A DNA stretch of 64,000 bases, from positions 806,001 to 870,000 of the forward strand of contig NZ_LR215979.1 in NCBI RefSeq assembly GCF_900683735.1. The letters run 5' to 3'. Positions within the stretch are counted from its first letter, which is position 1, and the number at the start of each line of letters is the position of its first letter. Under the pieces are notes generated by a model. That model was not told the origin of the DNA. It was given only the letters and a program-made list of their open reading frames with translations, and did no database searches. This stretch comes from Fusobacterium ulcerans ATCC 49185 (GTDB taxonomy: Bacteria; Fusobacteriota; Fusobacteriia; Fusobacteriales; Fusobacteriaceae). A program made the position numbers and the translations under genes. Positions 1 through 64,000 of this stretch are shown here, one piece after another.

Positions 1-687
1 TGTAAAGAAATAGGGATAGAATGTTTTCCACATTTTCTTCCAGAAGATGTCAGTGAAGAAAAACTATTGGAAACAATAGATGAACTAAATAAAGATGACA
101 AGGTAGATGGGATGCTTGTACAGCTTCCTCTTCCAAAACATATAGATGAAAATAAAGTTATACAAAAAATTGCTTTAAAAAAAGATGTAGATGGGTTTAA
201 ACCTGAAAATCTAGGATTACTTTTTTTAGGAAATAAAACTTCATTAAAACCTTGTACCCCATTAGGAATAATGGAATTATTGAAAAAGTATTCAATAGAA
301 CTTCAAGGAAAAGATGTTACAATTATTGGAAGAAGCAATATAGTAGGGAAACCTATGGCAGGGTTCTTTATAAATGCAGGAGCAACAGTTACAGTATGTA
401 ATAGTAAAACTAAGAATTTAAAAGAAAAAACCAAAAATGCAGATATATTAGTAGTAGCTATTGGTGTTGCAAAATATATTACTGAAGATATGGTGAAAGA
501 TGGAGCAGTGATTATAGATGTAGGAATAAATAGAACAGAAGAAGGACTTTTTGGAGATATAGATTTTGAAGGAGTTTCAAAAAAAGCTTCCTATATAACT
601 CCAGTTCCAGGTGGAGTAGGACCAATGACTGTTGCTATGCTTTTTCATAATACTGTGCAGGCTTTTAAAAATAATAGAAAAATATAA
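1..687 (+). CDS. folD: Bifunctional methylenetetrahydrofolate dehydrogenase / methenyltetrahydrofolate cyclohydrolase FolD, 5'-truncated by window edge
   Basis: FolD oxidises 5,10-methylene-THF with NADP and hydrolyses the methenyl form to 10-formyl-THF, supplying one-carbon units in the cytosol. The reading frame is open from base 1 (it begins CKEIGIECFPHFLPEDVSEE), so the true start lies upstream and the TTG at 67 is internal. Visible family signatures are DGMLVQLPLPKH (substrate region), DVDGFKPENLG, the nucleotide-binding stretch GRSNIVGKPMA, and the C-terminal PVPGGVGPMTVAML. About 228 codons are present; the family is usually about 280-290, so roughly 55 N-terminal residues, including the expected catalytic Tyr/Lys segment, are outside the window. 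The next gene follows after 31 bases. Confidence 0.96.
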   Translation, partial: CKEIGIECFPHFLPEDVSEEKLLETIDELNKDDKVDGMLVQLPLPKHIDENKVIQKIALKKDVDGFKPENLGLLFLGNKTSLKPCTPLGIMELLKKYSIELQGKDVTIIGRSNIVGKPMAGFFINAGATVTVCNSKTKNLKEKTKNADILVVAIGVAKYITEDMVKDGAVIIDVGINRTEEGLFGDIDFEGVSKKASYITPVPGGVGPMTVAMLFHNTVQAFKNNRKI

Positions 688-718
688 ATATATTTAAGGA
701 TATGGAGGGAAAAGATAG

Positions 719-1168
719 ATGAACGAAAAAGAAAAAAGAGAATATTACATAGTTGATAAAAGAATACTGCCAAACTCTATTCAAAGTGTAATCAAAGTTA
801 ATGATTTAGTACAACACAGTAAAATCTCAAAATATGAAGCAATAAAAAAAGTAGGAATAAGCAGAAGTACATATTATAAATACAAAGATTTTATTAAACC
901 TTTTTTTGAAAGTGGAAAAGATAAAGTATTTAGTATCCATATGTCACTTGTGGATAAACCAGGAATTCTTGCAAAGGTTTTAGAAATAATAGCTACAGAA
1001 GATATGAATATACTTACAATAATACAAAATATTGCAATTGATGGAATAGCTAAATCAACTATTTCACTTCAAACAACTGAAAATGTACTTAGAAAAATAG
1101 AAGGTATGTTAGAAAGAATATCAGAAGTTGATGGAGTGAAAGATTTAAGAATAATAGGAAGCAACTAA
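719..1168 (+). CDS. ACT-domain protein of the UPF0735 / PheB family
   Basis: The 149-residue protein has two parts. The N-terminal half contains a short helix-turn-helix-like stretch, SKYEAIKKVGISRSTYYKYK (about residues 38-57). The C-terminal half, from about residue 70, is an ACT domain (SIHMSLVDKPGILAKVLEII). ACT domains bind amino acids or other small ligands, so a small ligand-responsive regulator is likely, but the ligand and target are unknown. Similar proteins are annotated PheB/UPF0735 in Firmicutes. The ATG at 719 has a GGAGGG ribosome site about 10 bases upstream. It lies between folD and accB with short gaps, suggesting co-transcription. Family call is confident; function is not established. 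Confidence 0.85.
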   Translation: MNEKEKREYYIVDKRILPNSIQSVIKVNDLVQHSKISKYEAIKKVGISRSTYYKYKDFIKPFFESGKDKVFSIHMSLVDKPGILAKVLEIIATEDMNILTIIQNIAIDGIAKSTISLQTTENVLRKIEGMLERISEVDGVKDLRIIGSN

Positions 1169-1181
1169 TTTGGAGGAAAAA

Positions 1182-1637
1182 ATGAAAATTGATTTAAAAA
1201 CTATAAAGGATTTAGCAGAAAATATTGATAAGTATAACTTAAATGAAGTAGTTATAGAGAGTGAAGGAGCAAAAGTAACTCTAAAAAAAGAAATTCCAGC
1301 AGCAGTAGAAACAGTTACAGCAGTACAAAGGGCAGCTGTAGTACAAAATGTGGAAACAGCTGCAGTAGAAGAAATTGTAGAAACAACAGTAGAAACAGAA
1401 GAAATGGAAACAATAAATTCTCCAATGGTAGGAACTTTCTATAAATCTTCAGCTCCAGGAAATCCTGCTTTTATAGCAGAAGGACAAACAGTTTCAGCAG
1501 GAGATACATTATGTATAATAGAAGCTATGAAACTTATGAATGAGGTTAAATCACATAAAAATTGTACAATAGTAAAAATTTTAGTGGAAGATGGCCAGCT
1601 TGTTAAGAAAGGTGACAAATTATTTTCTGTAAAATAA
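1182..1637 (+). CDS. accB: Biotin carboxyl carrier protein of acetyl-CoA carboxylase (AccB)
   Basis: AccB carries biotin between the biotin carboxylase and carboxyltransferase parts of acetyl-CoA carboxylase, the first step of fatty acid synthesis. From the ATG at 1182 the protein has 151 residues: an N-terminal domain typical of AccB (MKIDLKTIKDLAENI), an Ala/Glu/Val-rich linker at about 40-80, and a lipoyl/biotinyl domain with SPMVGTFY and the biotinylation motif EAMKLMNEV, the modified lysine being Lys117. The open frame extends to a TTG at 1170, but GGAGG at 1172-1176 overlaps that codon and is correctly spaced for 1182. No accC, accA or accD follows here, so the partner subunits must be elsewhere. 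A clear terminator follows. Confidence 0.93.
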   Translation: MKIDLKTIKDLAENIDKYNLNEVVIESEGAKVTLKKEIPAAVETVTAVQRAAVVQNVETAAVEEIVETTVETEEMETINSPMVGTFYKSSAPGNPAFIAEGQTVSAGDTLCIIEAMKLMNEVKSHKNCTIVKILVEDGQLVKKGDKLFSVK

Positions 1638-1666
1638 AGCCAGATTCTTTCTGGTTTTTATTTTTT
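1636..1666 (+). terminator. Intrinsic terminator after accB
   Basis: A short stem GCCAGA/TCTGGT with loop TTCTT (1639-1655) is followed by a long T-rich run TTTTATTTTTTTT. It separates accB from the CBS-domain gene. Confidence 0.8.
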
Positions 1667-1844
1667 TTAAATGAAATTTGACTTTTTTGTGGTATACATA
1701 TATAGTAAAAGGTATTATTTGCAAATCTTCTATAAAATTTATAAAATTCAAATATAAAAAAAGAACTGTATCAGGTGGATATACTGAAGTTATGTTGTTT
1801 TTTGATAAATTATATGGTAAGATTATATCACATGGAGGTGTTCT

Positions 1845-2288
1845 ATGAAAAAAGTTAAAGATGTATATAATAAAAATATAGTTACAATAGGAAAAGATAC
1901 TCACCTTGGAGATATCATTTTTATAATGAAGAATCAAGGGTTTGGAAAGCTCCCAGTAGTAGATGGAGATAAAGTAATTGGAGTAGTAACAAGAGAGGAT
2001 ATACTTATAAAGCAAGGAAAAACTCCTTTACCACCAGTTATTGCATTTTGGGAAGTAATGATAGCTCTTCCTAACAGTAAGGGTTATAAGGAAAGTTTGA
2101 AAAAATTTATTTCATTTAAAGTAGAAGATATTATGCAGAAAGATTTTTATACTGCTGATCTGAATGATGATTTAGAAAATGTAGTAACAAATATGCTTAA
2201 TAAGGGATATAATTATGTTTTAGTTATGGAAAACGAAAAATTAGTTGGAATAGTCACAAAGAGTGATTTAATAAATAAATGTTATTAG
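1845..2288 (+). CDS. Tandem CBS-domain protein
   Basis: The 147-residue protein is almost entirely a CBS pair. The first repeat spans about 6-55 (VKDVYNKNIVTIGKDTHLGD ... VVTREDIL) and the second about 95-147 (VEDIMQKDFYTADLNDD ... GIVTKSDLI), separated by a Pro-rich linker (KTPLPPVIAFWEVM). CBS pairs commonly bind adenosine nucleotides or S-adenosylmethionine and act as energy or ligand sensors. No catalytic domain is attached, so it may regulate another protein in trans. The start has GGAGGTG at 1834-1840. A 207-base gap with a terminator precedes it. The following gene also contains CBS domains, so the two may share a sensing role; that is inference. Confidence 0.88.
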   Translation: MKKVKDVYNKNIVTIGKDTHLGDIIFIMKNQGFGKLPVVDGDKVIGVVTREDILIKQGKTPLPPVIAFWEVMIALPNSKGYKESLKKFISFKVEDIMQKDFYTADLNDDLENVVTNMLNKGYNYVLVMENEKLVGIVTKSDLINKCY

Positions 2289-2319
2289 TTTAAAAAATAA
2301 GGAAGGTGTATGAGTAAAA

Positions 2320-3594
2320 GTGGACACGTACCAAAATGTTGTGTTACTTGTGTTTTTAATTTTGTTATCAGGATTTTTTTCTGCCTCTGAAACTGCTTTG
2401 ACAGCATTTAGAAGCATACATTTAGAAAAATTAGAAGATGGAAAGCATGATAAGCAGGTAAATCTTTTAAAGAAATGGTTGAAAAATCCTAATGAGATGC
2501 TTACAGGGTTGTTATTAGGAAACAATATAGTTAATATACTTGCTTCTTCAATAGCAACTATAGTTACTATTCAATTTATGGGGACTTCAAGCAAATCAGT
2601 TGCTGTGGCGACTATTGGAATGACTATTATTATATTAGTATTTGGAGAAATAACTCCAAAAATAATAGCTAAAAATCATTCATTAAAGATAGCAGGAGTG
2701 GTTATAGTTATTGTTTATTGGTTTAGCTTTTTTACAAAGCCATTGATCAAAATATTGATATGGATATCAAAGTTCATAGGAAGGCTTCTTGGGATAGAAC
2801 TAGAAGATGAGACATTGATGATAACAGAAGAAGATATAATTTCTTTTGTAAATGTAGGAGAAGCTGAAGGTATAATAGAAGAGGATGAAAAGGAAATGAT
2901 TCATTCTATAGTAGGATTTGGAGAAACTTCTGCTAAAGAAGTAATGACACCTAGAACAGCAATGCTTGCATTTGAAGGAAATAAAACTATTGACGATATC
3001 TGGTATGAAATGGTAGATAATGGATTTTCTAGGATACCAGTATATGAAGATACTATTGATAATATATTGGGAGTACTTTATATAAAGGATATAATGAATT
3101 CTATAAAAGATGGAAATACAAATGTTCCTATAAAAAACTTTATCAGACCAGGGTATTTTGTTCCTGAAACTAAATCTATTATAGAAATATTAAAGGAATT
3201 CAAAGCTCTTAAAGTTCATATTGCATTAGTATTAGATGAGTATGGAGGAATTGTAGGACTTTTGACTATAGAAGATCTTATAGAAGAAATAGTTGGTGAA
3301 ATCCGTGATGAGTTTGATACTGAGGAAGAGGAATTTATTACTCAAATTGATGAAAATAGCTATGAAGTAGATGCTATGATAGATATAGAAACTCTTGACA
3401 AAGAGTTATGCTTAAACCTTCCTGAATCTGATGATTATGAAAGTCTTGGGGGATTGATTGTTACTGAATTAGGTAGATTAGCTACTATTGGAGATGAACT
3501 TAAATTCAATGGAGTTAAACTTAAAGTATTAGAAATAAATAAAATGAGAGTATCAAGGGTTCTAATAGAAAAGGAGCAACAGTCTAATGACTAA
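2320..3594 (+). CDS. HlyC/CorC (CNNM-type) membrane protein with DUF21, CBS pair and transporter-associated domain
   Basis: The 424-residue protein has the standard domain order: an N-terminal DUF21 transmembrane region (about 5-145; FLILLSGFFSASETALTAF is the signature), a CBS pair (about 205-325; MTPRTAMLAF, LGVLYIKDIM, LVLDEYGGIVGLLTIEDL), and a C-terminal CorC_HlyC transporter-associated domain (about 340-420). Bacterial members are linked to Mg2+/Co2+ efflux; the hemolysin name is historical. The start is GTG at 2320 with GGAAGGTG at 2301-2308. An ATG at 2310 is in another frame. The 3' end overlaps the next gene by 8 bases, indicating translational coupling. Confidence 0.92.
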   Translation: MDTYQNVVLLVFLILLSGFFSASETALTAFRSIHLEKLEDGKHDKQVNLLKKWLKNPNEMLTGLLLGNNIVNILASSIATIVTIQFMGTSSKSVAVATIGMTIIILVFGEITPKIIAKNHSLKIAGVVIVIVYWFSFFTKPLIKILIWISKFIGRLLGIELEDETLMITEEDIISFVNVGEAEGIIEEDEKEMIHSIVGFGETSAKEVMTPRTAMLAFEGNKTIDDIWYEMVDNGFSRIPVYEDTIDNILGVLYIKDIMNSIKDGNTNVPIKNFIRPGYFVPETKSIIEILKEFKALKVHIALVLDEYGGIVGLLTIEDLIEEIVGEIRDEFDTEEEEFITQIDENSYEVDAMIDIETLDKELCLNLPESDDYESLGGLIVTELGRLATIGDELKFNGVKLKVLEINKMRVSRVLIEKEQQSND

Positions 3595-4273
3595 ACATAT
3601 AAAGAGTTATTTTTATGCAGGATTATTTTCTCTTCTCCCATTAGTGTTGACACTATATATATTTAACTGGGTAATGAGTTTAGTAATGATAGTTTTAAAT
3701 GATTCATTTGTTACAAAAGTAATAAAAGAAATTATATTAAATCTGGTAGGAGAAGAGGATTATTTATTTTATTTTCAAATATTAACCTACATATTATCAC
3801 TGGTTACAATGGTAGTATTTATTTGTTTTGTAGGACTTACATTAAAAATGGTATTTTTTGCAAAAATAGCTAAAAAAGCAAAGGCTTTTCTAGCTAAAAT
3901 ACCATTTATAAATCAGATATATTCTACAATAAGTCAGATAATAGATGTTATTACTTCTGACAGATCTAAAACATATCAAAAAGTAGTAGCAGTGGAATAT
4001 CCTAGAAAAGGGATTTATAGTATAGGATTTTTAACATCTGAAAGTAATCCTAATGTGGAGAAGGCAACAGGAATAGAAAGAATGTATAATATCTTTATCC
4101 CAACTTCACCAAATCCAACTTCAGGTATGTTTATAGTTATAAATGCAAAAGATGTAAAAATATTAGATATAAAAGTAGATGATGCAGTCAAGTTGATAAT
4201 ATCTGGAGGAGTTATTCTACCAGAAAAACCTTTAGAAGAAAAAGAAGAACAGGAGCAGATAACAATAGAATGA
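3587..4273 (+). CDS. DUF502 family membrane protein
   Basis: The 228-residue inner-membrane protein has two or more hydrophobic segments near the N terminus (about 8-38 and 62-90). The conserved DUF502 core follows, with FIPTSPNPTSGMFIVI and a C-terminal VDDAVKLIISGGVILPE. The family is widespread but has no established biochemical function. The gene starts inside the end of the CorC gene and its own stop overlaps the next start (ATGA), so the CorC, DUF502 and TPR genes form a tightly coupled unit. The C-terminal tail is acidic (EKPLEEKEEQEQ). Confidence 0.85.
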   Translation: MTKHIKSYFYAGLFSLLPLVLTLYIFNWVMSLVMIVLNDSFVTKVIKEIILNLVGEEDYLFYFQILTYILSLVTMVVFICFVGLTLKMVFFAKIAKKAKAFLAKIPFINQIYSTISQIIDVITSDRSKTYQKVVAVEYPRKGIYSIGFLTSESNPNVEKATGIERMYNIFIPTSPNPTSGMFIVINAKDVKILDIKVDDAVKLIISGGVILPEKPLEEKEEQEQITIE

Positions 4274-5118
4274 AAAAAATATTTTTTCTGTTAGGAATAC
4301 TGCTTTTGGGTGGATGCTCTGGAGCAGATAAGAAAGAAAAAAATCTTATTCAAGATGATTATACCTTTATTAAAGGAGTAAATCTTTATCATAAAGGGAA
4401 GAAAAAAGAAGCTTTAAAAGAGTATGAACAAATATATAAGAATGACTCAAAAAATCTTATGGTAATGAAAGAGATGGCAATAGTAAACTGTGAACTTGGA
4501 AATAAGGAAGCAGCTATTTATTATTTAGAAAAAGCTTATGAGATAGCCCCAAATGATGAAAGTGTTATAAAAAATTTAGCTAATGTCTATTATAGAGATA
4601 AGCAGTTTGAAAGAGCAGAAAAATATCTTAATATGTTTCCAAAAAATTCAAATGATAATGATATTTTGAAACTTAGAGGATATATAGCTTATGAAAAAAG
4701 CGATTATGAAAAATCATATAATTATCTAAAAGAAGTACAAGAGGAAAAATATGATATGAGGCTGTATCATACAATAAAAAATAATCTTATAAAATTGAAT
4801 AAAAAAGAAATTTTATATTCTTTATTAAATAAAAAATATGAAAATTATAAAAATAAAAGAGATTATGTAATTTTATATTGTAATTCTTTATCAACTGTAT
4901 TCAATGAAAAAGATTCAGCAGCCAAAATATTGATAAGATATATATCAGAATATGGTGGAGATGATGAGCTATTTTTAATACTTTCAACATTGTATCTAGA
5001 AAATGGAGATAAGGAAAAAGCATTTAATTCCTTTAAGTTAATTTCAGATAGTTATAAGTATGAACCTAAATATATAGAACTCAGAAAAAAATTAAAGAGA
5101 AAGAGCATAGATGATTAA
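4270..5118 (+). CDS. TPR-repeat lipoprotein
   Basis: The protein is 282 residues with a type II signal peptide: MKKIFFLLGILLLGGCSG, with the lipobox LGGC placing the lipidated cysteine at residue 16. The mature part carries tetratricopeptide-like repeats, e.g. about residues 28-65 (FIKGVNLYHKGKKKEALKEY) and 70-100 (EMAIVNCELGNKEAAIYYLE). TPR lipoproteins are protein-interaction scaffolds at the membrane surface; the partner is unknown. The ATGA overlap with the DUF502 gene suggests the two products are made together. The lipoprotein and TPR assignments are confident; the role is not. Confidence 0.85.
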   Translation: MKKIFFLLGILLLGGCSGADKKEKNLIQDDYTFIKGVNLYHKGKKKEALKEYEQIYKNDSKNLMVMKEMAIVNCELGNKEAAIYYLEKAYEIAPNDESVIKNLANVYYRDKQFERAEKYLNMFPKNSNDNDILKLRGYIAYEKSDYEKSYNYLKEVQEEKYDMRLYHTIKNNLIKLNKKEILYSLLNKKYENYKNKRDYVILYCNSLSTVFNEKDSAAKILIRYISEYGGDDELFLILSTLYLENGDKEKAFNSFKLISDSYKYEPKYIELRKKLKRKSIDD

Positions 5119-5132
5119 TGGGGTGAGATGGA

Positions 5133-5645
5133 ATGGACTTAAAAAATTATGTAGCAACTGTATTAGATTTTCCAAAGGAAGGGATTGTATTTAGAGATAT
5201 AACGCCTTTGATGAATGATGGAAAAGCATATAAAGAAGCTACTGATCAAATAGTAAAGTTTGCTAAAGAACATAATATAGATGTGGTAGTTGGGCCAGAG
5301 GCTAGAGGATTCATTTTTGGATGTCCAGTTTCATATGCTTTAGGAATAGGATTTGTTCCAGTCAGAAAACCAGGAAAGCTTCCAAGAGAAGTTATAGAAT
5401 ATTCGTATGAACTTGAGTATGGATCAAATGTTTTATGTATGCATAAAGATTCTATTAAACCTGGACAAAGAGTTTTAATAATAGACGACTTACTGGCAAC
5501 AGGTGGAACAATAGAAGCAGTTATAAAACTAGTTGAATCTCTAGGAGGAATAGTTGCGGGACTAGCATTTTTAATTGAACTTGAAGAGTTAAAAGGAATG
5601 GAAAAACTTAAAGATTATCCTGTTTTGACTTTGATGAAATATTAG
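5133..5645 (+). CDS. apt: Adenine phosphoribosyltransferase
   Basis: Apt converts adenine and PRPP to AMP in purine salvage. The 170-residue length is typical. Signatures are [15 protein letters not shown] near the N terminus, [12 protein letters not shown], the basic loop [13 protein letters not shown], and the PRPP-binding loop [13 protein letters not shown] (about residues 115-127). The ATG at 5133 follows a GGGGTGAGATGG ribosome site, 14 bases after the TPR gene. A terminator follows, so it probably ends the operon begun by the CBS/CorC genes. Proximity to the (p)ppGpp enzyme is a common arrangement in low-GC bacteria. Confidence 0.96.
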
Positions 5646-5651
5646 AATAGC

Positions 5652-5699
5652 AGAAGCCTGACTCAGAATTTACTTGTTTTGGTTAGGCTTTTTTATTTT
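5652..5699 (+). terminator. Intrinsic terminator after apt
   Basis: AAGCCTGAC (5654-5662) pairs with GTTAGGCTT (5682-5690) with one G-U pair, followed by a T-rich run. Confidence 0.8.
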
Positions 5700-5743
5700 A
5701 AGTTCTTTTAAAATAAAATCACATTATAGAAAAGAGGAAGTAT

Positions 5744-7924
5744 ATGAACTATTGGGAAGAAATTGTAAATCAGATAAATAAGAATAATTTAAAAGTAGAT
5801 CTGGAAAAAATCAAATTAGCTCTATATTTTGCTGAGGAGTGCCATGAAGGACAGTATAGAAAATCTGGAGAAGATTATATTATGCATCCTGTGGAAGTTA
5901 CTAAGATTCTTATAGATATGAAAATGGATACAGATACTATTGTAGCTGGAATACTCCATGATATAGTTGAAGATACATTGATAACTTTAGCAGATATCAA
6001 GTATAATTTTGGTGATACAGTAGCAACACTTGTTGATGGAGTTACAAAATTAAAAAGTCTTCCTAATGGTACTAAAAAGCAGGATGAAAATATAAGAAAA
6101 ATGATTCTTGCTATGGCACAAAATCTTAGAGTAATAATAATTAAGCTTTCTGATAGACTTCATAATATGAGAACATTAAAATATATGAAACCTGAAAAAC
6201 AGATAGCTATATCACAAGAAACTCTAGATATATACGCTCCTCTTGCACATAGATTAGGAATAGCAAAAATAAAGTGGGAGCTTGAAGATTTATGCCTTCG
6301 TTATTTAAAGCCAGAAGAATATGAACACATTAAATCTTTGATAGATAGTAAAAGAGATGAAAGAAGCGAATATGTAGAGAGCTTTATAAAGACTATAGTA
6401 AAACTTCTTCATGACACAGGGATTAAGGGGAATGTAAAAGGAAGGTTTAAACATTTTTATAGTATCTATAAAAAAATGTATGAAAAAGGAAAAGAATTTG
6501 ATGATATATATGACCTTATGGGGGTACGTATAATTGTAGATACAGAAGGAGAATGTTATAATACTCTTGGAGTTATTCACAGTCATTTTAGACCTGTTCC
6601 TGGAAGATTTAAAGATTATATAGCAGTACCAAAGTCAAATAACTATCAGTCTATACATACAACAATAGTAGGACCACAAGGTAAATTTATTGAGATCCAA
6701 ATAAGAACAGAGGATATGGACAGAGTAGCTGAAGAAGGAATCGCAGCTCATTGGAGTTACAAAGAAAAAACAAAAGTTACAAAAGGAGATCAAGTATATG
6801 GATGGCTTAGAAATATACTTGAACTTCAAAATGAAGCAGAGGATACACAAGATTTTATTAAAAGTGTAACAGAAGATATAATGAATGAAACAGTTTTTGT
6901 ATTTTCTCCAAAAGGGGATATTTTGGAACTTCCTCAAGGCTCTACACCTTTGGATTTTGCTTTTGCAATACATACACAAATAGGATGTAAATGTGTAGGA
7001 GCTAAGGTAAATGGAAAAATTGTAACACTTGACTATAAGCTTCAAAATGGAGATAGAGTAGAGATAATAACTGCTAAAAATTCAAAAGGACCTGCAAAAG
7101 ACTGGTTGGATATAGTAGTTACTCATGGAGCTAAAAGTAAAATAAGAAAACTGCTTAAAGAGCAGATAATGGATGAAACAATAAAGAATGGTAGAGAAAA
7201 TCTTGAAAGAGAACTAGGAAAATTAGGAATATCTTTAAAAGAAATGGAAGAGGATCCTATCATTAAAAAACATATGGAAAAAAATAATATCAGTAATTTA
7301 GATGATTTTTATTATCATGTGGGAGAAAAAAGAAGTAAAATAGATATTATTATAAAAAAACTTAGAACAAGAATAGAAAAAGAGAGAGCTATTTCAAATA
7401 TCAACATAGATGAACTTATGGAAAAGAAAAAAGAGAAGGAAAAAAGTACTTCTGGTAAAAATGATTTTGGAATAGTTATTGATGGAGTGAATAATACTCT
7501 TATAAGGTTTGCAAGATGTTGTACACCTCTGCCAGGGGATGAAATAACTGGATATGTAACTAAACTTACAGGAATAACTGTTCATCGTAAAGACTGTAAA
7601 AATCTAAAAGGAATGATAGAACATGATCCTTCCAGAGAGATAGAAGTGGCTTGGGATAAAGCTCTTACAGAGAAAAAAGTCAATAAATATAAGTTTACAT
7701 TCAATGTTTTGGTTTATGATAAACCAAATATACTTTTAGATATTATAAATACAATAGCAAATCATAAAATTCATCTTGTTTCTGTTAATTCTAATGAAAT
7801 AACTAAAAATGGGGAAAAACTTATGAATATAAAATTAACTATTGAAATAAGTGATAAGAGTGAATATAAATATTTATTGAACAATATTTTAAAATTAAAA
7901 AATGTAATATCTGTAGATAGATAA
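5744..7924 (+). CDS. relA: Bifunctional (p)ppGpp synthetase/hydrolase (RelA/SpoT homologue, Rsh)
   Basis: This cytosolic 726-residue enzyme makes and degrades the alarmone (p)ppGpp. Domain order is standard for a long Rsh. The HD hydrolase (about 25-180) has the intact HDxxED motif, His72-Asp73...Glu76-Asp77. The synthetase (about 230-345) carries GRFKDYIAVPKSNNYQSIHT; its RFKD is the RXKD form found in bifunctional enzymes rather than the EXDD of monofunctional RelA. A TGS domain (about 385-445, VFVFSPKGDILELP) follows, then a Cys-containing region (FARCCTPLPGDEI) and a C-terminal ACT domain (about 650-726). Both active sites look intact. It is followed 18 bases later by tgt. Confidence 0.96.
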   Translation: MNYWEEIVNQINKNNLKVDLEKIKLALYFAEECHEGQYRKSGEDYIMHPVEVTKILIDMKMDTDTIVAGILHDIVEDTLITLADIKYNFGDTVATLVDGVTKLKSLPNGTKKQDENIRKMILAMAQNLRVIIIKLSDRLHNMRTLKYMKPEKQIAISQETLDIYAPLAHRLGIAKIKWELEDLCLRYLKPEEYEHIKSLIDSKRDERSEYVESFIKTIVKLLHDTGIKGNVKGRFKHFYSIYKKMYEKGKEFDDIYDLMGVRIIVDTEGECYNTLGVIHSHFRPVPGRFKDYIAVPKSNNYQSIHTTIVGPQGKFIEIQIRTEDMDRVAEEGIAAHWSYKEKTKVTKGDQVYGWLRNILELQNEAEDTQDFIKSVTEDIMNETVFVFSPKGDILELPQGSTPLDFAFAIHTQIGCKCVGAKVNGKIVTLDYKLQNGDRVEIITAKNSKGPAKDWLDIVVTHGAKSKIRKLLKEQIMDETIKNGRENLERELGKLGISLKEMEEDPIIKKHMEKNNISNLDDFYYHVGEKRSKIDIIIKKLRTRIEKERAISNINIDELMEKKKEKEKSTSGKNDFGIVIDGVNNTLIRFARCCTPLPGDEITGYVTKLTGITVHRKDCKNLKGMIEHDPSREIEVAWDKALTEKKVNKYKFTFNVLVYDKPNILLDIINTIANHKIHLVSVNSNEITKNGEKLMNIKLTIEISDKSEYKYLLNNILKLKNVISVDR

Positions 7925-9112
<1,188 letters not shown>

Positions 9113-9123
9113 AAAAATATGAT

Positions 9124-9160
9124 AAAAAGAGAATGATTTTAAGAAATCATTCTCTTTTTT
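9124..9160 (+). terminator. Strong intrinsic terminator after tgt
   Basis: A perfect 12-bp stem AGAGAATGATTT/AAATCATTCTCT (9128-9139, 9144-9155) with loop TAAG is flanked by A-run and T-run. The same stem sequence recurs in outer stems at 19968 and 53277. Confidence 0.92.
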
Positions 9161-9271
9161 TGTTTGCTTGATTTTATTTAGAACATTTATGTGTTGATTT
9201 TTTAAAAATAATAAATGCAGCTATTAATAAAACATTTTAATAAATATATTCTTTAAAAAAAATGAACACCA

Positions 9272-9280
9272 TGCTATAAT
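9272..9280 (+). promoter_or_regulatory. Extended -10 promoter element for the surface-protein operon
   Basis: TGCTATAAT (9272-9280) is a perfect extended -10. The region where a -35 would sit (about 9252-9257) is only A/T-rich. The 300-base gap 9113-9412 otherwise contains the tgt terminator and an AT-rich leader of about 125 bases before the ribosome site. Confidence 0.6.
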
Positions 9281-9412
9281 TGTACTATAAAAGTTCTTTT
9301 TATATATAAATAGTACATTTTATTCATGAGGAATAACAAGAAATAAAATTGATTTAAAGAATTAAAATGTATTATTTGTTTGACAAAACTAGCTGTAAAG
9401 GAGGAAAAAGAC

Positions 9413-9973
9413 ATGAAAAAGATGTTGGGGATATTTCTTTTTCTATCTTGTTTAACAACTACACTTTATTCACAAGAAATAAGTGAAAAAGAGGGAAAAA
9501 AAGTTCTTGAACAGATAAGAAGAGAAATTCAAACAGAGGAAAAAGCAAAACAAAAAGCTATTGAAGATGCTGAAAAAGTAAGAATAGTTGCTGAAAAGGC
9601 TGAAGAAAAAAAAGGAAAGAAAATATTAGAAGACATCAGGAGAGATATGAATGAATCTCTAGAAGAAAAAGTATTTAGAAGTGAGAATACTCCAGAAGTA
9701 AGAATGGCAGCAGCAACTGGAGCTTTTGAAATTGGAAAGGAAAGAATGTCTTTCTTGAAGATGGAAGAAGAGGAAATTATGAAACTTGAAGAAGTTTTGG
9801 GAATGGAATCTGATGAAAACAGAGTATTTTTAAGTCAGAAATTTGATGAAGTATATGATGAGTTTAATTCAAATAATAATGAGATTGAAGTACTTTTACT
9901 TGAAAATGAAAAACTTAATGAATACTTGAGCAGATTAGATAAGATGGAGCAGAAAGTAAAAGTAGGGAATTAA
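9413..9973 (+). CDS. Secreted coiled-coil protein upstream of autotransporter
   Basis: The 186-residue protein has a Sec signal peptide (MKKMLGIFLFLSCLTTTLYS, cleavage near residues 20-22). A highly charged, probably coiled-coil mature part follows. Two similar segments, EGKKVLEQIRREIQTE and KGKKILEDIRRDMNES, suggest an internal duplication about 53 residues apart. I do not recognise a named family. The ATG at 9413 has AAAGGAGG at 9398-9405; the frame opens to a TTG at 9380 that lacks a ribosome site. It ends 12 bases before the giant autotransporter. In F. nucleatum the adhesin RadD is also preceded by small exported proteins in an operon, so an accessory role in display is a reasonable inference. 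Confidence 0.7.
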   Translation: MKKMLGIFLFLSCLTTTLYSQEISEKEGKKVLEQIRREIQTEEKAKQKAIEDAEKVRIVAEKAEEKKGKKILEDIRRDMNESLEEKVFRSENTPEVRMAAATGAFEIGKERMSFLKMEEEEIMKLEEVLGMESDENRVFLSQKFDEVYDEFNSNNNEIEVLLLENEKLNEYLSRLDKMEQKVKVGN

Positions 9974-9985
9974 GGGGGAAGTTTT

Positions 9986-12900
9986 ATGAGAAAGAACGAC
10001 ATTGAAAAATCTTTAAAAAGATTTTTGAAAAGAAAGGTCAGTTATTCTCTTTCACTTTTGATAGCTTTCATGATAACAGGAGGGATATCTTTTAGTGCAG
10101 GAATAACAGCTGAGGAGATACAGGAAACTAAAAGCGATCTTTTAACTAAGATACAAACAGAACGAGAAGAAATAAAAAGAAAAATAGCAGAAAATGAAAG
10201 ACTTATAAAAGAATATAATTCAGATTTTGTGAAACTTGTAAGAAAGGGAGATTTTTATTCAAAACCTCTATTCAACAGTACACAGGTATTTCTTTCATAT
10301 CAATACTTAGATAATGGAAAAATGAAAGACAGAACAGATAAAGAATTTGCAGAAACAATAGATGCAATAAACAAACATTATGGAACAAAGAGCGGAAGGA
10401 GTCTGCTTAGATCTACAGGAAATATTGGGAAAGATAAAATAATGTCTGGAAATGGAGTAGCTGTTGATACTGAAAGTTTCAGTGAAACAATTAACTTGGG
10501 AGCAAATATAAAGCCATTAAATCCTGAATTACCAATAATAGAACCTAATATAAATGTAAGTGCTTCAACACCAACTGTAAGTCTGGGAACATTACCAGGA
10601 ACAGTAATTCCAGGAGTAGTGGCTATCCCTACTGTAACAACTCCTACATTGGTACTGCCAGGAACACCAGCAACAGTAAGTGTAAATGTAAGTACACCAA
10701 GTGCAGTCACAGCAATATCAGTAACAGCACCAGCAGTAACAACACCAAATACACCAGCTGATAAAAATATTACAGTGGCGCCACCAATAGCACCCGGTGG
10801 TTATACACCTCTTATAATTGATACACCTAACAAGCCAGCTACTCCAACTACCCCAACAATTACAGTTTTAACACCTGTAAATATTACTTTCCAAGGAACT
10901 GGTTTTGGACAGGATACACAAGTACAGTTCAATGGAAGTCAGGGAATTGCAGCAATGAACTTTGCTACATATACAACTGGGGGAATAGATATTTCAGCAA
11001 ATGAAACTACAGTACAATGGACTGGAACAATGACAGCCAATGCTTCTGTTCTTCCAGCTAATTCTTCTTATGGATTTGGGAGCTTTAATACTTTCATAAG
11101 TGATGTATTAGACCATGATGTATCTGTAGCTGGAAACTATACAATGAGATCAACAGCTACATCTAAATTTCCAATGTTTGTAAGTTTGAATCCTTATGAA
11201 GTAGGAAAAACTTCGAGTGCAGACAAGACATTTAATTTTCAAGGTACATTGACATTACATGGAGTTTCTTCTGGAAGTAATGGAGGAATATTAGGATTTG
11301 AGCATCAGTTGTTAGCAGGTGGAGGAAGTGGAACTACTGCTGTAGCAAATGTTAATAATGGAACAACAACTTCTATACTAAAGAACTCTGGTACAATTGA
11401 TTTAAATAGTGGATATAATATGATAGGGATAATGATAGATACAGAATATTTTAGTAATAGCCAAAATGCTTTCTTTAACAAAAGACCACAAACAAGAAAT
11501 GATGGGTTAATAAAGATAAGTAGTGGAGCTTATAAAAGTGTAGCGATAGATTTTGGTTATTACCTTGTACAAAATGCTGCTAATTTAAGAGGGCCTAATT
11601 CTGATGTATATCTTGGAAATATAGAAATATCTGGGCAGCAAAGTTATGGATATAGACAAAAATATTATGGAAGTCAATACTATGATATGGTTAAATTTTA
11701 TGGCTCAAATGGAGTTATAAAGGTAATGGGAAGCCAGAATGTAGGAATATCTATTGCTGAAGGAATGTCTAGTGGAGACCCAATTGCTAATGCTAATAGT
11801 ATACAGATACAAGTTGGTGGAAATAAAAATGTAGGATTTCTTAGAAATAATAATACATCTACTACAAACCATACTGCAATGACTTTGGATAGTACAAGGT
11901 TAGGAACAACATTTGATTTTCTTTCTACAGCAACTCAAAGTACACTTATTAGAAGTGATATAGATGAGATTATTTTAGATAAAAATCTTTCTGTAACAGC
12001 TGCTGGAACACAAAATAGTATCATGCAGGCTGGGGGAACAGGTAAAGTTACTTTGAATACAGGGAGAACTATTACTGCAAATATGAATCAATTTTATGCT
12101 TTGACAGCAGGAAATTTTATAGGTTCAACAGGAGCTTCTGCTACAAATAAAGGAATAATAAATGTAGGAGGAACAGAAAGTATTGGCATGGCTATAGCAG
12201 CTGGAAATACAGGAGCCAATAGTGGAAATATAAGTTATATAGGAAATAAAGGAACATCTATATTTAATTTGGGAAATTTTGGGATAACAGGTGGAACAAT
12301 AAGTGCTACTGGTCTTGAAAGCGGAGTACTTTTCAATAAAAGTGGAACTGTGAATGTTTCGGCAGGAACAGTAAATTTAAATGCTTCAAGTGGAGCAACT
12401 GCAATATATAGTTCTGGAGGAACTGTATCTTCATCAATAGGGGCAAATTTAAAAATTTCTGTAGATGATACATCAAATCCAGTGACAAAAGGATTGGCTA
12501 TATATGCAGAGAGTGGAGCAAATGTAACTCTTGGAGCTGCTAAAATAGAAGTAAAAAATGGAGCAGCAGGAGTAGCAGCATTTGGTACAGGAACAAGTAT
12601 CAGCCTGATAGGTTCAGAGCTAAAATATTCAGGAGAGGGATATGCAGCATATTCTGATGGAAATGGAACTATCAACTTGAGTAATGCTAATTTAGAACTT
12701 GCAGGAAAAGCAACAGGAGTAGAGCTTGATCTGCTTTCTCCAAAGATAACTTTAAATAATACAACTATTAAAATGATGTCAAATGATGCTACAGTAGCAA
12801 ATCTAAAAAATGCTACTGGTCTTCTTTCTAATAGTTTAAAGGCTACAGTTGAAACAAATTTAGGAACAGGAGTAACAATAGTAGATGGGGTTTCTGGATT

Positions 12901-15900
12901 AACTACATTTGATAAATATAAGATAGCAACAGTAGATGGTGGAGATTTGACTATTGATGCTAATATGGATAAGTATAGTCAAAATGATGCTACTACTGGA
13001 TATTTCTATTCTAGAAGATTTCTAGGACAAAGACTTGATTTGACAGTTGATACAGGAGTTACAGTAACAAGTTCAACTGATACAGCATATGCTACTTCAT
13101 ACTTTAACAATCAAGTAGTAGGACTTGAAATGAACTCAAGTAAAGCAGCAACAAGTGCAGCAGATGCACAAATAAATCTAAAAACAGGTTCTAAAGTCAT
13201 AGCTGACAGAACAGATGCAGGTGCTGGAGCAATAGGACTATACATGAACTTTGGTAAAGTGGATATTGCAGCAGGCGCAGCAGTAGAGGTAGAAAAAGAA
13301 GCAAATGTTGTAAATGAAAGTGGAGTAGGAGTTTATGCAGTAAATGGAAGCACTGTAACAAATGCTGGAGAGATCAGTGTAGCAGGAAAAAATGCCATAG
13401 GAATATTAGGAATGACATATAGAGAACAGCTTATGGGAACTCCTATTGCAGATGAGTTTGGAAGTGGTGGAATTTTTGCAAATCAAGGAAAAATAGAGAT
13501 TACTAATAATCAGGATATTAAACTTGATGGAACAGGAACTATAGGTATTTATGCATATAATAACAGTGGAGGAGCAAATACAAATTCCAAAGTAACAAAT
13601 GCTGGAACAATAGAGGTAGGAGAATCTACATCTACAAATGCAGCTATAGGAATCTATGGAGATAAATCCTTTATTGCCAATAATGGAAATATTAAAACAG
13701 GAAAAGAAGGAATTGGAATATATGGAATTAAAGGTTCAACTATCAGCAGTCTTGGAACTCTTACATTAGGAGCAGATGGAATTGGAGTAATGGCTGATGG
13801 AACATCAAGTATCACAGCTACATCAGTTACTCTTGCAGCAGGAGCAGGAACAGATGTGAATGGTAAAACTGGTATATTTTACAAGGGAATAGGTTCAGAG
13901 TTACAAAGCATAAATGTAGCTGTAGATGCTTCAGCTTTTGATAAAGGAACAGCTATATTTGTAGAAAAGATGAACCTGTCATCTGGAGGACAGATAGATG
14001 TAGGAAAAGATGGAGTAGGTATCTTCCTGAAAGGGAATACAAGCGCTAATACAGCAACTAACACAGGAACTATTAATCTGACAGGAACAAAAACTGGCGC
14101 TGTAGGTATGTATACAAAGTTAGGGAAAATAATTAATACAGGAACTATCAATGTAAATAATTCTACTCATATAGGAATGTACGCTGAAGGAACTGGCAAC
14201 ACAGTTGCCAATGGAAATATAATAAATCTTAATGTGAATAACTCTACAGGTATCTTTGTTAAAGATGGTGCAAAGACAGAGCTAAACATTGGAAATAATA
14301 TTAATTTCATATCAGGAGTAACAAATAGTCTGGGAGTATTTGCAGATGAAGCTACTGTTGAATTTAAAGATAATATGTCATTTATAAATAGCAATGAAAA
14401 TAAGAACATCTATGTTTATGGGAAAGATGCAGCAGTTGAAATAGATGCAGGTAAAACTGTAACAATAGATGGAATGGGAACTCCAGCAACAGCAGGAAAT
14501 AAAACTGTAGGAATTTATCTTGAAAATGCTGGTACAGGAAGTACATTTACAAGCAATACAACAGGACAGCTTATTGTCCAGAAAGAAGCAGTAGGTATCT
14601 ATTCAAAAGGAAATAATACTTTAAATGTAAATGTAACAGCTGATGGAGAAAAAACTACAGGAGTATTTATTGAGGATGGATCAACTATAACAGGAACTGT
14701 AACTGCCAGAGGCGCATCAGGAGTAGGAGCAGTAGGAGTATATGGAAGTAGAGGAGCTGTAACAATAGGTGCTGTAGGACTAACTCTTAATACAGATACA
14801 GATAAAGGAACAGGAATGTATCTTGCTGATGGCGCTTATGCAACTGGAGGTAAAATCACTGTAAGTAATACAGCTGCAGTTGATAATATAGGAGTATACT
14901 ACAGTAAAGGAACAGCTTCAGGAACTGTAACAAATGGATCTGAAATTGAGCTTGCAGGAAATAAAAGTATAGGAATATATGCAGCAGATGGGATAAATCT
15001 TGTAAATACTAAAAATATAACATCTACAGGATTAAATAATAATATAGCTTCATATGTAGGAGGAAGCTCAACACTGACTTCAAATGGAAATATAATTATG
15101 ACAGGAACAGACAACATAGGTGTATATACAGGAAAAGGAAGTGGAATAAATAATGGAACTATTAACTTAACTGGAGCAGCAGGAACATCCTCAGCAGGAA
15201 TGGTAGCTAAAGCTGATGCAGCATCAGATACAGCTTCAGTAGAAAATAAGAATATAATAACTGTAGGAAATAATCTTGGAATGTATGTAGCAGGTGCTGG
15301 AACAAGTTCAGGAAAGAATACAGGAACAATAACAGCAACAACAGGAACAGGAGTATATGTAGATGGTGGAGGAAACAGCTTTGATGGAACTGGAGGAAGT
15401 ATCACATCAAATGCAGTAGGAATCTATTTAAAAGATACAGATGCTAATAAAATAACTGCTGGTACTTTGAATATAAGTTCAGGAGGAGTAGGAGTATTTG
15501 GTGAGAATGCTAAGATAGATTTTGCAGTAAATGTAGCAGGAACAGGAGCAGTAGGAGTTGCAGCTAAAAATGGTTCGGTAATATCAGGAAATATAACAAC
15601 TGGACAGGATTCTGTTGGAGCATATGTACTGGATAATACAGTTTCATTTAATGGATCTGTAATTACAACTGGTACTAACTCATTAAATACATCAATAGGA
15701 GTACTTCTGGCAAATGGAATAGGAACATATACTATGAACAATGTAACTGTAAATGCTAAAAATGGAGTAGGAATCTATCTGGGAACAGGAGCTAATCTTA
15801 CACACAATGGTACAGTTACTACTGAAAATGGAATAGGTATCTATGTAGCAAATGGAACTACTCTTACAACAGGGACAACTGTTTTGAATGTAAAAAATGG

Positions 15901-18900
15901 TGGAACAGGTGTATATATAGATCAGGGAACAGCTAATCTTGGAACAACAGGAAGCCTTACATTTAACTTCTCATCAGGAGGAGGAATAGGAATATACAAT
16001 AATGGTGGAACAATGAATATTGGAAGCAATATCAGTGTTACAGGATCAGGTTCTCTTGCAGCTACAAAAGATGGAAGCCTTACATCAAGTGGAACATTAA
16101 ATATTGGAACAGGAGCAGTAGGACTTTTAGGAGAATATGGAGCAGCTACAACTACTCCTAAAGTAATAACAAATACAGCTTCAGGAATTATCAATGCTAC
16201 TGGTGGAGGAATAGGACTTGCAGCTATAAAATCAGGAGCAGGGCCAGGAGCTGTAGTGACAATAACAAATGCAGGAACTATCAGCGCATCTGGAAAATCT
16301 ATTGGAGATGACCCATCAATAGGAATATATACAGATACAGCAAATGTAGTAAATACTGGAACTATTAATGTAGGAACAAATGGAATAGGAATATATGCAG
16401 TATTTAATGGAGTAGGTATTACAGTTCAAAATGATGATATAAAGATGAATGGAAGTGATGGAATAGGAGTTTATCTGAAAGATGGAGCAGGTCTTGCATC
16501 AGGAAACAGCATTACAGGAACAGGTTCAAATAATACAGGACTTGTACTTGAAAATACAGCTGTACCAGCTTCAGTAGGAACTATCTCACTTGGAGGAAAC
16601 AGTATTGGAGTAATGGCTACAGGAACAGCTACAACAGGAACAATCAATGGAAATATATCAGTAGGCGCTGGAAATAACTCAATAGGTCTTGTATCAGCAA
16701 ATGGAGCTAATGTAACACTTGGCGCAGGGTCTACAGTTACAACAGGAAATAATGGAATTGGAGTATATGTAAATGGTGCAGCATCAACAGCTGTAATAAA
16801 TGATGTTTCCAAAATAAGTGTAGGGACTGAAGGAGTTTATCTTTATTCAAATGGTGGAAATTTATCATTTGCTGGAAATCTTACTGTAAATGATCAAATA
16901 GGAATAGCTGCCAATGGTGGAACTGTAGCAACACTTGGAGCGACATCAATTACAGTAACAAATGGTGGAATAGGAGCATATATCAAAGGTTCTGTACCAG
17001 CACTGACAGGAACTGCTATTAATCTGCAAAGTGGAACAGCTTCAAAATATTCAATGGGTATCTATTATGATGGTGTAGCTGGAATAGGAACAGCTCCAGT
17101 TATTAATCAGACAGGAAATTATACAATAGGAATGGTATTGAATGGTTCATCAGGTACAGCCAGTGGAGTAAGTATTACAGGACAAAATCAAGTAGGAATT
17201 ATGGCACAGAATGGGTCTGGAATTACTGCTGGTGGAATAGTGTCAGTATCAGGAGATAAAAACATAGGGATTTATGGAGAAAATAGTAATATCATAGCAA
17301 ATTCAGGAATTTCTGTAGGAAATTCTACATATTCAGCTGATAAGAGCAGCTCATCTATAGGAATCTTTATGAAAGGCGGTATATATACAGGAAGTGGAAA
17401 TATTGCTGCAGGAGATAACAGTATAGGGATCTATGGAGATCAGATGGCAGGAGGAAGTATAACTCATCTGGGAGTAGGAAATACTATGACTCTTGGAGAT
17501 AAAGCTATTGGTTTCTATGGAACAGGAACATCTGGAAATATGGAAGCATCATTTACAGGTGCATCAGGAACAACTGGAGGAAACGGGACAATTGCTTTTT
17601 ATGGCAAAGGGATTGATATGAAAGTTACTTCAGATATATCTCTTGGAAATGATACAGCAGTAGGAGTTGTAAGTCATGGAACTGGAGATGTAATATATAA
17701 TGGAGCTATAAGTGTAGGAGCTAAGTCTATTGGTATTTATAAAGTTGATGGAGCAGGAATAATGACAACATCAGCAGCCAGTTGGAATATAGGAAAAGGT
17801 GGATATGGTATTTATGTAAACCAGTCAGGAGCATTGGAAACAGTAGTAAATAATAATGCTGGTATGGTGCTTGATACATCAGCAGTTGGAATTTTCTCTA
17901 ATGGAAGGAATAAAATATATAATTCTGGAAATATAACAGTAGGAGCTACTGATTTAGGAGCATCAGGAGATCATAGTAAAACTGATGAGCATTTAAACTC
18001 TGTTGGAATGTATCTGGCAGGAGGAAGCATTGCTGAAAATACAGGAACAATCACTGTTAATCATGATCACTCAGTAGGGGTTTATGTAACAGGTACAGGA
18101 AGCTACTTTACAAATAAAGGTACTGGAGTATTGAACCTTGATGGCGGCGGAGTAGGAATACTTGTAAAAGATGGAGGAATAGCATTAAATGAAGGAACTA
18201 TTACTCTTGGAACTAATCTGGCAATATGTGGAGCAGAAACTGTAGGAATGGCAGCGTTTAATGGAGGGGCAATTATTAATACAGGGACTATCAATGTAAA
18301 TGCTGGAATTGGAATGCTGGTGGAACATGGAGGGACTCTTAACAATATAGGAGTACTTAATGTAACTGGTGGAGTAGGAATACAAGGAGCAGGAACAGTT
18401 ATCAATAAAGGAACTATCAATGTATCAGGAAGTGGAACGGAATCAAATCTTGGCGGAGCATCTGGAACAGCTAATATTGGAGCCGTAAAAATAGAATCTG
18501 ATGGAACTATTACAATTAATGATCAGTATGTAGCTATTGGAGGAACATTGAATGCAGCAGGAGCTATTGTTGTAAATGGAGCATATGTAGATGCAACAAC
18601 AGGAGTACCTATGTTCAATGCTTCAAATGTAACTGGAGAAGTAAGGCTGCTGTCTAACTTTGCATCTACAGGAAATGGAATTTCATATCTATTCCAAAAC
18701 TTTGTAAATACAGCAGCAGGAACTATATCAGGTTCAAAACTATCTACAAAGACATCGCCATTATTTGTAGCGAAGATAACAACAGATGGACATTTAGCAG
18801 TGGCAAAAAGACCATATGCTGATCTGACAATAGGAGAACAGTTTGATGCTATGGATAAGGGACTTGACAATATACTTAAAAATAGTGGTGGAAGTGGAAG

Positions 18901-19954
18901 AGATGCTGAAATACTAAAAGGTTTAAATGAATATTTAGATGGATTACCATCAGATCAATTTGAAAGAGAAACATCACAAAAACTTTCAGAGTTCAGAGGG
19001 GATATTTATGCAACTATTCAAGGCAGAATGCAGGATATCAATCAGGCTTTTGATAACTCTTTCTATGAACTTGAATCTTCATATAATCTGACTAAAGACA
19101 GCAGTAAATACAGTGTGATCTATACTGATGGAAAATATAGAGATTCTACATTAGGAATAGATGAATATGATTACAAGGTAATGGGACTTCTATATATGAA
19201 AGAAAAAGAAGGAGCAGAGTATGGAAGCAAATATGGATATACAATAGGATTTGCAGGATCAAAGTTTGACTTTGATGATGGTGGATCAAAAGAGGATGTA
19301 TATTCACTAAGAGTAGGAGCACACAGAGTTAAAAATCTAAGTGAGGAACATAAAGTATCATGGCTGTCAAGAATAGAGCTTGGATACAATAGACATATTG
19401 CTAAGAGAAAACTTAACCTTCATGAAACATTTGAAAATAAGGGAGAGTATAATACATACTCTGTAGCACTTGATAACAGACTTACAAAAGTTATCTATAC
19501 AGACTTGTCTAGACAGTTGGATGTATATGCTGATTTAGATTTGGAATATGGAAAAATAGATGACTTTAAAGAAAGCGCAGGAAGCAAAGGCGGACTTGAA
19601 GTACAGATTAAAGATAATGACTACTTAAGCGCACAGGCTGGAGCAGGAGTGAAAGCATCACAAAGAATCTATGCAGGAAATGACATCTCAGTAAAAGTAA
19701 CAGCAGATGTGAAATATGCATATGAATTTGGAGATAACTATGATGGAAACAAAGCAAGACTTAAAAATGGAGAAGAAGGATATTACAGTCTGATAACTCC
19801 AGAAGAAAGAGAAGGAAAACTGAGTGGAAAAGTTGGACTTACAATAGAAAAGGCTAACCACATGGGAGTAACATTTGAAGTGGAGGCAGCAGATGAAAAT
19901 CATAAAAAAGATTCATCAATTAAGTATGGTGTAAGATTTAATTACAAATTCTAA
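9986..19954 (+). CDS. Giant type V autotransporter adhesin (3322 residues)
   Basis: This is a surface protein that exports its own passenger through an outer-membrane barrel. Residues 1-40 are an extended signal (basic start, then SYSLSLLIAFMITGGISFSA). Residues about 40-130 are the charged autotransporter-associated N-terminal region seen in Fusobacterium autotransporters. About 165-300 is a Pro/Thr/Val-rich stretch. About 300-2950 is a long repetitive passenger built of irregular units such as GTINVGxxGIGIYxxNG, consistent with a beta-helix. About 3000-3322 is the barrel, ending GVRFNYKF with a terminal Phe. I noticed a single cysteine (Cys2748). The start has AAGGGGG at 9971-9978. No frameshift is visible. 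Its ligand is unknown. Confidence 0.93.
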   Translation: MRKNDIEKSLKRFLKRKVSYSLSLLIAFMITGGISFSAGITAEEIQETKSDLLTKIQTEREEIKRKIAENERLIKEYNSDFVKLVRKGDFYSKPLFNSTQVFLSYQYLDNGKMKDRTDKEFAETIDAINKHYGTKSGRSLLRSTGNIGKDKIMSGNGVAVDTESFSETINLGANIKPLNPELPIIEPNINVSASTPTVSLGTLPGTVIPGVVAIPTVTTPTLVLPGTPATVSVNVSTPSAVTAISVTAPAVTTPNTPADKNITVAPPIAPGGYTPLIIDTPNKPATPTTPTITVLTPVNITFQGTGFGQDTQVQFNGSQGIAAMNFATYTTGGIDISANETTVQWTGTMTANASVLPANSSYGFGSFNTFISDVLDHDVSVAGNYTMRSTATSKFPMFVSLNPYEVGKTSSADKTFNFQGTLTLHGVSSGSNGGILGFEHQLLAGGGSGTTAVANVNNGTTTSILKNSGTIDLNSGYNMIGIMIDTEYFSNSQNAFFNKRPQTRNDGLIKISSGAYKSVAIDFGYYLVQNAANLRGPNSDVYLGNIEISGQQSYGYRQKYYGSQYYDMVKFYGSNGVIKVMGSQNVGISIAEGMSSGDPIANANSIQIQVGGNKNVGFLRNNNTSTTNHTAMTLDSTRLGTTFDFLSTATQSTLIRSDIDEIILDKNLSVTAAGTQNSIMQAGGTGKVTLNTGRTITANMNQFYALTAGNFIGSTGASATNKGIINVGGTESIGMAIAAGNTGANSGNISYIGNKGTSIFNLGNFGITGGTISATGLESGVLFNKSGTVNVSAGTVNLNASSGATAIYSSGGTVSSSIGANLKISVDDTSNPVTKGLAIYAESGANVTLGAAKIEVKNGAAGVAAFGTGTSISLIGSELKYSGEGYAAYSDGNGTINLSNANLELAGKATGVELDLLSPKITLNNTTIKMMSNDATVANLKNATGLLSNSLKATVETNLGTGVTIVDGVSGLTTFDKYKIATVDGGDLTIDANMDKYSQNDATTGYFYSRRFLGQRLDLTVDTGVTVTSSTDTAYATSYFNNQVVGLEMNSSKAATSAADAQINLKTGSKVIADRTDAGAGAIGLYMNFGKVDIAAGAAVEVEKEANVVNESGVGVYAVNGSTVTNAGEISVAGKNAIGILGMTYREQLMGTPIADEFGSGGIFANQGKIEITNNQDIKLDGTGTIGIYAYNNSGGANTNSKVTNAGTIEVGESTSTNAAIGIYGDKSFIANNGNIKTGKEGIGIYGIKGSTISSLGTLTLGADGIGVMADGTSSITATSVTLAAGAGTDVNGKTGIFYKGIGSELQSINVAVDASAFDKGTAIFVEKMNLSSGGQIDVGKDGVGIFLKGNTSANTATNTGTINLTGTKTGAVGMYTKLGKIINTGTINVNNSTHIGMYAEGTGNTVANGNIINLNVNNSTGIFVKDGAKTELNIGNNINFISGVTNSLGVFADEATVEFKDNMSFINSNENKNIYVYGKDAAVEIDAGKTVTIDGMGTPATAGNKTVGIYLENAGTGSTFTSNTTGQLIVQKEAVGIYSKGNNTLNVNVTADGEKTTGVFIEDGSTITGTVTARGASGVGAVGVYGSRGAVTIGAVGLTLNTDTDKGTGMYLADGAYATGGKITVSNTAAVDNIGVYYSKGTASGTVTNGSEIELAGNKSIGIYAADGINLVNTKNITSTGLNNNIASYVGGSSTLTSNGNIIMTGTDNIGVYTGKGSGINNGTINLTGAAGTSSAGMVAKADAASDTASVENKNIITVGNNLGMYVAGAGTSSGKNTGTITATTGTGVYVDGGGNSFDGTGGSITSNAVGIYLKDTDANKITAGTLNISSGGVGVFGENAKIDFAVNVAGTGAVGVAAKNGSVISGNITTGQDSVGAYVLDNTVSFNGSVITTGTNSLNTSIGVLLANGIGTYTMNNVTVNAKNGVGIYLGTGANLTHNGTVTTENGIGIYVANGTTLTTGTTVLNVKNGGTGVYIDQGTANLGTTGSLTFNFSSGGGIGIYNNGGTMNIGSNISVTGSGSLAATKDGSLTSSGTLNIGTGAVGLLGEYGAATTTPKVITNTASGIINATGGGIGLAAIKSGAGPGAVVTITNAGTISASGKSIGDDPSIGIYTDTANVVNTGTINVGTNGIGIYAVFNGVGITVQNDDIKMNGSDGIGVYLKDGAGLASGNSITGTGSNNTGLVLENTAVPASVGTISLGGNSIGVMATGTATTGTINGNISVGAGNNSIGLVSANGANVTLGAGSTVTTGNNGIGVYVNGAASTAVINDVSKISVGTEGVYLYSNGGNLSFAGNLTVNDQIGIAANGGTVATLGATSITVTNGGIGAYIKGSVPALTGTAINLQSGTASKYSMGIYYDGVAGIGTAPVINQTGNYTIGMVLNGSSGTASGVSITGQNQVGIMAQNGSGITAGGIVSVSGDKNIGIYGENSNIIANSGISVGNSTYSADKSSSSIGIFMKGGIYTGSGNIAAGDNSIGIYGDQMAGGSITHLGVGNTMTLGDKAIGFYGTGTSGNMEASFTGASGTTGGNGTIAFYGKGIDMKVTSDISLGNDTAVGVVSHGTGDVIYNGAISVGAKSIGIYKVDGAGIMTTSAASWNIGKGGYGIYVNQSGALETVVNNNAGMVLDTSAVGIFSNGRNKIYNSGNITVGATDLGASGDHSKTDEHLNSVGMYLAGGSIAENTGTITVNHDHSVGVYVTGTGSYFTNKGTGVLNLDGGGVGILVKDGGIALNEGTITLGTNLAICGAETVGMAAFNGGAIINTGTINVNAGIGMLVEHGGTLNNIGVLNVTGGVGIQGAGTVINKGTINVSGSGTESNLGGASGTANIGAVKIESDGTITINDQYVAIGGTLNAAGAIVVNGAYVDATTGVPMFNASNVTGEVRLLSNFASTGNGISYLFQNFVNTAAGTISGSKLSTKTSPLFVAKITTDGHLAVAKRPYADLTIGEQFDAMDKGLDNILKNSGGSGRDAEILKGLNEYLDGLPSDQFERETSQKLSEFRGDIYATIQGRMQDINQAFDNSFYELESSYNLTKDSSKYSVIYTDGKYRDSTLGIDEYDYKVMGLLYMKEKEGAEYGSKYGYTIGFAGSKFDFDDGGSKEDVYSLRVGAHRVKNLSEEHKVSWLSRIELGYNRHIAKRKLNLHETFENKGEYNTYSVALDNRLTKVIYTDLSRQLDVYADLDLEYGKIDDFKESAGSKGGLEVQIKDNDYLSAQAGAGVKASQRIYAGNDISVKVTADVKYAYEFGDNYDGNKARLKNGEEGYYSLITPEEREGKLSGKVGLTIEKANHMGVTFEVEAADENHKKDSSIKYGVRFNYKF

Positions 19955-19967
19955 TTAATTAAATGAT

Positions 19968-20017
19968 AGAGAATGGCTGAAGAAATAGATTAAAATTATA
20001 TTTTAAAGTCATTCTCT
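19968..20017 (+). promoter_or_regulatory. Nested hairpin between autotransporter and FadA-like gene, without T-run
   Basis: The outer stem AGAGAATGGCT/AGTCATTCTCT (19968-19978, 20007-20017; one G-U) encloses an 11-base purine-rich 5' bulge and an inner 7-bp stem TTAAAAT/ATTTTAA (19990-19996, 20000-20006). No T-run follows (TACATAAAAC), so it is more likely an mRNA processing, stability or attenuation element than a full terminator. Confidence 0.6.
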
Positions 20018-20049
20018 TACATAAAACAAAAAAGGGGGATGAAAACAGT

Positions 20050-20412
20050 ATGAAAAAAATATTATTAGGGTGTCTATTAGTGGTATCTGTAACAGCTTTT
20101 GCAGCAACAGATGTTATGGTAACACTTGAGCAGCTTGAACAAAATTTTCAACAGTTGGAAGCTGAAGAAAGAGCTATGTATGACCAAAGGAAAGCAGAGG
20201 CAGAAACAGCTGAAAAAGTACTAGCAGAGCAAAAAGCAACATACCAACAAATAATAGCTCAGGAAAGACGTATAGCAGATGTAAAAGAATTTAGATATTA
20301 TAAAGGACAGTATAATCAGCTTGCAAAAAAATATTCTGATGCAAAAAGAACCTTAGAAGATGAAATGAAAAAACAGGAAGAAATAATTTATATGTTTGAA
20401 ATAATGAAATAG
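20050..20412 (+). CDS. FadA-family adhesin-like secreted coiled-coil protein
   Basis: The 120-residue protein resembles the F. nucleatum adhesin FadA. It has the signal peptide MKKILLGCLLVVSVTAFAA (cleavage after AFA), a long alpha-helical, heptad-like mature chain, and the conserved C-terminal pattern FRYYKGQYNQLAKKYSDA followed by EDEMKKQEEII. The mature length (about 101 residues) fits FadA, which forms a helical hairpin that assembles into filaments on the cell surface. A GGGGG ribosome site (20034-20038) precedes the ATG. It sits 95 bases behind the giant autotransporter and ends at a terminator, so the three surface genes probably form one module. The FadA family call is recognised from sequence memory; binding partners are not predictable. 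Confidence 0.82.
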   Translation: MKKILLGCLLVVSVTAFAATDVMVTLEQLEQNFQQLEAEERAMYDQRKAEAETAEKVLAEQKATYQQIIAQERRIADVKEFRYYKGQYNQLAKKYSDAKRTLEDEMKKQEEIIYMFEIMK

Positions 20413-20426
20413 TCAAATATTAAAAG

Positions 20427-20468
20427 AAACTGATCTTTAGATGAAATGTCTTCAGATCAGTTTTTTTA
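20427..20468. terminator. Convergent terminator between FadA-like gene and GntR-type regulator
   Basis: A perfect 10-bp stem AAACTGATCT/AGATCAGTTT (20427-20436, 20454-20463) is followed by a T-run on the + strand; the minus strand also has a T-rich exit. Confidence 0.85.
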
Positions 20469-20469
20469 T

Positions 20470-21108
20470 TTAGCTTTGAATAGCACTAGTAAAAAAATTT
20501 TTAACTCTGTCATAAGATTGTTCATCTCCTATGAAATAAAGGATATCTCCTTCTTGAAAAACAGTTTGCGGTCCTGGTGAAAGAATAGTTTTTTCACCAT
20601 GCTTAATAGCAAATATAGTAGCTCCAGTATGATTCCAAAACATTACTTCAGCACTTGTTTTTCCTATAAAATTCATACTGGGAGTAATACGTATAGCAAA
20701 AGGTGTAAAAGGATTTACAGCTTCAAATTTATCTGTGATTTCTAAAAGTTTTGTTATACTGTTTAGAAGTTTTTCATTTTCTTTTTTCTGCCTTTTTACC
20801 CAGTCATGAATATCTTTTTTTATGCTATCAATAGTTTGGCTTTCTCCATATTGTTCCATATATCTGATAGCATTTTCAATAGATTTTATTTCTATTCCAC
20901 TTCCTTTAGAAATATTCAATATGTCAAATTCTTTCAAAATATATACAGATTTACGAATAGTTTCTGGGGAAACTCTATATTCAGTAGCAAGAGTAGATCT
21001 TCCAGAAAGTTTTTCGCCAAGACTATATTTTCCATTTATTATTTTTTTTGCAATATCGATTGCAATTTTCTGATAGATAGGAACTTCATCGATGATCTCA
21101 TTTTTCAT
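20470..21108 (-). CDS. GntR-type HTH regulator with RCK_C (TrkA-C) domain, BusR-like
   Basis: The 212-residue protein has an N-terminal winged helix of GntR type (about 8-75; KLSGRSTLATEYRVSPETIR is the recognition region). A helical linker spans about 80-125, and a C-terminal RCK_C domain about 128-207 (TGATIFAIKHGEKTILSPGP, FQEGDILYFIGDE). This is the layout of BusR, the streptococcal/lactococcal repressor of betaine uptake that binds cyclic di-AMP through RCK_C. The same ligand and an osmotic or ion-homeostasis target are inferred, not shown. No transporter gene is adjacent. The gene stands alone, between terminators. Confidence 0.82.
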   Translation of the reverse strand: MKNEIIDEVPIYQKIAIDIAKKIINGKYSLGEKLSGRSTLATEYRVSPETIRKSVYILKEFDILNISKGSGIEIKSIENAIRYMEQYGESQTIDSIKKDIHDWVKRQKKENEKLLNSITKLLEITDKFEAVNPFTPFAIRITPSMNFIGKTSAEVMFWNHTGATIFAIKHGEKTILSPGPQTVFQEGDILYFIGDEQSYDRVKNFFTSAIQS

Positions 21109-21149
21109 TTTACCCCACCTTGAGATATAGTTTTTAATTAATTATACAA

Positions 21150-21206
21150 TGTTTTTTAAAAAAATAATAGAGGAGAATAACTTAAATATATAAGTTATGC
21201 TCCCCC
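21150..21206 (-). terminator. Intrinsic terminator after htpG (minus strand)
   Basis: GGAGAATAACTTA (21172-21184) pairs with TAAGTTATGCTCC (21191-21203) with one mismatch. On the minus strand the exit is a long T-run (complement of 21151-21164). Confidence 0.8.
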
Positions 21207-21215
21207 TAATAGATA

Positions 21216-23036
21216 TTATTTAATAAGATTGTTTAATTTTTTTATGAAATCTACAGGATTTTCTATTTGGAATCCTTCTAATATCAATGCTTCAGTATAT
21301 AATACATCAAGAAGATCGTTGAAAGTTTCTGTATTTTCAGAAGATTGAAGTTTTTTAAATACAGGATGTTCAGGATTTAAAGCAAGTATTTTTTCAGCTT
21401 TTACCCCTTCATTTCCAGGTATTTGAGAAAGTACTTTTTCCATTTCTAATGAAACATTTCCCTTTGCCAAAAGAGAAGAGGCAGCTTTCCCTAAATCATT
21501 GCTAAGTTCAACATCAACTATTTTATTTGACAGTGCTTCTTTTATTTTATCAAGAAGTGTTTTATTTTCTTCTGAAAGTTTTTTAATTTCTTCTTCTTTT
21601 TCCTTACTGTCATCAATTTTGAAATCTGAATCATTGATAGATTTAAATGATTTACCATCATATTCCATCATAGTTTTTAGGGCAAATTCATCTATTTTAT
21701 CTGTAAGCAAAAGAACTTCCATTCCTTTTTCTTTTAGTGCTTCCATTTTAGGAAGAGAAGTAACAGTAGCTAAATCTTCTCCTACTACATAAAGAATTTC
21801 CTTTCTATCACCCATACATTCTGTATATTCTTTTAGGGTAACATACTTTTCATCAAGAGAACTTCTGAAGATAAGAAGGTTTTGAAGTTTATCTTTATTC
21901 ATTCCAAACATATCATGGATACCAAATTTTATATTTCTTCCAAAGGCTTCCCAGAATTCTATATATTTGTCTCTATCAGTTTTTAAAAGTTTTTCAAATT
22001 CACTTATTATTTTCTTTTCAAGGTTTCTAGAGATAGCTTGAAGTTCACTATTTTGTTGTAAAATCTCTCTTGATATATTAAGTGAAAGATTGTCGCAATC
22101 TACAAGGCCTTTAATAAAACTAAAATATTCTGGAATTAATTCATCACACTTATCCATTATAAATACATTTTTAGTATAAAGCTGAAGTCCTTTTTTGTAA
22201 TCCTTTGTATAAAAATCTATAGGAGCTTTTTTAGGGACATATAAAAGTGAAGTATACTCAATATTTCCTTGCACTTTTAAATGAAAATGCATCATTGGAT
22301 CTTCCCAGTCATGAAAATTAGATTTATAAAATTCATTATAATCTTCATCTTTTAAAGTCGATTTATCAGTTTTCCATATAGGTTTTGTAGAGTTAATTAC
22401 TTCATCATTAAAATAGATTGGGTATCTTACATAATCAGAATATTTTTTAACAAGGTCTTTTATTTTCCACTCTTCAAGGAAGCTATCAAAGTCTTCTCCT
22501 GATTTTATAGAAAGAGTGATAGATGTACCTCTTTTTTCTAATTCAATTTCTTCAATTTCATAAGAACCATCTCCAGAAGATATCCATTTTACTCCTTTAT
22601 CAGAGTAAGGAGATTTAGTAACAAGAGTAATAGTATCAGCAACCATAAATCCAGAATAGAAACCTACTCCAAATTGTCCAATAATGTCTATTTCATCTTT
22701 TGAAGCATTTTCCAATTTTTCTTTGAAAGCTTTAGAACCTGATTTAGCAATAGTTCCTATATTCTCTGCTACTTCATCATAAGTCATTCCTATACCATTG
22801 TCTGTTATAGTCAATTCTTTTTTGTCTTTATTCACTGATAATGTTATTTTAAAATCTTTATCTTCACCTAATATTTCACTATCAGTAAGAGAATTAAATT
22901 TTAACTTATCAATTGCATCACTTGCATTTGACACAAGTTCTCTTAAAAATATTTCTTTATTTGTGTAGATAGAATTTATCATTAAGTTAAGTAATTCTTT
23001 TGTTTCTGCCTGAAACACTTTTGATTCTTTTCTCAT
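21216..23036 (-). CDS. htpG: Chaperone HtpG (bacterial Hsp90)
   Basis: HtpG is the ATP-dependent cytosolic Hsp90 chaperone. The 606 residues are in the usual range. The N-terminal GHKL ATPase domain shows RELVSNASDAIDKLKF (Glu33, Asn37, Asp40), TDNGIGMTYDEV, GTIAKSGSKAF and GQFGVGFYSGF. The middle domain contains the conserved LVDCDNLSLNISREILQQN with its catalytic-loop arginine. The C-terminal dimerisation domain runs from about 495. The ribosome site AAAAGGAGG lies about 9 bases before the ATG. It is apparently monocistronic, with terminators on both sides. Confidence 0.97.
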   Translation of the reverse strand: MRKESKVFQAETKELLNLMINSIYTNKEIFLRELVSNASDAIDKLKFNSLTDSEILGEDKDFKITLSVNKDKKELTITDNGIGMTYDEVAENIGTIAKSGSKAFKEKLENASKDEIDIIGQFGVGFYSGFMVADTITLVTKSPYSDKGVKWISSGDGSYEIEEIELEKRGTSITLSIKSGEDFDSFLEEWKIKDLVKKYSDYVRYPIYFNDEVINSTKPIWKTDKSTLKDEDYNEFYKSNFHDWEDPMMHFHLKVQGNIEYTSLLYVPKKAPIDFYTKDYKKGLQLYTKNVFIMDKCDELIPEYFSFIKGLVDCDNLSLNISREILQQNSELQAISRNLEKKIISEFEKLLKTDRDKYIEFWEAFGRNIKFGIHDMFGMNKDKLQNLLIFRSSLDEKYVTLKEYTECMGDRKEILYVVGEDLATVTSLPKMEALKEKGMEVLLLTDKIDEFALKTMMEYDGKSFKSINDSDFKIDDSKEKEEEIKKLSEENKTLLDKIKEALSNKIVDVELSNDLGKAASSLLAKGNVSLEMEKVLSQIPGNEGVKAEKILALNPEHPVFKKLQSSENTETFNDLLDVLYTEALILEGFQIENPVDFIKKLNNLIK

Positions 23037-23119
23037 TTTTTAAAATCCTCCTTTTAGCACTCTATATCTTGTGTGGCTAATAATTATATACCATAAATCA
23101 TTTTTCATGTCAATATAAA

Positions 23120-23168
23120 AATAAAAAAAGTTTTAGAATTTTAAAAGATAAAAAAATTCTAAAACTTA
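23120..23168 (-). terminator. Intrinsic terminator after mgtE (minus strand)
   Basis: A perfect stem of about 15 bp, AAGTTTTAGAATTTT/AAAATTCTAAAACTT (from 23129 to 23167), has a T-run on the minus strand. Confidence 0.85.
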
Positions 23169-23200
23169 ATCTATTTCATAACTTTATAATTATAAATATA

Positions 23201-24535
23201 TTATGCAAGATTTAAAAAATGAGTTGATAATCCAAAATAAACTACTAATGCACAAGCATCTACTATTGTAGTGATCAATGGACTTGCCATAATAGCAGGA
23301 TCAAGTTTAAGTGCTTTTGCCATCAGTGGAAGGACTCCTCCAACAACTTTAGCTATTACAACTGTGAATAACAAGCTTGCACACACCACTAATGAAATAG
23401 TAAGACCAGCTCTATCTATAAAATATATTCTTAAAAAATTTACAGCAGCTAGAGTGACCCCGACTATCAAACTTACTCTAAATTCTTTCCAAAGTATTTT
23501 TCCAACATCTTTAATTTGTATTTCTCCAAGAGCTATTCCTCTGATAATTAAAGTAGAAGATTGTGAACCTGCATTTCCTCCAGTATCCATTAACATGGGA
23601 ATAAATGCAGCTAGAATAACAACAGATTGAAGTACTTCTTCATATCTTCTTATGATAGTACCAGTAGCAGTGGCAGAAATCATAAGCACCAAAAGCCATA
23701 TGATTCTATGTTTTGCAAGAGAAAATACAGATTCTTTCAAATATTCTTCATCTGATGGGTTCATAGCAGCCATCTTTTGAAAATCTTCTGTATTTTCTTG
23801 ATCAATGACATCTACCACATCATCAATAGTAATAATACCAACAAGTCTTCCTTCATTATCAACTACTGGCATAGATGTAAGGTCATATTTTCTGAATTGA
23901 GAAGCAATAAATTCCTGATCATCAGTAGTAACAGCACTAATAACATTAGTTTCCATTGCATCAACCAAAGGAAGTATATCATCTAAGAAAATAAGACTTT
24001 TTAGTGAAATAAATCCAACAAGCTTTCTTTGATTATCAATAATATAGCATATATCAATGGTTTCATTATCAATACCTACTTTTTTTATATGATTTAAAGC
24101 CTGTCCAATATTCATATCGCTCTTTAGAGAAACATATTCCACTGTCATTACACTACCAGCACTGTTTTCAGGGTATTTTAGAAACTGGTTGATTAATTTT
24201 CTGGTGTCTGAAGAAGTATTCTGCAATATTTTATCTACAATATTTGCAGGCATTTCTTCAATGAAGTCTACAGTGTCATCAATAAACATTTCATCAATTA
24301 TATGACATATTTCTTCATCTGTTATATTTTCAACAATTTCCTGTTGTTTCTCTGAAGAAAGATATGAAAATACTTCTGCTGAAGTATCTTTAGGAAGAAT
24401 TCTAAATATTTTAAGGCTTTGTTCTTTAGTAAGATCTTCAAGAAGTTCTGCAATATCTACTGGGTTTTCTTCCATAAGTGATTCTTTCAATTTTGCTAAT
24501 TGATTATTTTTTAGGAAAAACAAAACATTTTCCAT
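23201..24535 (-). CDS. mgtE: Magnesium transporter MgtE
   Basis: MgtE is a Mg2+-gated magnesium channel of the inner membrane. The 444 residues follow the family layout: an acidic N domain of superhelical repeats (about 1-125, ending near ENSAGSVMTVEY), a CBS pair (about 130-255, VVDNEGRLVGIITIDDVVDV), a connecting helix, and a C-terminal membrane domain of about five helices (about 280-444). The membrane part has the signatures MDTGGNAGSQSSTLIIRGIA and ITTIVDACALVVYFG. In the family the acidic interfaces of the N and CBS domains bind Mg2+ and close the pore. It is divergent from rsmB. I see no Mg2+ riboswitch in the 167-base gap. Confidence 0.95.
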   Translation of the reverse strand: MENVLFFLKNNQLAKLKESLMEENPVDIAELLEDLTKEQSLKIFRILPKDTSAEVFSYLSSEKQQEIVENITDEEICHIIDEMFIDDTVDFIEEMPANIVDKILQNTSSDTRKLINQFLKYPENSAGSVMTVEYVSLKSDMNIGQALNHIKKVGIDNETIDICYIIDNQRKLVGFISLKSLIFLDDILPLVDAMETNVISAVTTDDQEFIASQFRKYDLTSMPVVDNEGRLVGIITIDDVVDVIDQENTEDFQKMAAMNPSDEEYLKESVFSLAKHRIIWLLVLMISATATGTIIRRYEEVLQSVVILAAFIPMLMDTGGNAGSQSSTLIIRGIALGEIQIKDVGKILWKEFRVSLIVGVTLAAVNFLRIYFIDRAGLTISLVVCASLLFTVVIAKVVGGVLPLMAKALKLDPAIMASPLITTIVDACALVVYFGLSTHFLNLA

Positions 24536-24641
24536 ATTCCACCTCCATTTCTAAAAATTTTGTTACACATATAAGGGTAGCATTTTCTCAGAAAAAACGC
24601 AATATTTGTTTATAAAAAAATTTAATTTCTGAACAGAAAAC

Positions 24642-24670
24642 TTTTAATTATACTGTAAATATTGTATAAT
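24642..24670 (+). promoter_or_regulatory. Promoter of rsmB
   Basis: A -10 TATAAT at 24665-24670 lies 17 bases after a weak -35-like TTTTAA at 24642. The GTG start with AGGAGG at 24691-24696 follows. Confidence 0.5.
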
Positions 24671-24702
24671 AATTAAGATAGAGAGATTTTAGGAGGATAA
24701 AA

Positions 24703-26001
24703 GTGAATGTAAAGCAAAGAGCCATTGGGCTTATACAAGAAGTTGAAAATGGAAAATATTCCAATATAGCTTTAAATGATTATTTTAGAGAAAATACTCT
24801 AAACAGAAAAGAGAGAGGCTTTATAACAGAACTTTTTTATGGGGTAATAAGAAAAAAAATATTTTTAGATTATGAAATAAATAAAAGGGTAAGTACAATA
24901 AAAAAAGATTGGATAAAAAATCTTCTTAGAATATCTATATACCAGATTACTTTCATGAAGAGTGATAATAAGGGAGTAGTGTGGGAAGCTTCTGAACTTG
25001 CTAAGAAAAAATTTGGTGTTCCAGTAGGTAAATTTGTAAATGGAGTATTGAGAGGATATTTAAGAGAAATGGAGGATGATATAAAAGAATTGAGAGAAAC
25101 AGATAAGCTTGATATTCTTTTATCATATCCTAGATGGTTTTATGAGAAAATAAAAGAAGAATACAGAGAAGAAGCTGAATTGTTTTTAGAGTCTTTAAAA
25201 AAGATACCATATATAAGTTTTAGAGTAAATACCTTAAAGTATAGTGAAAAAGAGTTTGAAGAGTTACTTTCAAGTAAAGAGATAGAAATAATAAAAAAAG
25301 TGGATACAGTATATTATGTGGATTCAGGAATATTACTATATAGCAATGAATTTAAAGAGGGGAAAATAATAGTACAGGATGCCTCATCTTATCTTTCAGC
25401 TAAAAATTTAAATCCAAATGAACAAGATTTAGTTTTAGATACTTGCAGTGCTCCTGGAGGAAAGACAGCAGTACTTGGTGAGTTAATGGGAAATAAAGGA
25501 GAGCTTTTAGCTTTGGATATTTATCCTCATAAATTAAAACTAATAGAAGAAAATTGTAAAAAATTGGGAATAGATATAGTTAAACCTATAAAAATGGATG
25601 CAAGGAAATTAAATCAGCAGGGGAAAAAGTTTGATAAAATATTAGTAGATGCTCCATGCAGCGGTTATGGTGTACTTAGAAAAAAACCTGAAGCTATATA
25701 CAATAAAACTGCTGAAAATATAGAATTATTATCAGAATTACAATTTGAAATACTTGAGTCAGCTTCACAAGTTCTTAAAGATGAAGGAGAGTTGGTATAT
25801 AGTACTTGTACTATTTTAAAAGAAGAAAACACAGAAAATATAAAGAAATTTTTAAAAAAATATCCAGAATTTGAAACAGCAGAAATATATATCCCTGAAA
25901 ATGTAAAAGGGACTTATGATGAGGTTGGTGGATTTACAATTGACTATAATGAAGATATTTTAGATGGATTCTATATTGCAAAAATTAGAAAAAAGAGGTA
26001 A
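24703..26001 (+). CDS. rsmB: 16S rRNA (cytosine-967 C5)-methyltransferase RsmB
   Basis: RsmB methylates C967 of 16S rRNA using SAM. The 432-residue protein has an N-terminal NusB-like RNA-binding domain (about 1-130) and a C-terminal methyltransferase. The latter has the SAM loop DTCSAPGGKTAVLGELMG, motif IV DAPCSGYGVLRKKPE (Cys319) and motif VI YSTCTILKEEN (Cys369). These are the two conserved cysteines of the RsmB/Nop2 family. The start is GTG at 24703, fixed by AGGAGG six bases upstream; the nearby ATG at 24707 runs straight into a stop. A second methyltransferase follows after 3 bases, indicating an operon. Confidence 0.95.
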   Translation: MNVKQRAIGLIQEVENGKYSNIALNDYFRENTLNRKERGFITELFYGVIRKKIFLDYEINKRVSTIKKDWIKNLLRISIYQITFMKSDNKGVVWEASELAKKKFGVPVGKFVNGVLRGYLREMEDDIKELRETDKLDILLSYPRWFYEKIKEEYREEAELFLESLKKIPYISFRVNTLKYSEKEFEELLSSKEIEIIKKVDTVYYVDSGILLYSNEFKEGKIIVQDASSYLSAKNLNPNEQDLVLDTCSAPGGKTAVLGELMGNKGELLALDIYPHKLKLIEENCKKLGIDIVKPIKMDARKLNQQGKKFDKILVDAPCSGYGVLRKKPEAIYNKTAENIELLSELQFEILESASQVLKDEGELVYSTCTILKEENTENIKKFLKKYPEFETAEIYIPENVKGTYDEVGGFTIDYNEDILDGFYIAKIRKKR

Positions 26002-26004
26002 AAA

Positions 26005-26649
26005 ATGTTAGAAGAATTAAAAGAAGCTAATGAATATATAGTAGGGAAGATTAAAGAGAAAGATGAATTGATACTTGAGATGGAAGCATATGCACATGAG
26101 TATAATGTTCCTATTGTAACAAAAGAGGTAGCTGAATATTTAAAATTCTTAATAAAAAGTTATAAAACAAAAAATATTTTAGAAATTGGAACAGCTATAG
26201 GCTATTCTGGAATACTTATGGCTAAAGAAATAAAGGAAGATAATGGAAAACTATATACTATTGAAATAGATGAAGAGAGATATAATCTTGCTCAAGAAAA
26301 TTTTAAAAAATCTGGATTGAATAATATCATTTCTATTAAGGGTGATGCTTTAGAAGAAGTAAAAAAAATAGAGGATAGATTTGATTTTGTATTTATAGAT
26401 GCTTCAAAAGGTCATTATATGGACTTTTTTGAAGATTCATATAAATTGTTGAATGATGGAGGAATAGTATTTATTGATAATATAATGTTTAGGGGATATT
26501 TGTATAAAGAGTACCCAAAGAGGTTTAAAACTATAGTGAAAAGATTAGATAGTTTTATAGATTATCTTTATAAAAAAGAAGGGAAATTTGTTTTGCTTCC
26601 TTTTGGTGATGGTGTTGGTCTTTATTATAAGCAAAGAGAAAAAGTGTGA
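26005..26649 (+). CDS. SAM-dependent O-methyltransferase, TrmR/YrrM-like
   Basis: This is a 214-residue class I methyltransferase of the O-methyltransferase 3 (caffeoyl-CoA OMT-like) family. Motifs are NILEIGTAIGYSGI (SAM loop), YTIEIDEERYNLA, FDFVFIDASKGHY, and GGIVFIDNIMFRGY (metal-site Asp-Asn). In Bacillus the closest recognisable relative, TrmR/YrrM, methylates 5-hydroxyuridine-34 in tRNA. Being 3 bases behind rsmB supports an RNA-modification role. The substrate is inferred from family and context only. Confidence 0.82.
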   Translation: MLEELKEANEYIVGKIKEKDELILEMEAYAHEYNVPIVTKEVAEYLKFLIKSYKTKNILEIGTAIGYSGILMAKEIKEDNGKLYTIEIDEERYNLAQENFKKSGLNNIISIKGDALEEVKKIEDRFDFVFIDASKGHYMDFFEDSYKLLNDGGIVFIDNIMFRGYLYKEYPKRFKTIVKRLDSFIDYLYKKEGKFVLLPFGDGVGLYYKQREKV

Positions 26650-26694
26650 AAAAAACTAATTTAAAAATTGGAAATATGAATATTTAAATAATAA

Positions 26695-26757
26695 AAAAAG
26701 GGGAGATGTTGTAAATTAGTGATTTATAAACTAATTTGCAACATCCCCTATTTTTAT
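26695..26757. terminator. Long bidirectional terminator hairpin
   Basis: A stem of about 20 bp runs from AGGGG (26699-26703), ATGTTG and AAATTAGT to ACTAATTT, CAACAT and CCCCT (26730-26749). It has one 2-base bulge and one wobble, with an A-run before and a T-run after. It serves the convergent methyltransferase and amidohydrolase genes. Confidence 0.9.
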
Positions 26758-28106
26758 AATTTTGGATACTTAACTGTCTTTCCAAGCTTTGAATTGATAA
26801 CCTTTCCATCTTTTAATGCTGTTTCACCATTGATAATAACATATTTTATTCCTGTAGGAGAAAGGGTACTATCTACAAATGTAGCTTTATCTTCCATCTC
26901 TTCCAAAGAGAAAATTGTGATATCAGCATCATCTCCAATACCTAAACTTCCTTTGTTTAATTTTAATATTTCAGCAGGATGTGAAGTTATTTTTTCTATT
27001 CCTTCATACAGTGACATAATTTTTTTATCTCTCACATATTTTGAGATAAATCTTGGGAAAGTACCAGCTGCTCTAGGATGCCCATTTCCCTCGCTTCCCA
27101 ATATTCCATCACTTATAATTATAGTATTAGAATCTTTTAGAGCTGTTTCTATATCTTTTTCCAGCATCATATGGCCTGTAACAAGAGTGTCAGGAATTTT
27201 TTTTCTAAGAATATTAAATAATTCTTCAGTACATCTTTGACCCTTGTATTTTCCTTCCATGATTTCTAAACAATTATATTCCATTTCATGTTTTTGTATA
27301 TAATCATTATCAAATACAGCTGACCCTATATGAGTGCTGAAAGCAGCATAAGGATAACAATCGCAAGAAACATTAATTCCTTTATCTCTCTTCTCCTTTA
27401 GAATAGAAAGAAATTTATCCATTTGTCCATAACCAGCCATACTTCCTATATGTGAAATTTGTAGATGAGCTTTTACATAATTTCCAACTTCTAAAAATTC
27501 TTCTAAAGCTTCAAATACATCTGAACCATCATTTCTAAGATGAGCACTGATTATTCTATTTTTTCCAAGACCAGACAAAGTGACTAATTCATTAAAATCT
27601 ATTCCTGGAACATATTCTATTCCAAAACTTATTCCAAACAGATCATTTTCTTTAATAAGTTTTTTACCATACTGATACATTTTTTCAATATCTTTGCTTT
27701 CTAGATTTTCATATCTATCATTTGCTCCAATATATTCTCTAAGTATACTATGTGGAAGAAAAAGACCAAAATTTACTGGATTCCCTTTTTCAACTGTATC
27801 TAAATATTCTTTTATATTGTTTGGGCCAATTCCACAATTTCCTCCAATAGCAGTAGTGACACCCATTTTCAACATTTTTTCAAATATATTTATTTTGATT
27901 TTTCCATTTTTTATAGGATCTTCATGCATATGTATATCAATAAATCCAGGAGATATATACAATCCTTGGCAATCCAATTCCTGATCTCCAAATAATTTGT
28001 CAAATGATAGTTCTTTTATTTTTCCATTTTCTATAAGGAGATTCATTTTTTCAAATATTTTATTTTTAGGATCTATTAAAATTCCATTATTCACAGCTAT
28101 TTTCAT
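26754..28106 (-). CDS. Amidohydrolase of the N-acyl-D-amino-acid deacylase (D-aminoacylase) family
   Basis: The 450-residue metal-dependent hydrolase has a small beta-sandwich at both ends and a TIM-barrel core. Features are GFIDIHMHEDP (metal-binding His-x-His, about residue 57), GGNCGIGP, ISAHLRNDGSDV, LQISHIGSMAGYGQ, SDGILGSEGNGHPRAAGTFP and the C-terminal GDDADITIFSLEEM. The GxxHPRAxGTFPR pattern is characteristic of D-aminoacylases, which cut N-acyl-D-amino acids. The exact substrate cannot be read from sequence, and dihydroorotase-like or isoaspartyl-dipeptidase-like alternatives are less likely. AAAGGAGG precedes the ATG. It is divergent from the steroid dehydrogenase. Confidence 0.85.
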   Translation of the reverse strand: MKIAVNNGILIDPKNKIFEKMNLLIENGKIKELSFDKLFGDQELDCQGLYISPGFIDIHMHEDPIKNGKIKINIFEKMLKMGVTTAIGGNCGIGPNNIKEYLDTVEKGNPVNFGLFLPHSILREYIGANDRYENLESKDIEKMYQYGKKLIKENDLFGISFGIEYVPGIDFNELVTLSGLGKNRIISAHLRNDGSDVFEALEEFLEVGNYVKAHLQISHIGSMAGYGQMDKFLSILKEKRDKGINVSCDCYPYAAFSTHIGSAVFDNDYIQKHEMEYNCLEIMEGKYKGQRCTEELFNILRKKIPDTLVTGHMMLEKDIETALKDSNTIIISDGILGSEGNGHPRAAGTFPRFISKYVRDKKIMSLYEGIEKITSHPAEILKLNKGSLGIGDDADITIFSLEEMEDKATFVDSTLSPTGIKYVIINGETALKDGKVINSKLGKTVKYPKL

Positions 28107-28263
28107 GATGATATATCCTCCTTTAAATATTTTAATTAGAAATAAGTATAAGAGATAATCCAGAATTTGTATAATATAGTTTTTATATTTTTTTAATATA
28201 GTTCATATATTTGTAAAAATATGCTCAGTAAAAAGGATAAGAAAGATTTTATTAGTAAAATTA

Positions 28264-28272
28264 TGATATAAT
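28264..28272 (+). promoter_or_regulatory. Extended -10 promoter element for hdhA
   Basis: TGATATAAT (28264-28272) is a perfect extended -10, about 45 bases before the AAAGGAGAT ribosome site. The -35 region is weak. The 219-base gap with the divergent amidohydrolase shows no other clear feature. Confidence 0.6.
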
Positions 28273-28325
28273 AGTTATGAAATAATGAAATATATTAAAT
28301 TGAAATTCTTAAAGGAGATGATTCA

Positions 28326-29099
28326 ATGAAAATTATAGAGCAGTATGACTTAAAAGGAAAAGTTGCAATTATAACAGGAGCTGGAGATGGAATAGGAAAG
28401 GCTTCTGCCCTAAAATTGGCTGAAGCTGGAGCTGATGTAGTATGCAGTGATTTAGATATTGAAAAAGCCAGGGAAACAGCTAAGGAAGCTGCAGTATTTG
28501 GAGTGAAAGCATTAGCTGTAAAATGCAATGTGACAATAGAAGAGGACTTGAAAAGCCTTGTAGATGAAACTATAAAGAGTTTTGGAAAAGTTAATATATT
28601 AGTAAATAATGCTGGTGGAGGTGGTGGAGGAAGGGAAAAACTAGAAGAGTTAACTCTGGACTACATAAGTTTTATATATAAACTTAATGTATTTAGCATT
28701 TTTACTCTTATGAAACTTTGTGCTCCATACATGAGAAAAGATAATTATGGTTCAATAATAAATATAAGTTCAATGGCAAGTAATATGGTAAGTCCAAATA
28801 TGAGTGTATATGGAAGTTCAAAAGCTGCAATAAATCAGCTTACAAAATATGCAGCTCTTGATTTGGGACCTGAAATCAGAGTTAATGCAATAGGTCCAGG
28901 AGCAATAAAAACAAAAGCATTAGCATCAGTTCTTACATCTGAAATAGAGAAAAAAATGCTGGCTAAAACTCCAATAAAAAGATTGGGAGAAGTGAATGAT
29001 ATAGCCATGGCAGTATTGTATTTTGCAAGTCCAGCTTCAAGTTGGACGAGTGGGCAGATACTTTTTGTAAATGGAGGGGGAATTCAGGAACTAGATTAA
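28326..29099 (+). CDS. hdhA: 7-alpha-hydroxysteroid dehydrogenase (SDR family)
   Basis: The 257-residue short-chain dehydrogenase closely resembles E. coli HdhA, which oxidises the 7-alpha-hydroxyl of bile acids with NAD. Visible features are the Rossmann motif TGAGDGIGKA (about 17-26), NVTIEEDL, NNAGGGGGG, the catalytic triad Ser149-Tyr162-Lys166 (ISSMAS and VYGSSKAA), PGAIKTKALASVL, and the C-terminal SWTSGQILFVNGGGIQELD. That last stretch matches HdhA almost residue for residue from memory. The poly-Gly loop after NNAG is also typical of HdhA. Ordinary SDRs lack these end signatures, so the call is stronger than a generic SDR, but substrate use needs an assay. Confidence 0.83.
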   Translation: MKIIEQYDLKGKVAIITGAGDGIGKASALKLAEAGADVVCSDLDIEKARETAKEAAVFGVKALAVKCNVTIEEDLKSLVDETIKSFGKVNILVNNAGGGGGGREKLEELTLDYISFIYKLNVFSIFTLMKLCAPYMRKDNYGSIINISSMASNMVSPNMSVYGSSKAAINQLTKYAALDLGPEIRVNAIGPGAIKTKALASVLTSEIEKKMLAKTPIKRLGEVNDIAMAVLYFASPASSWTSGQILFVNGGGIQELD

Positions 29100-29193
29100 A
29101 AATATTAAAATATTAAAAGGAATAAAAAAAACTTACCTAATAATATATAGAGTGGCAACTAAAGAAGGAGCAAAATTATTAGGAGGTTTTACT

Positions 29194-29646
29194 ATGAAAA
29201 AGAAACAAGAAGAATTAATTTATCAAATGAACAAATTTTTAGCTAATTTACATATTTTTAAAACTATAGTGCATAATTACCACTGGAATTTAAAAGGAGA
29301 ACATTTTTTCACTATACATCCAATGCTTGATGGAGTAATGTCTGAAACTGATGAACACATAGATGAAGTAGCAGAAAGAATATTAATGATAGGAGGAAGA
29401 CCTTTTGCTTCTCTTAAAGTATACTTAGAACATTCTATGCTTCAAGAAATAGAATCAAAACCATATACAGGAGTAGAAGCAGTAAAAGGAATACTTGAAA
29501 ACTTTAAACTCCTTTTAGATGAAATGAATGTAGCATTAAAAATGGCTGAAGATGTTGAAGATCAAGAAACAGCAGACTTATTTACAGGAATAGGAGCAGC
29601 TTACCAAAAACATATTTGGATGTACACTGCTTGGATGACTAAATAG
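29194..29646 (+). CDS. dps: Dps family ferritin-like DNA-binding / iron-storage protein
   Basis: Dps forms a 12-subunit shell that oxidises and stores iron and protects DNA from peroxide. From the ATG at 29194 there are 150 residues. The Dps signature at the inter-subunit ferroxidase site is seen as VHNYHWNLKGEHFF and SETDEHIDEVAERI. The C-terminal DVEDQETADLFTGI and a Trp-rich end (HIWMYTAW) are also typical. The frame extends to a GTG at 29152, but AGGAGG at 29180-29185 places the start at 29194. It has no strongly basic N-terminal tail, so DNA binding may be weak. A terminator follows. Confidence 0.92.
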   Translation: MKKKQEELIYQMNKFLANLHIFKTIVHNYHWNLKGEHFFTIHPMLDGVMSETDEHIDEVAERILMIGGRPFASLKVYLEHSMLQEIESKPYTGVEAVKGILENFKLLLDEMNVALKMAEDVEDQETADLFTGIGAAYQKHIWMYTAWMTK

Positions 29647-29679
29647 TTACAGAACTGAATTTAACTTTAAAATATTATA

Positions 29680-29720
29680 AAATAAATCGGCTCATATATT
29701 TTTGTGAGCCGATTTTATAT
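29680..29720. terminator. Bidirectional terminator between dps and azlD
   Basis: A perfect 11-bp stem AAATCGGCTCA/TGAGCCGATTT (29684-29694, 29705-29715) with A/T-rich flanks on both sides. Confidence 0.85.
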
Positions 29721-30053
29721 TTAAAAAATATATTGAATAAGTATCATATATAGAATAGTTCCTCCTCCAATAGACAAAAGCATATTCTTTTTCCATCTGT
29801 GCAATATTACTATCCCACCAATGGAAATAAATTCAGGAAGTCCATAAGGAAATGAAACAACTGAAACTCCTTTCAAACAATAGACAACCAGCATTCCTAT
29901 TACAGCAAATGGAAGTACTTTTCCTAAATATTGTATATATTTTGGGGTAGGTTTATTAGCAGGGAAAATTATAAAAGGAAGAAATCTTGTAAAAAGAGTT
30001 CCAAGTACTACCATAGCCACAGTTATTATTTCTTGTTCTACTGTAAGTCTCAT
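29721..30053 (-). CDS. azlD: Branched-chain amino acid exporter small subunit AzlD
   Basis: The 110-residue, four-helix membrane protein has the AzlD-family pattern: [20 protein letters not shown] near the N terminus, then [17 protein letters not shown]. With AzlC it forms a two-component exporter; AzlCD in Bacillus exports azaleucine and branched-chain amino acids. Its ATG overlaps the azlC stop by 4 bases (ATGA), showing translational coupling. Confidence 0.9.
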
Positions 30054-30748
30054 TTAATTTCCTCCTTCTCAAGCTTCTTTCTGCTCAATGTAAGTGAAAT
30101 AAGTATAGCTATCATTGATGGAATGATAAAATTTTCCATTCCAAATACAAGAAGACATGCAATAGAAGCTAAAACTCCTATTATAGCTGGAAGATGATCT
30201 TTTTGAGAATCCCATTGACTAAGGAATATAACAACAAAAAGAGCAGTCATTACAAAATCTATTCCTTTTGTATTAAAATTTATAAAGGAACCTAAGATTC
30301 CCCCTAAAGTAGCTCCAGATACCCAATAAGCATAATTTAAAAGAGTAACAAAAAACATAAACCACCCTTTATCTATTTCTTCAGGAATATCTGCAGTACA
30401 ATTAATGGAAAAGGATTCATCACACATTCCAAATATTAAGTACAGTTTCTTCTTTCCAGTTCCTCTGTATTTTTCCAACATAGATACTCCATAAAAAAGA
30501 TGTCTTGCATTAACCATAACAGCTAATAAAAAAGCATTTAGTGGATCAAAAACTGATACTAAAAGATTAGCAGTTATAAATTCCATAGATCCTGCAAAGA
30601 TAGTAAGGCTCATAAGCATTGGATAAACAAAAGAAAACCCCATCTTATTCATATATATTCCATAGGCTAATCCCAGAAATGTAAAACCAGCACAAATAGG
30701 AATCGTATGTGGAAAAGCGGCTTTGAATGCTTTTGATTTTGTGTTCAT
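30050..30748 (-). CDS. azlC: Branched-chain amino acid exporter large subunit AzlC
   Basis: The 232-residue inner-membrane protein of the AzlC/LIV-E family starts at the ATG at 30748, just behind an AGGGGGA ribosome site. The frame is open 30 codons further upstream, but that extension has no ribosome site and looks non-coding. Family features are [45 protein letters not shown] and DESFSINCT. It exports branched-chain amino acids together with AzlD, plausible for an amino-acid fermenter with internal excess. The operon ends at the terminator near 29700. Confidence 0.92.
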
Positions 30749-30944
30749 TTTATTCCCCCTTTTGTATTTAAATTGTGATATTAAAAAATTAATGTATTTT
30801 CTTATTATACCTAAATTACGGATTAAAGACAATACCAAATTTAAAAAAAACTTCTTTCCAATTTAGAGGAAAAAAGGATTAGAACAAAAACAGTAAATAT
30901 GATAAACTTAATCTATATAAGATATGGATTCAGGAGGGAAAGCA

Positions 30945-32336
30945 ATGAAGAAAAAAGTTAAAACAACAGGTAATCCACTACTAAAAAAGGCTCTATTTTT
31001 ATTTTTTTTCAGCCTTTTGTTACAGATTCCTCTTATGTTTGTAAATGGAGTAGTCCATGAGAGAAATTATCTTTATGATTCTACTATTAAAAATATAGGA
31101 AGAGAATGGGGAGAAACACAGACAATAGCAGGACCTGTTATTGTAGTTCCTTATACAGAGGAATATTATGAGAGAGAATATACAGTAGACAAGCAGGGAA
31201 AAGAAATCGAAATTGTTAAAAGTAAAAAGAGAAAAAATAGTTTAGTGGTTCTGCCTGAAAAATTAGATGTTAATGTTGATTTGAAAGAAGAAGTGAGAAA
31301 AAGAGGTATATATAAATCTATGGTGTATACTGGGGAATTAAACATGAAAGGAAATTTTTCTAAAGTGTTGTCAAATATTCCAGAAAATGCAGTTATAGAC
31401 TACAATGAAGTAAGTATATCTTTAGGAATAACAGATATAAAAGCTCTTCTTAAAATAGATAAATTTAATTTTAATGGCAAAGAGATAGAATTAGAATCAG
31501 GAACTGGATTGGGAAAACCATTTCAGATATCTAAAGGAATTTCGGGAAAACTGGGAATAAAAAATGAAGAATTAGGAGAAATTCCATTTGATATAGAATT
31601 AGTGTTTAGAGGTAGTGAAGGGATAACTCTTTTACCAATGGGAAAAGACAATAGCTTCTTTATAAAATCAGCATGGGAAAATCCAAGCTTTTATGGAATG
31701 CTTCCTAGAGAAAGAGTTATAAATGAAAATGGATTTACAGCAAATTGGAATATATCCCATCTTACAAGAAATTATAAGCAATACTTTTTTGCAAGTGAAA
31801 GTAATAAAATAGATTTATCAGAGGCACAAGCAGGAGTGGCTTTATATAATGGAATAACTCACTACAGACAGGTAATAAGAGCAGCTAAGTATGGAGTTTT
31901 ATTTATAATGATGAGCTTATTGGCTGTATACCTTTTTGAAATATCAGGGAAGAAAGAAACTCATTATGTTCAGTATGGAATTGTAGGATTTTCTTTAGTT
32001 ATGTTCTACTTGCTGCTTTTATCACTGGCAGAACATATAAGTTTTATAACTGCATATGGAATATCAGCAGCAGCAGTTATAGTACCAGTATCTTTGTATA
32101 TAACTAGTGTTACCAAAAATATTAAATATGGATTGGGGATGTTTGTTCTCCTTATAGGTATATATTCTATATTGTTCTCAATTTTAAAAATGGAAGATTA
32201 TGCACTTCTTACAGGAACACTTCTAATTATGGGAGTATTGTATCTTCTGATGTATGTAACTAAAAATATGGAAATAGTAAGTAAAAAAGTTCCAGATACA
32301 GAAGAAATTGAGAACGAGGAACAGGTGAAAAAATGA
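30945..32336 (+). CDS. creD: CreD-like inner-membrane protein
   Basis: The 463-residue CreD/CetD-family protein has an N-terminal helix (about 15-32), a large extracytoplasmic domain (about 35-305; signatures AGPVIVVPYTEEYYE and LVVLPEKLDVNVDL), and a cluster of about six helices from about 310 to 440. In enterobacteria creD belongs to the CreBC regulon and affects envelope integrity and colicin E2 tolerance. No creBC genes are present here. AGGAGGG at 30932 sets the start at 30945 rather than the ATG at 30924. The stop overlaps the DUF2339 gene by 4 bases. Confidence 0.88.
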   Translation: MKKKVKTTGNPLLKKALFLFFFSLLLQIPLMFVNGVVHERNYLYDSTIKNIGREWGETQTIAGPVIVVPYTEEYYEREYTVDKQGKEIEIVKSKKRKNSLVVLPEKLDVNVDLKEEVRKRGIYKSMVYTGELNMKGNFSKVLSNIPENAVIDYNEVSISLGITDIKALLKIDKFNFNGKEIELESGTGLGKPFQISKGISGKLGIKNEELGEIPFDIELVFRGSEGITLLPMGKDNSFFIKSAWENPSFYGMLPRERVINENGFTANWNISHLTRNYKQYFFASESNKIDLSEAQAGVALYNGITHYRQVIRAAKYGVLFIMMSLLAVYLFEISGKKETHYVQYGIVGFSLVMFYLLLLSLAEHISFITAYGISAAAVIVPVSLYITSVTKNIKYGLGMFVLLIGIYSILFSILKMEDYALLTGTLLIMGVLYLLMYVTKNMEIVSKKVPDTEEIENEEQVKK

Positions 32337-34849
32337 TAGATAAGAAAAAAGAGCTTGAACTTTTGGAGGCAAAATATCAAGAAATAAAAAAACTTAATTC
32401 AGAAGCTGAATCTATAATATCAAGTATAAAAAATGATGCAGATATCAATAGAGAAACTCAGCTTTTAGAAGAAAAGGAAAAACTTGAGAAAACTTTAAAA
32501 GAAATTAAAGATGAATTACAGAAAAAGATAAAAGAGATAGAAGATTTAAAGAATTCAAATATAGTGCTTTTAGAAGAATTAAGGGAAAGTAAAAGGTTAA
32601 GAAGAGAAAAAGAGATAAATAAATTTCAAGTAATGGCTGCTAAAAGGGTAAAAATAGACCTTGAAGACAGAATAATAAGCAGGCTTAATAATTTTAGGAA
32701 AGAATTATATAAAAAAATTAATATTCAAGATAAAGAACTGATGAAAGATATGTCTAAAGAATCTCATGAGTTGAGAGCTGAACTAAAAGCAGTAGCTGAA
32801 AAAGCAGATGTATTTATTGAAAATTCAAAGAAGAAAGCTTTAGAAGCTGGAATAGCTTTAGGAGAAGAGAGTTCTGTATTTCATAGTGAAATACAGAAAG
32901 AATACGACTTAAAAGAAGATAAATATCTTTTTGAAAAAGAGAAAAAAAACTTTGTTCTGGAAAAACTTATTGGATTAAAAGGATTTAATTTTTTAGGAAT
33001 AATATCAATTTTTTTAGGAATATTTTTAGTTTTTAAAACACAGTTTAGAGACTTCTTTAATAATGATTATATCAAAAGTTCAGGATCATATCTCTTAGGA
33101 ATTATTTTCCTTTTTGCAGGTGAGAGATTATATCAAAAGAACAAAAAACATTTTGCTGTAGGATTGATAGGTGGGGGAATAGGAATACTATATATAACTA
33201 CCTTGCTATCAACAATGTATCTTGGACTGTTTTCTATGATGCTGGGGCTTTTTATCTCAGTTATTTTAACAGGATTAGTAGTTATATTAGCATTAAGATA
33301 TAGTTCACAAATTATAGGAATATTAGCTTTAATAGGGGGATATTTGCCATATGGAGCTTATATTTATTATGAAGGTGGAATTACAAAAATATACTATCTG
33401 ATAGCTTATTCTCTGATACTTCAGGGAATAGTTTTAGGAGTGTCTTGGAAAAAAGACTGGTTATACAGTAAAATAATTGGGTTTGTAATAGGTTCAACAA
33501 ATATGGGAGGAATAGTATTTTATCTGTCAAGAAATATGGGAGATAAACTTACTGCATTTTTCTATATTGTAATATTTACAACAGCATATAGCTTTATATT
33601 TCTTAATTCTCACAGAAAAGAGAACAGAGAAAGTAATGTTATAGACTATATACTTCTCAGTCTTAACCTTATTGTGAAATTTTCTTTGATATATAGTTTG
33701 TCAGATGGAACAACACCAAACTGGATGAAAGCTGGATTAGTAGCAGGAGTAGGTATTATATATGGATTCTTTGGGGATAAACTTAAAGAAAACAGAGTAT
33801 CCAAAATTTTCTATGTAATAGCTTTAGGATGTTTCATAGTGATAATTCCTGTAATACTTTCTAAAGAATACATAGTGCTAGCATGGGGACTGGAAGCAGT
33901 GTTCTTATACTTTATGGCCTCAAAATATAAAAATAAAGAGATAGAATATGGAGCAGTTTTTATATATTTAATAACTCTTTTAACAAATTTCTTTATAAGA
34001 GAGGAAAAATATTATCTTGTGTACATACAGGATATTTTGATAATTTCACTTTCTTTTGTAGTTTATTTTATTGTGAAGGAAAAAAGTTATAACAAAACTA
34101 TTAAAAGTCTGATGGCTCCATTTAAGTATCTTATATTCTTATACTCAATATTTTTCATCAATAATATAATTTTTCTAAATATAAAAAAAATACCAGGAAG
34201 ATATTATACTAGAGAGATGTTTGGAGTTTTAATAGCAGTTTTAATTGTAAATATTTTGTTGAGAACTGTAACTTATAAGGTTAAAGAACTTCAGGATAGA
34301 TTTAGTCTGGTATTTTTAACAATAATAGAGATATTTTCAATATTGATAATAAATATGATAAATGTATTTGGATATGTGAAATATGAGAATGGAAAAGAAA
34401 AAATCTTACTAATAATTTTCATTTTAGCAGCAAATATATATTTATTCCTCTTTGGAAGAAAAGACATTCATTTTACTTTATTTAAAACTAATGAGAAAAA
34501 AGTTCCATGGATAATAGGAGAATCAATATATATAATCGTAGTTTCATATGTACTAATGAATAATGTACTTTATATAGAAGGAGCAAATCTGGTAATAAAT
34601 ATTGTAGGACTGCTTATGTGTGGATATCTCGTTTGGAAAGGATTCAGAACACCTAATAGAAATATAAGAAGGGTAGGACTTGGAATAGGAATATTCTTTG
34701 TTTTAAAAAGTTTCTTTATAGATTTTATTTCTTTCAGCAGTACATACAAACTTCTTGCATATTTCAGTATGGGAGTTATATTAATAGGAACTTCTTATAT
34801 CTATCAAACAGCTCTTAAAAAATTAGAAAAGGAGGAAAAAGGTGAATAG
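32333..34849 (+). CDS. DUF2339 polytopic membrane protein with N-terminal coiled coil
   Basis: The 838-residue protein opens with a charged coiled coil (about 1-180). About twenty closely packed hydrophobic segments follow (about 215-825), including GFNFLGIISIFLGIFLVFKT, GGGIGILYITTLLSTMYLG and ALRYSSQIIGILALIGGYLP, which are typical of DUF2339. The function is unknown; members are often next to DUF3999 genes, as here. The start overlaps the creD stop and the end overlaps the DUF3999 start by 8 bases, so the three products are translationally coupled and probably act together at the inner membrane. Confidence 0.83.
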   Translation: MIDKKKELELLEAKYQEIKKLNSEAESIISSIKNDADINRETQLLEEKEKLEKTLKEIKDELQKKIKEIEDLKNSNIVLLEELRESKRLRREKEINKFQVMAAKRVKIDLEDRIISRLNNFRKELYKKINIQDKELMKDMSKESHELRAELKAVAEKADVFIENSKKKALEAGIALGEESSVFHSEIQKEYDLKEDKYLFEKEKKNFVLEKLIGLKGFNFLGIISIFLGIFLVFKTQFRDFFNNDYIKSSGSYLLGIIFLFAGERLYQKNKKHFAVGLIGGGIGILYITTLLSTMYLGLFSMMLGLFISVILTGLVVILALRYSSQIIGILALIGGYLPYGAYIYYEGGITKIYYLIAYSLILQGIVLGVSWKKDWLYSKIIGFVIGSTNMGGIVFYLSRNMGDKLTAFFYIVIFTTAYSFIFLNSHRKENRESNVIDYILLSLNLIVKFSLIYSLSDGTTPNWMKAGLVAGVGIIYGFFGDKLKENRVSKIFYVIALGCFIVIIPVILSKEYIVLAWGLEAVFLYFMASKYKNKEIEYGAVFIYLITLLTNFFIREEKYYLVYIQDILIISLSFVVYFIVKEKSYNKTIKSLMAPFKYLIFLYSIFFINNIIFLNIKKIPGRYYTREMFGVLIAVLIVNILLRTVTYKVKELQDRFSLVFLTIIEIFSILIINMINVFGYVKYENGKEKILLIIFILAANIYLFLFGRKDIHFTLFKTNEKKVPWIIGESIYIIVVSYVLMNNVLYIEGANLVINIVGLLMCGYLVWKGFRTPNRNIRRVGLGIGIFFVLKSFFIDFISFSSTYKLLAYFSMGVILIGTSYIYQTALKKLEKEEKGE

Positions 34850-35999
34850 AATAATATCAATACTATTATTTATAATATCTTTGCAATCTTTTTCTTATGA
34901 TTATTTTAAAGAGATAGAAGTAAATGGAAATAGTAAATATAAAGAATTTTATATAACAGAGGACATTTACTCTAAAAGCAAAAATGATTTGGGAGATATA
35001 AGGATACTAGATGATAATGGACAGGAAATACCTTATGTAATTGAAAAAAAAGATGCTGGATATAATAATATAGAGAGGATAATTTCAGTAGGAAATATAG
35101 TTTCAGAAACAGCTAAAGAAGAAAGAATGGAAACAGTTTTTAAATTTTCTCCTAAAACTGAGTTAGATGATGTATTTGGAAATAGAATAGAGATAATACC
35201 TAAAAGGAATTTTTATTTTGAATATGAATTGCTAGGAAGTAATAATGGAAAAAATTGGGAGTATATAACTTATGGAGAAATATATAAAACTCCAGACAGA
35301 GAAAATTTACTAATAGATTTTCCAGAAGAAAAATATACATATTATAAATTGGTAACTGATTTGAATAAAGAAAGTAATTTTAAAGGTGCAGTTCTTAAAT
35401 TTTATGGAAGTGAAAAAAAGGAAACAGAAACTATTTTACTAAAATTAGAATATCAATCAGAGGAAAAGGATAAAACCAGTATAATTACTATTGAAACTAA
35501 CAATCTTCCTATACATAAAATATATTTAAAAGCCAGTGGTGAATTTAAAAGAAATTATTCAATCGGAAACAGGGATTATTATAGAACTGGAACTATTTTC
35601 AAAGTTGGCGACAAAGAAAATATGCAGATAGATTTCAGAAGAATATCAAGATCAGAACAATTGATACTAGAGATAAAAAATGGAGATAATAAACCTCTTG
35701 TAATAACTGAAATTCAAGGAGAATATATTCCTGCTAAGATAATGTTTAAAGCAGAAGAAAATGGCAAATATAAAATAACTTTTGGAAATGAAAACTTGTA
35801 TAAACCAAAGTATGATTTGGAAGAGTTCAGCAGTATGATAAAAGACAGAAATTTAGTTATAGCTGGGAAAATAAATACAGTTGAAAAAGAAGCAGTTCAA
35901 GAATCAAAAGATATGAGTATGTATTACAATATTTTTATTGGATTGATTGTACTTTTACTAAGTAGTTTTATGATAAAAAAAATAAGCAAAAAAAAATAA
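34842..35999 (+). CDS. DUF3999 family exported membrane-anchored protein
   Basis: The 385-residue protein has a signal peptide (NRIISILLFIISLQSFSYDY), a long extracytoplasmic beta-rich region (about 20-360; NGQEIPYVIEKKDAG, RIISVGNI), and a C-terminal helix (about 362-380) followed by a Lys-rich tail. The layout and gene order match DUF3999 proteins that partner DUF2339. The start is GTG at 34842 with GGAGG at 34831-34835. Its function is unknown. A periplasmic partner to the DUF2339 membrane protein is the simplest reading. Confidence 0.78.
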   Translation: MNRIISILLFIISLQSFSYDYFKEIEVNGNSKYKEFYITEDIYSKSKNDLGDIRILDDNGQEIPYVIEKKDAGYNNIERIISVGNIVSETAKEERMETVFKFSPKTELDDVFGNRIEIIPKRNFYFEYELLGSNNGKNWEYITYGEIYKTPDRENLLIDFPEEKYTYYKLVTDLNKESNFKGAVLKFYGSEKKETETILLKLEYQSEEKDKTSIITIETNNLPIHKIYLKASGEFKRNYSIGNRDYYRTGTIFKVGDKENMQIDFRRISRSEQLILEIKNGDNKPLVITEIQGEYIPAKIMFKAEENGKYKITFGNENLYKPKYDLEEFSSMIKDRNLVIAGKINTVEKEAVQESKDMSMYYNIFIGLIVLLLSSFMIKKISKKK

Positions 36000-36010
36000 T
36001 TTACATTTGA

Positions 36011-36052
36011 AACATGCTGTTTTTATTGAGAAAAGAGCATATTTCATTTTTA
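36011..36052 (+). terminator. Weak terminator after DUF3999 gene
   Basis: ATGCTGTTTT/AAAAGAGCAT (36014-36023, 36031-36040; one mismatch) is followed by ATTTCATTTTT. Confidence 0.45.
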
Positions 36053-36067
36053 GAACAAAAATAAGAC

Positions 36068-36096
36068 TTACAATTTCTTAAAAAGTATAGTATAAT
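36068..36096 (+). promoter_or_regulatory. Promoter of the DEAD-box helicase gene
   Basis: TTACAA (36068-36073), a 17-base spacer and TATAAT (36091-36096). This start would give a leader of about 230 bases. Confidence 0.65.
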
Positions 36097-36102
36097 ATAT
36101 TC

Positions 36103-36333
36103 TTAGGTAGTAAACATAGGATTCTTTAATAAGATAGATATTTATTTAAATGTATTTTGTTACAACACACCGTTAAAAATATCTTTAAAAAGAACAAGAG
36201 GATTCCTATAATGCTACAAAACATTTTTTGTTGTAGAACACGAGGGAAAGTAACTCTGATTGTTTTTAAATGCATATGAGATTTTTTAGTGTGGTATGAT
36301 GAAATAAAATAATTTAAATAAAGGACGTGAAGA
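36103..36333 (+). promoter_or_regulatory. Long 5' leader of the DEAD-box helicase mRNA
   Basis: About 230 bases separate the likely transcription start from the ATG. A stem CTACAA/TTGTAG (36212-36235) flanks a T-rich loop, and no convincing open reading frame fills the leader. Long structured leaders are typical of cold-shock RNA helicase genes. This, with the promoter and weak terminator, accounts for the 334-base gap. Confidence 0.45.
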
Positions 36334-37917
36334 ATGGAAAAATTAGAAGAATTCAAAAAATTGGGATTGGGAGAGAAAACAATAAAGGCTCTCTCAAAAA
36401 AAGGGTATGAAAAACCAACACCTATACAAGCTTTAACTATACCAGCATTACTAGATGGAGATAAGGATATAATAGGACAGGCACAAACAGGAACTGGTAA
36501 AACAGCTGCTTTCTCTTTACCAATATTAGAAAGATTTGAACCTGGAAAAGTGGTACAAGCTATTGTTTTAGCTCCTACTAGAGAACTTGCTATCCAAGTT
36601 GCTGAAGAAATGAACAGTCTTGCAAATGGTAAAAAAATAAGAATAACTCCTGTATATGGAGGACAATCAATAGAATTCCAAATCAGACAACTGAAAAAAG
36701 GAACTGACATAATTGTTGGAACTCCAGGAAGAGTAATGGATCTGATGGACAGAAAACTTATAAAATTAGATAATCTTAAATATTTTATATTAGATGAAGC
36801 TGATGAAATGCTTAATATGGGATTTTTAGAAGATGTAGAGAAAATTCTTGAATCTACAAATGATGATAAAAGAATGCTTTTCTTCTCTGCTACAATGCCA
36901 AATGAAATATTAAAAGTTGCTAAAAAACATATGAGAGATTATGAAGTTTTAGCAGTAAAAACTAGAGAGCTTACAACTGATCTTACTGATCAAATTTATT
37001 TTGAAGTACATGAAAGAGATAAATTTGAAGCTCTATGCAGAATAATAGATCTTACTAAAGATTTCTATGGAATAGTTTTCTGCAGAACTAAAAATGATGT
37101 AAATGATGTAGTTGGAAAATTAAATGACAGAGGATATGATGCTGAAGGTCTTCATGGAGATATCAGTCAAAACTATAGAGAAGTAACTTTAAAAAGATTT
37201 AAAGCTAAAAAAATAAATGTATTGGTAGCAACAGATGTAGCTGCAAGGGGAATAGATGTAAATGATCTTTCTCATGTAATCAATTATTCCATACCACAGG
37301 AAGCTGAGAGTTATGTACATAGAATTGGAAGAACTGGAAGAGCTGGTAAAGAAGGAACTGCTATAACATTTATCACTCCTCAGGAATATAGAAGACTTCT
37401 TCAAATTCAAAAAATTGTAAAAACTGAAATCAGAAAAGAAAGAGTTCCAGGAGTAAAAGATGTAATTCAAGCTAAAAAATTTAGATTAATAGAAGAATTA
37501 AATCATATACTTGCTGAAAATAATTTTGATAATTTCAAAGACCTTTCAAGAGAACTTTTAAATGGGGAAGATGCTATAGATATTGTAGCTGCTTTAATTA
37601 AACATTCATATGAAGATGTACTTGATGAAAGCAATTACAATGAGATAAATAATAGTGCTCCATTAGAAAAAACTGGTAAAGTAAGACTATTTGTTGCTTT
37701 AGGAAGAAAAAATGAAATGACTCCTAAGAAATTAGTAGAAATGGTAACTAGCAAAACTAAAGTTGATGAAAGAAAATTAAAGAATGTTGAAGTATATGAA
37801 AACTTCTCTTTCTTATCTGTTCCTTTCCAAGAAGCAGAAGAAATTATTGAAATATTCAAGCAAGATAAAAAAGGAAGAAAACCTTTAATAGAAAAAGCTA
37901 AAGAAAAGAAACAATAA
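36334..37917 (+). CDS. deaD: DEAD-box ATP-dependent RNA helicase (DeaD/CsdA-like)
   Basis: This 527-residue RNA helicase unwinds RNA duplexes in ribosome assembly or mRNA decay. Motifs are the Q motif PTPIQ (28-32), Walker A AQTGTGKT (50-57), PTRELA, DEAD at 154-157 (LDEADEML), SATMP, and in the second RecA domain LVATDVAARGIDV and YVHRIGRTGRAGK. The C terminus (about 445-510, LFVALGRKNEMTPKKLV) is the DbpA-type RNA-binding domain found in DeaD/CsdA. The protein lacks the long basic tail of E. coli DeaD. It has its own promoter and a terminator. Confidence 0.93.
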   Translation: MEKLEEFKKLGLGEKTIKALSKKGYEKPTPIQALTIPALLDGDKDIIGQAQTGTGKTAAFSLPILERFEPGKVVQAIVLAPTRELAIQVAEEMNSLANGKKIRITPVYGGQSIEFQIRQLKKGTDIIVGTPGRVMDLMDRKLIKLDNLKYFILDEADEMLNMGFLEDVEKILESTNDDKRMLFFSATMPNEILKVAKKHMRDYEVLAVKTRELTTDLTDQIYFEVHERDKFEALCRIIDLTKDFYGIVFCRTKNDVNDVVGKLNDRGYDAEGLHGDISQNYREVTLKRFKAKKINVLVATDVAARGIDVNDLSHVINYSIPQEAESYVHRIGRTGRAGKEGTAITFITPQEYRRLLQIQKIVKTEIRKERVPGVKDVIQAKKFRLIEELNHILAENNFDNFKDLSRELLNGEDAIDIVAALIKHSYEDVLDESNYNEINNSAPLEKTGKVRLFVALGRKNEMTPKKLVEMVTSKTKVDERKLKNVEVYENFSFLSVPFQEAEEIIEIFKQDKKGRKPLIEKAKEKKQ

Positions 37918-37926
37918 TAAATATAT

Positions 37927-37977
37927 AAGACGGCTCAAAGGCTCATTCAGATTTCTTTTGAGTCGTTTTCATTTTTT
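37927..37977 (+). terminator. Intrinsic terminator after deaD
   Basis: ACGGCTCAAA/TTTGAGTCGT (37930-37939, 37957-37966; one G-U) is followed by TTTCATTTTTT. Confidence 0.8.
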
Positions 37978-37998
37978 GGAAAAGAAAGCAACAAATTC

Positions 37999-38026
37999 TT
38001 GATAGTAGGGGAGATTATGTTATAAT
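37999..38026 (+). promoter_or_regulatory. Promoter of mltG
   Basis: TTGATA (37999-38004), a 16-base spacer and TATAAT (38021-38026) with an upstream TGT, i.e. an extended -10. Confidence 0.75.
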
Positions 38027-38055
38027 ATAAGAAAATATAATATAAGGAGTCTGAA

Positions 38056-39012
38056 ATGAAAAAATGGATCTATACTATTGCAGGTTTATTTGTTTTAGTT
38101 GCAACAATAGTAGTAGTTTTCTTCTACTTTGAAATAAATAAAAAAGTAAATTATCGAAAGATAATTGAGATAAAGAGAGGTGTTCCATTAAAAGCTTCAT
38201 TATCAAGCCTTCCTGTTTCAGACAATTTTGTTTTCAAAGTTTATTTGAAATACAGAAATGAGGGAAAGGGAATAAAGGCAGGATATTATGAACTAAAAGG
38301 AGAAATGTCAATGAAAGATCTTATAGACGTCCTTGAGGCAGGTAAAGATAAGGTATTTAAATTGACTATTCCAGAAGGATACAGCATAGCAGAAATTGCT
38401 GATCTTTTAGAAAAAAATGGAAGAATAGACAAAGATAAATTTTATAAGGAATTTAATGGGATAGAGTTTCCATATCCTACACCAGAAGGGAATTTTGAAG
38501 GGTATTTATACCCTGAAACTTATTATATACCAGAAAATTATAATGAAAGATTAATTATAAGAACTTTATTAAGAGAGTTTCTGAAAAAATTTCCACCAGA
38601 AAAGTATAAAGATAAAGATGAATTCTACCAAAAATTGATAATGGCATCTATTTTAGAAAGAGAGGCTAAACTTGATGAAGAGAAACCTCTTATGGCTTCT
38701 GTATTTTATAATAGAATAAAAAAGAAAATGACACTTTCTTCTGATGCAACAGTGAATTTTTTGTATGATTATAAAAAAAGAAGAATGTATTATAAAGATT
38801 TGGAAATAGATTCACCATATAACACTTATAAATATAAGGGACTTCCCCCAGGACCAATATCTAATCCAAGCGTAGTTTCAGTAGAAGCAGCATACAATCC
38901 AGCTGATACAGACTACCTGTTTTTTGTTGCAACAGGGGATGGAGGACACTTTTTTAGTAAAACATATAAAGAACATCTGGAATTTCAAAGAAAAAATAAG
39001 GAGAATAAATAG
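38056..39012 (+). CDS. mltG: Endolytic peptidoglycan transglycosylase MltG (YceG-like)
   Basis: MltG cuts nascent glycan strands at the inner membrane and is thought to terminate peptidoglycan polymerisation. The 318-residue protein has an N-terminal membrane helix (about 5-27), a LysM-like subdomain (about 35-120, KLTIPEGYSIAEIADLLEKN) and the YceG catalytic domain. The catalytic-region motif ASILEREA is at 197-204, with FYNRIKKKMTLSSDATV and LPPGPISNPSVVSVEAAYNP following. All expected features are present. The stop codon overlaps the next start by one base. Confidence 0.94.
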   Translation: MKKWIYTIAGLFVLVATIVVVFFYFEINKKVNYRKIIEIKRGVPLKASLSSLPVSDNFVFKVYLKYRNEGKGIKAGYYELKGEMSMKDLIDVLEAGKDKVFKLTIPEGYSIAEIADLLEKNGRIDKDKFYKEFNGIEFPYPTPEGNFEGYLYPETYYIPENYNERLIIRTLLREFLKKFPPEKYKDKDEFYQKLIMASILEREAKLDEEKPLMASVFYNRIKKKMTLSSDATVNFLYDYKKRRMYYKDLEIDSPYNTYKYKGLPPGPISNPSVVSVEAAYNPADTDYLFFVATGDGGHFFSKTYKEHLEFQRKNKENK

Positions 39013-40676
39013 TGAACAAAGTAGTTATAGCTGCCATAAACAGCCAATATGTACATCTGAATCTGGCAGTGAGATATCTTAAAAAATATACAGAAACAAA
39101 TAGTAATATAAAAGTAGAAATATATGAAACAAATATTAATAATCAGCTTTTGAATATAATAAAGGATATTTTTGAGCTGAATCCAGATAAAATAATTTTT
39201 TCAACATATATCTGGAATAAAGAATATGTGTTTGAGATAGTAAAGGAGATAAAAAAAGTGCTTCCTACTGTAAAAATTATACTTGGAGGACCTGAGGTGT
39301 CTTTTGGTTGGGAGAAGGTAATGGAAGAAAATCCAGAGATAGACAATATACTTGTTGGAGAAGGGGAAAAAGTTTTTTTAAACTTTTTAACCAATGAGAA
39401 CGACAAAGTATTGGGACTTGTTTACAGAAAAGATGGAGAGATATGTTTTAATGGCTCAGAAAAAATAATAGAAGATTTGGATATAATTCCATTTCCATAT
39501 GAAAAAGAAGAATTACAGGATAAAACTAAGATATTTTATTATGAAAGTTCAAGAGGATGCCCCTTTAATTGTTCATACTGCATGTCTTCAATAGATAAAA
39601 CTGTGAGATATTATTCATTGAACAGAGTAAAAGAGGATTTGAAAATATTTTTAGACTCTCCAATAAGACTCTTAAAATTTGTAGACAGAACATTTAATTT
39701 GAAGAAAGAAAGATACATGGAGATATGGAAATTTCTTTTGGAAAACTATAGAGAAGGGATAACATTTCACTTTGAAATAAATGCAAATATTTTTGATGAT
39801 GAAACATTGGATTTTCTTGAAACAGTGCCAAAAGAATACTTTCAATTTGAAATAGGAGTGCAGACTATAAATCCAGATACTATGAAAAGTATAAACAGAA
39901 ATAATATATTGGATAAGCTGGCTCATAATGTAAGAAGGATAAATAAAAATATTCATCTTCATCTTGACCTTATAGCTGGACTTCCTTATGAAACATATGA
40001 AATATTTAAAAAATCTTTTGAATATGTTCATGATTTGAAACCAGAGATGATACAGCTTGGGTTTTTAAAACTATTAAAGGGAACTCAAATGTACAAAGAA
40101 ATTGAAAAGTATGAATATAAATATTTTTCTAAACCGCCATATGAAATTTTTTCAAATAAATTTATATCTTTTGCAGAAATAATAAAGCTCAAAAATCTTG
40201 AAAAAATTCTAGATTATTATTATAATTCAGAAAAATTTTCTATGAGTACAGATTACATAATAAAAAATCATTATGAGAATTCTTTTGGTTTTTATGATGA
40301 AATAGCAGAATATTATGATAAAAAAGGATATTTAAAAATAAGTCATAAAGAAACAGCTCTTTTTAATATATTGCATGACTTCTATAGAGAAAAACAATTT
40401 GAAGATGTTGAAATATTTGAAGAATATTTAAAGTTTGATTTTATAATGTTAGGAAAACCAGGATTTTATCCAGAATGGTTAATTAGCAGAAAGGATTCAG
40501 AGCTTCATAACAGTATAATAAAAGAGAAAGGTTTTAAAAGTGTAAGGGAAGGACATAAAAATAGTGAACTTGAATTTTTTAGATTTGATATATTTTCTGG
40601 AAATAAAGAAGAAATAAACATATTCTTCGATTATAAAACAAAAAACTATAAAGTGATAAAAAATAAAAGAATATAG
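39012..40676 (+). CDS. B12-binding-domain radical SAM protein with C-terminal DUF4080-like region
   Basis: The 554-residue protein has an N-terminal cobalamin-binding-like domain (about 1-140, IILGGPEVSFGW, NILVGEGE). A radical SAM domain follows with the cluster motif SSRGCPFNCSYC (Cys183, Cys187, Cys190), and then a C-terminal region (about 370-554) like DUF4080. The N-terminal domain lacks an obvious DxHxxG cobalamin-ligand motif, as in many members. The reaction is unknown; methylthiolation, methylation or ring rearrangement are all possible. The start is GTG at 39012, overlapping the mltG stop. Confidence 0.82.
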   Translation: MNKVVIAAINSQYVHLNLAVRYLKKYTETNSNIKVEIYETNINNQLLNIIKDIFELNPDKIIFSTYIWNKEYVFEIVKEIKKVLPTVKIILGGPEVSFGWEKVMEENPEIDNILVGEGEKVFLNFLTNENDKVLGLVYRKDGEICFNGSEKIIEDLDIIPFPYEKEELQDKTKIFYYESSRGCPFNCSYCMSSIDKTVRYYSLNRVKEDLKIFLDSPIRLLKFVDRTFNLKKERYMEIWKFLLENYREGITFHFEINANIFDDETLDFLETVPKEYFQFEIGVQTINPDTMKSINRNNILDKLAHNVRRINKNIHLHLDLIAGLPYETYEIFKKSFEYVHDLKPEMIQLGFLKLLKGTQMYKEIEKYEYKYFSKPPYEIFSNKFISFAEIIKLKNLEKILDYYYNSEKFSMSTDYIIKNHYENSFGFYDEIAEYYDKKGYLKISHKETALFNILHDFYREKQFEDVEIFEEYLKFDFIMLGKPGFYPEWLISRKDSELHNSIIKEKGFKSVREGHKNSELEFFRFDIFSGNKEEINIFFDYKTKNYKVIKNKRI

Positions 40677-40686
40677 TTAAATTATT

Positions 40687-40716
40687 TTGCAAAAAAATGG
40701 TAAGATATGTTATAAT
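40687..40716 (+). promoter_or_regulatory. Promoter of tilS-ftsH
   Basis: TTGCAA (40687-40692), an 18-base spacer and TATAAT (40711-40716) preceded by TGT (extended -10). Confidence 0.7.
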
Positions 40717-40741
40717 TTTATGAAAATGAAATGGAGAATTT

Positions 40742-42076
40742 ATGAATTTATACAAGGCAATCCTAGAAAAAAATAGAAAAAATAAACTGATAGAAGAAAA
40801 TGATAAAATAGTTGTTGGTTTTTCAGGAGGTCCTGATTCAGTTTTTTTAGTTGAAATGCTAGTGAAACTTAGGGAGAATATAAACTTTGATATGGTACTT
40901 GTCCATATAAATCATCTTTTAAGAGGGGAAAACTCTGATGGTGATGAGATATTTTCATTGGATTATGGAAAGAAAAAAGGATTACAAGTTTTTAGTAGAA
41001 AGATAAATATAACAGAACTAGGAAAAGATATGGGACTTACCTTGGAAGAAGCAGGAAGAAAAGCAAGGTATGATCTATTTAAAGAGATATTTGAAAAAAC
41101 AGGAGCAAATAAAATTGCTTTAGCTCATAATAAAGATGATCAGTTGGAAACATTTATGTTTAGATTGATAAGGGGAGCTGGTCTTGAAGGTCTTGAAGGT
41201 ATTGTTGCTAAAAGAGATATATACATCAGACCAATATCTGAAATTTATAAAAAGGATATTGTTGAGTATCTTAATGAAAATAATATTTCTTATAGAATAG
41301 ATGAAACAAATCTTGAAAATGAATTTACAAGAAATAGTATAAGACTTGATCTGATTCCGTTTATAGAAAAAAGATATAATCCAAAGTTTAAGGATAAACT
41401 TTATTTTTTAATAGAGGAAATAAGAGAAGCAAATAGAGTATTGGAAATGAAATTCGAACAGTACATGGTTAACAATAAATTAAGTATAAAAAAATTGAAG
41501 CAATTAGATAAGTATCTTCTTAGTAAGGTGTTGATACAATATTTATATAGTTATGGAATAGAAGTATCAAGAAAGAAAATCCAACTGATAGAGGATATTT
41601 TATATAAAGGAGGTAGTAAGGATATTTCTTTAAATAGGGAATTTATTCTTAAAAAAGATTATGATTTCCTTGGAATAGAAAAGAACACAAAAAAAGAAGA
41701 TAACTATATCAAAGAAGTTGAATTAGAAGTGCCAGGTCAGATAACATTTGGTGATTATATAATAGAAGCAGTTCTTAGTAATGAAATATTATATGATAAA
41801 CAAAACTTTTATACCAGCTTAAAAAAAGGAGATAAACTTAAAATCAGAAGTAGAAACGATGGAGACAGAATGATTCCAATAGGAATGATATCAGAAAAAA
41901 AAGTAAAAGATATCCTTATAAATGAAAAAGTTCCAAAAGAAAAAAGAGATACAATCCCTTTAGTGTTACATAATGAAGAGATAGTATGGATTGCAGGAAT
42001 AAAAGGAAATGAAAAATATAAAAATTCTGATTATAAAAGCTGTGTAAAATTGAATATAAGGAGGATCAGTAGTTGA
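40742..42076 (+). CDS. tilS: tRNA(Ile)-lysidine synthase TilS
   Basis: TilS attaches lysine to C34 of the CAU-anticodon isoleucine tRNA so that it reads AUA, a codon used very heavily in this AT-rich genome. The 444-residue protein has the N-terminal PP-loop SGGPDS (28-33), VHINHLLRGENSDGDE, LAHNKDDQLETFMFRLIRGA, IRPI and RIDETN..NEFTRNSIR. The C-terminal TilS domain (about 365-440) contains GDRMIPIGM. Its stop overlaps the TTG start of ftsH (TTGA), a pairing (tilS-ftsH) also seen in Firmicutes. Confidence 0.95.
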   Translation: MNLYKAILEKNRKNKLIEENDKIVVGFSGGPDSVFLVEMLVKLRENINFDMVLVHINHLLRGENSDGDEIFSLDYGKKKGLQVFSRKINITELGKDMGLTLEEAGRKARYDLFKEIFEKTGANKIALAHNKDDQLETFMFRLIRGAGLEGLEGIVAKRDIYIRPISEIYKKDIVEYLNENNISYRIDETNLENEFTRNSIRLDLIPFIEKRYNPKFKDKLYFLIEEIREANRVLEMKFEQYMVNNKLSIKKLKQLDKYLLSKVLIQYLYSYGIEVSRKKIQLIEDILYKGGSKDISLNREFILKKDYDFLGIEKNTKKEDNYIKEVELEVPGQITFGDYIIEAVLSNEILYDKQNFYTSLKKGDKLKIRSRNDGDRMIPIGMISEKKVKDILINEKVPKEKRDTIPLVLHNEEIVWIAGIKGNEKYKNSDYKSCVKLNIRRISS

Positions 42077-44310
42077 ACAGAGAAGATTTTATAGAAGAAA
42101 AAGTACTTTATATAGAGGAAGAAAAAGAGGTAAAAGACTCTGAAAAGAAAGAGAAGCCAAAAGAGGATGAAAAAAAGACTTCTCAAGAGCCAGATAGTAA
42201 AAAGCCTCAAGAAGATGAAGAACAGATAAAAGATGAAAAAGAAAAAATACATGATGAAATAAAAGAAAGAAAAGAAGAATTAAAATCAAAATTAAGAGAT
42301 GGGTTAAATCAAAACGGTAACAAAGAAGAAGATCGTACTAATAAATTAAAAAGCCTTGGAGGAAAATTTAACTTTAAAGGTTTTGTAATGTTACTTTTCA
42401 TTGTTACATTGATAGCTTCTGCACCAGCTCTTTTATCAACTAATGCTAAAACTCCCAATAATGAAATTGGATATAGTGAGTTTATAAGTCATGTAAAAAA
42501 TAAAGAGATAATTAAAGTTAATGAAAAAGAGGGATATGTATATGGTTATTCGCCAGAAGATGAAAAGAAAGAAGTAAAATCATATAAAGCAAGAATGATA
42601 ACTGACAGATTGGGAGATGACCCTGTTTTAGTCAAAACAATAGAAGAAAATAATGCTTCTATAAAATCACTTCCACCTCAAGAATTACCATTCTTATTAA
42701 ATATGCTTGCTTCTTGGTTCCCAATGCTTCTATTGATAGGAGTATGGATATTCATGCTTAACAGAATGAATAAAGGAAGTGGTGGAGGACCTCAAATTTT
42801 CAATATGGGAAAATCTAAAGCTAAAGATAATGGAGAAGAGATTTCTAAAGTAACATTTGATGATGTAGCAGGTATTCCAGAAGCAAAAGTAGAACTTGAA
42901 GAAGTGGTAAGTTTTTTAAAAGAACCAGAAAAATTTAAAAAAGTAGGAGCAAAGATACCTAAAGGAGTATTGTTGTTAGGAGGACCAGGAACTGGTAAAA
43001 CTCTTCTAGCTAAGGCGGTAGCTGGAGAGGCTAAGGTGCCATTTTTCAGTATGTCTGGATCTGAGTTCGTAGAAATGTTTGTAGGGGTAGGAGCTTCAAG
43101 AGTAAGAGATTTATTTAATAAAGCTAGAAAAAGTGCTCCTTGTATTATATTTATAGATGAGATAGATGCTGTAGGTAGAAAAAGAGGTTCTGGGCAAGGT
43201 GGAGGAAATGATGAAAGAGAACAAACTCTAAATCAACTTTTAGTAGAGATGGATGGGTTTGGAACTGATGAAACTATTATAGTACTTGCTGCAACTAACA
43301 GACCTGAGATACTGGACAAAGCTCTAATGAGACCTGGAAGATTTGACAGACAGGTAATAGTTGATAATCCTGATATTAAAGGAAGAGAAGAGATATTAAA
43401 AGTGCATATTAGAGGCAAAAAAATTGCTAAAGATGTAGATTTATCTATAATAGCTAAGAAAACTCCAGGATTCGTAGGGGCTGACCTTGCAAATATGCTT
43501 AATGAAGCTGCAATTCTTGCTGCAAGAGCGGGAAGAGAAGAAATAACTATGGATGACTTGGAAGAAGCATCTGAAAAAGTAAGCATAGGACCAGAAAGAA
43601 AATCTAAAGTAGTAGTAGAAAAAGAGAGAAAAATATCAGCTTATCATGAAGCAGGACATGCTGTTGTGACTCATCTACTGCCTAATACAGATCCAGTTCA
43701 TAAAGTAACAATAGTTCCAAGAGGAAGAGCTGGAGGTTTCACTATGTCACTTCCTGAAGAGGAAAAAGGTTACTATTTTAAAAGTGAATACTTAAATATG
43801 ATAAAATATGCTTTAGGTGGAAGAGCAGCTGAACAAATTGTATTTAATGATATAACTACAGGAGCAAGCAGTGATATTCAACATGTTACAGGTATTGTTC
43901 ATAGTATGGTAAAAGTTTATGGAATGTCAGATAAATTTGGACCAATACTTCTTGATGGAACTAGAGAAGGAGATTTATTCCAGCAGAAATACTATAGTGA
44001 AGAAACTGGAAAGGATATAGATGAGGAAATTCTTTCAATAATAAATACTCAATATCAAGAAACTTTAAAATTATTGAGAGATAATTTTGATAAACTAGAT
44101 GTTATAGCAAAAGCTTTATTGGAAAAAGAAACACTTAATAGAGGAGAATTTGAAGCTCTAATGAATGGAAAAACTCTTGCTGATTTAGCTGAATCAAAAA
44201 AAGAAGCTGCTGAAATAAAAGCTGATGAAGTTATAGAAGAGAAAGAAAAAGAAGAAGTAATTGAAAAAATAGAAGAAGATAAAGAATTTGATAAAGAGAA
44301 TCAAGAATAA
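42073..44310 (+). CDS. ftsH: ATP-dependent zinc metalloprotease FtsH with charged N-terminal extension
   Basis: FtsH is a membrane-anchored AAA+ protease that degrades membrane and regulatory proteins. The 745 residues exceed the usual 610-690 because about 100 residues, dominated by Lys and Glu, precede the first membrane helix (about 100-118). A periplasmic loop and second helix (about 208-230) follow. The AAA module has Walker A GGPGTGKT (303-310), Walker [16 protein letters not shown] and the second region of homology [18 protein letters not shown]. The zinc motif HEAGH is at 525-529. The start is a TTG at 42073, supported by AAGGAGG just upstream; no better start occurs in frame nearby. 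It probably shares the tilS promoter. Confidence 0.95.
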
Positions 44311-44342
44311 AAAAGTTTTTTAAAATGAAAAGAATAAAAATA

Positions 44343-44371
44343 TTTACATTTGTTAGATAATATGATATGAT
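44343..44371 (+). promoter_or_regulatory. Promoter of rpsO
   Basis: TTTACA (44343-44348), a 17-base spacer and TATGAT (44366-44371). Confidence 0.65.
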
Positions 44372-44377
44372 TATCTA

Positions 44378-44454
44378 GTAAATTTGTGCTCAGTTTTACG
44401 ATTAGCCCCGTATTACTTGGCTCAAATAATATATAACTCAGGAGGAAATATAAA
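44378..44454 (+). promoter_or_regulatory. rpsO leader, candidate S15 autoregulatory RNA
   Basis: This is a leader of about 75 bases, more GC-rich than other gaps here. A short hairpin AGCC/GGCT lies around 44403-44422 within the segment from TTTACGATTAGCCCCG to TTGGCTCAA. Ribosomal protein S15 represses its own mRNA through varied leader structures in several bacteria; that role here is inferred from position. Confidence 0.4.
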
Positions 44455-44718
44455 ATGGCTATGAGAAGCAAAGCAGAAATTGTTAAAGAATTTGGAAAAT
44501 TTGAAGGAGATACAGGATCAACTGAAGTACAAATCGCACTTCTTACTGAAAAGATCAATCACCTAACAGATCACCTAAGAGTTCATAAAAAAGATTTCCA
44601 TTCAAGATTAGGACTATTAAAAATGGTAGGACAAAGAAAAAGATTACTAGCTTACTTAACTAAGAAAGATCTTGAAGGATACAGAAACTTAATCGCTAGA
44701 TTAGGAATCAGAAAATAA
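44455..44718 (+). CDS. rpsO: 30S ribosomal protein S15
   Basis: S15 is an early 16S rRNA-binding protein of the 30S platform. The 87-residue length is standard. Conserved features are [20 protein letters not shown] (about 21-40), [20 protein letters not shown] and the C-terminal [15 protein letters not shown] lies upstream of the ATG. Codon choice is more biased toward C-ending codons than in neighbours (AAC, ATC, TTC, TAC), as expected of a highly expressed gene. It has its own promoter and terminator. Confidence 0.98.
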
Positions 44719-44724
44719 TTAAAT

Positions 44725-44756
44725 AAAGAACGAGGAGATATCCTCGTTTTTTTTAT
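44725..44756 (+). terminator. Intrinsic terminator after rpsO
   Basis: A perfect 8-bp stem AACGAGGA/TCCTCGTT with loop GATA (44729-44748) is followed by an 8-T run. Confidence 0.92.
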
Positions 44757-44840
44757 AACTTTTTTAAAATAAAAGTTGAATTTTGTATGAATTTAAAGTA
44801 TTCTACATAGTATAGGGATAAATGATAACAGGAGAGGATT

Positions 44841-45920
44841 ATGAAAAAATTTTTATTGCTGACATTGATGATATATTCATTATTTTCTATAACTATATAT
44901 TCTCAAGAAGAATACATAAAAGGGAAAATATTGAAACTAGAGGACTGTCTTTCACCAGAAGAAGAAGTTGAAGAGTTAAAAGAAATACTTCTTTATGATG
45001 TGGTGATAATGGAAGGAGAGAGAAAAGGAGATAAAATTCTTGTGGAATTTCCTATCTATAGAGAAGACGCTTTTAATATAAATGTAAAAGAGGGAGATAA
45101 TATAGTTCTTTATCATGATATAGATGAAGAGGGAAATGAAAAATACTATGTAGCTGATAAAGATAAAAGAAATGATATAATATACTTAGGAGCTCTTTTT
45201 GTAATTACTACACTGGCTTTTTCAAAATTTAAAGGCTTTAAAGCTATGATTGCATTGCTGTTGGTAGTTGTATTTATATATAAAGTTTTTATTCCAGGAA
45301 TAATAGTGGGATATTCTCCAATTCTTTTATCAGTGGCAACTGCTTTATTTGCCTCTATTATAACAATATATCTCATGACAGGGTTTAATAATAAGGGGAT
45401 AATAGCTATATTAGGAGCAATAGGTGGGGTTTTAGTAGCAGGAATATTGTCTTTTATATTTGTAAATTCAATGAGGCTGACAGGGTATGTCACAACAGAA
45501 GCCTTAAACTATGCTTCAATGCTGCAGAACATAAAAATAAAAGAGGTAATATCTGCAGGTGTTATTTTAGGAAGTATGGGAGCAGTAATGGATGTGGCCA
45601 TGTCTATATCTTCAGCATTAAATGAAATAAAAGAAAAAAATCAGGATATACATAGAAAAGAGCTTTTCTTATCTGGAATGAGAATAGGAAGTGACATAAT
45701 AGGAACAATGATTAATACGCTTATTCTTGCCTATATAGGAAGCAGCCTGATGACTACTATTTTTATATATTTGCAGAAAAGTCAATATCCTCTTATAAGA
45801 ATATTGAACTTTGAATCAATAGTTGTAGAGATATTAAGAGCTTTTTGTGGAAGCATAGGTATTTTGGTTGCAGTACCGATAACAGCCTATGTAGCTTCAA
45901 AAATTTACTCAAAAAAATAA
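44841..45920 (+). CDS. YibE/F-like membrane protein
   Basis: The 359-residue protein has a signal-like N terminus (FLLLTLMIYSLFSITIYS), an extracytoplasmic domain (about 20-105) with an OB-like strand pattern (VKEGDNIVLYHDIDEEGNEK), and about seven membrane helices (about 112-350). Conserved YibE/F stretches include NNKGIIAILGAIGGVLVAGI, ISAGVILGSMGAVMDVAMSI, and LFLSGMRIGSDIIGTMINTL. A transport or efflux function has been suggested for the family but is not proven. It appears monocistronic. Confidence 0.85.
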   Translation: MKKFLLLTLMIYSLFSITIYSQEEYIKGKILKLEDCLSPEEEVEELKEILLYDVVIMEGERKGDKILVEFPIYREDAFNINVKEGDNIVLYHDIDEEGNEKYYVADKDKRNDIIYLGALFVITTLAFSKFKGFKAMIALLLVVVFIYKVFIPGIIVGYSPILLSVATALFASIITIYLMTGFNNKGIIAILGAIGGVLVAGILSFIFVNSMRLTGYVTTEALNYASMLQNIKIKEVISAGVILGSMGAVMDVAMSISSALNEIKEKNQDIHRKELFLSGMRIGSDIIGTMINTLILAYIGSSLMTTIFIYLQKSQYPLIRILNFESIVVEILRAFCGSIGILVAVPITAYVASKIYSKK

Positions 45921-46299
45921 GCTTAATTTTCATCAATTATTAAAAAAAATTAATTTTAAGACTGAAAAATTAGTACTCTTGTTCTATTAATAATACGATA
46001 TTTTATCATATATAAAATCTATATTTGCTATATAAATTTTATAAATTTGACTTAAAGCCCAATAAATAGTACATTCTTTCTATGATTATATTTAAAAAAG
46101 ATAATGTTTAAGGGCGGTAGAAAAAAATATTTCTTTACTTATTTTAAAAATGTTGTATCCTTATTATAGAAAGAGTGTTATAATAAAAACAATTATTTCA
46201 ATTATGTACACTCAAAAAAGTTTTCATTTTAGAAAATATAATAAAAAATTTTCAAAATGAAACGAAATAAAAATATAGTTTTAGGGAGGAATGTTATTT
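45921..46299 (+). other. 379-base AT-rich gap before the peptide ABC operon
   Basis: A weak stem TTAATTTT/AAAATTAA (45923-45930, 45946-45953) with trailing TTTT may terminate the YibE/F gene. A possible -10 TATAAT lies at 46179-46184 without a good -35. No gene is visible. Confidence 0.5.
46225..46259 (+). promoter_or_regulatory. Leader hairpin upstream of substrate-binding protein gene
   Basis: CATTTT plus GAAAAT (46225-46237, one bulged A) pair with ATTTTC plus AAAATG (46248-46259). The hairpin stands 23 bases before the AGGGAGG ribosome site, so it could stabilise the 5' end or tune initiation. Confidence 0.45.
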
Positions 46300-47835
46300 A
46301 TGAAAAAGAAATTACATCTATTGGTTCTAGCACTTCTATCGGTATTCTTATTTATCTCTTGTGGTGGAAGTAAAGAAACAGCAGGAGCAAAAGCAGCAAC
46401 AAAAGATACACTGGTAGTGGCTAACGGAGCAGATGCAAAATCTTTGGATCCACATGCAACAAATGATGCACCGTCATCAAAAGTAACAGTTCAAATATAT
46501 GATAGATTAGTTGAACAAGATGAAAATATGAATATTATTCCAAGTCTTGCTGAATCATGGGAACAGCCTGATGATGTGACAACTGTATTTCATTTAAGAA
46601 AAGGAGTAAAATTTCACAATGGTGAGCCTTTAACTGCAGCAGATGTTAAATTTTCTTTAGACAGAATGAAAAGTTCTCCACAAGTATCTCATATTATAGG
46701 AACTGTGGATAAAGTAGAAGTAGTAGATGAAAATACTGTAAAAGTAATAACTAAACAACCATTCGGAGCTTTATTAAGCCACTTATGTCATCCAACAGCA
46801 GCTATACTTAATGAAAAAGCTGTCAAAGCTGCTGGAGATTCTTATGGACAACATCCAGTAGGAACAGGACCATATAAATTTGTATCATGGGCTTCAGGTG
46901 ATAGAATAGTACTTGAAGCTAATCCTGATTATTTCTTAGGAGAAACTCCTATAAAAAATGTTATATTCAGAGCAATACCTGAAGCAACTAACAGAACAAT
47001 AGGATTAGAAACTGGAGAAATAGATATAGCTTACGATATTGAAGGAATGGATAAAGAAAGAATAAGAGAAGATAAAAATCTAGTATTTTTAGAAGAACCA
47101 TCTTTATCAATTGACTATATTGGATTCAATACTAAAAAAGCGCCTTTCAATGATGTAAGAGTAAGACAAGCTATTGCATCTGTAATCAATGTAGATGATA
47201 TTATCTCTACAGTATATAAAGGATCAGCAACAAAAGCTAATTCACTTATTGGACCAAAAGTGTTTGGGCATAGTGATGAAGCAAAAGCTTGGACAGTTGA
47301 TATAGATAAAGCTAAAGCTTTACTAGCTGAAGCTGGATATCCAAATGGATTTAAATCAAAAATCTGGATCAATGAAAATCCAGACAGAAGAGATATAGCT
47401 ATAATAGTTCAAGATCAATTAAGAGCTATTGGAGTAGATATAGCTGTTGAAACTCTTGAGTGGGGAGCATTCTTAGATGGAACTTCAAGAGGAGATCATG
47501 AAATGTTTATATTAGGATGGGTAAGTGTAACTGGAGATGCTGACTATGGATTATATCCATTACTTCATACATCTTGTTTTGGTGGAGCTGGAAACAGAGC
47601 ATTCTATGACAATCCTAAAGTTGACGAATTGTTAACAAAAGCAAGAAATTCAAATGATCAAGATGAAAGAAAAGCATTATATAATCAAGTACAAATTATA
47701 GTTCAAGAAGAAGTGCCTTTATACATAACAGCATACAAAGCTCAAAATGCTGGATTACAAAAATATGTAGATAACTTTAAATTAAAAGCAGCAGGACACC
47801 ATAGATTGTATGGTACAAAATTTAAACAAAATTAA
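46300..47835 (+). CDS. Peptide ABC transporter substrate-binding lipoprotein (Opp/Dpp family 5)
   Basis: The 511-residue lipoprotein binds peptides for the importer encoded downstream. The signal peptide ends in the lipobox LFISC (Cys about 21). Family-5 signatures are AKSLDPHATNDAPSSKVTVQ, FHLRKGVKFHNGEPLTAADV (the SBP_bac_5 hallmark), GTGPYKFVSWASGDRIVLE and APFNDVRVRQAIASVINVDD. It may be closer to the dipeptide than the oligopeptide type in length. AGGGAGG at 46283-46289 abuts the ATG at 46291 and is better spaced for 46300. It heads a five-gene operon. Confidence 0.92.
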   Translation: MKKKLHLLVLALLSVFLFISCGGSKETAGAKAATKDTLVVANGADAKSLDPHATNDAPSSKVTVQIYDRLVEQDENMNIIPSLAESWEQPDDVTTVFHLRKGVKFHNGEPLTAADVKFSLDRMKSSPQVSHIIGTVDKVEVVDENTVKVITKQPFGALLSHLCHPTAAILNEKAVKAAGDSYGQHPVGTGPYKFVSWASGDRIVLEANPDYFLGETPIKNVIFRAIPEATNRTIGLETGEIDIAYDIEGMDKERIREDKNLVFLEEPSLSIDYIGFNTKKAPFNDVRVRQAIASVINVDDIISTVYKGSATKANSLIGPKVFGHSDEAKAWTVDIDKAKALLAEAGYPNGFKSKIWINENPDRRDIAIIVQDQLRAIGVDIAVETLEWGAFLDGTSRGDHEMFILGWVSVTGDADYGLYPLLHTSCFGGAGNRAFYDNPKVDELLTKARNSNDQDERKALYNQVQIIVQEEVPLYITAYKAQNAGLQKYVDNFKLKAAGHHRLYGTKFKQN

Positions 47836-47873
47836 TTTTAAAAGAAACTGACTTAAAAAATAAATATTTAGAG

Positions 47874-47915
47874 AAGGGCTGCATCTAAAATTTATACTTT
47901 TTAGATCCAGCCCTT
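47874..47915 (+). promoter_or_regulatory. Intra-operon hairpin between binding protein and permease genes
   Basis: AAGGGCTG-C-ATCTAAAA pairs with TTTTAGAT-C-CAGCCCTT (47874-47890, 47899-47915), 16 pairs around one C-C mismatch. No T-run follows. Such hairpins protect upstream mRNA and give more binding protein than permease. Confidence 0.7.
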
Positions 47916-48011
47916 TAAAATAAAAAGGGTTTGTAACAAAAATTAAAATATATATTAAAATTTAAAGGAAAGGAGAGAGCACTTTAAAAAGTTAGAGTGT
48001 CGTACTAAAAG

Positions 48012-48938
48012 ATGCACAAATACGTATTAAGAAGACTTTTATTACTTATTCCTGTATTATTAGGAGTATCGCTTTTAGTTTTTACTATCATGTCATTAAC
48101 TCCTGGGGATCCAGCACAGTTAATTTTGGGTGAAAATGCACCTAAAGAGGCAATCTTAAAATTGAGAGAAGAAATGGGACTTAATGATCCATTCTTAGTT
48201 CAATATTTTAGATATGTGGGAAAAGCTGTTGTTGGTGACTTTGGAAGATCTTACACTACTGGAAGAGAGGTATTTGGAGAAATATTTTCCAGATTCCCAA
48301 ATACACTTATATTAGCTGTCATTGGAATAATAATTTCAGTTTGTATAGGTATACCAGTTGGTATTATTTCAGCTACAAGACAATATTCATTCTTAGACAG
48401 TTTCAGTATGATATTAGCATTACTAGGAGTTTCTATGCCAGTATTCTGGTTAGGGCTTATGCTTATACTTACTTTCTCTGTTAAATTAGGATTATTACCT
48501 TCTGGAGGATTTGATGGGCTCAAGAGTTTAATACTACCATCAGTGACTTTAGGGGTAGGATCTGCTGCTATCATAACAAGAATGACACGTTCTTCTATGT
48601 TGGAAGTTATAAGACAGGATTATATCAGAACTGCGAGAGCTAAAGGGGTTGCAGAAAAAGTTGTAATCAATAAACATGCTCTTAAAAATGCGCTAATCCC
48701 AATAATCACAGTAGTTGGATTACAATTTGGTGGTCTTTTAGGAGGAGCTGTTCTTACAGAATCAGTTTACTCATGGCCTGGTGTAGGAAGACTTATGGTT
48801 GATGCTATCAGACAAAAGGATACTCCTACAGTTCTAGCAGCAGTTATATTCTTAGCTGCAACATTCAGTGTTGTAAATCTATTGGTAGATATATTATATG
48901 CTTATGTTGATCCTAGAATCAAATCACAATATAAGTAG
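48012..48938 (+). CDS. Peptide ABC transporter permease, OppB/DppB type
   Basis: The 308-residue inner-membrane permease has about six helices. Features are the N-terminal LRRLLLLIPVLLGVSLLVFT, MSLTPGDPAQLILGENAP, and the EAA-type coupling loop around DYIRTARAKGVAEKVVINKH (about 200-220) that contacts the ATPases, ending VDILYAYVDPRIK. It pairs with the OppC/DppC-type permease 14 bases downstream. It is preceded by the intra-operon hairpin and a GGAAAGGAGAG region. Confidence 0.93.
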   Translation: MHKYVLRRLLLLIPVLLGVSLLVFTIMSLTPGDPAQLILGENAPKEAILKLREEMGLNDPFLVQYFRYVGKAVVGDFGRSYTTGREVFGEIFSRFPNTLILAVIGIIISVCIGIPVGIISATRQYSFLDSFSMILALLGVSMPVFWLGLMLILTFSVKLGLLPSGGFDGLKSLILPSVTLGVGSAAIITRMTRSSMLEVIRQDYIRTARAKGVAEKVVINKHALKNALIPIITVVGLQFGGLLGGAVLTESVYSWPGVGRLMVDAIRQKDTPTVLAAVIFLAATFSVVNLLVDILYAYVDPRIKSQYK

Positions 48939-48952
48939 TAAGGGGGATTAAG

Positions 48953-49837
48953 ATGTCATCTAAAGAAAATGCAAAACAAGCCAATAAAAAAAGAAGCCAA
49001 TGGAGAGAAGTATGGAGAATGCTGAAGAAAAATAAAATGGCTCTTTTAGGACTTGTTATTCTATGTATATTAGTTTTATTAGCATTATTTGCTGATGTTA
49101 TAGCAAATTATGATACAGTAGTAATTAAACAAAATTTAGGAAGCAGATTACAAGGACCAAGTGCAGCTCACTGGCTTGGAACTGATGAATTTGGTAGAGA
49201 TATATTTGCAAGACTTATCCATGGTGCAAGAGTATCACTAAAAGTTGGAATTGTAGCAGTTGGGATTTCAATTATATGTGGAGGAACTTTAGGAGCTCTA
49301 GCTGGATATTATGGTGGAAAATTAGATAATATAATCATGAGAATAATGGATATATTCCTAGCAGTACCAAGCATTCTTTTAGCTATTGCTATTGTTTCTG
49401 CATTAGGACCAAGTATAATCAACTTGATGGTTGCTATCAGTGTGTCTAACATACCTAGATATGCAAGAATAGTTAGAGCATCAGTTCTTTCTATAAGAGA
49501 TCAGGAATTTGTTGAGGCAGCAAAAGCTATTGGTGCAAGTAATGCGAGAATAATATTCAGACATATAATTCCTAACTCATTGGCTCCTGTAATTGTACAA
49601 GGAACTCTAGGGGTTGCAAGTGCAATCTTATCAACAGCAGGATTGAGTTTTATTGGACTAGGAATACAGCCTCCTGCTCCAGAATGGGGATCTATGCTAT
49701 CTGGAGGTAGACAATACCTTAGATATGCATGGTGGGTAACTACATTCCCAGGAGTGGCTATAATGATAACTATTTTATCATTGAACCTTTTAGGAGATGG
49801 ACTTAGAGATGCACTAGATCCAAGATTAAAACAATAA
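48953..49837 (+). CDS. Peptide ABC transporter permease, OppC/DppC type
   Basis: The 294-residue second permease has a short cytoplasmic N terminus, then a first helix (about 30-50). Family signatures are [37 protein letters not shown], the coupling loop [20 protein letters not shown] (about 185-204), and the C-terminal [16 protein letters not shown]. Together with OppB/DppB it forms the import channel. The ribosome site AAGGGGG lies before the ATG. Confidence 0.94.
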
Positions 49838-49859
49838 TAGAGTTAGGGGGAATTATAAA

Positions 49860-50861
49860 ATGAGCGAAAAATTATTGGACATAAAAGATTTGACTATTCA
49901 ATATGTTACAGAAAGCGAAACAGTATCTGCTGTTAATGGACTTGATATAGAACTTAATGAAGGAGAGACTATAGGTCTTGTTGGAGAAACTGGAGCTGGG
50001 AAAACAACTTCTGCTCTAGGTATCATGGGACTTGTTCCAAATCCTCCTGGGAAAGTAGTAAAAGGATCTATTAAATTTTTTGGAAAAGATCTTTTGAAAG
50101 AAACTGAAGAAGGAATGAGAAAAATTAGGGGAAGTCAGATATCAATGATATTCCAAGACCCTATGACTTCACTTAATCCAGTTATGACTGTTGGAGAACA
50201 GATAGCTGAGGTTATAGATATTCATGAACAAATAGGACCAGCAGCAGCTTTAGAAAAAGCAAAAGATATGCTTGAACTTGTTGGAATTCCAGGTGCTAGA
50301 GTAAATGATTATCCACATCAATTCTCTGGAGGAATGAAGCAAAGGGTTGTTATTGCCATTGCTCTTGCATGTAATCCAAAGCTTCTGATAGCAGATGAAC
50401 CAACAACTGCACTAGATGTTACTATTCAAGCCCAAGTACTTGACTTGATGAATGACCTTAAAGAAAAATTTAAAACTGCAATGATCCTTATTACACATGA
50501 CCTTGGAGTAGTTGCACAAGTATGTGATAAGGTAGCTATAATGTATGCTGGAGAAATAATAGAAGCAGGAACATTGTTAGATGTTTTTGAAAATCCTAAG
50601 CATCCATATACACATGGACTTTTTGGATCTATTCCTAGCTTAGATGAAGAAGCTACTAGATTAAAACCTATTCAAGGGTTAATGCCTGACCCTACTGATC
50701 TGCCAAAAGGATGTAAATTCCATCCTAGATGCCCTCATGCAACAGAACTTTGCTCTAAGCAAGATCCAAATGTTGTAGAAGTAACTAAAGGTCATAAAGT
50801 AAGATGTCTTATTTGTGAAGGATTGGTAGAATTTAAAGCGGAACAGGAGGATAAAAAATAA
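49860..50861 (+). CDS. oppD: Peptide ABC transporter ATP-binding protein, OppD/DppD type
   Basis: The 333-residue ATPase energises peptide uptake. It has Walker [10 protein letters not shown] (about 41-49), the Q-loop [18 protein letters not shown], the signature [16 protein letters not shown], Walker [13 protein letters not shown], and the switch histidine in LITHDLGVV. The C-terminal oligopeptide extension has [14 protein letters not shown] with cysteines that in relatives bind an Fe-S cluster. Its TAA stop shares one base with the next ATG. Confidence 0.94.
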
Positions 50862-51862
50862 TGGAAGATAGCAGAGTTTTACTTGAAGTAAAAAATCTAA
50901 AAAAATATTTTAATACTCCAAAAGGACTGCTTCATGCAGTGGATGATGTAAACTTTTCAATTCGTGAAGGAAAAACATTAGGAGTAGTTGGAGAATCTGG
51001 ATGTGGAAAATCAACTACTGGAAGAGTTATTTTAAGACTTCTGGAAGCTACTGATGGAGAAATCTTATTTGAAGGAAAAAATATTAGAAACTATACAAAA
51101 GAACAAATGATAGAGATTAGACAGAAAATGCAGATTATTTTCCAGGATCCATTTGCCTCTTTGAATCCAAGAATGACTGTAAGTGAAATCATTGCAGAAC
51201 CACTTATTATTCATGGAATCTATAAAAATAGAGAAGAGCGTGATAAAAGAGTAATGGAACTTATGGAAACAGTTGGATTAAGTGAAAGACTTATGAACAC
51301 TTACCCTCATGAACTTGATGGAGGAAGAAGACAAAGAATAGGTATTGCCAGAGCACTTGCATTGAATCCTAAATTCATAGTTTGTGATGAGCCAGTATCT
51401 GCTCTTGATGTTTCTATCCAAGCACAGGTATTAAACTTGATGCAGGACCTTCAAGAGGAGTTTGGACTTACATATATGTTCATAACACATGACTTATCAG
51501 TTGTAAAACATTTCTCTGATGATATTGCAGTTATGTATTTGGGACAATTAGTTGAGAAAGCTCCTTCTAAAGACTTGTTTAAAAATCCTATTCATCCATA
51601 TACAAAAGCATTATTATCAGCTATACCAGTAGCTAGTGTAACGAAGAAAATGGAAAGAATAAGACTGCAAGGAGAAATTACTTCTCCTATCAATCCTGAA
51701 AAAGGATGCAGATTTGCAAAAAGATGTGTTTATGCAAAAGAGATATGCAGACAGGAAGATCCAAAACTTCAAGAAGTTGGAGAAGGACACTTCTATGCTT
51801 GTCACTTAGCAAAAGAACTTGGATTTGTAGATGAAAAAGCAATATCTTTAGATAAAAAATAA
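50861..51862 (+). CDS. oppF: Peptide ABC transporter ATP-binding protein, OppF/DppF type
   Basis: The 333-residue partner ATPase has Walker A GESGCGKSTTGR, FQDPFASLNPRMTVSEII, and Walker B FIVCDEPVSALDVS. The signature loop reads LDGGRRQRIGIARAL: the usual S of LSGGQ is D here, a common OppF variant. The H-loop is ITHDLSVV. The C-terminal cysteine motif is CRFAKRCVYAKEIC. With OppD it makes a heterodimeric motor. A terminator closes the operon. Confidence 0.94.
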   Translation: MEDSRVLLEVKNLKKYFNTPKGLLHAVDDVNFSIREGKTLGVVGESGCGKSTTGRVILRLLEATDGEILFEGKNIRNYTKEQMIEIRQKMQIIFQDPFASLNPRMTVSEIIAEPLIIHGIYKNREERDKRVMELMETVGLSERLMNTYPHELDGGRRQRIGIARALALNPKFIVCDEPVSALDVSIQAQVLNLMQDLQEEFGLTYMFITHDLSVVKHFSDDIAVMYLGQLVEKAPSKDLFKNPIHPYTKALLSAIPVASVTKKMERIRLQGEITSPINPEKGCRFAKRCVYAKEICRQEDPKLQEVGEGHFYACHLAKELGFVDEKAISLDKK

Positions 51863-51877
51863 AATAATAAATAATAT

Positions 51878-51912
51878 GCCCCAGTTGATACAAGTCAGCT
51901 GGGTTTTTTATA
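51878..51912 (+). terminator. Terminator of the peptide ABC operon
   Basis: CCCAGTTGA/TCAGCTGGG (51880-51888, 51895-51903; one G-U) is followed by TTTTTT. Confidence 0.88.
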
Positions 51913-52096
51913 TAAAAAATTATTTTTATACATAAAATATGAATTATATTTTTTATTTATTTCACTATTTATAATAGTTTTTTTATAAAAATATGAACAA
52001 ATATATATTTATTTTGTTTGCTAGAAAATTCTAAAAAATTTGATAAAATATAATATAGAATAAATAATATGAACTGAAACATTTAGGAGGAAAAAG

Positions 52097-52693
52097 ATGA
52101 TTAATGCAATTTGGTGTGGAATGATAATTATTGGAGTGGTTGTATCTATATTTACTGGAAAGATTCAGGCAGTGACAGACTCAGCAATATCGTCAGCAGG
52201 AACAGCAGTGGAGATATCAATAGGACTGGTAGGTGTAATGGCATTGTGGCTTGGACTTATGAAGATAGCTGAAGAAGCAGGATTAGTAAAGGCTATGGGA
52301 AAAGCAATGAAGCCTCTTATGATAAGATTGTTTCCAGAAGTACCAGCAGATCATCCAGCTATGGGAAGTATGGTAGCAAATATGGCAGCGAACTTCTTTG
52401 GATTAGGAAATGCAGCAACACCATTAGGAATAAAAGCCATGCAGGAATTACAGGAACTGAATACAAATAAGGATGAGGCATCAAATGCAATGGTAATGTT
52501 TTTAGCAATAAACACTTCATCTGTAACTCTTATATCTTCAAGTGTAATAGCATACAGAACAGCAGCAGGTTCAGCAAATGCAGCAGAGGTTATAGCACCA
52601 ACAATAGTTGCAACAATAGCATCAACAGCAGTAGGAATAATAGCTTGCAAAATTCTGCAAAAGTTACCATCATTTAAAAGAGAAGAAATTTAA
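52097..52693 (+). CDS. spmA: SpmA-like nucleoside-recognition (Gate) domain membrane protein
   Basis: The 198-residue membrane protein resembles spore maturation protein A. Features are VTDSAISSAGTAVEISIGLV, MALWLGLMKIAEEAGLV, PADHPAMGSMVANMAANFFG and LGNAATPLGIKAMQELQELN. The Gate domain is shared with nucleoside transporters and feoB-like proteins. Fusobacteria do not sporulate, so it must do something else; E. coli has the related YjiG/YjiH pair. A -10 TATAAT lies at 52049-52054 and AGGAGG before the ATG. It is followed after 30 bases by spmB. Confidence 0.88.
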   Translation: MINAIWCGMIIIGVVVSIFTGKIQAVTDSAISSAGTAVEISIGLVGVMALWLGLMKIAEEAGLVKAMGKAMKPLMIRLFPEVPADHPAMGSMVANMAANFFGLGNAATPLGIKAMQELQELNTNKDEASNAMVMFLAINTSSVTLISSSVIAYRTAAGSANAAEVIAPTIVATIASTAVGIIACKILQKLPSFKREEI

Positions 52694-52723
52694 GAGATAA
52701 AACAGAAGAGGGAGGAATAGAAA

Positions 52724-53263
52724 ATGTTTGTAATGATAATGAATCAAATATCGCTTTATGCAATACCAATGATAATATTTATAATAGTAGGATATGCATT
52801 CTTTGTAAAGAAGGTAAGAGTATATGAAGTATTTTGCGAGGGAGCAAAGGAAGGATTTACAACAGCAATAAGAATAATACCATTTCTAGTGGCAATGCTG
52901 GTAGCAATAGGAATATTCAGAAGTTCAGGATGTATAGATATAATGATGAAAGTATTGGATCCAATATTTTCAATGATAGGAATGCCAGGAGAAGTATTAC
53001 CAATGGCAATAATGAGACCATTGTCAGGAGGAGGAGCAACAGGAATAATGAATGATCTTATGCTGACATATGGACCAGATTCATTAATAGGAAGAATAGC
53101 TTCAACAATGATGGGATCAACAGAAACAACATTTTATGTACTGGCAGTATATTTTGGAGCAGTAAGTATAAGAAAGACAAGACATGCAGTAGCAGCAGGA
53201 CTTTTAGCAGATGTGGCTGGGCTGCTGACATCAGTATGGATATGCAATTTAATGTTTAGATAA
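52724..53263 (+). CDS. spmB: SpmB-like nucleoside-recognition (Gate) domain membrane protein
   Basis: The 179-residue partner of SpmA has the conserved YEVFCEGAKEGFTTAIRIIP, FLVAMLVAIGIFRSSGCIDI, AIMRPLSGGGATGIMNDL, and STETTFYVLAVYFGAV. The two genes are almost always adjacent, as here. The pair likely forms one membrane complex, possibly moving a nucleoside-like or cell-wall-related solute; this is not demonstrated. GGGAGG lies about 9 bases before the ATG at 52724. Base use in the two genes is unusually rich in ACA, GCA and CCA codons. Confidence 0.88.
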   Translation: MFVMIMNQISLYAIPMIIFIIVGYAFFVKKVRVYEVFCEGAKEGFTTAIRIIPFLVAMLVAIGIFRSSGCIDIMMKVLDPIFSMIGMPGEVLPMAIMRPLSGGGATGIMNDLMLTYGPDSLIGRIASTMMGSTETTFYVLAVYFGAVSIRKTRHAVAAGLLADVAGLLTSVWICNLMFR

Positions 53264-53276
53264 AATAAAAAGCAGT

Positions 53277-53386
53277 AGAGAATGATTAAATAGTGAATTA
53301 AATTTTAGAAGCTTGAAAATAAATAGTCAGTATTTGTACTTAATAGGTTCTAAAATTATATTTCTATATTAATCATTCTCTTTTTT
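53277..53386 (+). terminator. Large nested palindromic terminator after spmB
   Basis: The outer 13-bp perfect stem AGAGAATGATTAA/TTAATCATTCTCT (53277-53289, 53369-53381) is followed by a T-run. After an 11 x 11 internal loop, an inner perfect 10-bp stem AATTTTAGAA/TTCTAAAATT (53301-53310, 53348-53357) follows, then a tip hairpin AAATA/TATTT. It is far larger than a terminator needs. Confidence 0.75.
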
Positions 53387-53417
53387 ATCTAAAAAATAGA
53401 AAAATTTTAAAAATATC

Positions 53418-53426
53418 TGGTATAAT
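53418..53426 (+). promoter_or_regulatory. Extended -10 of the nucleoside kinase gene
   Basis: TGGTATAAT (53418-53426), about 60 bases before the start. Confidence 0.6.
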
Positions 53427-53485
53427 ATAAACAAGTCTTTAATAATATCGCTAAAAAACTAAAATATAAAAAAATGAGGTGTTTT

Positions 53486-54955
53486 ATGATAACGTTTGAT
53501 CCCAAAAAGTATGCAGTAACATTAAAACTTGTTTTTCTAAAAGCAGTCTATGAAATTTTTCCAGATATTGAAGTAGAGATAGAACATTCTTTAAATAATG
53601 GAACATATGGAACTGTAATAAAAGGAGAAAAAATAACTGAAGAAGGTATTAAAAAAATAGATAAAAAAATGAAAGAAATTATAGAAAAAAATTATCCGAT
53701 AGTTCTAATATGTCAAGATAATGATACTTTAAAAAGTAAAAGTAAAAGTAAAAGCATATTAAGAAAAGACATAAGGACATTACTTGAAAATTCAGGATGG
53801 ACAGGAATGATGGAATATGAAATAGATGGATATTTTGATTTCATTTATGAGGAGCCATATCCTTCAACTGGAAATGTAAAATTATATGAAATTTCTTTAT
53901 ATAATGGTGGTTTTTTAATAAAATATCCAACAAAAACTCCTGATGAACTTCCACCATATATAGATAATCCTAAAATGGCAAAAGTATTTCAGGAAACAGG
54001 GCAATGGAATTGTATTTTAGATGTATCTACTATTGGTACATTAAATGAAAAAATATTAAAGGGTAAAATTCCAGAGTTAATAAGAATAAATGAGGCTCTT
54101 CATCATAAGAATATCAGTAAAATAGCAGATCAAATAGCAGAAAATAAAGATATAAAATTGGTAACTATTGCAGGACCTTCATCTTCTGGAAAAACAACAT
54201 TCAGTAAGAGATTATATCTTCATTTAAGGGCTAATGAAATAAATCCAATAGTAATATCTTTAGATGACTATTATATTGGAAGAAAAAATGTTCCCCTTGA
54301 TGAAGATGGAAATAAGGACTACGAAACTATTGATGCTCTTGATTTGAAATTATTGAATGAAAACTTAAAAGAACTTGTAGCTGGGAAAGAAGTGGAGATA
54401 CCAGAGTATAACTTTGTAAGTGGAGAGAGAGAAAAAAAGGGGAAAATGATGAAAGTTCCAGAACATGGACTTATAATCATAGAGGGAATACATGGGCTTA
54501 ATGAGAAATTAACTGCATCTATACCTAAGAAAAATAAATTTAAAATATATGTAAGCTGTTTAACGCAGCTGAATATAGACAGACATAATAGAATAGCAAC
54601 AAGTGATGTAAGAAAAATAAGACGTCTTGTAAGAGATAGTATGGCTAGAGATACATTTGTAGAAGAAACTATTGCTATGTGGAATTCTGTAAGAAAAGGA
54701 GAAGAAAAATATATTTTTCCATTTCAGGAAGATGCAGATGTGATGTTTAATTCTAATTTAGTATATGAATTAGGAGTGTTGAAAAGATATGCTATAAGGG
54801 AGCTGATAAAAGTAAGAGCAGACAGTCCATATTATGAAGAAGCAAAAAGACTTATGAAATTCTTGTATTGTTTTGTTGATATAGATTCAAAATATATTCC
54901 TGATGATTCAATACTTAAAGAATTTATTGGTGACAGTATTTTTTATAAATATTAA
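53486..54955 (+). CDS. Uridine-kinase-like nucleoside kinase with N-terminal extension
   Basis: The 489-residue protein has two parts. About 1-200 is a region resembling the accessory N terminus of threonyl-tRNA-synthetase-like/TGS proteins fused to kinases (weak assignment). About 220-410 is a P-loop kinase of the uridine kinase/phosphoribulokinase family with IAGPSSSGKTTFSKR (Walker A about 230-237), VISLDDYYIGRKNVP (Walker B and substrate Asp) and IIIEGIHGLNEKL. The substrate is probably a nucleoside but is unproven. GAGGTG at 53475-53480 sets the ATG at 53486 rather than 53474. It is monocistronic with a terminator. Confidence 0.82.
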   Translation: MITFDPKKYAVTLKLVFLKAVYEIFPDIEVEIEHSLNNGTYGTVIKGEKITEEGIKKIDKKMKEIIEKNYPIVLICQDNDTLKSKSKSKSILRKDIRTLLENSGWTGMMEYEIDGYFDFIYEEPYPSTGNVKLYEISLYNGGFLIKYPTKTPDELPPYIDNPKMAKVFQETGQWNCILDVSTIGTLNEKILKGKIPELIRINEALHHKNISKIADQIAENKDIKLVTIAGPSSSGKTTFSKRLYLHLRANEINPIVISLDDYYIGRKNVPLDEDGNKDYETIDALDLKLLNENLKELVAGKEVEIPEYNFVSGEREKKGKMMKVPEHGLIIIEGIHGLNEKLTASIPKKNKFKIYVSCLTQLNIDRHNRIATSDVRKIRRLVRDSMARDTFVEETIAMWNSVRKGEEKYIFPFQEDADVMFNSNLVYELGVLKRYAIRELIKVRADSPYYEEAKRLMKFLYCFVDIDSKYIPDDSILKEFIGDSIFYKY

Positions 54956-54985
54956 TTAAAAGGGTTGGAATAGTTCAATTACTAT

Positions 54986-55032
54986 CACTAAAAAGGCTGA
55001 CATGAAAAAATTCAAGTCAGCTTTTTCTTTTA
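54986..55032 (+). terminator. Terminator after nucleoside kinase gene
   Basis: GCTGAC-A-TGAA pairs with TTCA-A-GTCAGC (54996-55021), flanked by an A-run and TTTTTCTTTT. Confidence 0.8.
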
Positions 55033-55084
55033 AGATAAAATTAACATAAATTTATAGAATGATTTCTATTTTTTATAGCAAAAA

Positions 55085-55135
55085 AAAGGGTGCAAAATCA
55101 GTAAAATAAATTACTATTTTGCAGCAGCTCCCTTT
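55085..55135. repeat. Isolated long hairpin in convergent gap
   Basis: AAAGGG/CCCTTT (55085-55090, 55130-55135) encloses GCAAAAT/ATTTTGC and AGTAA/TTACT around loop AATAAA. It lies between two other terminators. Its 3' arm, ATTTTGCAGCAGCTCCC, resembles AATTTGCAACATCCCC at 26733. Confidence 0.6.
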
Positions 55136-55157
55136 AAAATCATCTTTTTTATTTGCT

Positions 55158-55202
55158 ATAAAAATAAAAAATCCTGCTAATATTTTTATAAAAGCAGGAT
55201 AG
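55158..55202 (-). terminator. Terminator of the ABC-F gene (minus strand)
   Basis: A perfect 8-bp stem ATCCTGCT/AGCAGGAT (55171-55178, 55193-55200) has a T-run on the minus strand. Confidence 0.85.
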
Positions 55203-55210
55203 TTATTAAT

Positions 55211-56836
55211 TTATTCAGCGTATAATTCTTCTAATCTTTGCTGTACATTTTCATCTTCAAGATATTCATCATAGCTCATCATTTTATCAAGAATTCCATT
55301 AGGAGTTATCTCAATAATTCTGTTGGCTACTGTCTGGATAAACTCATGGTCATGAGCTCCAAATAGGATAGTTCCTTTAAAGTTGATAAGTGCTTTGTTC
55401 AATGATGTGATAGACTCTAGGTCTAAGTGGTCATTAGGGTTATCAAACATAAGAACATTAGCATTTGTAAGCATCATTCTAGAAAGCATACATCTTACTT
55501 TTTCTCCCCCTGAGAGAACTGTACAACTTTTCATTGCATCTTCACCTGTGAAAAGCATTCTTCCTAAGAATCCTCTTACAAAAACATCATGCTGGTCAGG
55601 TGAATATGGTCTTAGCCAGTCAATAAGGTTAAGATTTTTATTTTCAAAGAATTTAGTGTTATCTTTAGGCATATAAGCTTGAGTTGTAGTTACTCCCCAA
55701 GTGTATGTTCCTGAATCAGCTTCCATTTCACCAGCTAATATTGATAAAAGAGTTGTTTTAACAATATCATTTTTAGCAAGGAAAACAACTTTGTCTCCTG
55801 TATTAATAGTGAATGTAAGGTTGTCAAGGATTTTAACTCCATCAATAGTTTTAGTAAGATTTTCAACTTTAAGAAGGTTGTTTCCAGCTTCTCTTTCTTG
55901 CTTGAATTCTATAAATGGATATTTTCTATTTGATACCTGCATATCTTCTAATTGAAGTTTATCAAGAAGTTTCTTTCTTGAAGTAGCTTGCTTAGATTTA
56001 GAAGCATTGGCACTAAATCTGGCAATAAATTCCTGTAATTCTTGTCTTTTTTGCTCGATTTTCTTATTTTTAGAAGAAAGAAGTTTTACCATAAGTTCAT
56101 TTGATTCATACCAGAAATCATAGTTTCCTACATACATTTTAACTTTTCCATAATCAATATCTGTAATATGAGTACATACTTTATTTAAAAAGTGTCTGTC
56201 ATGTGATACAACTATAACAGTTGTATTATCAAGATTCATAAGGAAATTTTCAAGCCAAGATATAGCTTTGATGTCAAGTCCGTTAGTAGGCTCGTCTAAA
56301 AGCAATACATCAGGCTGTCCAAATAAAGCTTGAGCTAAAAGTATTTTAACTTTTTCAGGTTCTGTTAATTCTTTCATAAGTCTGTGATGAGAGTCAATCC
56401 CTATACCTAATCCCATTAAAAGAGTTTCAGCTTCAGTTTCAGCTTCCCAACCATTTAATTCAGCAAATTCTCCTTCTAACTCAGCAGCTCTTAACCCATC
56501 TTCATCAGTAAATTCACTTTTTGCATATATAGCATTTTTTTCCACAATAATATCCCAAAGTTTTTTATGCCCCATAAGAACTACATTAAGTACTTCTTCA
56601 TCTTCAAAGGCAAAGTGATCCTGCTTTAATACAGCCATTCTTTTATTTTTTTTATCAAAGATTATTTCTCCTTCTGTAGGGTCAAGATCTCCAGAAAGTA
56701 TTTTAACAAATGTAGATTTTCCAGCACCATTTGCTCCTATAAGACCATAACAGTTTCCAGGAGTAAATTTAAGATTAACATCTTCAAACAGTTTTCTTCC
56801 AGAAAATCTCATTCCAAGATTACTAGTAGCTATCAT
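55211..56836 (-). CDS. ABC-F family ATPase, YbiT/YkpA-like
   Basis: This is a 541-residue soluble protein with two ABC domains and no membrane part, as in ABC-F translation factors acting at the ribosomal E site. Domain 1 (about 1-250) has Walker A GANGAGKST and Walker B LLLDEPTNGLD, but a degenerate signature LTEPEKVK. An ABC-F linker follows (about 250-300). Domain 2 (about 320-541) has signature LSGGEKVR, but its Walker A reads AKNDIVKTT and its Walker B FDNPNDHLD, with Asn in place of the catalytic Glu. Comparable degeneracy occurs in YkpA/YbiT relatives as I remember them. No resistance role is evident. Confidence 0.88.
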   Translation of the reverse strand: MIATSNLGMRFSGRKLFEDVNLKFTPGNCYGLIGANGAGKSTFVKILSGDLDPTEGEIIFDKKNKRMAVLKQDHFAFEDEEVLNVVLMGHKKLWDIIVEKNAIYAKSEFTDEDGLRAAELEGEFAELNGWEAETEAETLLMGLGIGIDSHHRLMKELTEPEKVKILLAQALFGQPDVLLLDEPTNGLDIKAISWLENFLMNLDNTTVIVVSHDRHFLNKVCTHITDIDYGKVKMYVGNYDFWYESNELMVKLLSSKNKKIEQKRQELQEFIARFSANASKSKQATSRKKLLDKLQLEDMQVSNRKYPFIEFKQEREAGNNLLKVENLTKTIDGVKILDNLTFTINTGDKVVFLAKNDIVKTTLLSILAGEMEADSGTYTWGVTTTQAYMPKDNTKFFENKNLNLIDWLRPYSPDQHDVFVRGFLGRMLFTGEDAMKSCTVLSGGEKVRCMLSRMMLTNANVLMFDNPNDHLDLESITSLNKALINFKGTILFGAHDHEFIQTVANRIIEITPNGILDKMMSYDEYLEDENVQQRLEELYAE

Positions 56837-57016
56837 TTAATATATATCCTCCTATAAATTTTACTTTTATACATATTCAAAAAATCATTATATTATACCA
56901 CAATTATTGACAATTTAGCAATAGAAGTTTAAATTATATTAAAATATTTCCTTGTTTATATTTTTTTTAATTTTATCTCTAAAAATCAAAAAATTTGAAT
57001 GGAATTATAAAAAATA

Positions 57017-57025
57017 TGATATAAT
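57017..57025 (+). promoter_or_regulatory. Extended -10 promoter of the OYE-earP-efp cluster
   Basis: TGATATAAT (57017-57025), about 34 bases before the ATG, with AGAGAGG as ribosome site. Confidence 0.6.
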
Positions 57026-57058
57026 GTTACATCAAAGTAAAGTTTCAGAGAGGTAAAA

Positions 57059-58018
57059 ATGCCAAAATTATTTGATAGTATAAATATAAAAAATATAAAA
57101 ATAAAGAACAGAATAGTTCTTCCTCCTTTAGTAAGATTTTCAATGGTAGGGAAAGACGGATTTGTTACAGAAAGAGTGGTAGAATGGTATAAAGATGTTT
57201 GTGCTGGAGGAACTGGACTGGTGATAGTGGAAGCTTCTGCTGTGGCAGAAGATGGAAAATTGAGAGAGAACCAGTTAGGAATATGGGAGGATAAATTTAT
57301 TGCTGGACTTAAAAGAATAGCAGATATTTGTCATGAGTATGAGGTTCCAGTCCTTATCCAACTTCACCATGCAGGTTTTAAAGAGAAAATAAAGGATGTC
57401 CCTGAACATATTCTTGATGAAATACTTGAGAGCTTTAAAAGGGCTTTTAAGAGAGCGAGAGAAGCAGGGTTTGATGGAATAGAAATACATGGAGCCCACA
57501 CTTATCTTATATCACAGCTAAATTCAAGATTATGGAACTTGAGAGAAGATAAATATGGAGGAACTTTTGAAAAAAGAATGTACTTTTCTAAAAGACTCAT
57601 AGAGGAAACAAGAGAGCTTTTTAATGATGATTTTATTCTGGGATATAGAATGGGTGGAAATGAACCTGAAGTAAAAGATGGAATAGAGATAGCAAAATAT
57701 CTGGAAAAATTGGGAGTAGATATTTTGCATGTATCAAGCGGTGTACCTGATCCTGCATTCAAACAGGAAAGAAAAATAGAAATGCCATGTGAATTTCCTC
57801 TGGACTGGGTAATATATATGGGAACAGAAATTAAGAAATATGTAAATATACCTGTAATAGGAGTAAGAAAGATAAAAAAAGAAGCAGAAGCCAGTTGGCT
57901 TGTAGAAAATGAGCTTTTAGATTTTGTAGCAGTAGGAAGGGCTATGATAGCAAGACCAAACTGGGCAGAAGCAGCAAAGAAGGAGTATGAAAAAAGAAAT
58001 GGAATTAAAGAGTCTTGA
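57059..58018 (+). CDS. NADH:flavin oxidoreductase of the old yellow enzyme family
   Basis: The 319-residue FMN-binding TIM-barrel enzyme reduces activated double bonds or related substrates with NAD(P)H. Features are KNRIVLPPLVRFSM at the N terminus, LIQLHHAGFKEK (active-site His-His), FDGIEIHGAHTYLISQLNS, and the C-terminal FMN-phosphate motif VAVGRAMIARPNWA. There is no C-terminal Fe-S/FAD domain, so it is a short OYE. The segment between LHHAG and the next helix is shortened relative to typical members. The substrate is unknown. Its 3' end overlaps earP by about 20 bases. Confidence 0.88.
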   Translation: MPKLFDSINIKNIKIKNRIVLPPLVRFSMVGKDGFVTERVVEWYKDVCAGGTGLVIVEASAVAEDGKLRENQLGIWEDKFIAGLKRIADICHEYEVPVLIQLHHAGFKEKIKDVPEHILDEILESFKRAFKRAREAGFDGIEIHGAHTYLISQLNSRLWNLREDKYGGTFEKRMYFSKRLIEETRELFNDDFILGYRMGGNEPEVKDGIEIAKYLEKLGVDILHVSSGVPDPAFKQERKIEMPCEFPLDWVIYMGTEIKKYVNIPVIGVRKIKKEAEASWLVENELLDFVAVGRAMIARPNWAEAAKKEYEKRNGIKES

Positions 58019-59165
58019 TATATTCTGTGAAATAATAGATAATTTTGGTGATATAGGTGTAGTATACAGGCTGGGAAAGGAATTTAAGAAAGTTTTTGGA
58101 GAAAATACAAGAATAAGAGTGATACTTAATAGGCTTGATGAATTTACTAATATAAATTCAAAGGTAAAAAATATTTCAAATCAAGAACTAGAGGGAATTC
58201 AATATGTTACATATGAATATGTTAAGAAAAATATGTGTACTTTTTCCACTGCAAATGTTATAATAGAAGCCTTTGGGTGTACAATACCTGAGGAGTATAT
58301 GAATGAAGCTTATGACAATTCAGAACTGCTGATAAATTTAGAATATCTCTCAGCTGAGGACTGGATAGAGAGCTGTCATTTACAGGAATCACCAAGCGGA
58401 AAAGGGAAATTAAAGAAGATATTTTTTATGCCTGGATTTACTGAAAAAAGTGGAGGAGTCATTGCTGATTCACTTTATCTGGATAGAATAAAAAATGTAA
58501 TTGAAAACAAGGAATATTACAGAAAAAAATATTTATCAGAAATAGAAAATATTGATAAAAAAATTATAGGAACAGTGTTTTCATATGAAAAAAACTTTAC
58601 TCCATTATTTAGAGACTTGAAGTCTTTAGATAAGGAAATAGTAATTTTAGCTATGGGGGAAAAGACGCAAGAAGGCTTTAAAAACTTTTTTGAGAAAAAT
58701 TTTATAGAAAAGCTTGGAAATATTTATAAATATGGTAAAATAGAAGTACAGTTCTACAAATTTTTAAGTCAGGAAGATTATGAAGAATTAATAAATCTGA
58801 CAGATTTTAATTTTGTAAGAGGAGAAGATTCTTTTATAAGAGCAGTACTCACAGGAAAGCCTTATCTATGGCATATTTACTGTCAGGAAGATTATGCTCA
58901 TATGGATAAAATAGAAGGATTTTTAGATAAATATGAAAAACAGATGAAGGGAAAAACTTCAGATGAATATCTGTTTGAGTACAAGAAGCTTTTTAAAGAT
59001 TACAATTTTAGAAGAGAAAATTCTTTAGAAGAAGGAAAAGAGGAATATTTATTTTTCTTCAACAATCTGAAGGAGATAGAAAGATGCAATTCTCTATTTA
59101 GAGATTTTCTTATCTCAAACTGTAATCTTATAAATAAAATAAAAGATTTTATAGAGAAATTTTAG
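57999..59165 (+). CDS. earP: EF-P arginine rhamnosyltransferase EarP
   Basis: EarP transfers rhamnose from dTDP-rhamnose to Arg32 of elongation factor P. The 388-residue protein shows the family start LDIFCEIIDNFGDIGVVYRL with the two conserved aspartates (Asp14, Asp18), NLEYLSAEDWIESCH, FFMPGFTEKSGGV, and the late motif FVRGEDSFIRA with Glu276. It lies 10 bases before efp, whose product has Arg at position 32. ATG 57999 (AGGAG 13 bases upstream) places the aspartates close to their positions in Pseudomonas EarP; ATG 57987, four codons earlier, is the alternative. Either way it overlaps the preceding gene. Confidence 0.9.
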   Translation: MELKSLDIFCEIIDNFGDIGVVYRLGKEFKKVFGENTRIRVILNRLDEFTNINSKVKNISNQELEGIQYVTYEYVKKNMCTFSTANVIIEAFGCTIPEEYMNEAYDNSELLINLEYLSAEDWIESCHLQESPSGKGKLKKIFFMPGFTEKSGGVIADSLYLDRIKNVIENKEYYRKKYLSEIENIDKKIIGTVFSYEKNFTPLFRDLKSLDKEIVILAMGEKTQEGFKNFFEKNFIEKLGNIYKYGKIEVQFYKFLSQEDYEELINLTDFNFVRGEDSFIRAVLTGKPYLWHIYCQEDYAHMDKIEGFLDKYEKQMKGKTSDEYLFEYKKLFKDYNFRRENSLEEGKEEYLFFFNNLKEIERCNSLFRDFLISNCNLINKIKDFIEKF

Positions 59166-59175
59166 GAGGTCAAAA

Positions 59176-59739
59176 ATGAAAATAGCTCAAGAATTAAGAG
59201 CAGGAAGTACAATTAAAATCGGAAACGATCCATTTGTAGTTCTAAAATCAGAGTACAACAAATCAGGAAGAAACGCAGCAGTGGTAAAATTTAAAATGAA
59301 AAATCTATTAAATGGAAATATTTCAGATGCTGTTTACAAAGCAGATGAAAAAATGGATGATATCAGACTTGATAAAATCAAAACTGTTTATTCTTACAAT
59401 GATGGAAGTTTTTATGTATTCTCAAATCCGGAAACTTGGGACCAAGTAGAACTTAAAGAAGAAGACCTAGGAGATGCTATCAACTATCTTGAAGAAGGAA
59501 TGGAATTAGATGTAATATACTATGAGTCTACTCCAGTTGCTGTAGAACTACCTACTTTCCTTGAAAGACAAGTTGAGTATACTGAGCCAGGACTAAGAGG
59601 AGATACAAGTGGAAAAGTAATGAAACCAGCTAGAATCAATACTGGATTTGAAATTCAGGTTCCTCTATTCGTTGAACAAGGTGAATGGATTAAAATCGAC
59701 ACTAGAACAAATGAATATGTAGAAAGAATTAAAAAATAA
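59176..59739 (+). CDS. efp: Elongation factor P with Arg32 modification site
   Basis: EF-P rescues ribosomes stalled on consecutive prolines. The 187-residue protein has the three OB-like domains. The acceptor loop reads EYNKSGRNAAVVK, with Arg at residue 32, the arginine type targeted by EarP rather than the lysine type modified by EpmA. Other signatures are FSNPETWDQVELKEEDLGDA and LRGDTSGKVMKPARI. TAGGAGG precedes the ATG. The immediate earP neighbour and the Arg32 agree with each other. A terminator follows. Confidence 0.97.
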   Translation: MKIAQELRAGSTIKIGNDPFVVLKSEYNKSGRNAAVVKFKMKNLLNGNISDAVYKADEKMDDIRLDKIKTVYSYNDGSFYVFSNPETWDQVELKEEDLGDAINYLEEGMELDVIYYESTPVAVELPTFLERQVEYTEPGLRGDTSGKVMKPARINTGFEIQVPLFVEQGEWIKIDTRTNEYVERIKK

Positions 59740-59745
59740 TTTTTT

Positions 59746-59783
59746 AATAAAAGCTGATCGGGTGACTTGGGTCAGCTTTTTAA
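59746..59783 (+). terminator. Terminator after efp
   Basis: A perfect 9-bp stem AAAAGCTGA/TCAGCTTTT (59749-59757, 59772-59780) is followed by T. Confidence 0.8.
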
Positions 59784-59807
59784 TTATATTAATTAAGCGG
59801 GGTTAGT

Positions 59808-60545
59808 ATGGATAGGAATAAATTTGATGCTATCTTAGAAAAAGTAATGAAAGTTCGTGGAGTAAAAATAAATAGAGAAAACTTCTTGAATAAAGAATTA
59901 TCTAAATATTTTTCTGAAGATGTAGTGAAAAAAGCTGTTCAGGAGAATCCAGCTATTGCAGGAATAGACGTTTCTGAAATAAATAAAATAGCAGATAGAG
60001 TGATTGCATGTGAAATAAGGCAATCTACTCTTATTTCAACAATTATAGGTATTCCAGGTGGAATAGCTATTGTTGGAACTATATCTATTGATATTACTCA
60101 ATATTTTGGACGTATAATCAGAATAACTCAAAAACTAGCTTATCTTTATGGCTGGAAAGATATGTTTGAAAATAAAGAGGAATTGAGCAGAGATACTATT
60201 GATCGTATGACTTTACTTATGGGAGTGATGTTTGGAGTAGACTTGGCAGATAATGCTGTGGTTAAACTTGCTCAAAGTGCTGCATTGAATATTGAAAAGA
60301 AGATATTGCAGAAAGCTTTGACAAGAAGTGCAGTATACCCAATAATCAAAAAAGCTGCCTCGATATTAGGTATTAAAGTCAGTCAGCAGAGCTTTTCTGT
60401 TGGAGTAAGTAAAGCTATTCCATATATAGGAGGAGTAATTTCAGGATTAGTTACTTATATCACAATGAAACCTCTTGCTCTTAACCTACAGGAAGCTTTA
60501 TCTGAACTTCCTTTGGCAGATGCAAGTTTTTATAAAGATAAATAA
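59808..60545 (+). CDS. Uncharacterised membrane-associated protein, possibly EcsC-like
   Basis: The 245-residue protein is not confidently recognised. It has a basic N-terminal region (about 1-70), a Gly-rich hydrophobic segment (IIGIPGGIAIVGTISIDITQ, about 82-101) leading into RIIRITQKLAYLYGW, a second amphipathic region, and another Gly-rich hydrophobic segment (AIPYIGGVISGLVTYITM, about 201-218). Paired Gly-rich hairpins flanking helices resemble the EcsC family. The ribosome site is weak (GGGG at 59798-59801). It has a terminator on each side, so it may have its own promoter. Confidence 0.55.
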   Translation: MDRNKFDAILEKVMKVRGVKINRENFLNKELSKYFSEDVVKKAVQENPAIAGIDVSEINKIADRVIACEIRQSTLISTIIGIPGGIAIVGTISIDITQYFGRIIRITQKLAYLYGWKDMFENKEELSRDTIDRMTLLMGVMFGVDLADNAVVKLAQSAALNIEKKILQKALTRSAVYPIIKKAASILGIKVSQQSFSVGVSKAIPYIGGVISGLVTYITMKPLALNLQEALSELPLADASFYKDK

Positions 60546-60548
60546 TTT

Positions 60549-60608
60549 AAAAAGGATGATTTGAAAGAGGAAAGATAGTAAACTTAATTATCTTTAAATC
60601 ATCCTTTT
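60549..60608 (+). terminator. Nested hairpin terminator after EcsC-like gene
   Basis: The outer 13-bp perfect stem AAAAGGATGATTT/AAATCATCCTTTT (60550-60562, 60596-60608) encloses an 8-base purine bulge (GAAAGAGG) and an inner stem AAAGATA/TATCTTT (60571-60577, 60589-60595). The architecture matches the element at 19968. T-rich sequence follows. Confidence 0.75.
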
Positions 60609-60850
60609 ATTTTATTAGATAATATTGAGATAGTTTTTAAATTCTTTCAATAAAATATTTAATGAAATATGGAAGAGAGAATTTAGAGATTAGATATATT
60701 TTAAAAAATTTGCAATAAAAATACTTACCTTTAATTTTTTTCATAAAATATAGAAGAATATAAAATTTCAACAATAACATAGCTACTTTTAAATAAATTA
60801 TAACAGTTAAAACTTTTGATTTTTTAATAATAAAAATTTAATTTTTTTAT
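60609..60850. other. AT-rich gap without recognised features
   Basis: The 240 bases between the convergent genes hold no open frame, clear hairpin or repeat that I can see; composition is strongly A/T. Confidence 0.5.
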
Positions 60851-61390
60851 TTAGATAGTATATTCTTCATTCCCGTCTTCTCCATCTTCATCTTCATCGT
60901 TTTCCTCTTCTCCATATTTTTCTGGATTTAGATAAATATGTTTGTATGAAAGCTTTTTGAAAAGCTGATATAAAAATGAATTTATGAACATTCCAATAAT
61001 TCCTCTAATAACAAGAATAAACATAAGGATATACTCTAATTTAAAATTAAAATTCTGATAATATTTTAGATATTGTGCAGGCAAAATTAAAATAACAGAT
61101 ACTATACCTGATAAAATAGCAGATACCACCCATGAACAAACAAGAAATATCAGAAAATATACAAACTTGTAATATTTGTCCATTTTAAAATATACAATAT
61201 ATGCAGCCAGAAAGAAAAAACCAACAATAATTCCTGCAATATTAGCATTGTGACTACGAAAGAGCAGAAAACTAAGCCAGTAAGTTAGAATTGTAATAAG
61301 CAGATAAACTCCTGATATAGCTAATATAAAATAATCAAAATATTTTTCATTTTCTCTTTCATAGCATTCTTTTATACTTTTTTTCATCAT
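60851..61390 (-). CDS. Small four-helix membrane protein with acidic C-terminal tail
   Basis: The 179-residue protein is not recognised. It has four hydrophobic segments (about 20-42, 50-68, 75-105, 115-140) and a very acidic tail (about 158-175: EEENDEDEDGEDGNEE). The acidic end could bind cations, but that is speculation. TTGGAGG lies 8 bases before the ATG at 61390. It follows the metal ATPase on the same strand, separated by a large structured element. Confidence 0.65.
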   Translation of the reverse strand: MMKKSIKECYERENEKYFDYFILAISGVYLLITILTYWLSFLLFRSHNANIAGIIVGFFFLAAYIVYFKMDKYYKFVYFLIFLVCSWVVSAILSGIVSVILILPAQYLKYYQNFNFKLEYILMFILVIRGIIGMFINSFLYQLFKKLSYKHIYLNPEKYGEEENDEDEDGEDGNEEYTI

Positions 61391-61471
61391 TTATTTTTCC
61401 TCCAATAGTTTTATTAACTAAATTATACCATTTTATTTTTTAAAATAAATCTTTTTTAGTATCATATTATG

Positions 61472-61606
61472 AAAAAAGAGTGATTTATAAGCGAAATAAT
61501 TAATGATTACAACAATATTACTGTTGTATCTGAGTAATTATATTAGTTAAAATTACTAACTGTTTAATTACTGAAAAATTAATATAGCTTTTTTATCACT
61601 CTTTTT
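61472..61606 (-). repeat. Large palindromic element predicted to fold as a three-way junction
   Basis: The outer 12-bp perfect stem AAAAAGAGTGAT/ATCACTCTTTTT (61473-61484, 61595-61606) encloses two arms. Arm one is TACAACA/TGTTGTA (61508-61514, 61522-61528). Arm two is AGTAATTA/TAATTACT (61533-61540, 61565-61572) capped by TTAGT/ACTAA. A T-run follows on the minus strand, so it can terminate the metal ATPase transcript. Confidence 0.7.
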
Positions 61607-61617
61607 ATTATTTAAAT

Positions 61618-63978
61618 TTAATTTCTTTTTATTCCCTGTGAAGCATTAAGTACAGCTAATAATGATACTCCAACATCTGAGAATATAGCCATCCACATAT
61701 TTGCTATACCAAAAACTCCAAGTATCATAACTATTACTTTTACTCCAAGAGCCATAACAATATTCTGCATAACAACTTTTTTATTTTGCTTTGCTATTTT
61801 TAATAGTTCAAGTATCTTAGAAGGCTCATCTTTCATTATAACAACATCAGCAGCTTCTATTGCAATATCACTGCCTACACCCCCCATAGCTATTCCTACA
61901 TCAGCTAGAGATAGTACAGGAGCATCATTGACACCATCTCCTACAAAGACAACACCTTTATCATTTTTAGATTTAATTTCTTCAAGTTTACTTACTTTAT
62001 CCTGTGGAAGTAGCTGAGAATATACATTGTCAGGATTCAAACCAAGTTTTTCTCCAACCACTGCTCCTATTCTGTCACTATCTCCAGTAAGCATATAACT
62101 TTGGATGCCAACTTTTTTCAATCCAGCTATTGTCATAGGAGAATCTTCTTTTATTTCATCTGAAATATATACATATCCTAGGAAAACATTGTCTTCAGCT
62201 ACATAGAGAACAGTTCCAGCATAATGTTTTTCTTCAGCTTCTATTTTGTATTCTCTCATAAGTTTATAGTTACCTATAAGTATCATTTTACCTTCATAAT
62301 AAGAAAGTACTCCAAATCCAGAAAGCTCTTTATAACCTTCTATGTATTCTTCATTTATTTCAATACTTCCATGACTTACAATAGCTTTTCCTATTGGGTG
62401 ATTAGAGTAGAATTCACCTATTTTAGCAGTTTTTAAAAGATCATCTTCATTTCCATTTACAGCTTCAAGTTTGTCTATTTTAAATTTACCTTTAGTAAGT
62501 GTTCCTGTTTTATCAAATACAACAGCCCCTATAGTTGTAAGAGCTTCAAGATAGTTTCCTCCTTTGATGAGGATACCGCTTTTAGAAGCTTTTCCTATGC
62601 TGCTGAAGAAAGTAAGTGGAACAGATAATACCAAAGCACAAGGACAAGATATAACAAGGAATATCAATGCTCTTCCAAACCACATATTGAAGTTGCCAAA
62701 TAATGCTGGGAATCCAAGTCCAACTATCAATGCTATTAACACTACTATTGGAGTATAATATCTTGCAAATTTTGTAATGAATTTTTCTGATTCTGCTTTC
62801 TTATTGCTTGCATTTTCTACCATTTCAATTATTTTATTAATAGTAGAATCACTGAAAAGTTTTGTAACCTTTACTTCAAGGACTCCAGCTCCATTCAAGC
62901 TTCCACTTAGAACTTCACTGTTTACAGTAACATCAGAAGGAAGAGATTCTCCAGTAAGTGCAGCAGTATTCAAGTCACTTTCACCTTTTATTACAATTCC
63001 ATCTACTGGAACTTTTTCTCCAGATTTAATGATAATGATATCTCCAATTTTTAGTTTTTTAGGAGAAATCTTTACTACTTCACCATTGTTATCTCTTATA
63101 TTTGCATAATCAGGTCTGATATCTAAAAGCTTTTCAATAGATTTTCTTGAATTTCTTACAGCAGATTCTTGGAAGTACTCACCTATTTTATAGAAAAGCA
63201 TTACTCCAACAGCTTCAGTTGTTTCTCCCAGATAAAAAGCACCAAATGTAGCAATAGTCATCAGGAAGTTTTCATCAAGGAAATTTCCTTTTGTAATATT
63301 TTTAAAGGAATTAAGAACAACATCTCCACCTAAGATTATATATGCAACTATAGATACAGCAAGTTTTACCATTGGGAAAGGTTTAAGGAAAACAGAAACA
63401 ATAAATAGAACAGCTCCAATAATAAGAAGCATTTTTTCTCTTTTCTCTTCTGCTTTTTCTTGAGCTATTTCTTCTTCTCTTTTAGCTCTTGCTTCATCTG
63501 TGTCATCATCACTTTCAGCTTTGTATATTAAAGTTCCAGGTTCTAATTTATCAGCTATTGTGTTTATTTTTTCTAAGAAACTTTTTTCATCAAAAGATGA
63601 ATCAGATTCAATAGTCATCTTTTTTTTGTAAAGATCAAGATTGCTGTTGATAACTCCTGCTAGTTTAGAACTTTCATGCTGTATTTTAGCAGCACAACCA
63701 GCACATCCTAAATTTTCTACAACATATTCTCTTGTTTTTATCAGTTCATTTTCTTTTTTATATATTTTTGTTCCAGGTTCAAGCTTGTCAGCCACTTTAT
63801 TGATATCTAATAAAAATTTTTCTTCATCAAAACTGTCATCAGTTTCAACTACCATTTTTTTCTTGTAAAGATCAAGATTGCTGTTTAGTATACCTGACAT
63901 TTTAGAACCCTCATGTTGTATTTTGGCAGCACAACCAGCACAGCCAAGGTTATCCACTGCATACTCTCTTACTTTCAT
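61618..63978 (-). CDS. Heavy-metal P1B-type ATPase (Zn/Cd/Pb type) with two N-terminal metal-binding domains
   Basis: The 786-residue ATP-driven metal exporter of the inner membrane begins with two similar soluble domains, each with NLGCAGCAAKIQHE (CxxC at Cys13/16 and Cys92/95), and a charged linker. The membrane part has the CPC motif SCPCALVLSVPL. The catalytic loop has FDKTGTLTKG (phosphorylated Asp), an HP motif (SNHPIGKAI) and VGDGVNDAPVL. The last helices read IFSDVGVSLLAVLNAS, matching the Zn/Cd/Pb group (ZntA/CadA) rather than copper exporters, whose usual signatures are absent. GGAGG precedes the ATG. No metal regulator gene is within the window; one could lie beyond 64000. Confidence 0.9.
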   Translation of the reverse strand: MKVREYAVDNLGCAGCAAKIQHEGSKMSGILNSNLDLYKKKMVVETDDSFDEEKFLLDINKVADKLEPGTKIYKKENELIKTREYVVENLGCAGCAAKIQHESSKLAGVINSNLDLYKKKMTIESDSSFDEKSFLEKINTIADKLEPGTLIYKAESDDDTDEARAKREEEIAQEKAEEKREKMLLIIGAVLFIVSVFLKPFPMVKLAVSIVAYIILGGDVVLNSFKNITKGNFLDENFLMTIATFGAFYLGETTEAVGVMLFYKIGEYFQESAVRNSRKSIEKLLDIRPDYANIRDNNGEVVKISPKKLKIGDIIIIKSGEKVPVDGIVIKGESDLNTAALTGESLPSDVTVNSEVLSGSLNGAGVLEVKVTKLFSDSTINKIIEMVENASNKKAESEKFITKFARYYTPIVVLIALIVGLGFPALFGNFNMWFGRALIFLVISCPCALVLSVPLTFFSSIGKASKSGILIKGGNYLEALTTIGAVVFDKTGTLTKGKFKIDKLEAVNGNEDDLLKTAKIGEFYSNHPIGKAIVSHGSIEINEEYIEGYKELSGFGVLSYYEGKMILIGNYKLMREYKIEAEEKHYAGTVLYVAEDNVFLGYVYISDEIKEDSPMTIAGLKKVGIQSYMLTGDSDRIGAVVGEKLGLNPDNVYSQLLPQDKVSKLEEIKSKNDKGVVFVGDGVNDAPVLSLADVGIAMGGVGSDIAIEAADVVIMKDEPSKILELLKIAKQNKKVVMQNIVMALGVKVIVMILGVFGIANMWMAIFSDVGVSLLAVLNASQGIKRN
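63523..63732 (-). repeat. Intragenic repeat, second metal-binding domain
   Basis: Codons 83-152, the second copy. The shared stretches NSNLDLYKKKM and ADKLEPGT are identical in both copies. Confidence 0.85.
63760..63969 (-). repeat. Intragenic repeat, first metal-binding domain
   Basis: Codons 4-73 of the metal ATPase. They are repeated with high identity as codons 83-152, a period of exactly 79 codons, which indicates tandem duplication. Confidence 0.85.
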
Positions 63979-64000
63979 ATATATCCTCCATAATATTATT

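What the first reader, a model, noticed from the sequence alone, without database searches (positions are those of the whole stretch)
9413..20412. Three-gene surface module: coiled-coil protein, 3322-residue autotransporter, FadA-like adhesin
Two small exported coiled-coil proteins of different type bracket a giant autotransporter in one apparent transcription unit, with one promoter in front and a terminator behind. FadA-type proteins assemble on the cell surface, so the three could form one adhesive assembly or assist display of the passenger.
Basis: partly seen in the sequence, partly recalled or inferred. Interest (0 to 1): 0.6.

Follow-up and report, generated by a model that had tools for sequence, protein, structure and literature searches.

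The report
Multi-copy adhesin cassette with swappable heads
The three genes are real and belong to a family of about a dozen copies per genome in gut Fusobacterium species: each makes a giant surface adhesin with a variable binding tip on a shared body, almost always preceded by the same small helper-like gene, and at this locus copying between paralogs keeps the body uniform while the tip stays different.

Summary
A 186-aa exported helical protein (CC, 9413-9973), a 3322-aa type Va autotransporter (AT, 9986-19954) and a FadA-family protein (20050-20412) lie on one strand, with a conserved promoter in front and a terminator-like hairpin behind. It is not a unique three-gene assembly. The core is a CC-AT pair: 42 of 43 CC copies in four related genomes sit -4 to 21 nt before an AT. 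FadA usually follows two extra genes, absent here and in two orthologous loci of other species. AT is a relative of RadD and Fap2 but falls below RadD's equivalog cut-off, and the gene order differs from the radD operon. CC matches no named family. The same two loci show the same pattern in another species (body 586 versus 5 informative sites, head 13 versus 164). This is concerted evolution on a shared chassis with locus-specific heads. CC co-varies with AT's N-terminus and barrel, not its passenger, so an export/display role is the best guess, unproven. One joint adhesive assembly has little support.

The parts
9124..9159 (.). bidirectional terminator-like hairpin separating the unit from the upstream tgt gene
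   Evidence: 16-bp stem, T-run; upstream gene is queuine tRNA-ribosyltransferase
9252..9280 (+). promoter: -35-like TTTAAA, extended -10 TGCTATAAT
   Evidence: 10/12 consensus match; block conserved in orthologous loci L145 and L133; an extended -10 occurs about 160-230 nt before CC in about 20 of 33 modules
9413..9973 (+). CC: 186-aa exported all-helical protein, no named family; variable KE-rich N-terminal helix plus conserved C-terminal domain (ESLEEKVFRSxN...)
   Evidence: AlphaFold2 pLDDT 87.8, pTM 0.52; 42/43 copies directly upstream of an AT
9986..19954 (+). AT: 3322-aa type Va autotransporter, relative of RadD and Fap2
   Evidence: NF033175 met; NF049908 RadD 1357 bits, below cut-off 3500; PF03797; Fap2 ectodomain 9qe7 44 bits
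10001..10345 (+). AT N-terminal domain (long signal region and coiled-coil stretch), conserved between paralogs (79%)
10630..12365 (+). AT variable head (about aa 215-793), predicted beta-helical tip, locus-specific
   Evidence: identity profile; DNA profile and site patterns; model of aa 285-915, aligned end to end with Fap2 9qe7
12366..19954 (+). AT body and barrel: gene-conversion tract shared with the paralog at genome position 1163807 (97.6% over 7.6 kb)
19118..19882 (+). AT beta-barrel (PF03797)
19968..20017 (+). intercistronic hairpin AGAGAATGGCT...AGTCATTCTCT, no U-run
   Evidence: conserved in both orthologs; 30 of 32 modules have a stem of 10 or more pairs after the AT stop, 2 of these with a T-rich tail
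20050..20412 (+). FadA-family protein, 120 aa, signal-like N-terminus, helical hairpin family
   Evidence: PF09403; 3etw alignment; 96% and 90% aa identity to the orthologs
20427..20467 (.). terminator-like hairpin with T-run, shared with the convergent GntR/TrkA-C gene at 20470-21108
   Evidence: neighbour annotation

Best explanation
This is one copy of a multi-copy adhesin cassette of gut Fusobacterium. Shown: the order CC, AT, hairpin, FadA is conserved in three species together with the promoter block; CC-AT is the near-invariant core; AT is a type Va autotransporter of the RadD/Fap2 kind whose head (about aa 215-793) is highly variable while its N-terminus and barrel are conserved; the body and barrel at this locus have been homogenised with a distant paralog within each of two genomes, while the heads stay locus-specific. 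Inferred: gene conversion maintains a working export and rod chassis and leaves the binding tip free to diversify, giving a repertoire of adhesins. CC is exported to the periplasm and most likely serves its AT during translocation or outer-membrane insertion, by contact with the AT N-terminus or barrel. FadA is a co-transcribed but separate exported adhesin, set at its own level by the intercistronic hairpin.
For: Multi-copy: 13 CC copies, 15 AT N-terminal domains over cut-off and 19 FadA matches in the genome. CC-AT spacing -4 to 21 nt in 42 of 43 copies; the 43rd has lost its AT. Same three-gene order and neighbour in L133 and L145. AT identity profile: N-terminus 79%, head 23-35%, barrel about 85%. 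Concerted evolution: body sites 586 by species versus 5 by locus, head 13 versus 164, flanks orthologous by locus; body dS 0.04 within the genome versus 0.23 between species. Nearest relative in the same genome: N-terminus 22/33, barrel 22/33, head 4/33, expected about 9.5. CC distance tracks the AT N-terminus (partial 0.63) and barrel (0.36), not body or head. The head model aligns from end to end with the membrane-distal part of Fap2 (Z 22.6, 540 residues). AT and FadA at two loci are co-induced in Fv113-g1 (PMC5720691).
Against: CC-AT covariation could come from linkage and genome-wide homogenisation rather than contact. CC has no significant fold match to a known chaperone and no sequence homology to one. 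The Fap2 alignment has a large rmsd (24 A over a kinked rod) and other beta-helix proteins score similarly over part of the model, so tip equivalence is suggestive only. In F. nucleatum the small radD-operon proteins RapA and RapB are dispensable for coaggregation. No transcript or protein data exist for this locus. Across all 33 modules, bodies taken whole do not show a same-genome excess (11/33), so body conversion is shown for this locus pair and a few others, not for every copy. The intercistronic hairpin's effect on FadA level is untested.
Confidence: 0.6

Rival explanations
1. One adhesive assembly: CC and FadA bind AT on the cell surface and form a joint structure.
For: Conserved order in three species; FadA divergence tracks AT N-terminus and head (0.61 and 0.46); co-induction of AT and FadA in Fv113-g1 (PMC5720691).
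Against: Many CC-AT modules have no FadA, including the paralog with a nearly identical AT body. CC covaries with parts of AT that stay in or near the membrane, not with the exposed passenger. RapA and RapB loss had no significant coaggregation effect in F. nucleatum (PMC7023056).
Confidence: 0.12
2. CC is a regulator of AT expression, like FAD-I, whose loss raises radD transcript levels.
For: Same position, directly upstream of AT, as fad-I before radD; FAD-I loss raises radD transcripts about 3.5 to 6-fold (PMC7023056).
Against: No demonstrable homology between CC and FAD-I-like or RapB-like proteins from radD-type operons once signal peptides are removed; CC is exported and all-helical, with no DNA-binding family found.
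Confidence: 0.15
3. The cassette is only a linkage group: the small genes are independent surface proteins carried along by duplication.
For: Cassettes are duplicated, plasmid-borne and recombining.
Against: CC stays within -4 to 21 nt of AT in 42 of 43 copies despite extensive rearrangement; strong purifying selection on CC.
Confidence: 0.2
4. The near-identity of AT bodies is an assembly artefact or a single recent duplication, not recurrent gene conversion.
For: Long repeats can be collapsed or mis-polished in assemblies.
Against: The same locus pair shows it independently in two separately assembled genomes, with species-specific differences at 586 sites, heads and flanks orthologous by locus.
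Confidence: 0.07

Closest known systems
radD operon (rapA/fadA2 - rapB - fad-I - radD) of Fusobacterium nucleatum
   Same: Giant type Va adhesin co-encoded with a FadA-family protein and small exported proteins (PMC7023056)
   Different: FadA is downstream instead of upstream; one small protein (CC) instead of two, without demonstrable homology to them; AT is below the RadD equivalog cut-off; about 13 copies per genome, where radD is reported as single-copy in type strains
FadA paralogs adjacent to T5SS in F. varium Fv113-g1 (PMC5720691, Fig 5)
   Different: The paper reports FadA next to autotransporters and co-induction; the passages read here do not mention CC as the constant partner, and the plasmid record calls CC 'hypothetical protein'; concerted evolution and head swapping are not in the passages read
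Fap2 (PDB 9qe7)
   Same: Beta-helical rod with a membrane-distal head; sequence match over the beta-helix; structural alignment over the whole head model
   Different: Head sequence not detectably related; the fap2 locus itself was not examined for a CC gene
Recombination-derived mosaicism of F. nucleatum type Va adhesins (PMC10995627)
   Same: Intragenic recombination shapes fap2, radD and cmpA
   Different: Described between strains and subspecies; here between paralogous loci inside one genome, with a body/head contrast

Membership tests
Type Va autotransporter | C-terminal Autotransporter beta-domain PF03797 | tested here: met
   76.3 bits, cut-off 26
Fusobacterial autotransporter N-terminal subfamily | NF033175 over cut-off | tested here: met
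   110.9 bits, cut-off 55
RadD equivalog | NF049908 at 3500 bits or more | tested here: not met
   1357 bits; only G037 has matches over the cut-off among 61 family genomes
radD operon | order FadA2 (rapA) - rapB - fad-I - radD | tested here: not met
   order is CC - AT - FadA
radD operon | small gene homologous to rapB or fad-I | tested here: inconclusive
FadA | PF09403 over gathering score | tested here: met
   60.8 bits, cut-off 28.5
FadA | surface filament formation and host-cell binding | not testable with these tools
   needs experiment
Fap2-like beta-helix rod with distal head | head structurally equivalent to the Fap2 distal region | tested here: inconclusive
   Z 22.6, 540 residues, rmsd 24; Foldseek E 0.34

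The most novel reading that the evidence does not exclude
A dedicated adhesin-diversification system: paralogous loci share one exchangeable export and rod chassis (CC, AT N-terminus, body, barrel) kept uniform by gene conversion, while locus-specific heads are protected from conversion and can move between chassis, including to plasmids; CC is an undescribed dedicated accessory protein of type Va secretion in Fusobacteria.
Probability: 0.3. Interest if true: 0.72.

Novelty: new variant of a known kind. Interest (0 to 1): 0.5.

Why it matters
Giant autotransporters of Fusobacterium (RadD, Fap2) are major adhesins, yet how a genome keeps a dozen 10-kb copies functional while varying what they may bind is open. 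Concerted evolution of the body with a separate head gives a concrete, testable answer. A constant small partner gene points to a possible accessory factor for classical autotransporters, usually regarded as largely self-sufficient beyond the general export machinery (own knowledge, not tested here).

Tried and rejected
Pfam and NCBIfam gave no family for CC, and Pfam none for the ~142-aa protein A2 or the RGRPLGSG proteins. An apparent CC-RapB homology (95.7% probability) fell to 30% once signal peptides were removed and is not claimed. A SurA-like origin of A2 is only suggestive (12% probability). Foldseek and VIA-align gave no convincing fold for CC. No Rfam family in the region. A whole-protein Pfam scan of AT missed the barrel; scanning the C-terminal third found it. 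Reading the AT-FadA hairpin as a plain terminator was set aside because it has no U-run and 30 of 32 modules keep such a stem.

Full report
What is there. Three ORFs lie on the plus strand at the stated place: CC (ATG 9413, 186 aa), AT (9986-19954, 3322 aa) and a FadA-family gene (20050-20412, 120 aa). CC follows a good ribosome-binding site; the AT ribosome-binding site overlaps the CC stop codon, which suggests translational coupling. The upstream neighbours are a RelA/SpoT gene and tgt, closed by a bidirectional terminator-like hairpin at 9124-9159; the downstream neighbour is a convergent GntR/TrkA-C gene. AT carries the fusobacterial autotransporter N-terminal domain and a C-terminal beta-barrel. 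FadA membership is clear. CC has a signal-like N-terminus with a conserved mature start (QE[IV]SEKEG) and matches no named family.

The unit. Comparison with two orthologous loci (L145 in G025, L133 in G027) shows the same three genes, the same convergent neighbour and a conserved block around an extended -10 promoter at 9252-9280; in the window a terminator-like hairpin follows FadA at 20427-20467. Between AT and FadA a hairpin with conserved arms and a variable loop is kept in all three. It has no U-run. Across 32 distinct modules, 30 have a stem of 10 or more pairs in the 95 nt after the AT stop, only two of these with a T-rich tail, and the median folding z-score is -4.5. I read it as an intercistronic stem-loop that protects the 3' end of the long AT message and sets a different level for the downstream genes; this is inference.

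The family. The genome (one contig, 3.84 Mb) holds 13 CC copies, 15 AT N-terminal domains over cut-off and 19 FadA matches. In four genomes of the genus (G000, G025, G026, G027) 42 of 43 CC copies lie -4 to 21 nt before an AT; the remaining one (genome 2927812) has kept CC and the genes behind but lost the AT. In this genome seven of eight FadA genes of the 120-aa type lie within about 1 kb behind an AT, usually after one or two more small genes: an RGRPLGSG protein and a ~142-aa protein called A2 here. For the other genomes the loci were fetched around CC, so their FadA counts are biased. The window locus and its orthologs lack the two extra genes. Two CC-AT modules sit on plasmids of F. varium Fv113-g1; the depositors call CC 'hypothetical protein' there. 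G027 is identified as Fv113-g1 by its contig lengths and plasmid accessions. CC is found in 9 of the 61 Fusobacteriaceae genomes held. In a genome with a RadD above the equivalog cut-off (G037), the order is FadA, small proteins, RadD, as in the published radD operon.

Head and chassis. Aligning 33 ATs, mean pairwise identity is 79% in the first 150 residues, 23-35% between about 300 and 900, 44-69% along the rod and about 85% in the barrel. At DNA level the window AT and its paralog at genome position 1163807 share 7.6 kb at 97.6% identity, long stretches at 100%, from about AT residue 794 to the stop codon; the heads and both flanks differ. The same two loci in G025 (L145, L144) show the same. 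In a four-sequence test the body has 586 sites grouping the loci by species and 5 grouping them by locus; the head (1500-3000 nt from the CC start) has 13 and 164; flanks are orthologous by locus. Synonymous divergence of the body is 0.04 within the genome and 0.23 between the species, against 0.40-0.60 for CC. This is concerted evolution, most simply gene conversion between distant loci, with the head left out. Across all modules the nearest relative lies in the same genome for the N-terminus in 22 of 33 and for the barrel in 22 of 33, but for the head in only 4 of 33 (about 9.5 expected). Several heads sit on different bodies, for example 89% head identity with 72% body identity between a chromosomal and a plasmid copy in G027. 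Body conversion as clear as at this locus was not seen for every copy (body 11 of 33).

The head model (aa 285-915, pLDDT 82.9, pTM 0.87) is mostly beta-helix with an irregular outer part. In the VIA comparison Fap2 9qe7 is aligned from the first to the last residue of the model (Z 22.6, 540 residues, but rmsd 24 A), while most other beta-helix proteins listed match only parts of it; Foldseek alone is not significant. The docking region given for the Fap2 matchstick is residues 339-910 (PMC12397386), so a binding tip is likely but not shown.

What CC does. CC is predicted to be helical throughout with a conserved C-terminal helical domain. Its divergence follows that of the AT N-terminus (partial correlation 0.63) and barrel (0.36), not the body or head. 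The parts it follows are those that pass through or stay in the periplasm and outer membrane. I therefore favour a role in export or display. Linkage and homogenisation could produce part of this signal, and no known chaperone fold was found. FAD-I offers a regulatory alternative by position only (PMC7023056). A single adhesive assembly is the least supported of the functional readings, since many CC-AT modules, intact as far as sequence shows, have no neighbouring FadA.

Known and new. FadA genes next to autotransporters in F. varium, and their joint induction, were reported (PMC5720691). Mosaicism of type Va adhesin genes between F. nucleatum strains was reported (PMC10995627). A search of the held library for Fusobacterium, autotransporter and gene conversion gave one paper, on receptor domain shuffling in hosts. 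Not found in the papers read are CC as the constant partner, the conserved hairpin, and the within-genome homogenisation of chassis against heads.

Noticed in passing
L054:13420-14441 and the same genes in other modules: Two extra genes between AT and FadA in most modules: an RGRPLGSG protein that looks like a small DNA-binding (ribbon-helix-helix-like) protein, and A2 (~142 aa), which has lipoprotein homologs upstream of FadA pairs elsewhere.
   Followed up: partly
L125, L127, L141, L151, L055, L135 (start of the RGRPLGSG gene): Its Shine-Dalgarno region CTAAAGG(A/T)GG is predicted to pair with its own codons for RPLG (CCCTTTAG or GACCTTTAG) in the copies looked at, a possible translational control element.
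   Followed up: no
L158:4107-5999 (G037): The operon of a RadD above the equivalog cut-off includes a PPIC-type peptidyl-prolyl isomerase gene (PF13145) between small lipoprotein genes.
   Followed up: partly
L065:2813-4121 (genome 2927812): A module that has kept CC, the RGRPLGSG gene and A2 but lost its autotransporter.
   Followed up: partly
L138 and L140 (G027 C3 and C2; plasmids AP017970, AP017969): CC-AT modules on mobilizable plasmids; the head of one is 89% identical to that of a chromosomal copy.
   Followed up: partly
L062:2953-13117: An AT copy split into two frames (1475 and 1903 aa), apparently inactive.
   Followed up: no
L054, L057, L125, L127, L142, L144 upstream of CC: Other modules carry a different shared promoter element (TTATTTGTATGTAAAAA ... 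TATAAT ... TGTAAAC), unlike the window locus, suggesting separate regulation of cassette classes.
   Followed up: no

Follow-up and report, generated by a model that had tools for sequence, protein, structure and literature searches.

A creD-led locus of Fusobacterium ulcerans related to the Arc3 membrane-protection pair

Three overlapping genes of Fusobacterium ulcerans ATCC 49185 most likely encode an envelope module against lysophospholipid damage. The products of the second and third match DUF2339 and DUF3999, the families that define homologues of Arc3A and Arc3B, and the first encodes CreD; we put at roughly 0.55 the probability that these genes form an Arc3 membrane-protection module whose leading gene, creD, was recruited to it. 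The arc3 part is of a known kind, and the creD coupling is a lineage-limited variant. The genes lie in the window, by which we mean the whole stretch of 64,000 nucleotides that was analyzed (positions 806,001 to 870,000 of contig NZ_LR215979.1), and all positions are counted from its first letter. The genome, a single contig of 3.84 Mb, encodes one CreD protein and one DUF2339 protein.

Gene layout, overlaps, and selection

The features of the locus are as follows.

30749-30944, no strand: 196-base gap between the divergent azlC and creD, the expected site of an operon promoter
30945-32336, + strand: creD (PF06123, NF008712), 463 aa from the ATG at 30945
32333-32336, + strand: creD/arc3A overlap, ATGA, 4 bases, identical in 4/4 genomes
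32333-34849, + strand: arc3A-like gene (DUF2339, PF10101), 838 aa from the ATG at 32333
34842-34849, + strand: arc3A/arc3B overlap, 8 bases, GTGAATAG in the window, preceded by the Shine-Dalgarno-like AGGAGG
34842-35999, + strand: arc3B-like gene (DUF3999, PF13163), 385 aa from the GTG at 34842

The original prediction described three envelope genes overlapping by 4 and 8 bases. Their frames are confirmed, and both overlaps are kept in all four genomes that have the creD-arc3A-arc3B block. The second overlap reads GTGAATAG in two of these genomes and GTGAATAA in two, terminating with TAG in two and with TAA in two, and AGGAGG is present in all four. The earliest ATG of the creD frame, at 30924, would give a product of 470 aa. 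All three genes are under selection, with dN/dS values of 0.05-0.11 across creD, arc3A, and arc3B, and of 0.05-0.09 for creD, in the three of the four block genomes that were compared. The three genes presumably share one message. In one of the four block genomes (G027, L024:8547-15219), arc3A and arc3B are interrupted by frame breaks, as are two adjoining genes; because these neighbors are also broken, sequencing error is likelier than decay.

Upstream of creD lie azlC and azlD, divergently oriented, and downstream of arc3B is a gene (36334-37917) that we take to encode a DEAD-box helicase. A promoter scan of 30740-36350 returned 42 sites, within about 1.4 sd of the 34.9 (sd 5.1) given by shuffled sequence, and we therefore claim no promoter for 30749-30944. 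The absence of creBC control genes, also part of the original prediction, holds for the window, where the E. coli CreA, CreB, and CreC queries found no match at E 1e-3. Proximity of creBC to creD is a habit of some proteobacteria and not a requirement of the family. PADLOC returned no match to the three products at E 0.01, so a phage-defense reading gains no support.

The DUF2339 protein and its Arc3A relatives

The second product matches PF10101 at 128 bits (cut-off 33.6), with residues 220-825 aligned to positions 7-657 of the 659-position profile, and in a profile comparison its family matches a Pseudomonas DUF2339 protein with probability 93. A simple hydropathy scan gives 16 membrane segments, the first at residue 215, where about twenty helices had been predicted. 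Residues 1-205 are 47% charged, and this N-terminal head is compatible with a putative coiled coil. The Arc3A sequence profile found no match among solved structures, and the viral contigs scanned for Arc3A and Arc3B held no relative of either.

The literature overturns the earlier statement that none of the three proteins has a known activity (PMC8926400, PMC12663445), with Arc3A and Arc3B published and an envelope phenotype described for CreD (PMC8926400, PMC4689548). In an eLife 2022 study, PF10101 proteins are named Arc3A and neighboring PF13163 proteins Arc3B, and the pair is described as widespread (PMC8926400). The P. aeruginosa proteins (PA5114-PA5113) co-immunoprecipitate, so that the candidate "uncharacterised complex" corresponds, in its DUF2339 and DUF3999 components, to a pair already reported (PMC8926400). 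Arc3A is given there as the individual factor that protects most against the phospholipase toxin Tle3, preventing build-up of lysophosphatidylethanolamine and monolysocardiolipin, while Arc3B is at most auxiliary, adding little defense in pairwise tests; the authors describe the mechanism of Arc3 as unknown (PMC8926400). Protection against lipase effectors is also reported in PMC12663445.

As in P. aeruginosa, the DUF2339 and DUF3999 genes here stand side by side and encode a large polytopic membrane protein and an exported, anchored partner. The loci differ in their company, with estA alongside arc3AB in P. aeruginosa and creD in front of it here, and in the count of Arc3A segments, 35 being predicted for P. 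aeruginosa against the 16 of our simple scan (PMC8926400). Control by Gac/Rsm is reported to be restricted to gammaproteobacteria (PMC8926400), and another control is therefore expected in this lineage. The E. coli lysophospholipid repair system LplT-Aas shares the damage product, lysophospholipid, but consists of different proteins, and Arc3 is reported to be independent of Aas in P. aeruginosa (PMC8926400).

A divergent Arc3B-like protein

Assignment of the third product passes through a partial match and a bridging family member. PF13163 is matched at 33.1 bits against a cut-off of 30, a weak hit that covers residues 24-72 only (49 residues); at E 0.01 the family is matched by 8/9 aligned Arc3B relatives. 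A neighbor of DUF2339 in Bacteroidota matches PF13163 over positions 124-423 and is also found by the Arc3B profile of this lineage (E 1.8e-21), and because it is matched by both, it links the lineage's Arc3B to PF13163. A second such Bacteroidota neighbor scores 27.7 bits with PF13163, below the cut-off, and direct comparison of the Arc3B profile with a full-length Janthinobacterium DUF3999 protein fails (probability 4). Against solved structures the sequence profile gave two weak matches (E 0.023 and 0.053) on which we do not draw, and a model of Arc3B folded alone was discarded at pLDDT 36.

The protein has a hydrophobic N-terminus, an exported part, and a single C-terminal membrane helix. 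For P. aeruginosa, PMC8926400 is inconsistent about the lipid anchor, assigning it once to Arc3A and once to Arc3B; we take Arc3B to be the protein meant, for which N-terminal lipidation and outer-membrane anchoring are predicted. In contrast, the window's Arc3B contains no cysteine and hence has no lipid anchor, and 7/9 aligned rows, the window's included, are cysteine-free. In a genome of another genus (G052, L039:5902-8751), arc3B is duplicated in tandem, and the second copy shares only ~27% identity with the arc3B of the window.

CreD

CreD is an inner-membrane protein, matching PF06123 at 441 bits (cut-off 23; residues 13-443 on positions 3-426 of 428) and the NCBI equivalog NF008712 at 431 (cut-off 275). 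It belongs to the same family as the CreD proteins of E. coli and S. maltophilia and is 29% identical to that of E. coli; unlike them, it is joined to arc3A, with no match to CreA, CreB, or CreC in the window. Its hydrophobic segments, by hydropathy, are a single one N-terminal and five C-terminal to a beta-rich domain of ~280 residues. CreD has mostly served as a reporter of CreBC and is known by its deletion phenotypes; to our knowledge, no molecular function has been established for it.

The predicted structure has a mean pLDDT of 89. VIA-align places residues 55-300 on 4g2a (lpg2210 of Legionella) with Z 13.2 and rmsd 3.5 over 182 aligned positions at 9% identity; among the other matches listed, the next has Z 10.2, followed by 8.7-9.3. 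Since 4g2a is annotated as a "putative nutrient binding protein," no CreD function follows from the match. A Foldseek search with the same model reached E values down to 1.9e-5 with TM-scores <0.25 among the 50 matches listed and was left unused, and the CreD sequence profile matched no solved structure.

Deletion of CreD in S. maltophilia weakens the envelope, with greater SDS sensitivity, NPN uptake, and outer-membrane permeability, and vancomycin sensitivity also follows (PMC4689548). The SDS and NPN phenotypes match a role under envelope damage. Elsewhere in the family, CreD frames of three loci (L056, L059, L077) run to 511-571 residues from the first ATG, which may reflect N-terminal extensions or merely early start codons.

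Distribution of the pair and the trio

Across the phylum (98 genomes), 22 genomes match DUF2339, 19 of them over cut-off, and 15 have CreD; four have both, a co-occurrence at chance level (one-sided Fisher p 0.32). Arc3B was found in 20/98, adjoining DUF2339 in 18 and with no DUF2339 match in two; arc3A and arc3B are thus adjacent in 18/18 genomes showing both, eight of which match by construction, having contributed rows to the Arc3B profile. In the remaining genome with DUF2339 over cut-off (G087), the contig ends at that gene. The trio occurs in 4/98 genomes, all of one genus, and creD directly precedes arc3A in every one. Rare co-occurrence of the three genes had been named as grounds for abandoning the idea of a complex: the pair is reported to be widespread (PMC8926400) and is adjacent in 18/18 genomes here, in favor of that idea, while the trio was seen as neighbors in a single genus, which speaks against it.

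Outside the phylum, the two families share genomes but were not seen side by side. Of 247 Bacteroidota genomes, 60 have DUF2339, 54 have CreD, and 18 have both, with adjacency in 0/18; the corresponding counts for 249 Pseudomonadota genomes are 49, 40, and 19, with adjacency in 0/19 and a nearest distance of about 70 kb. These 37 shared genomes were picked by eye and recounted, with distances judged by eye, and genes on separate contigs could in principle hide an adjacency. Sharing exceeds expectation in Pseudomonadota (19 against 7.9; one-sided Fisher p 1e-5), a value that ignores relatedness and genome size and comes from a sample whose center genome was chosen for having CreD; in Bacteroidota it is not clear (p 0.06).

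We also approached the question from creD. The fetched stretches of the best 80 of 584 creD loci, several of which end early at contig ends, held no clear DUF2339 match, nor did narrower profiles give one in an earlier search. Eight weak rows (E 3e-6 to 0.0096) were rejected, seven being the CreD frames themselves and one (L095) a protein unrelated by sequence. Recovery of 18 DUF2339 proteins is no independent control for this profile, because it was built with those 18. For 50 of the best 80 loci, 22/50 genomes match DUF2339, 21 over cut-off. In the literature, "DUF2339" and "CreD" were found together only in a Leptospira paper, where they appear in separate expression tables and, in the portions available, without a link, and neither "CreD" nor "Fusobacter" occurs in the main text of PMC8926400.

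History of the locus and creD in sister genomes

At the same site, the near relative G029 carries azlD, azlC, and the helicase gene with the creD and arc3 genes absent between them (L154), as if creD, arc3A, and arc3B were gained and lost together, and has its creD elsewhere (L028); the empty site is that of one genome. Among eight further helicase neighborhoods of the genus (L154-L161), azlC stands beside the helicase in L154 only, and the remaining seven carry different genes there. G052, from a different genus, has a helicase homologue preceded by arc3A, arc3B, and the additional arc3B-like gene, with no creD (L039). In genome G028 (L025:13255-14733), a gene for a 492-aa product lies between azlD and a ferritin-like gene; it is absent from the window and is perhaps an insertion element.

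Arc3A of the genus falls with the Arc3A of a different family (f4) and not with that of its own (support 97/99), in a tree that carries a warning of uneven composition; this placement points to transfer or differential loss. The CreDs of the four operons make up a single clade (97/99) beside the phylum's other CreDs, and among the latter fall a Campylobacter CreD and a contig labeled Mailhella. The Mailhella-labeled CreD (L044:49-1323) is 50% identical to the window's and groups inside the phylum's CreDs, the contig being either a case of transfer or mis-binned.

Eleven CreD genomes of the phylum lack an adjoining arc3, and nine of these were mapped. In 6/9 (L026, L027, L028, L031, L033, L034), creD lies in gene arrays that we take to be immunity-like; in 3/9 it lies outside them. 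The domain scan covered five of these arrays; the sixth, L034, was placed through its likeness to L031. A SUKH-like domain scores 28.7 bits (cut-off 25.4) in one array and 22.6 and 24, below cut-off, in two, and the arrays also hold DUF1963, DUF4241, DUF4253, DUF4274, DUF4299, DUF5713, DUF6630, and ankyrin repeats. DUF1963, DUF4241, DUF4253, and DUF4274 do not appear in the available portions of the 2012 polymorphic-toxin paper (PMC3482391), and the label therefore draws on the SUKH and ankyrin matches together with general background. CreD may be used as a defense gene in these sister genomes, a use that would fit a defense role here without showing one.

Proposed mechanism and competing explanations

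In the mechanism we propose, Arc3A in the inner membrane and exported Arc3B would limit lysophospholipids during phospholipase attack on the envelope; the likely means are binding or removal of these lipids or interference with the enzyme. The distant Arc3 proteins of this lineage would thus act as those of P. aeruginosa do, and CreD, whose translation from a shared message would be coupled to theirs, would act together with them by supporting the envelope under the same damage. An inner source of lysophospholipid could be patatin-type phospholipases, which were matched in 12/12 genomes of the genus whether or not arc3 is present, and so do not set arc3 genomes apart; the present genome has six such matches, one containing a stop. 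Our literature search found no experiment for this lineage. A stronger version, in which CreD is a working third Arc3 member that binds Arc3A and whose periplasmic beta-rich domain handles lipid or guards a membrane step, is conceivable, if doubtful.

Two other accounts deserve weighing against an Arc3 module that has recruited CreD. That creD is a passenger, having landed before arc3AB in one ancestor to be co-transcribed with no joint function, would sit well with a trio confined to four genomes of one genus, with the failure to find creD-DUF2339 neighbors elsewhere (best 80 of 584 loci; 37 shared genomes), and with the unrelated places of creD in sister genomes. We nonetheless hold it rather unlikely, given that the exact overlap with arc3A is kept in 4/4 genomes, that creD has dN/dS of 0.05-0.09 in three of them, although selection on creD alone would also be expected to give such values, and that the whole block is missing from one relative. 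Alternatively, the operon might stabilize the envelope generally, for example against bile and similar detergent-like conditions, and have no particular connection to phospholipase attack. Sensitization to SDS and vancomycin upon CreD loss (PMC4689548) and the published view that arc1A, arc3A, and aas probably contribute against further classes of effector as well (PMC12663445) lend this idea some weight, but Arc3 of P. aeruginosa is reported to act specifically against phospholipase toxins and to stand apart from general stress responses (PMC8926400), and we judge the general role unlikely.

Implications

If CreD does prove to be a working Arc3 member, it would gain a molecular role, and the presence of creD in the immunity-like arrays of sister genomes would become understandable as defense. 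The overlap of creD with arc3A offers, for both Arc3 and CreD, a concrete partner to test. More broadly, an Arc3 module led by creD would place membrane-damage defense in a lineage whose name is absent from the main text of PMC8926400.
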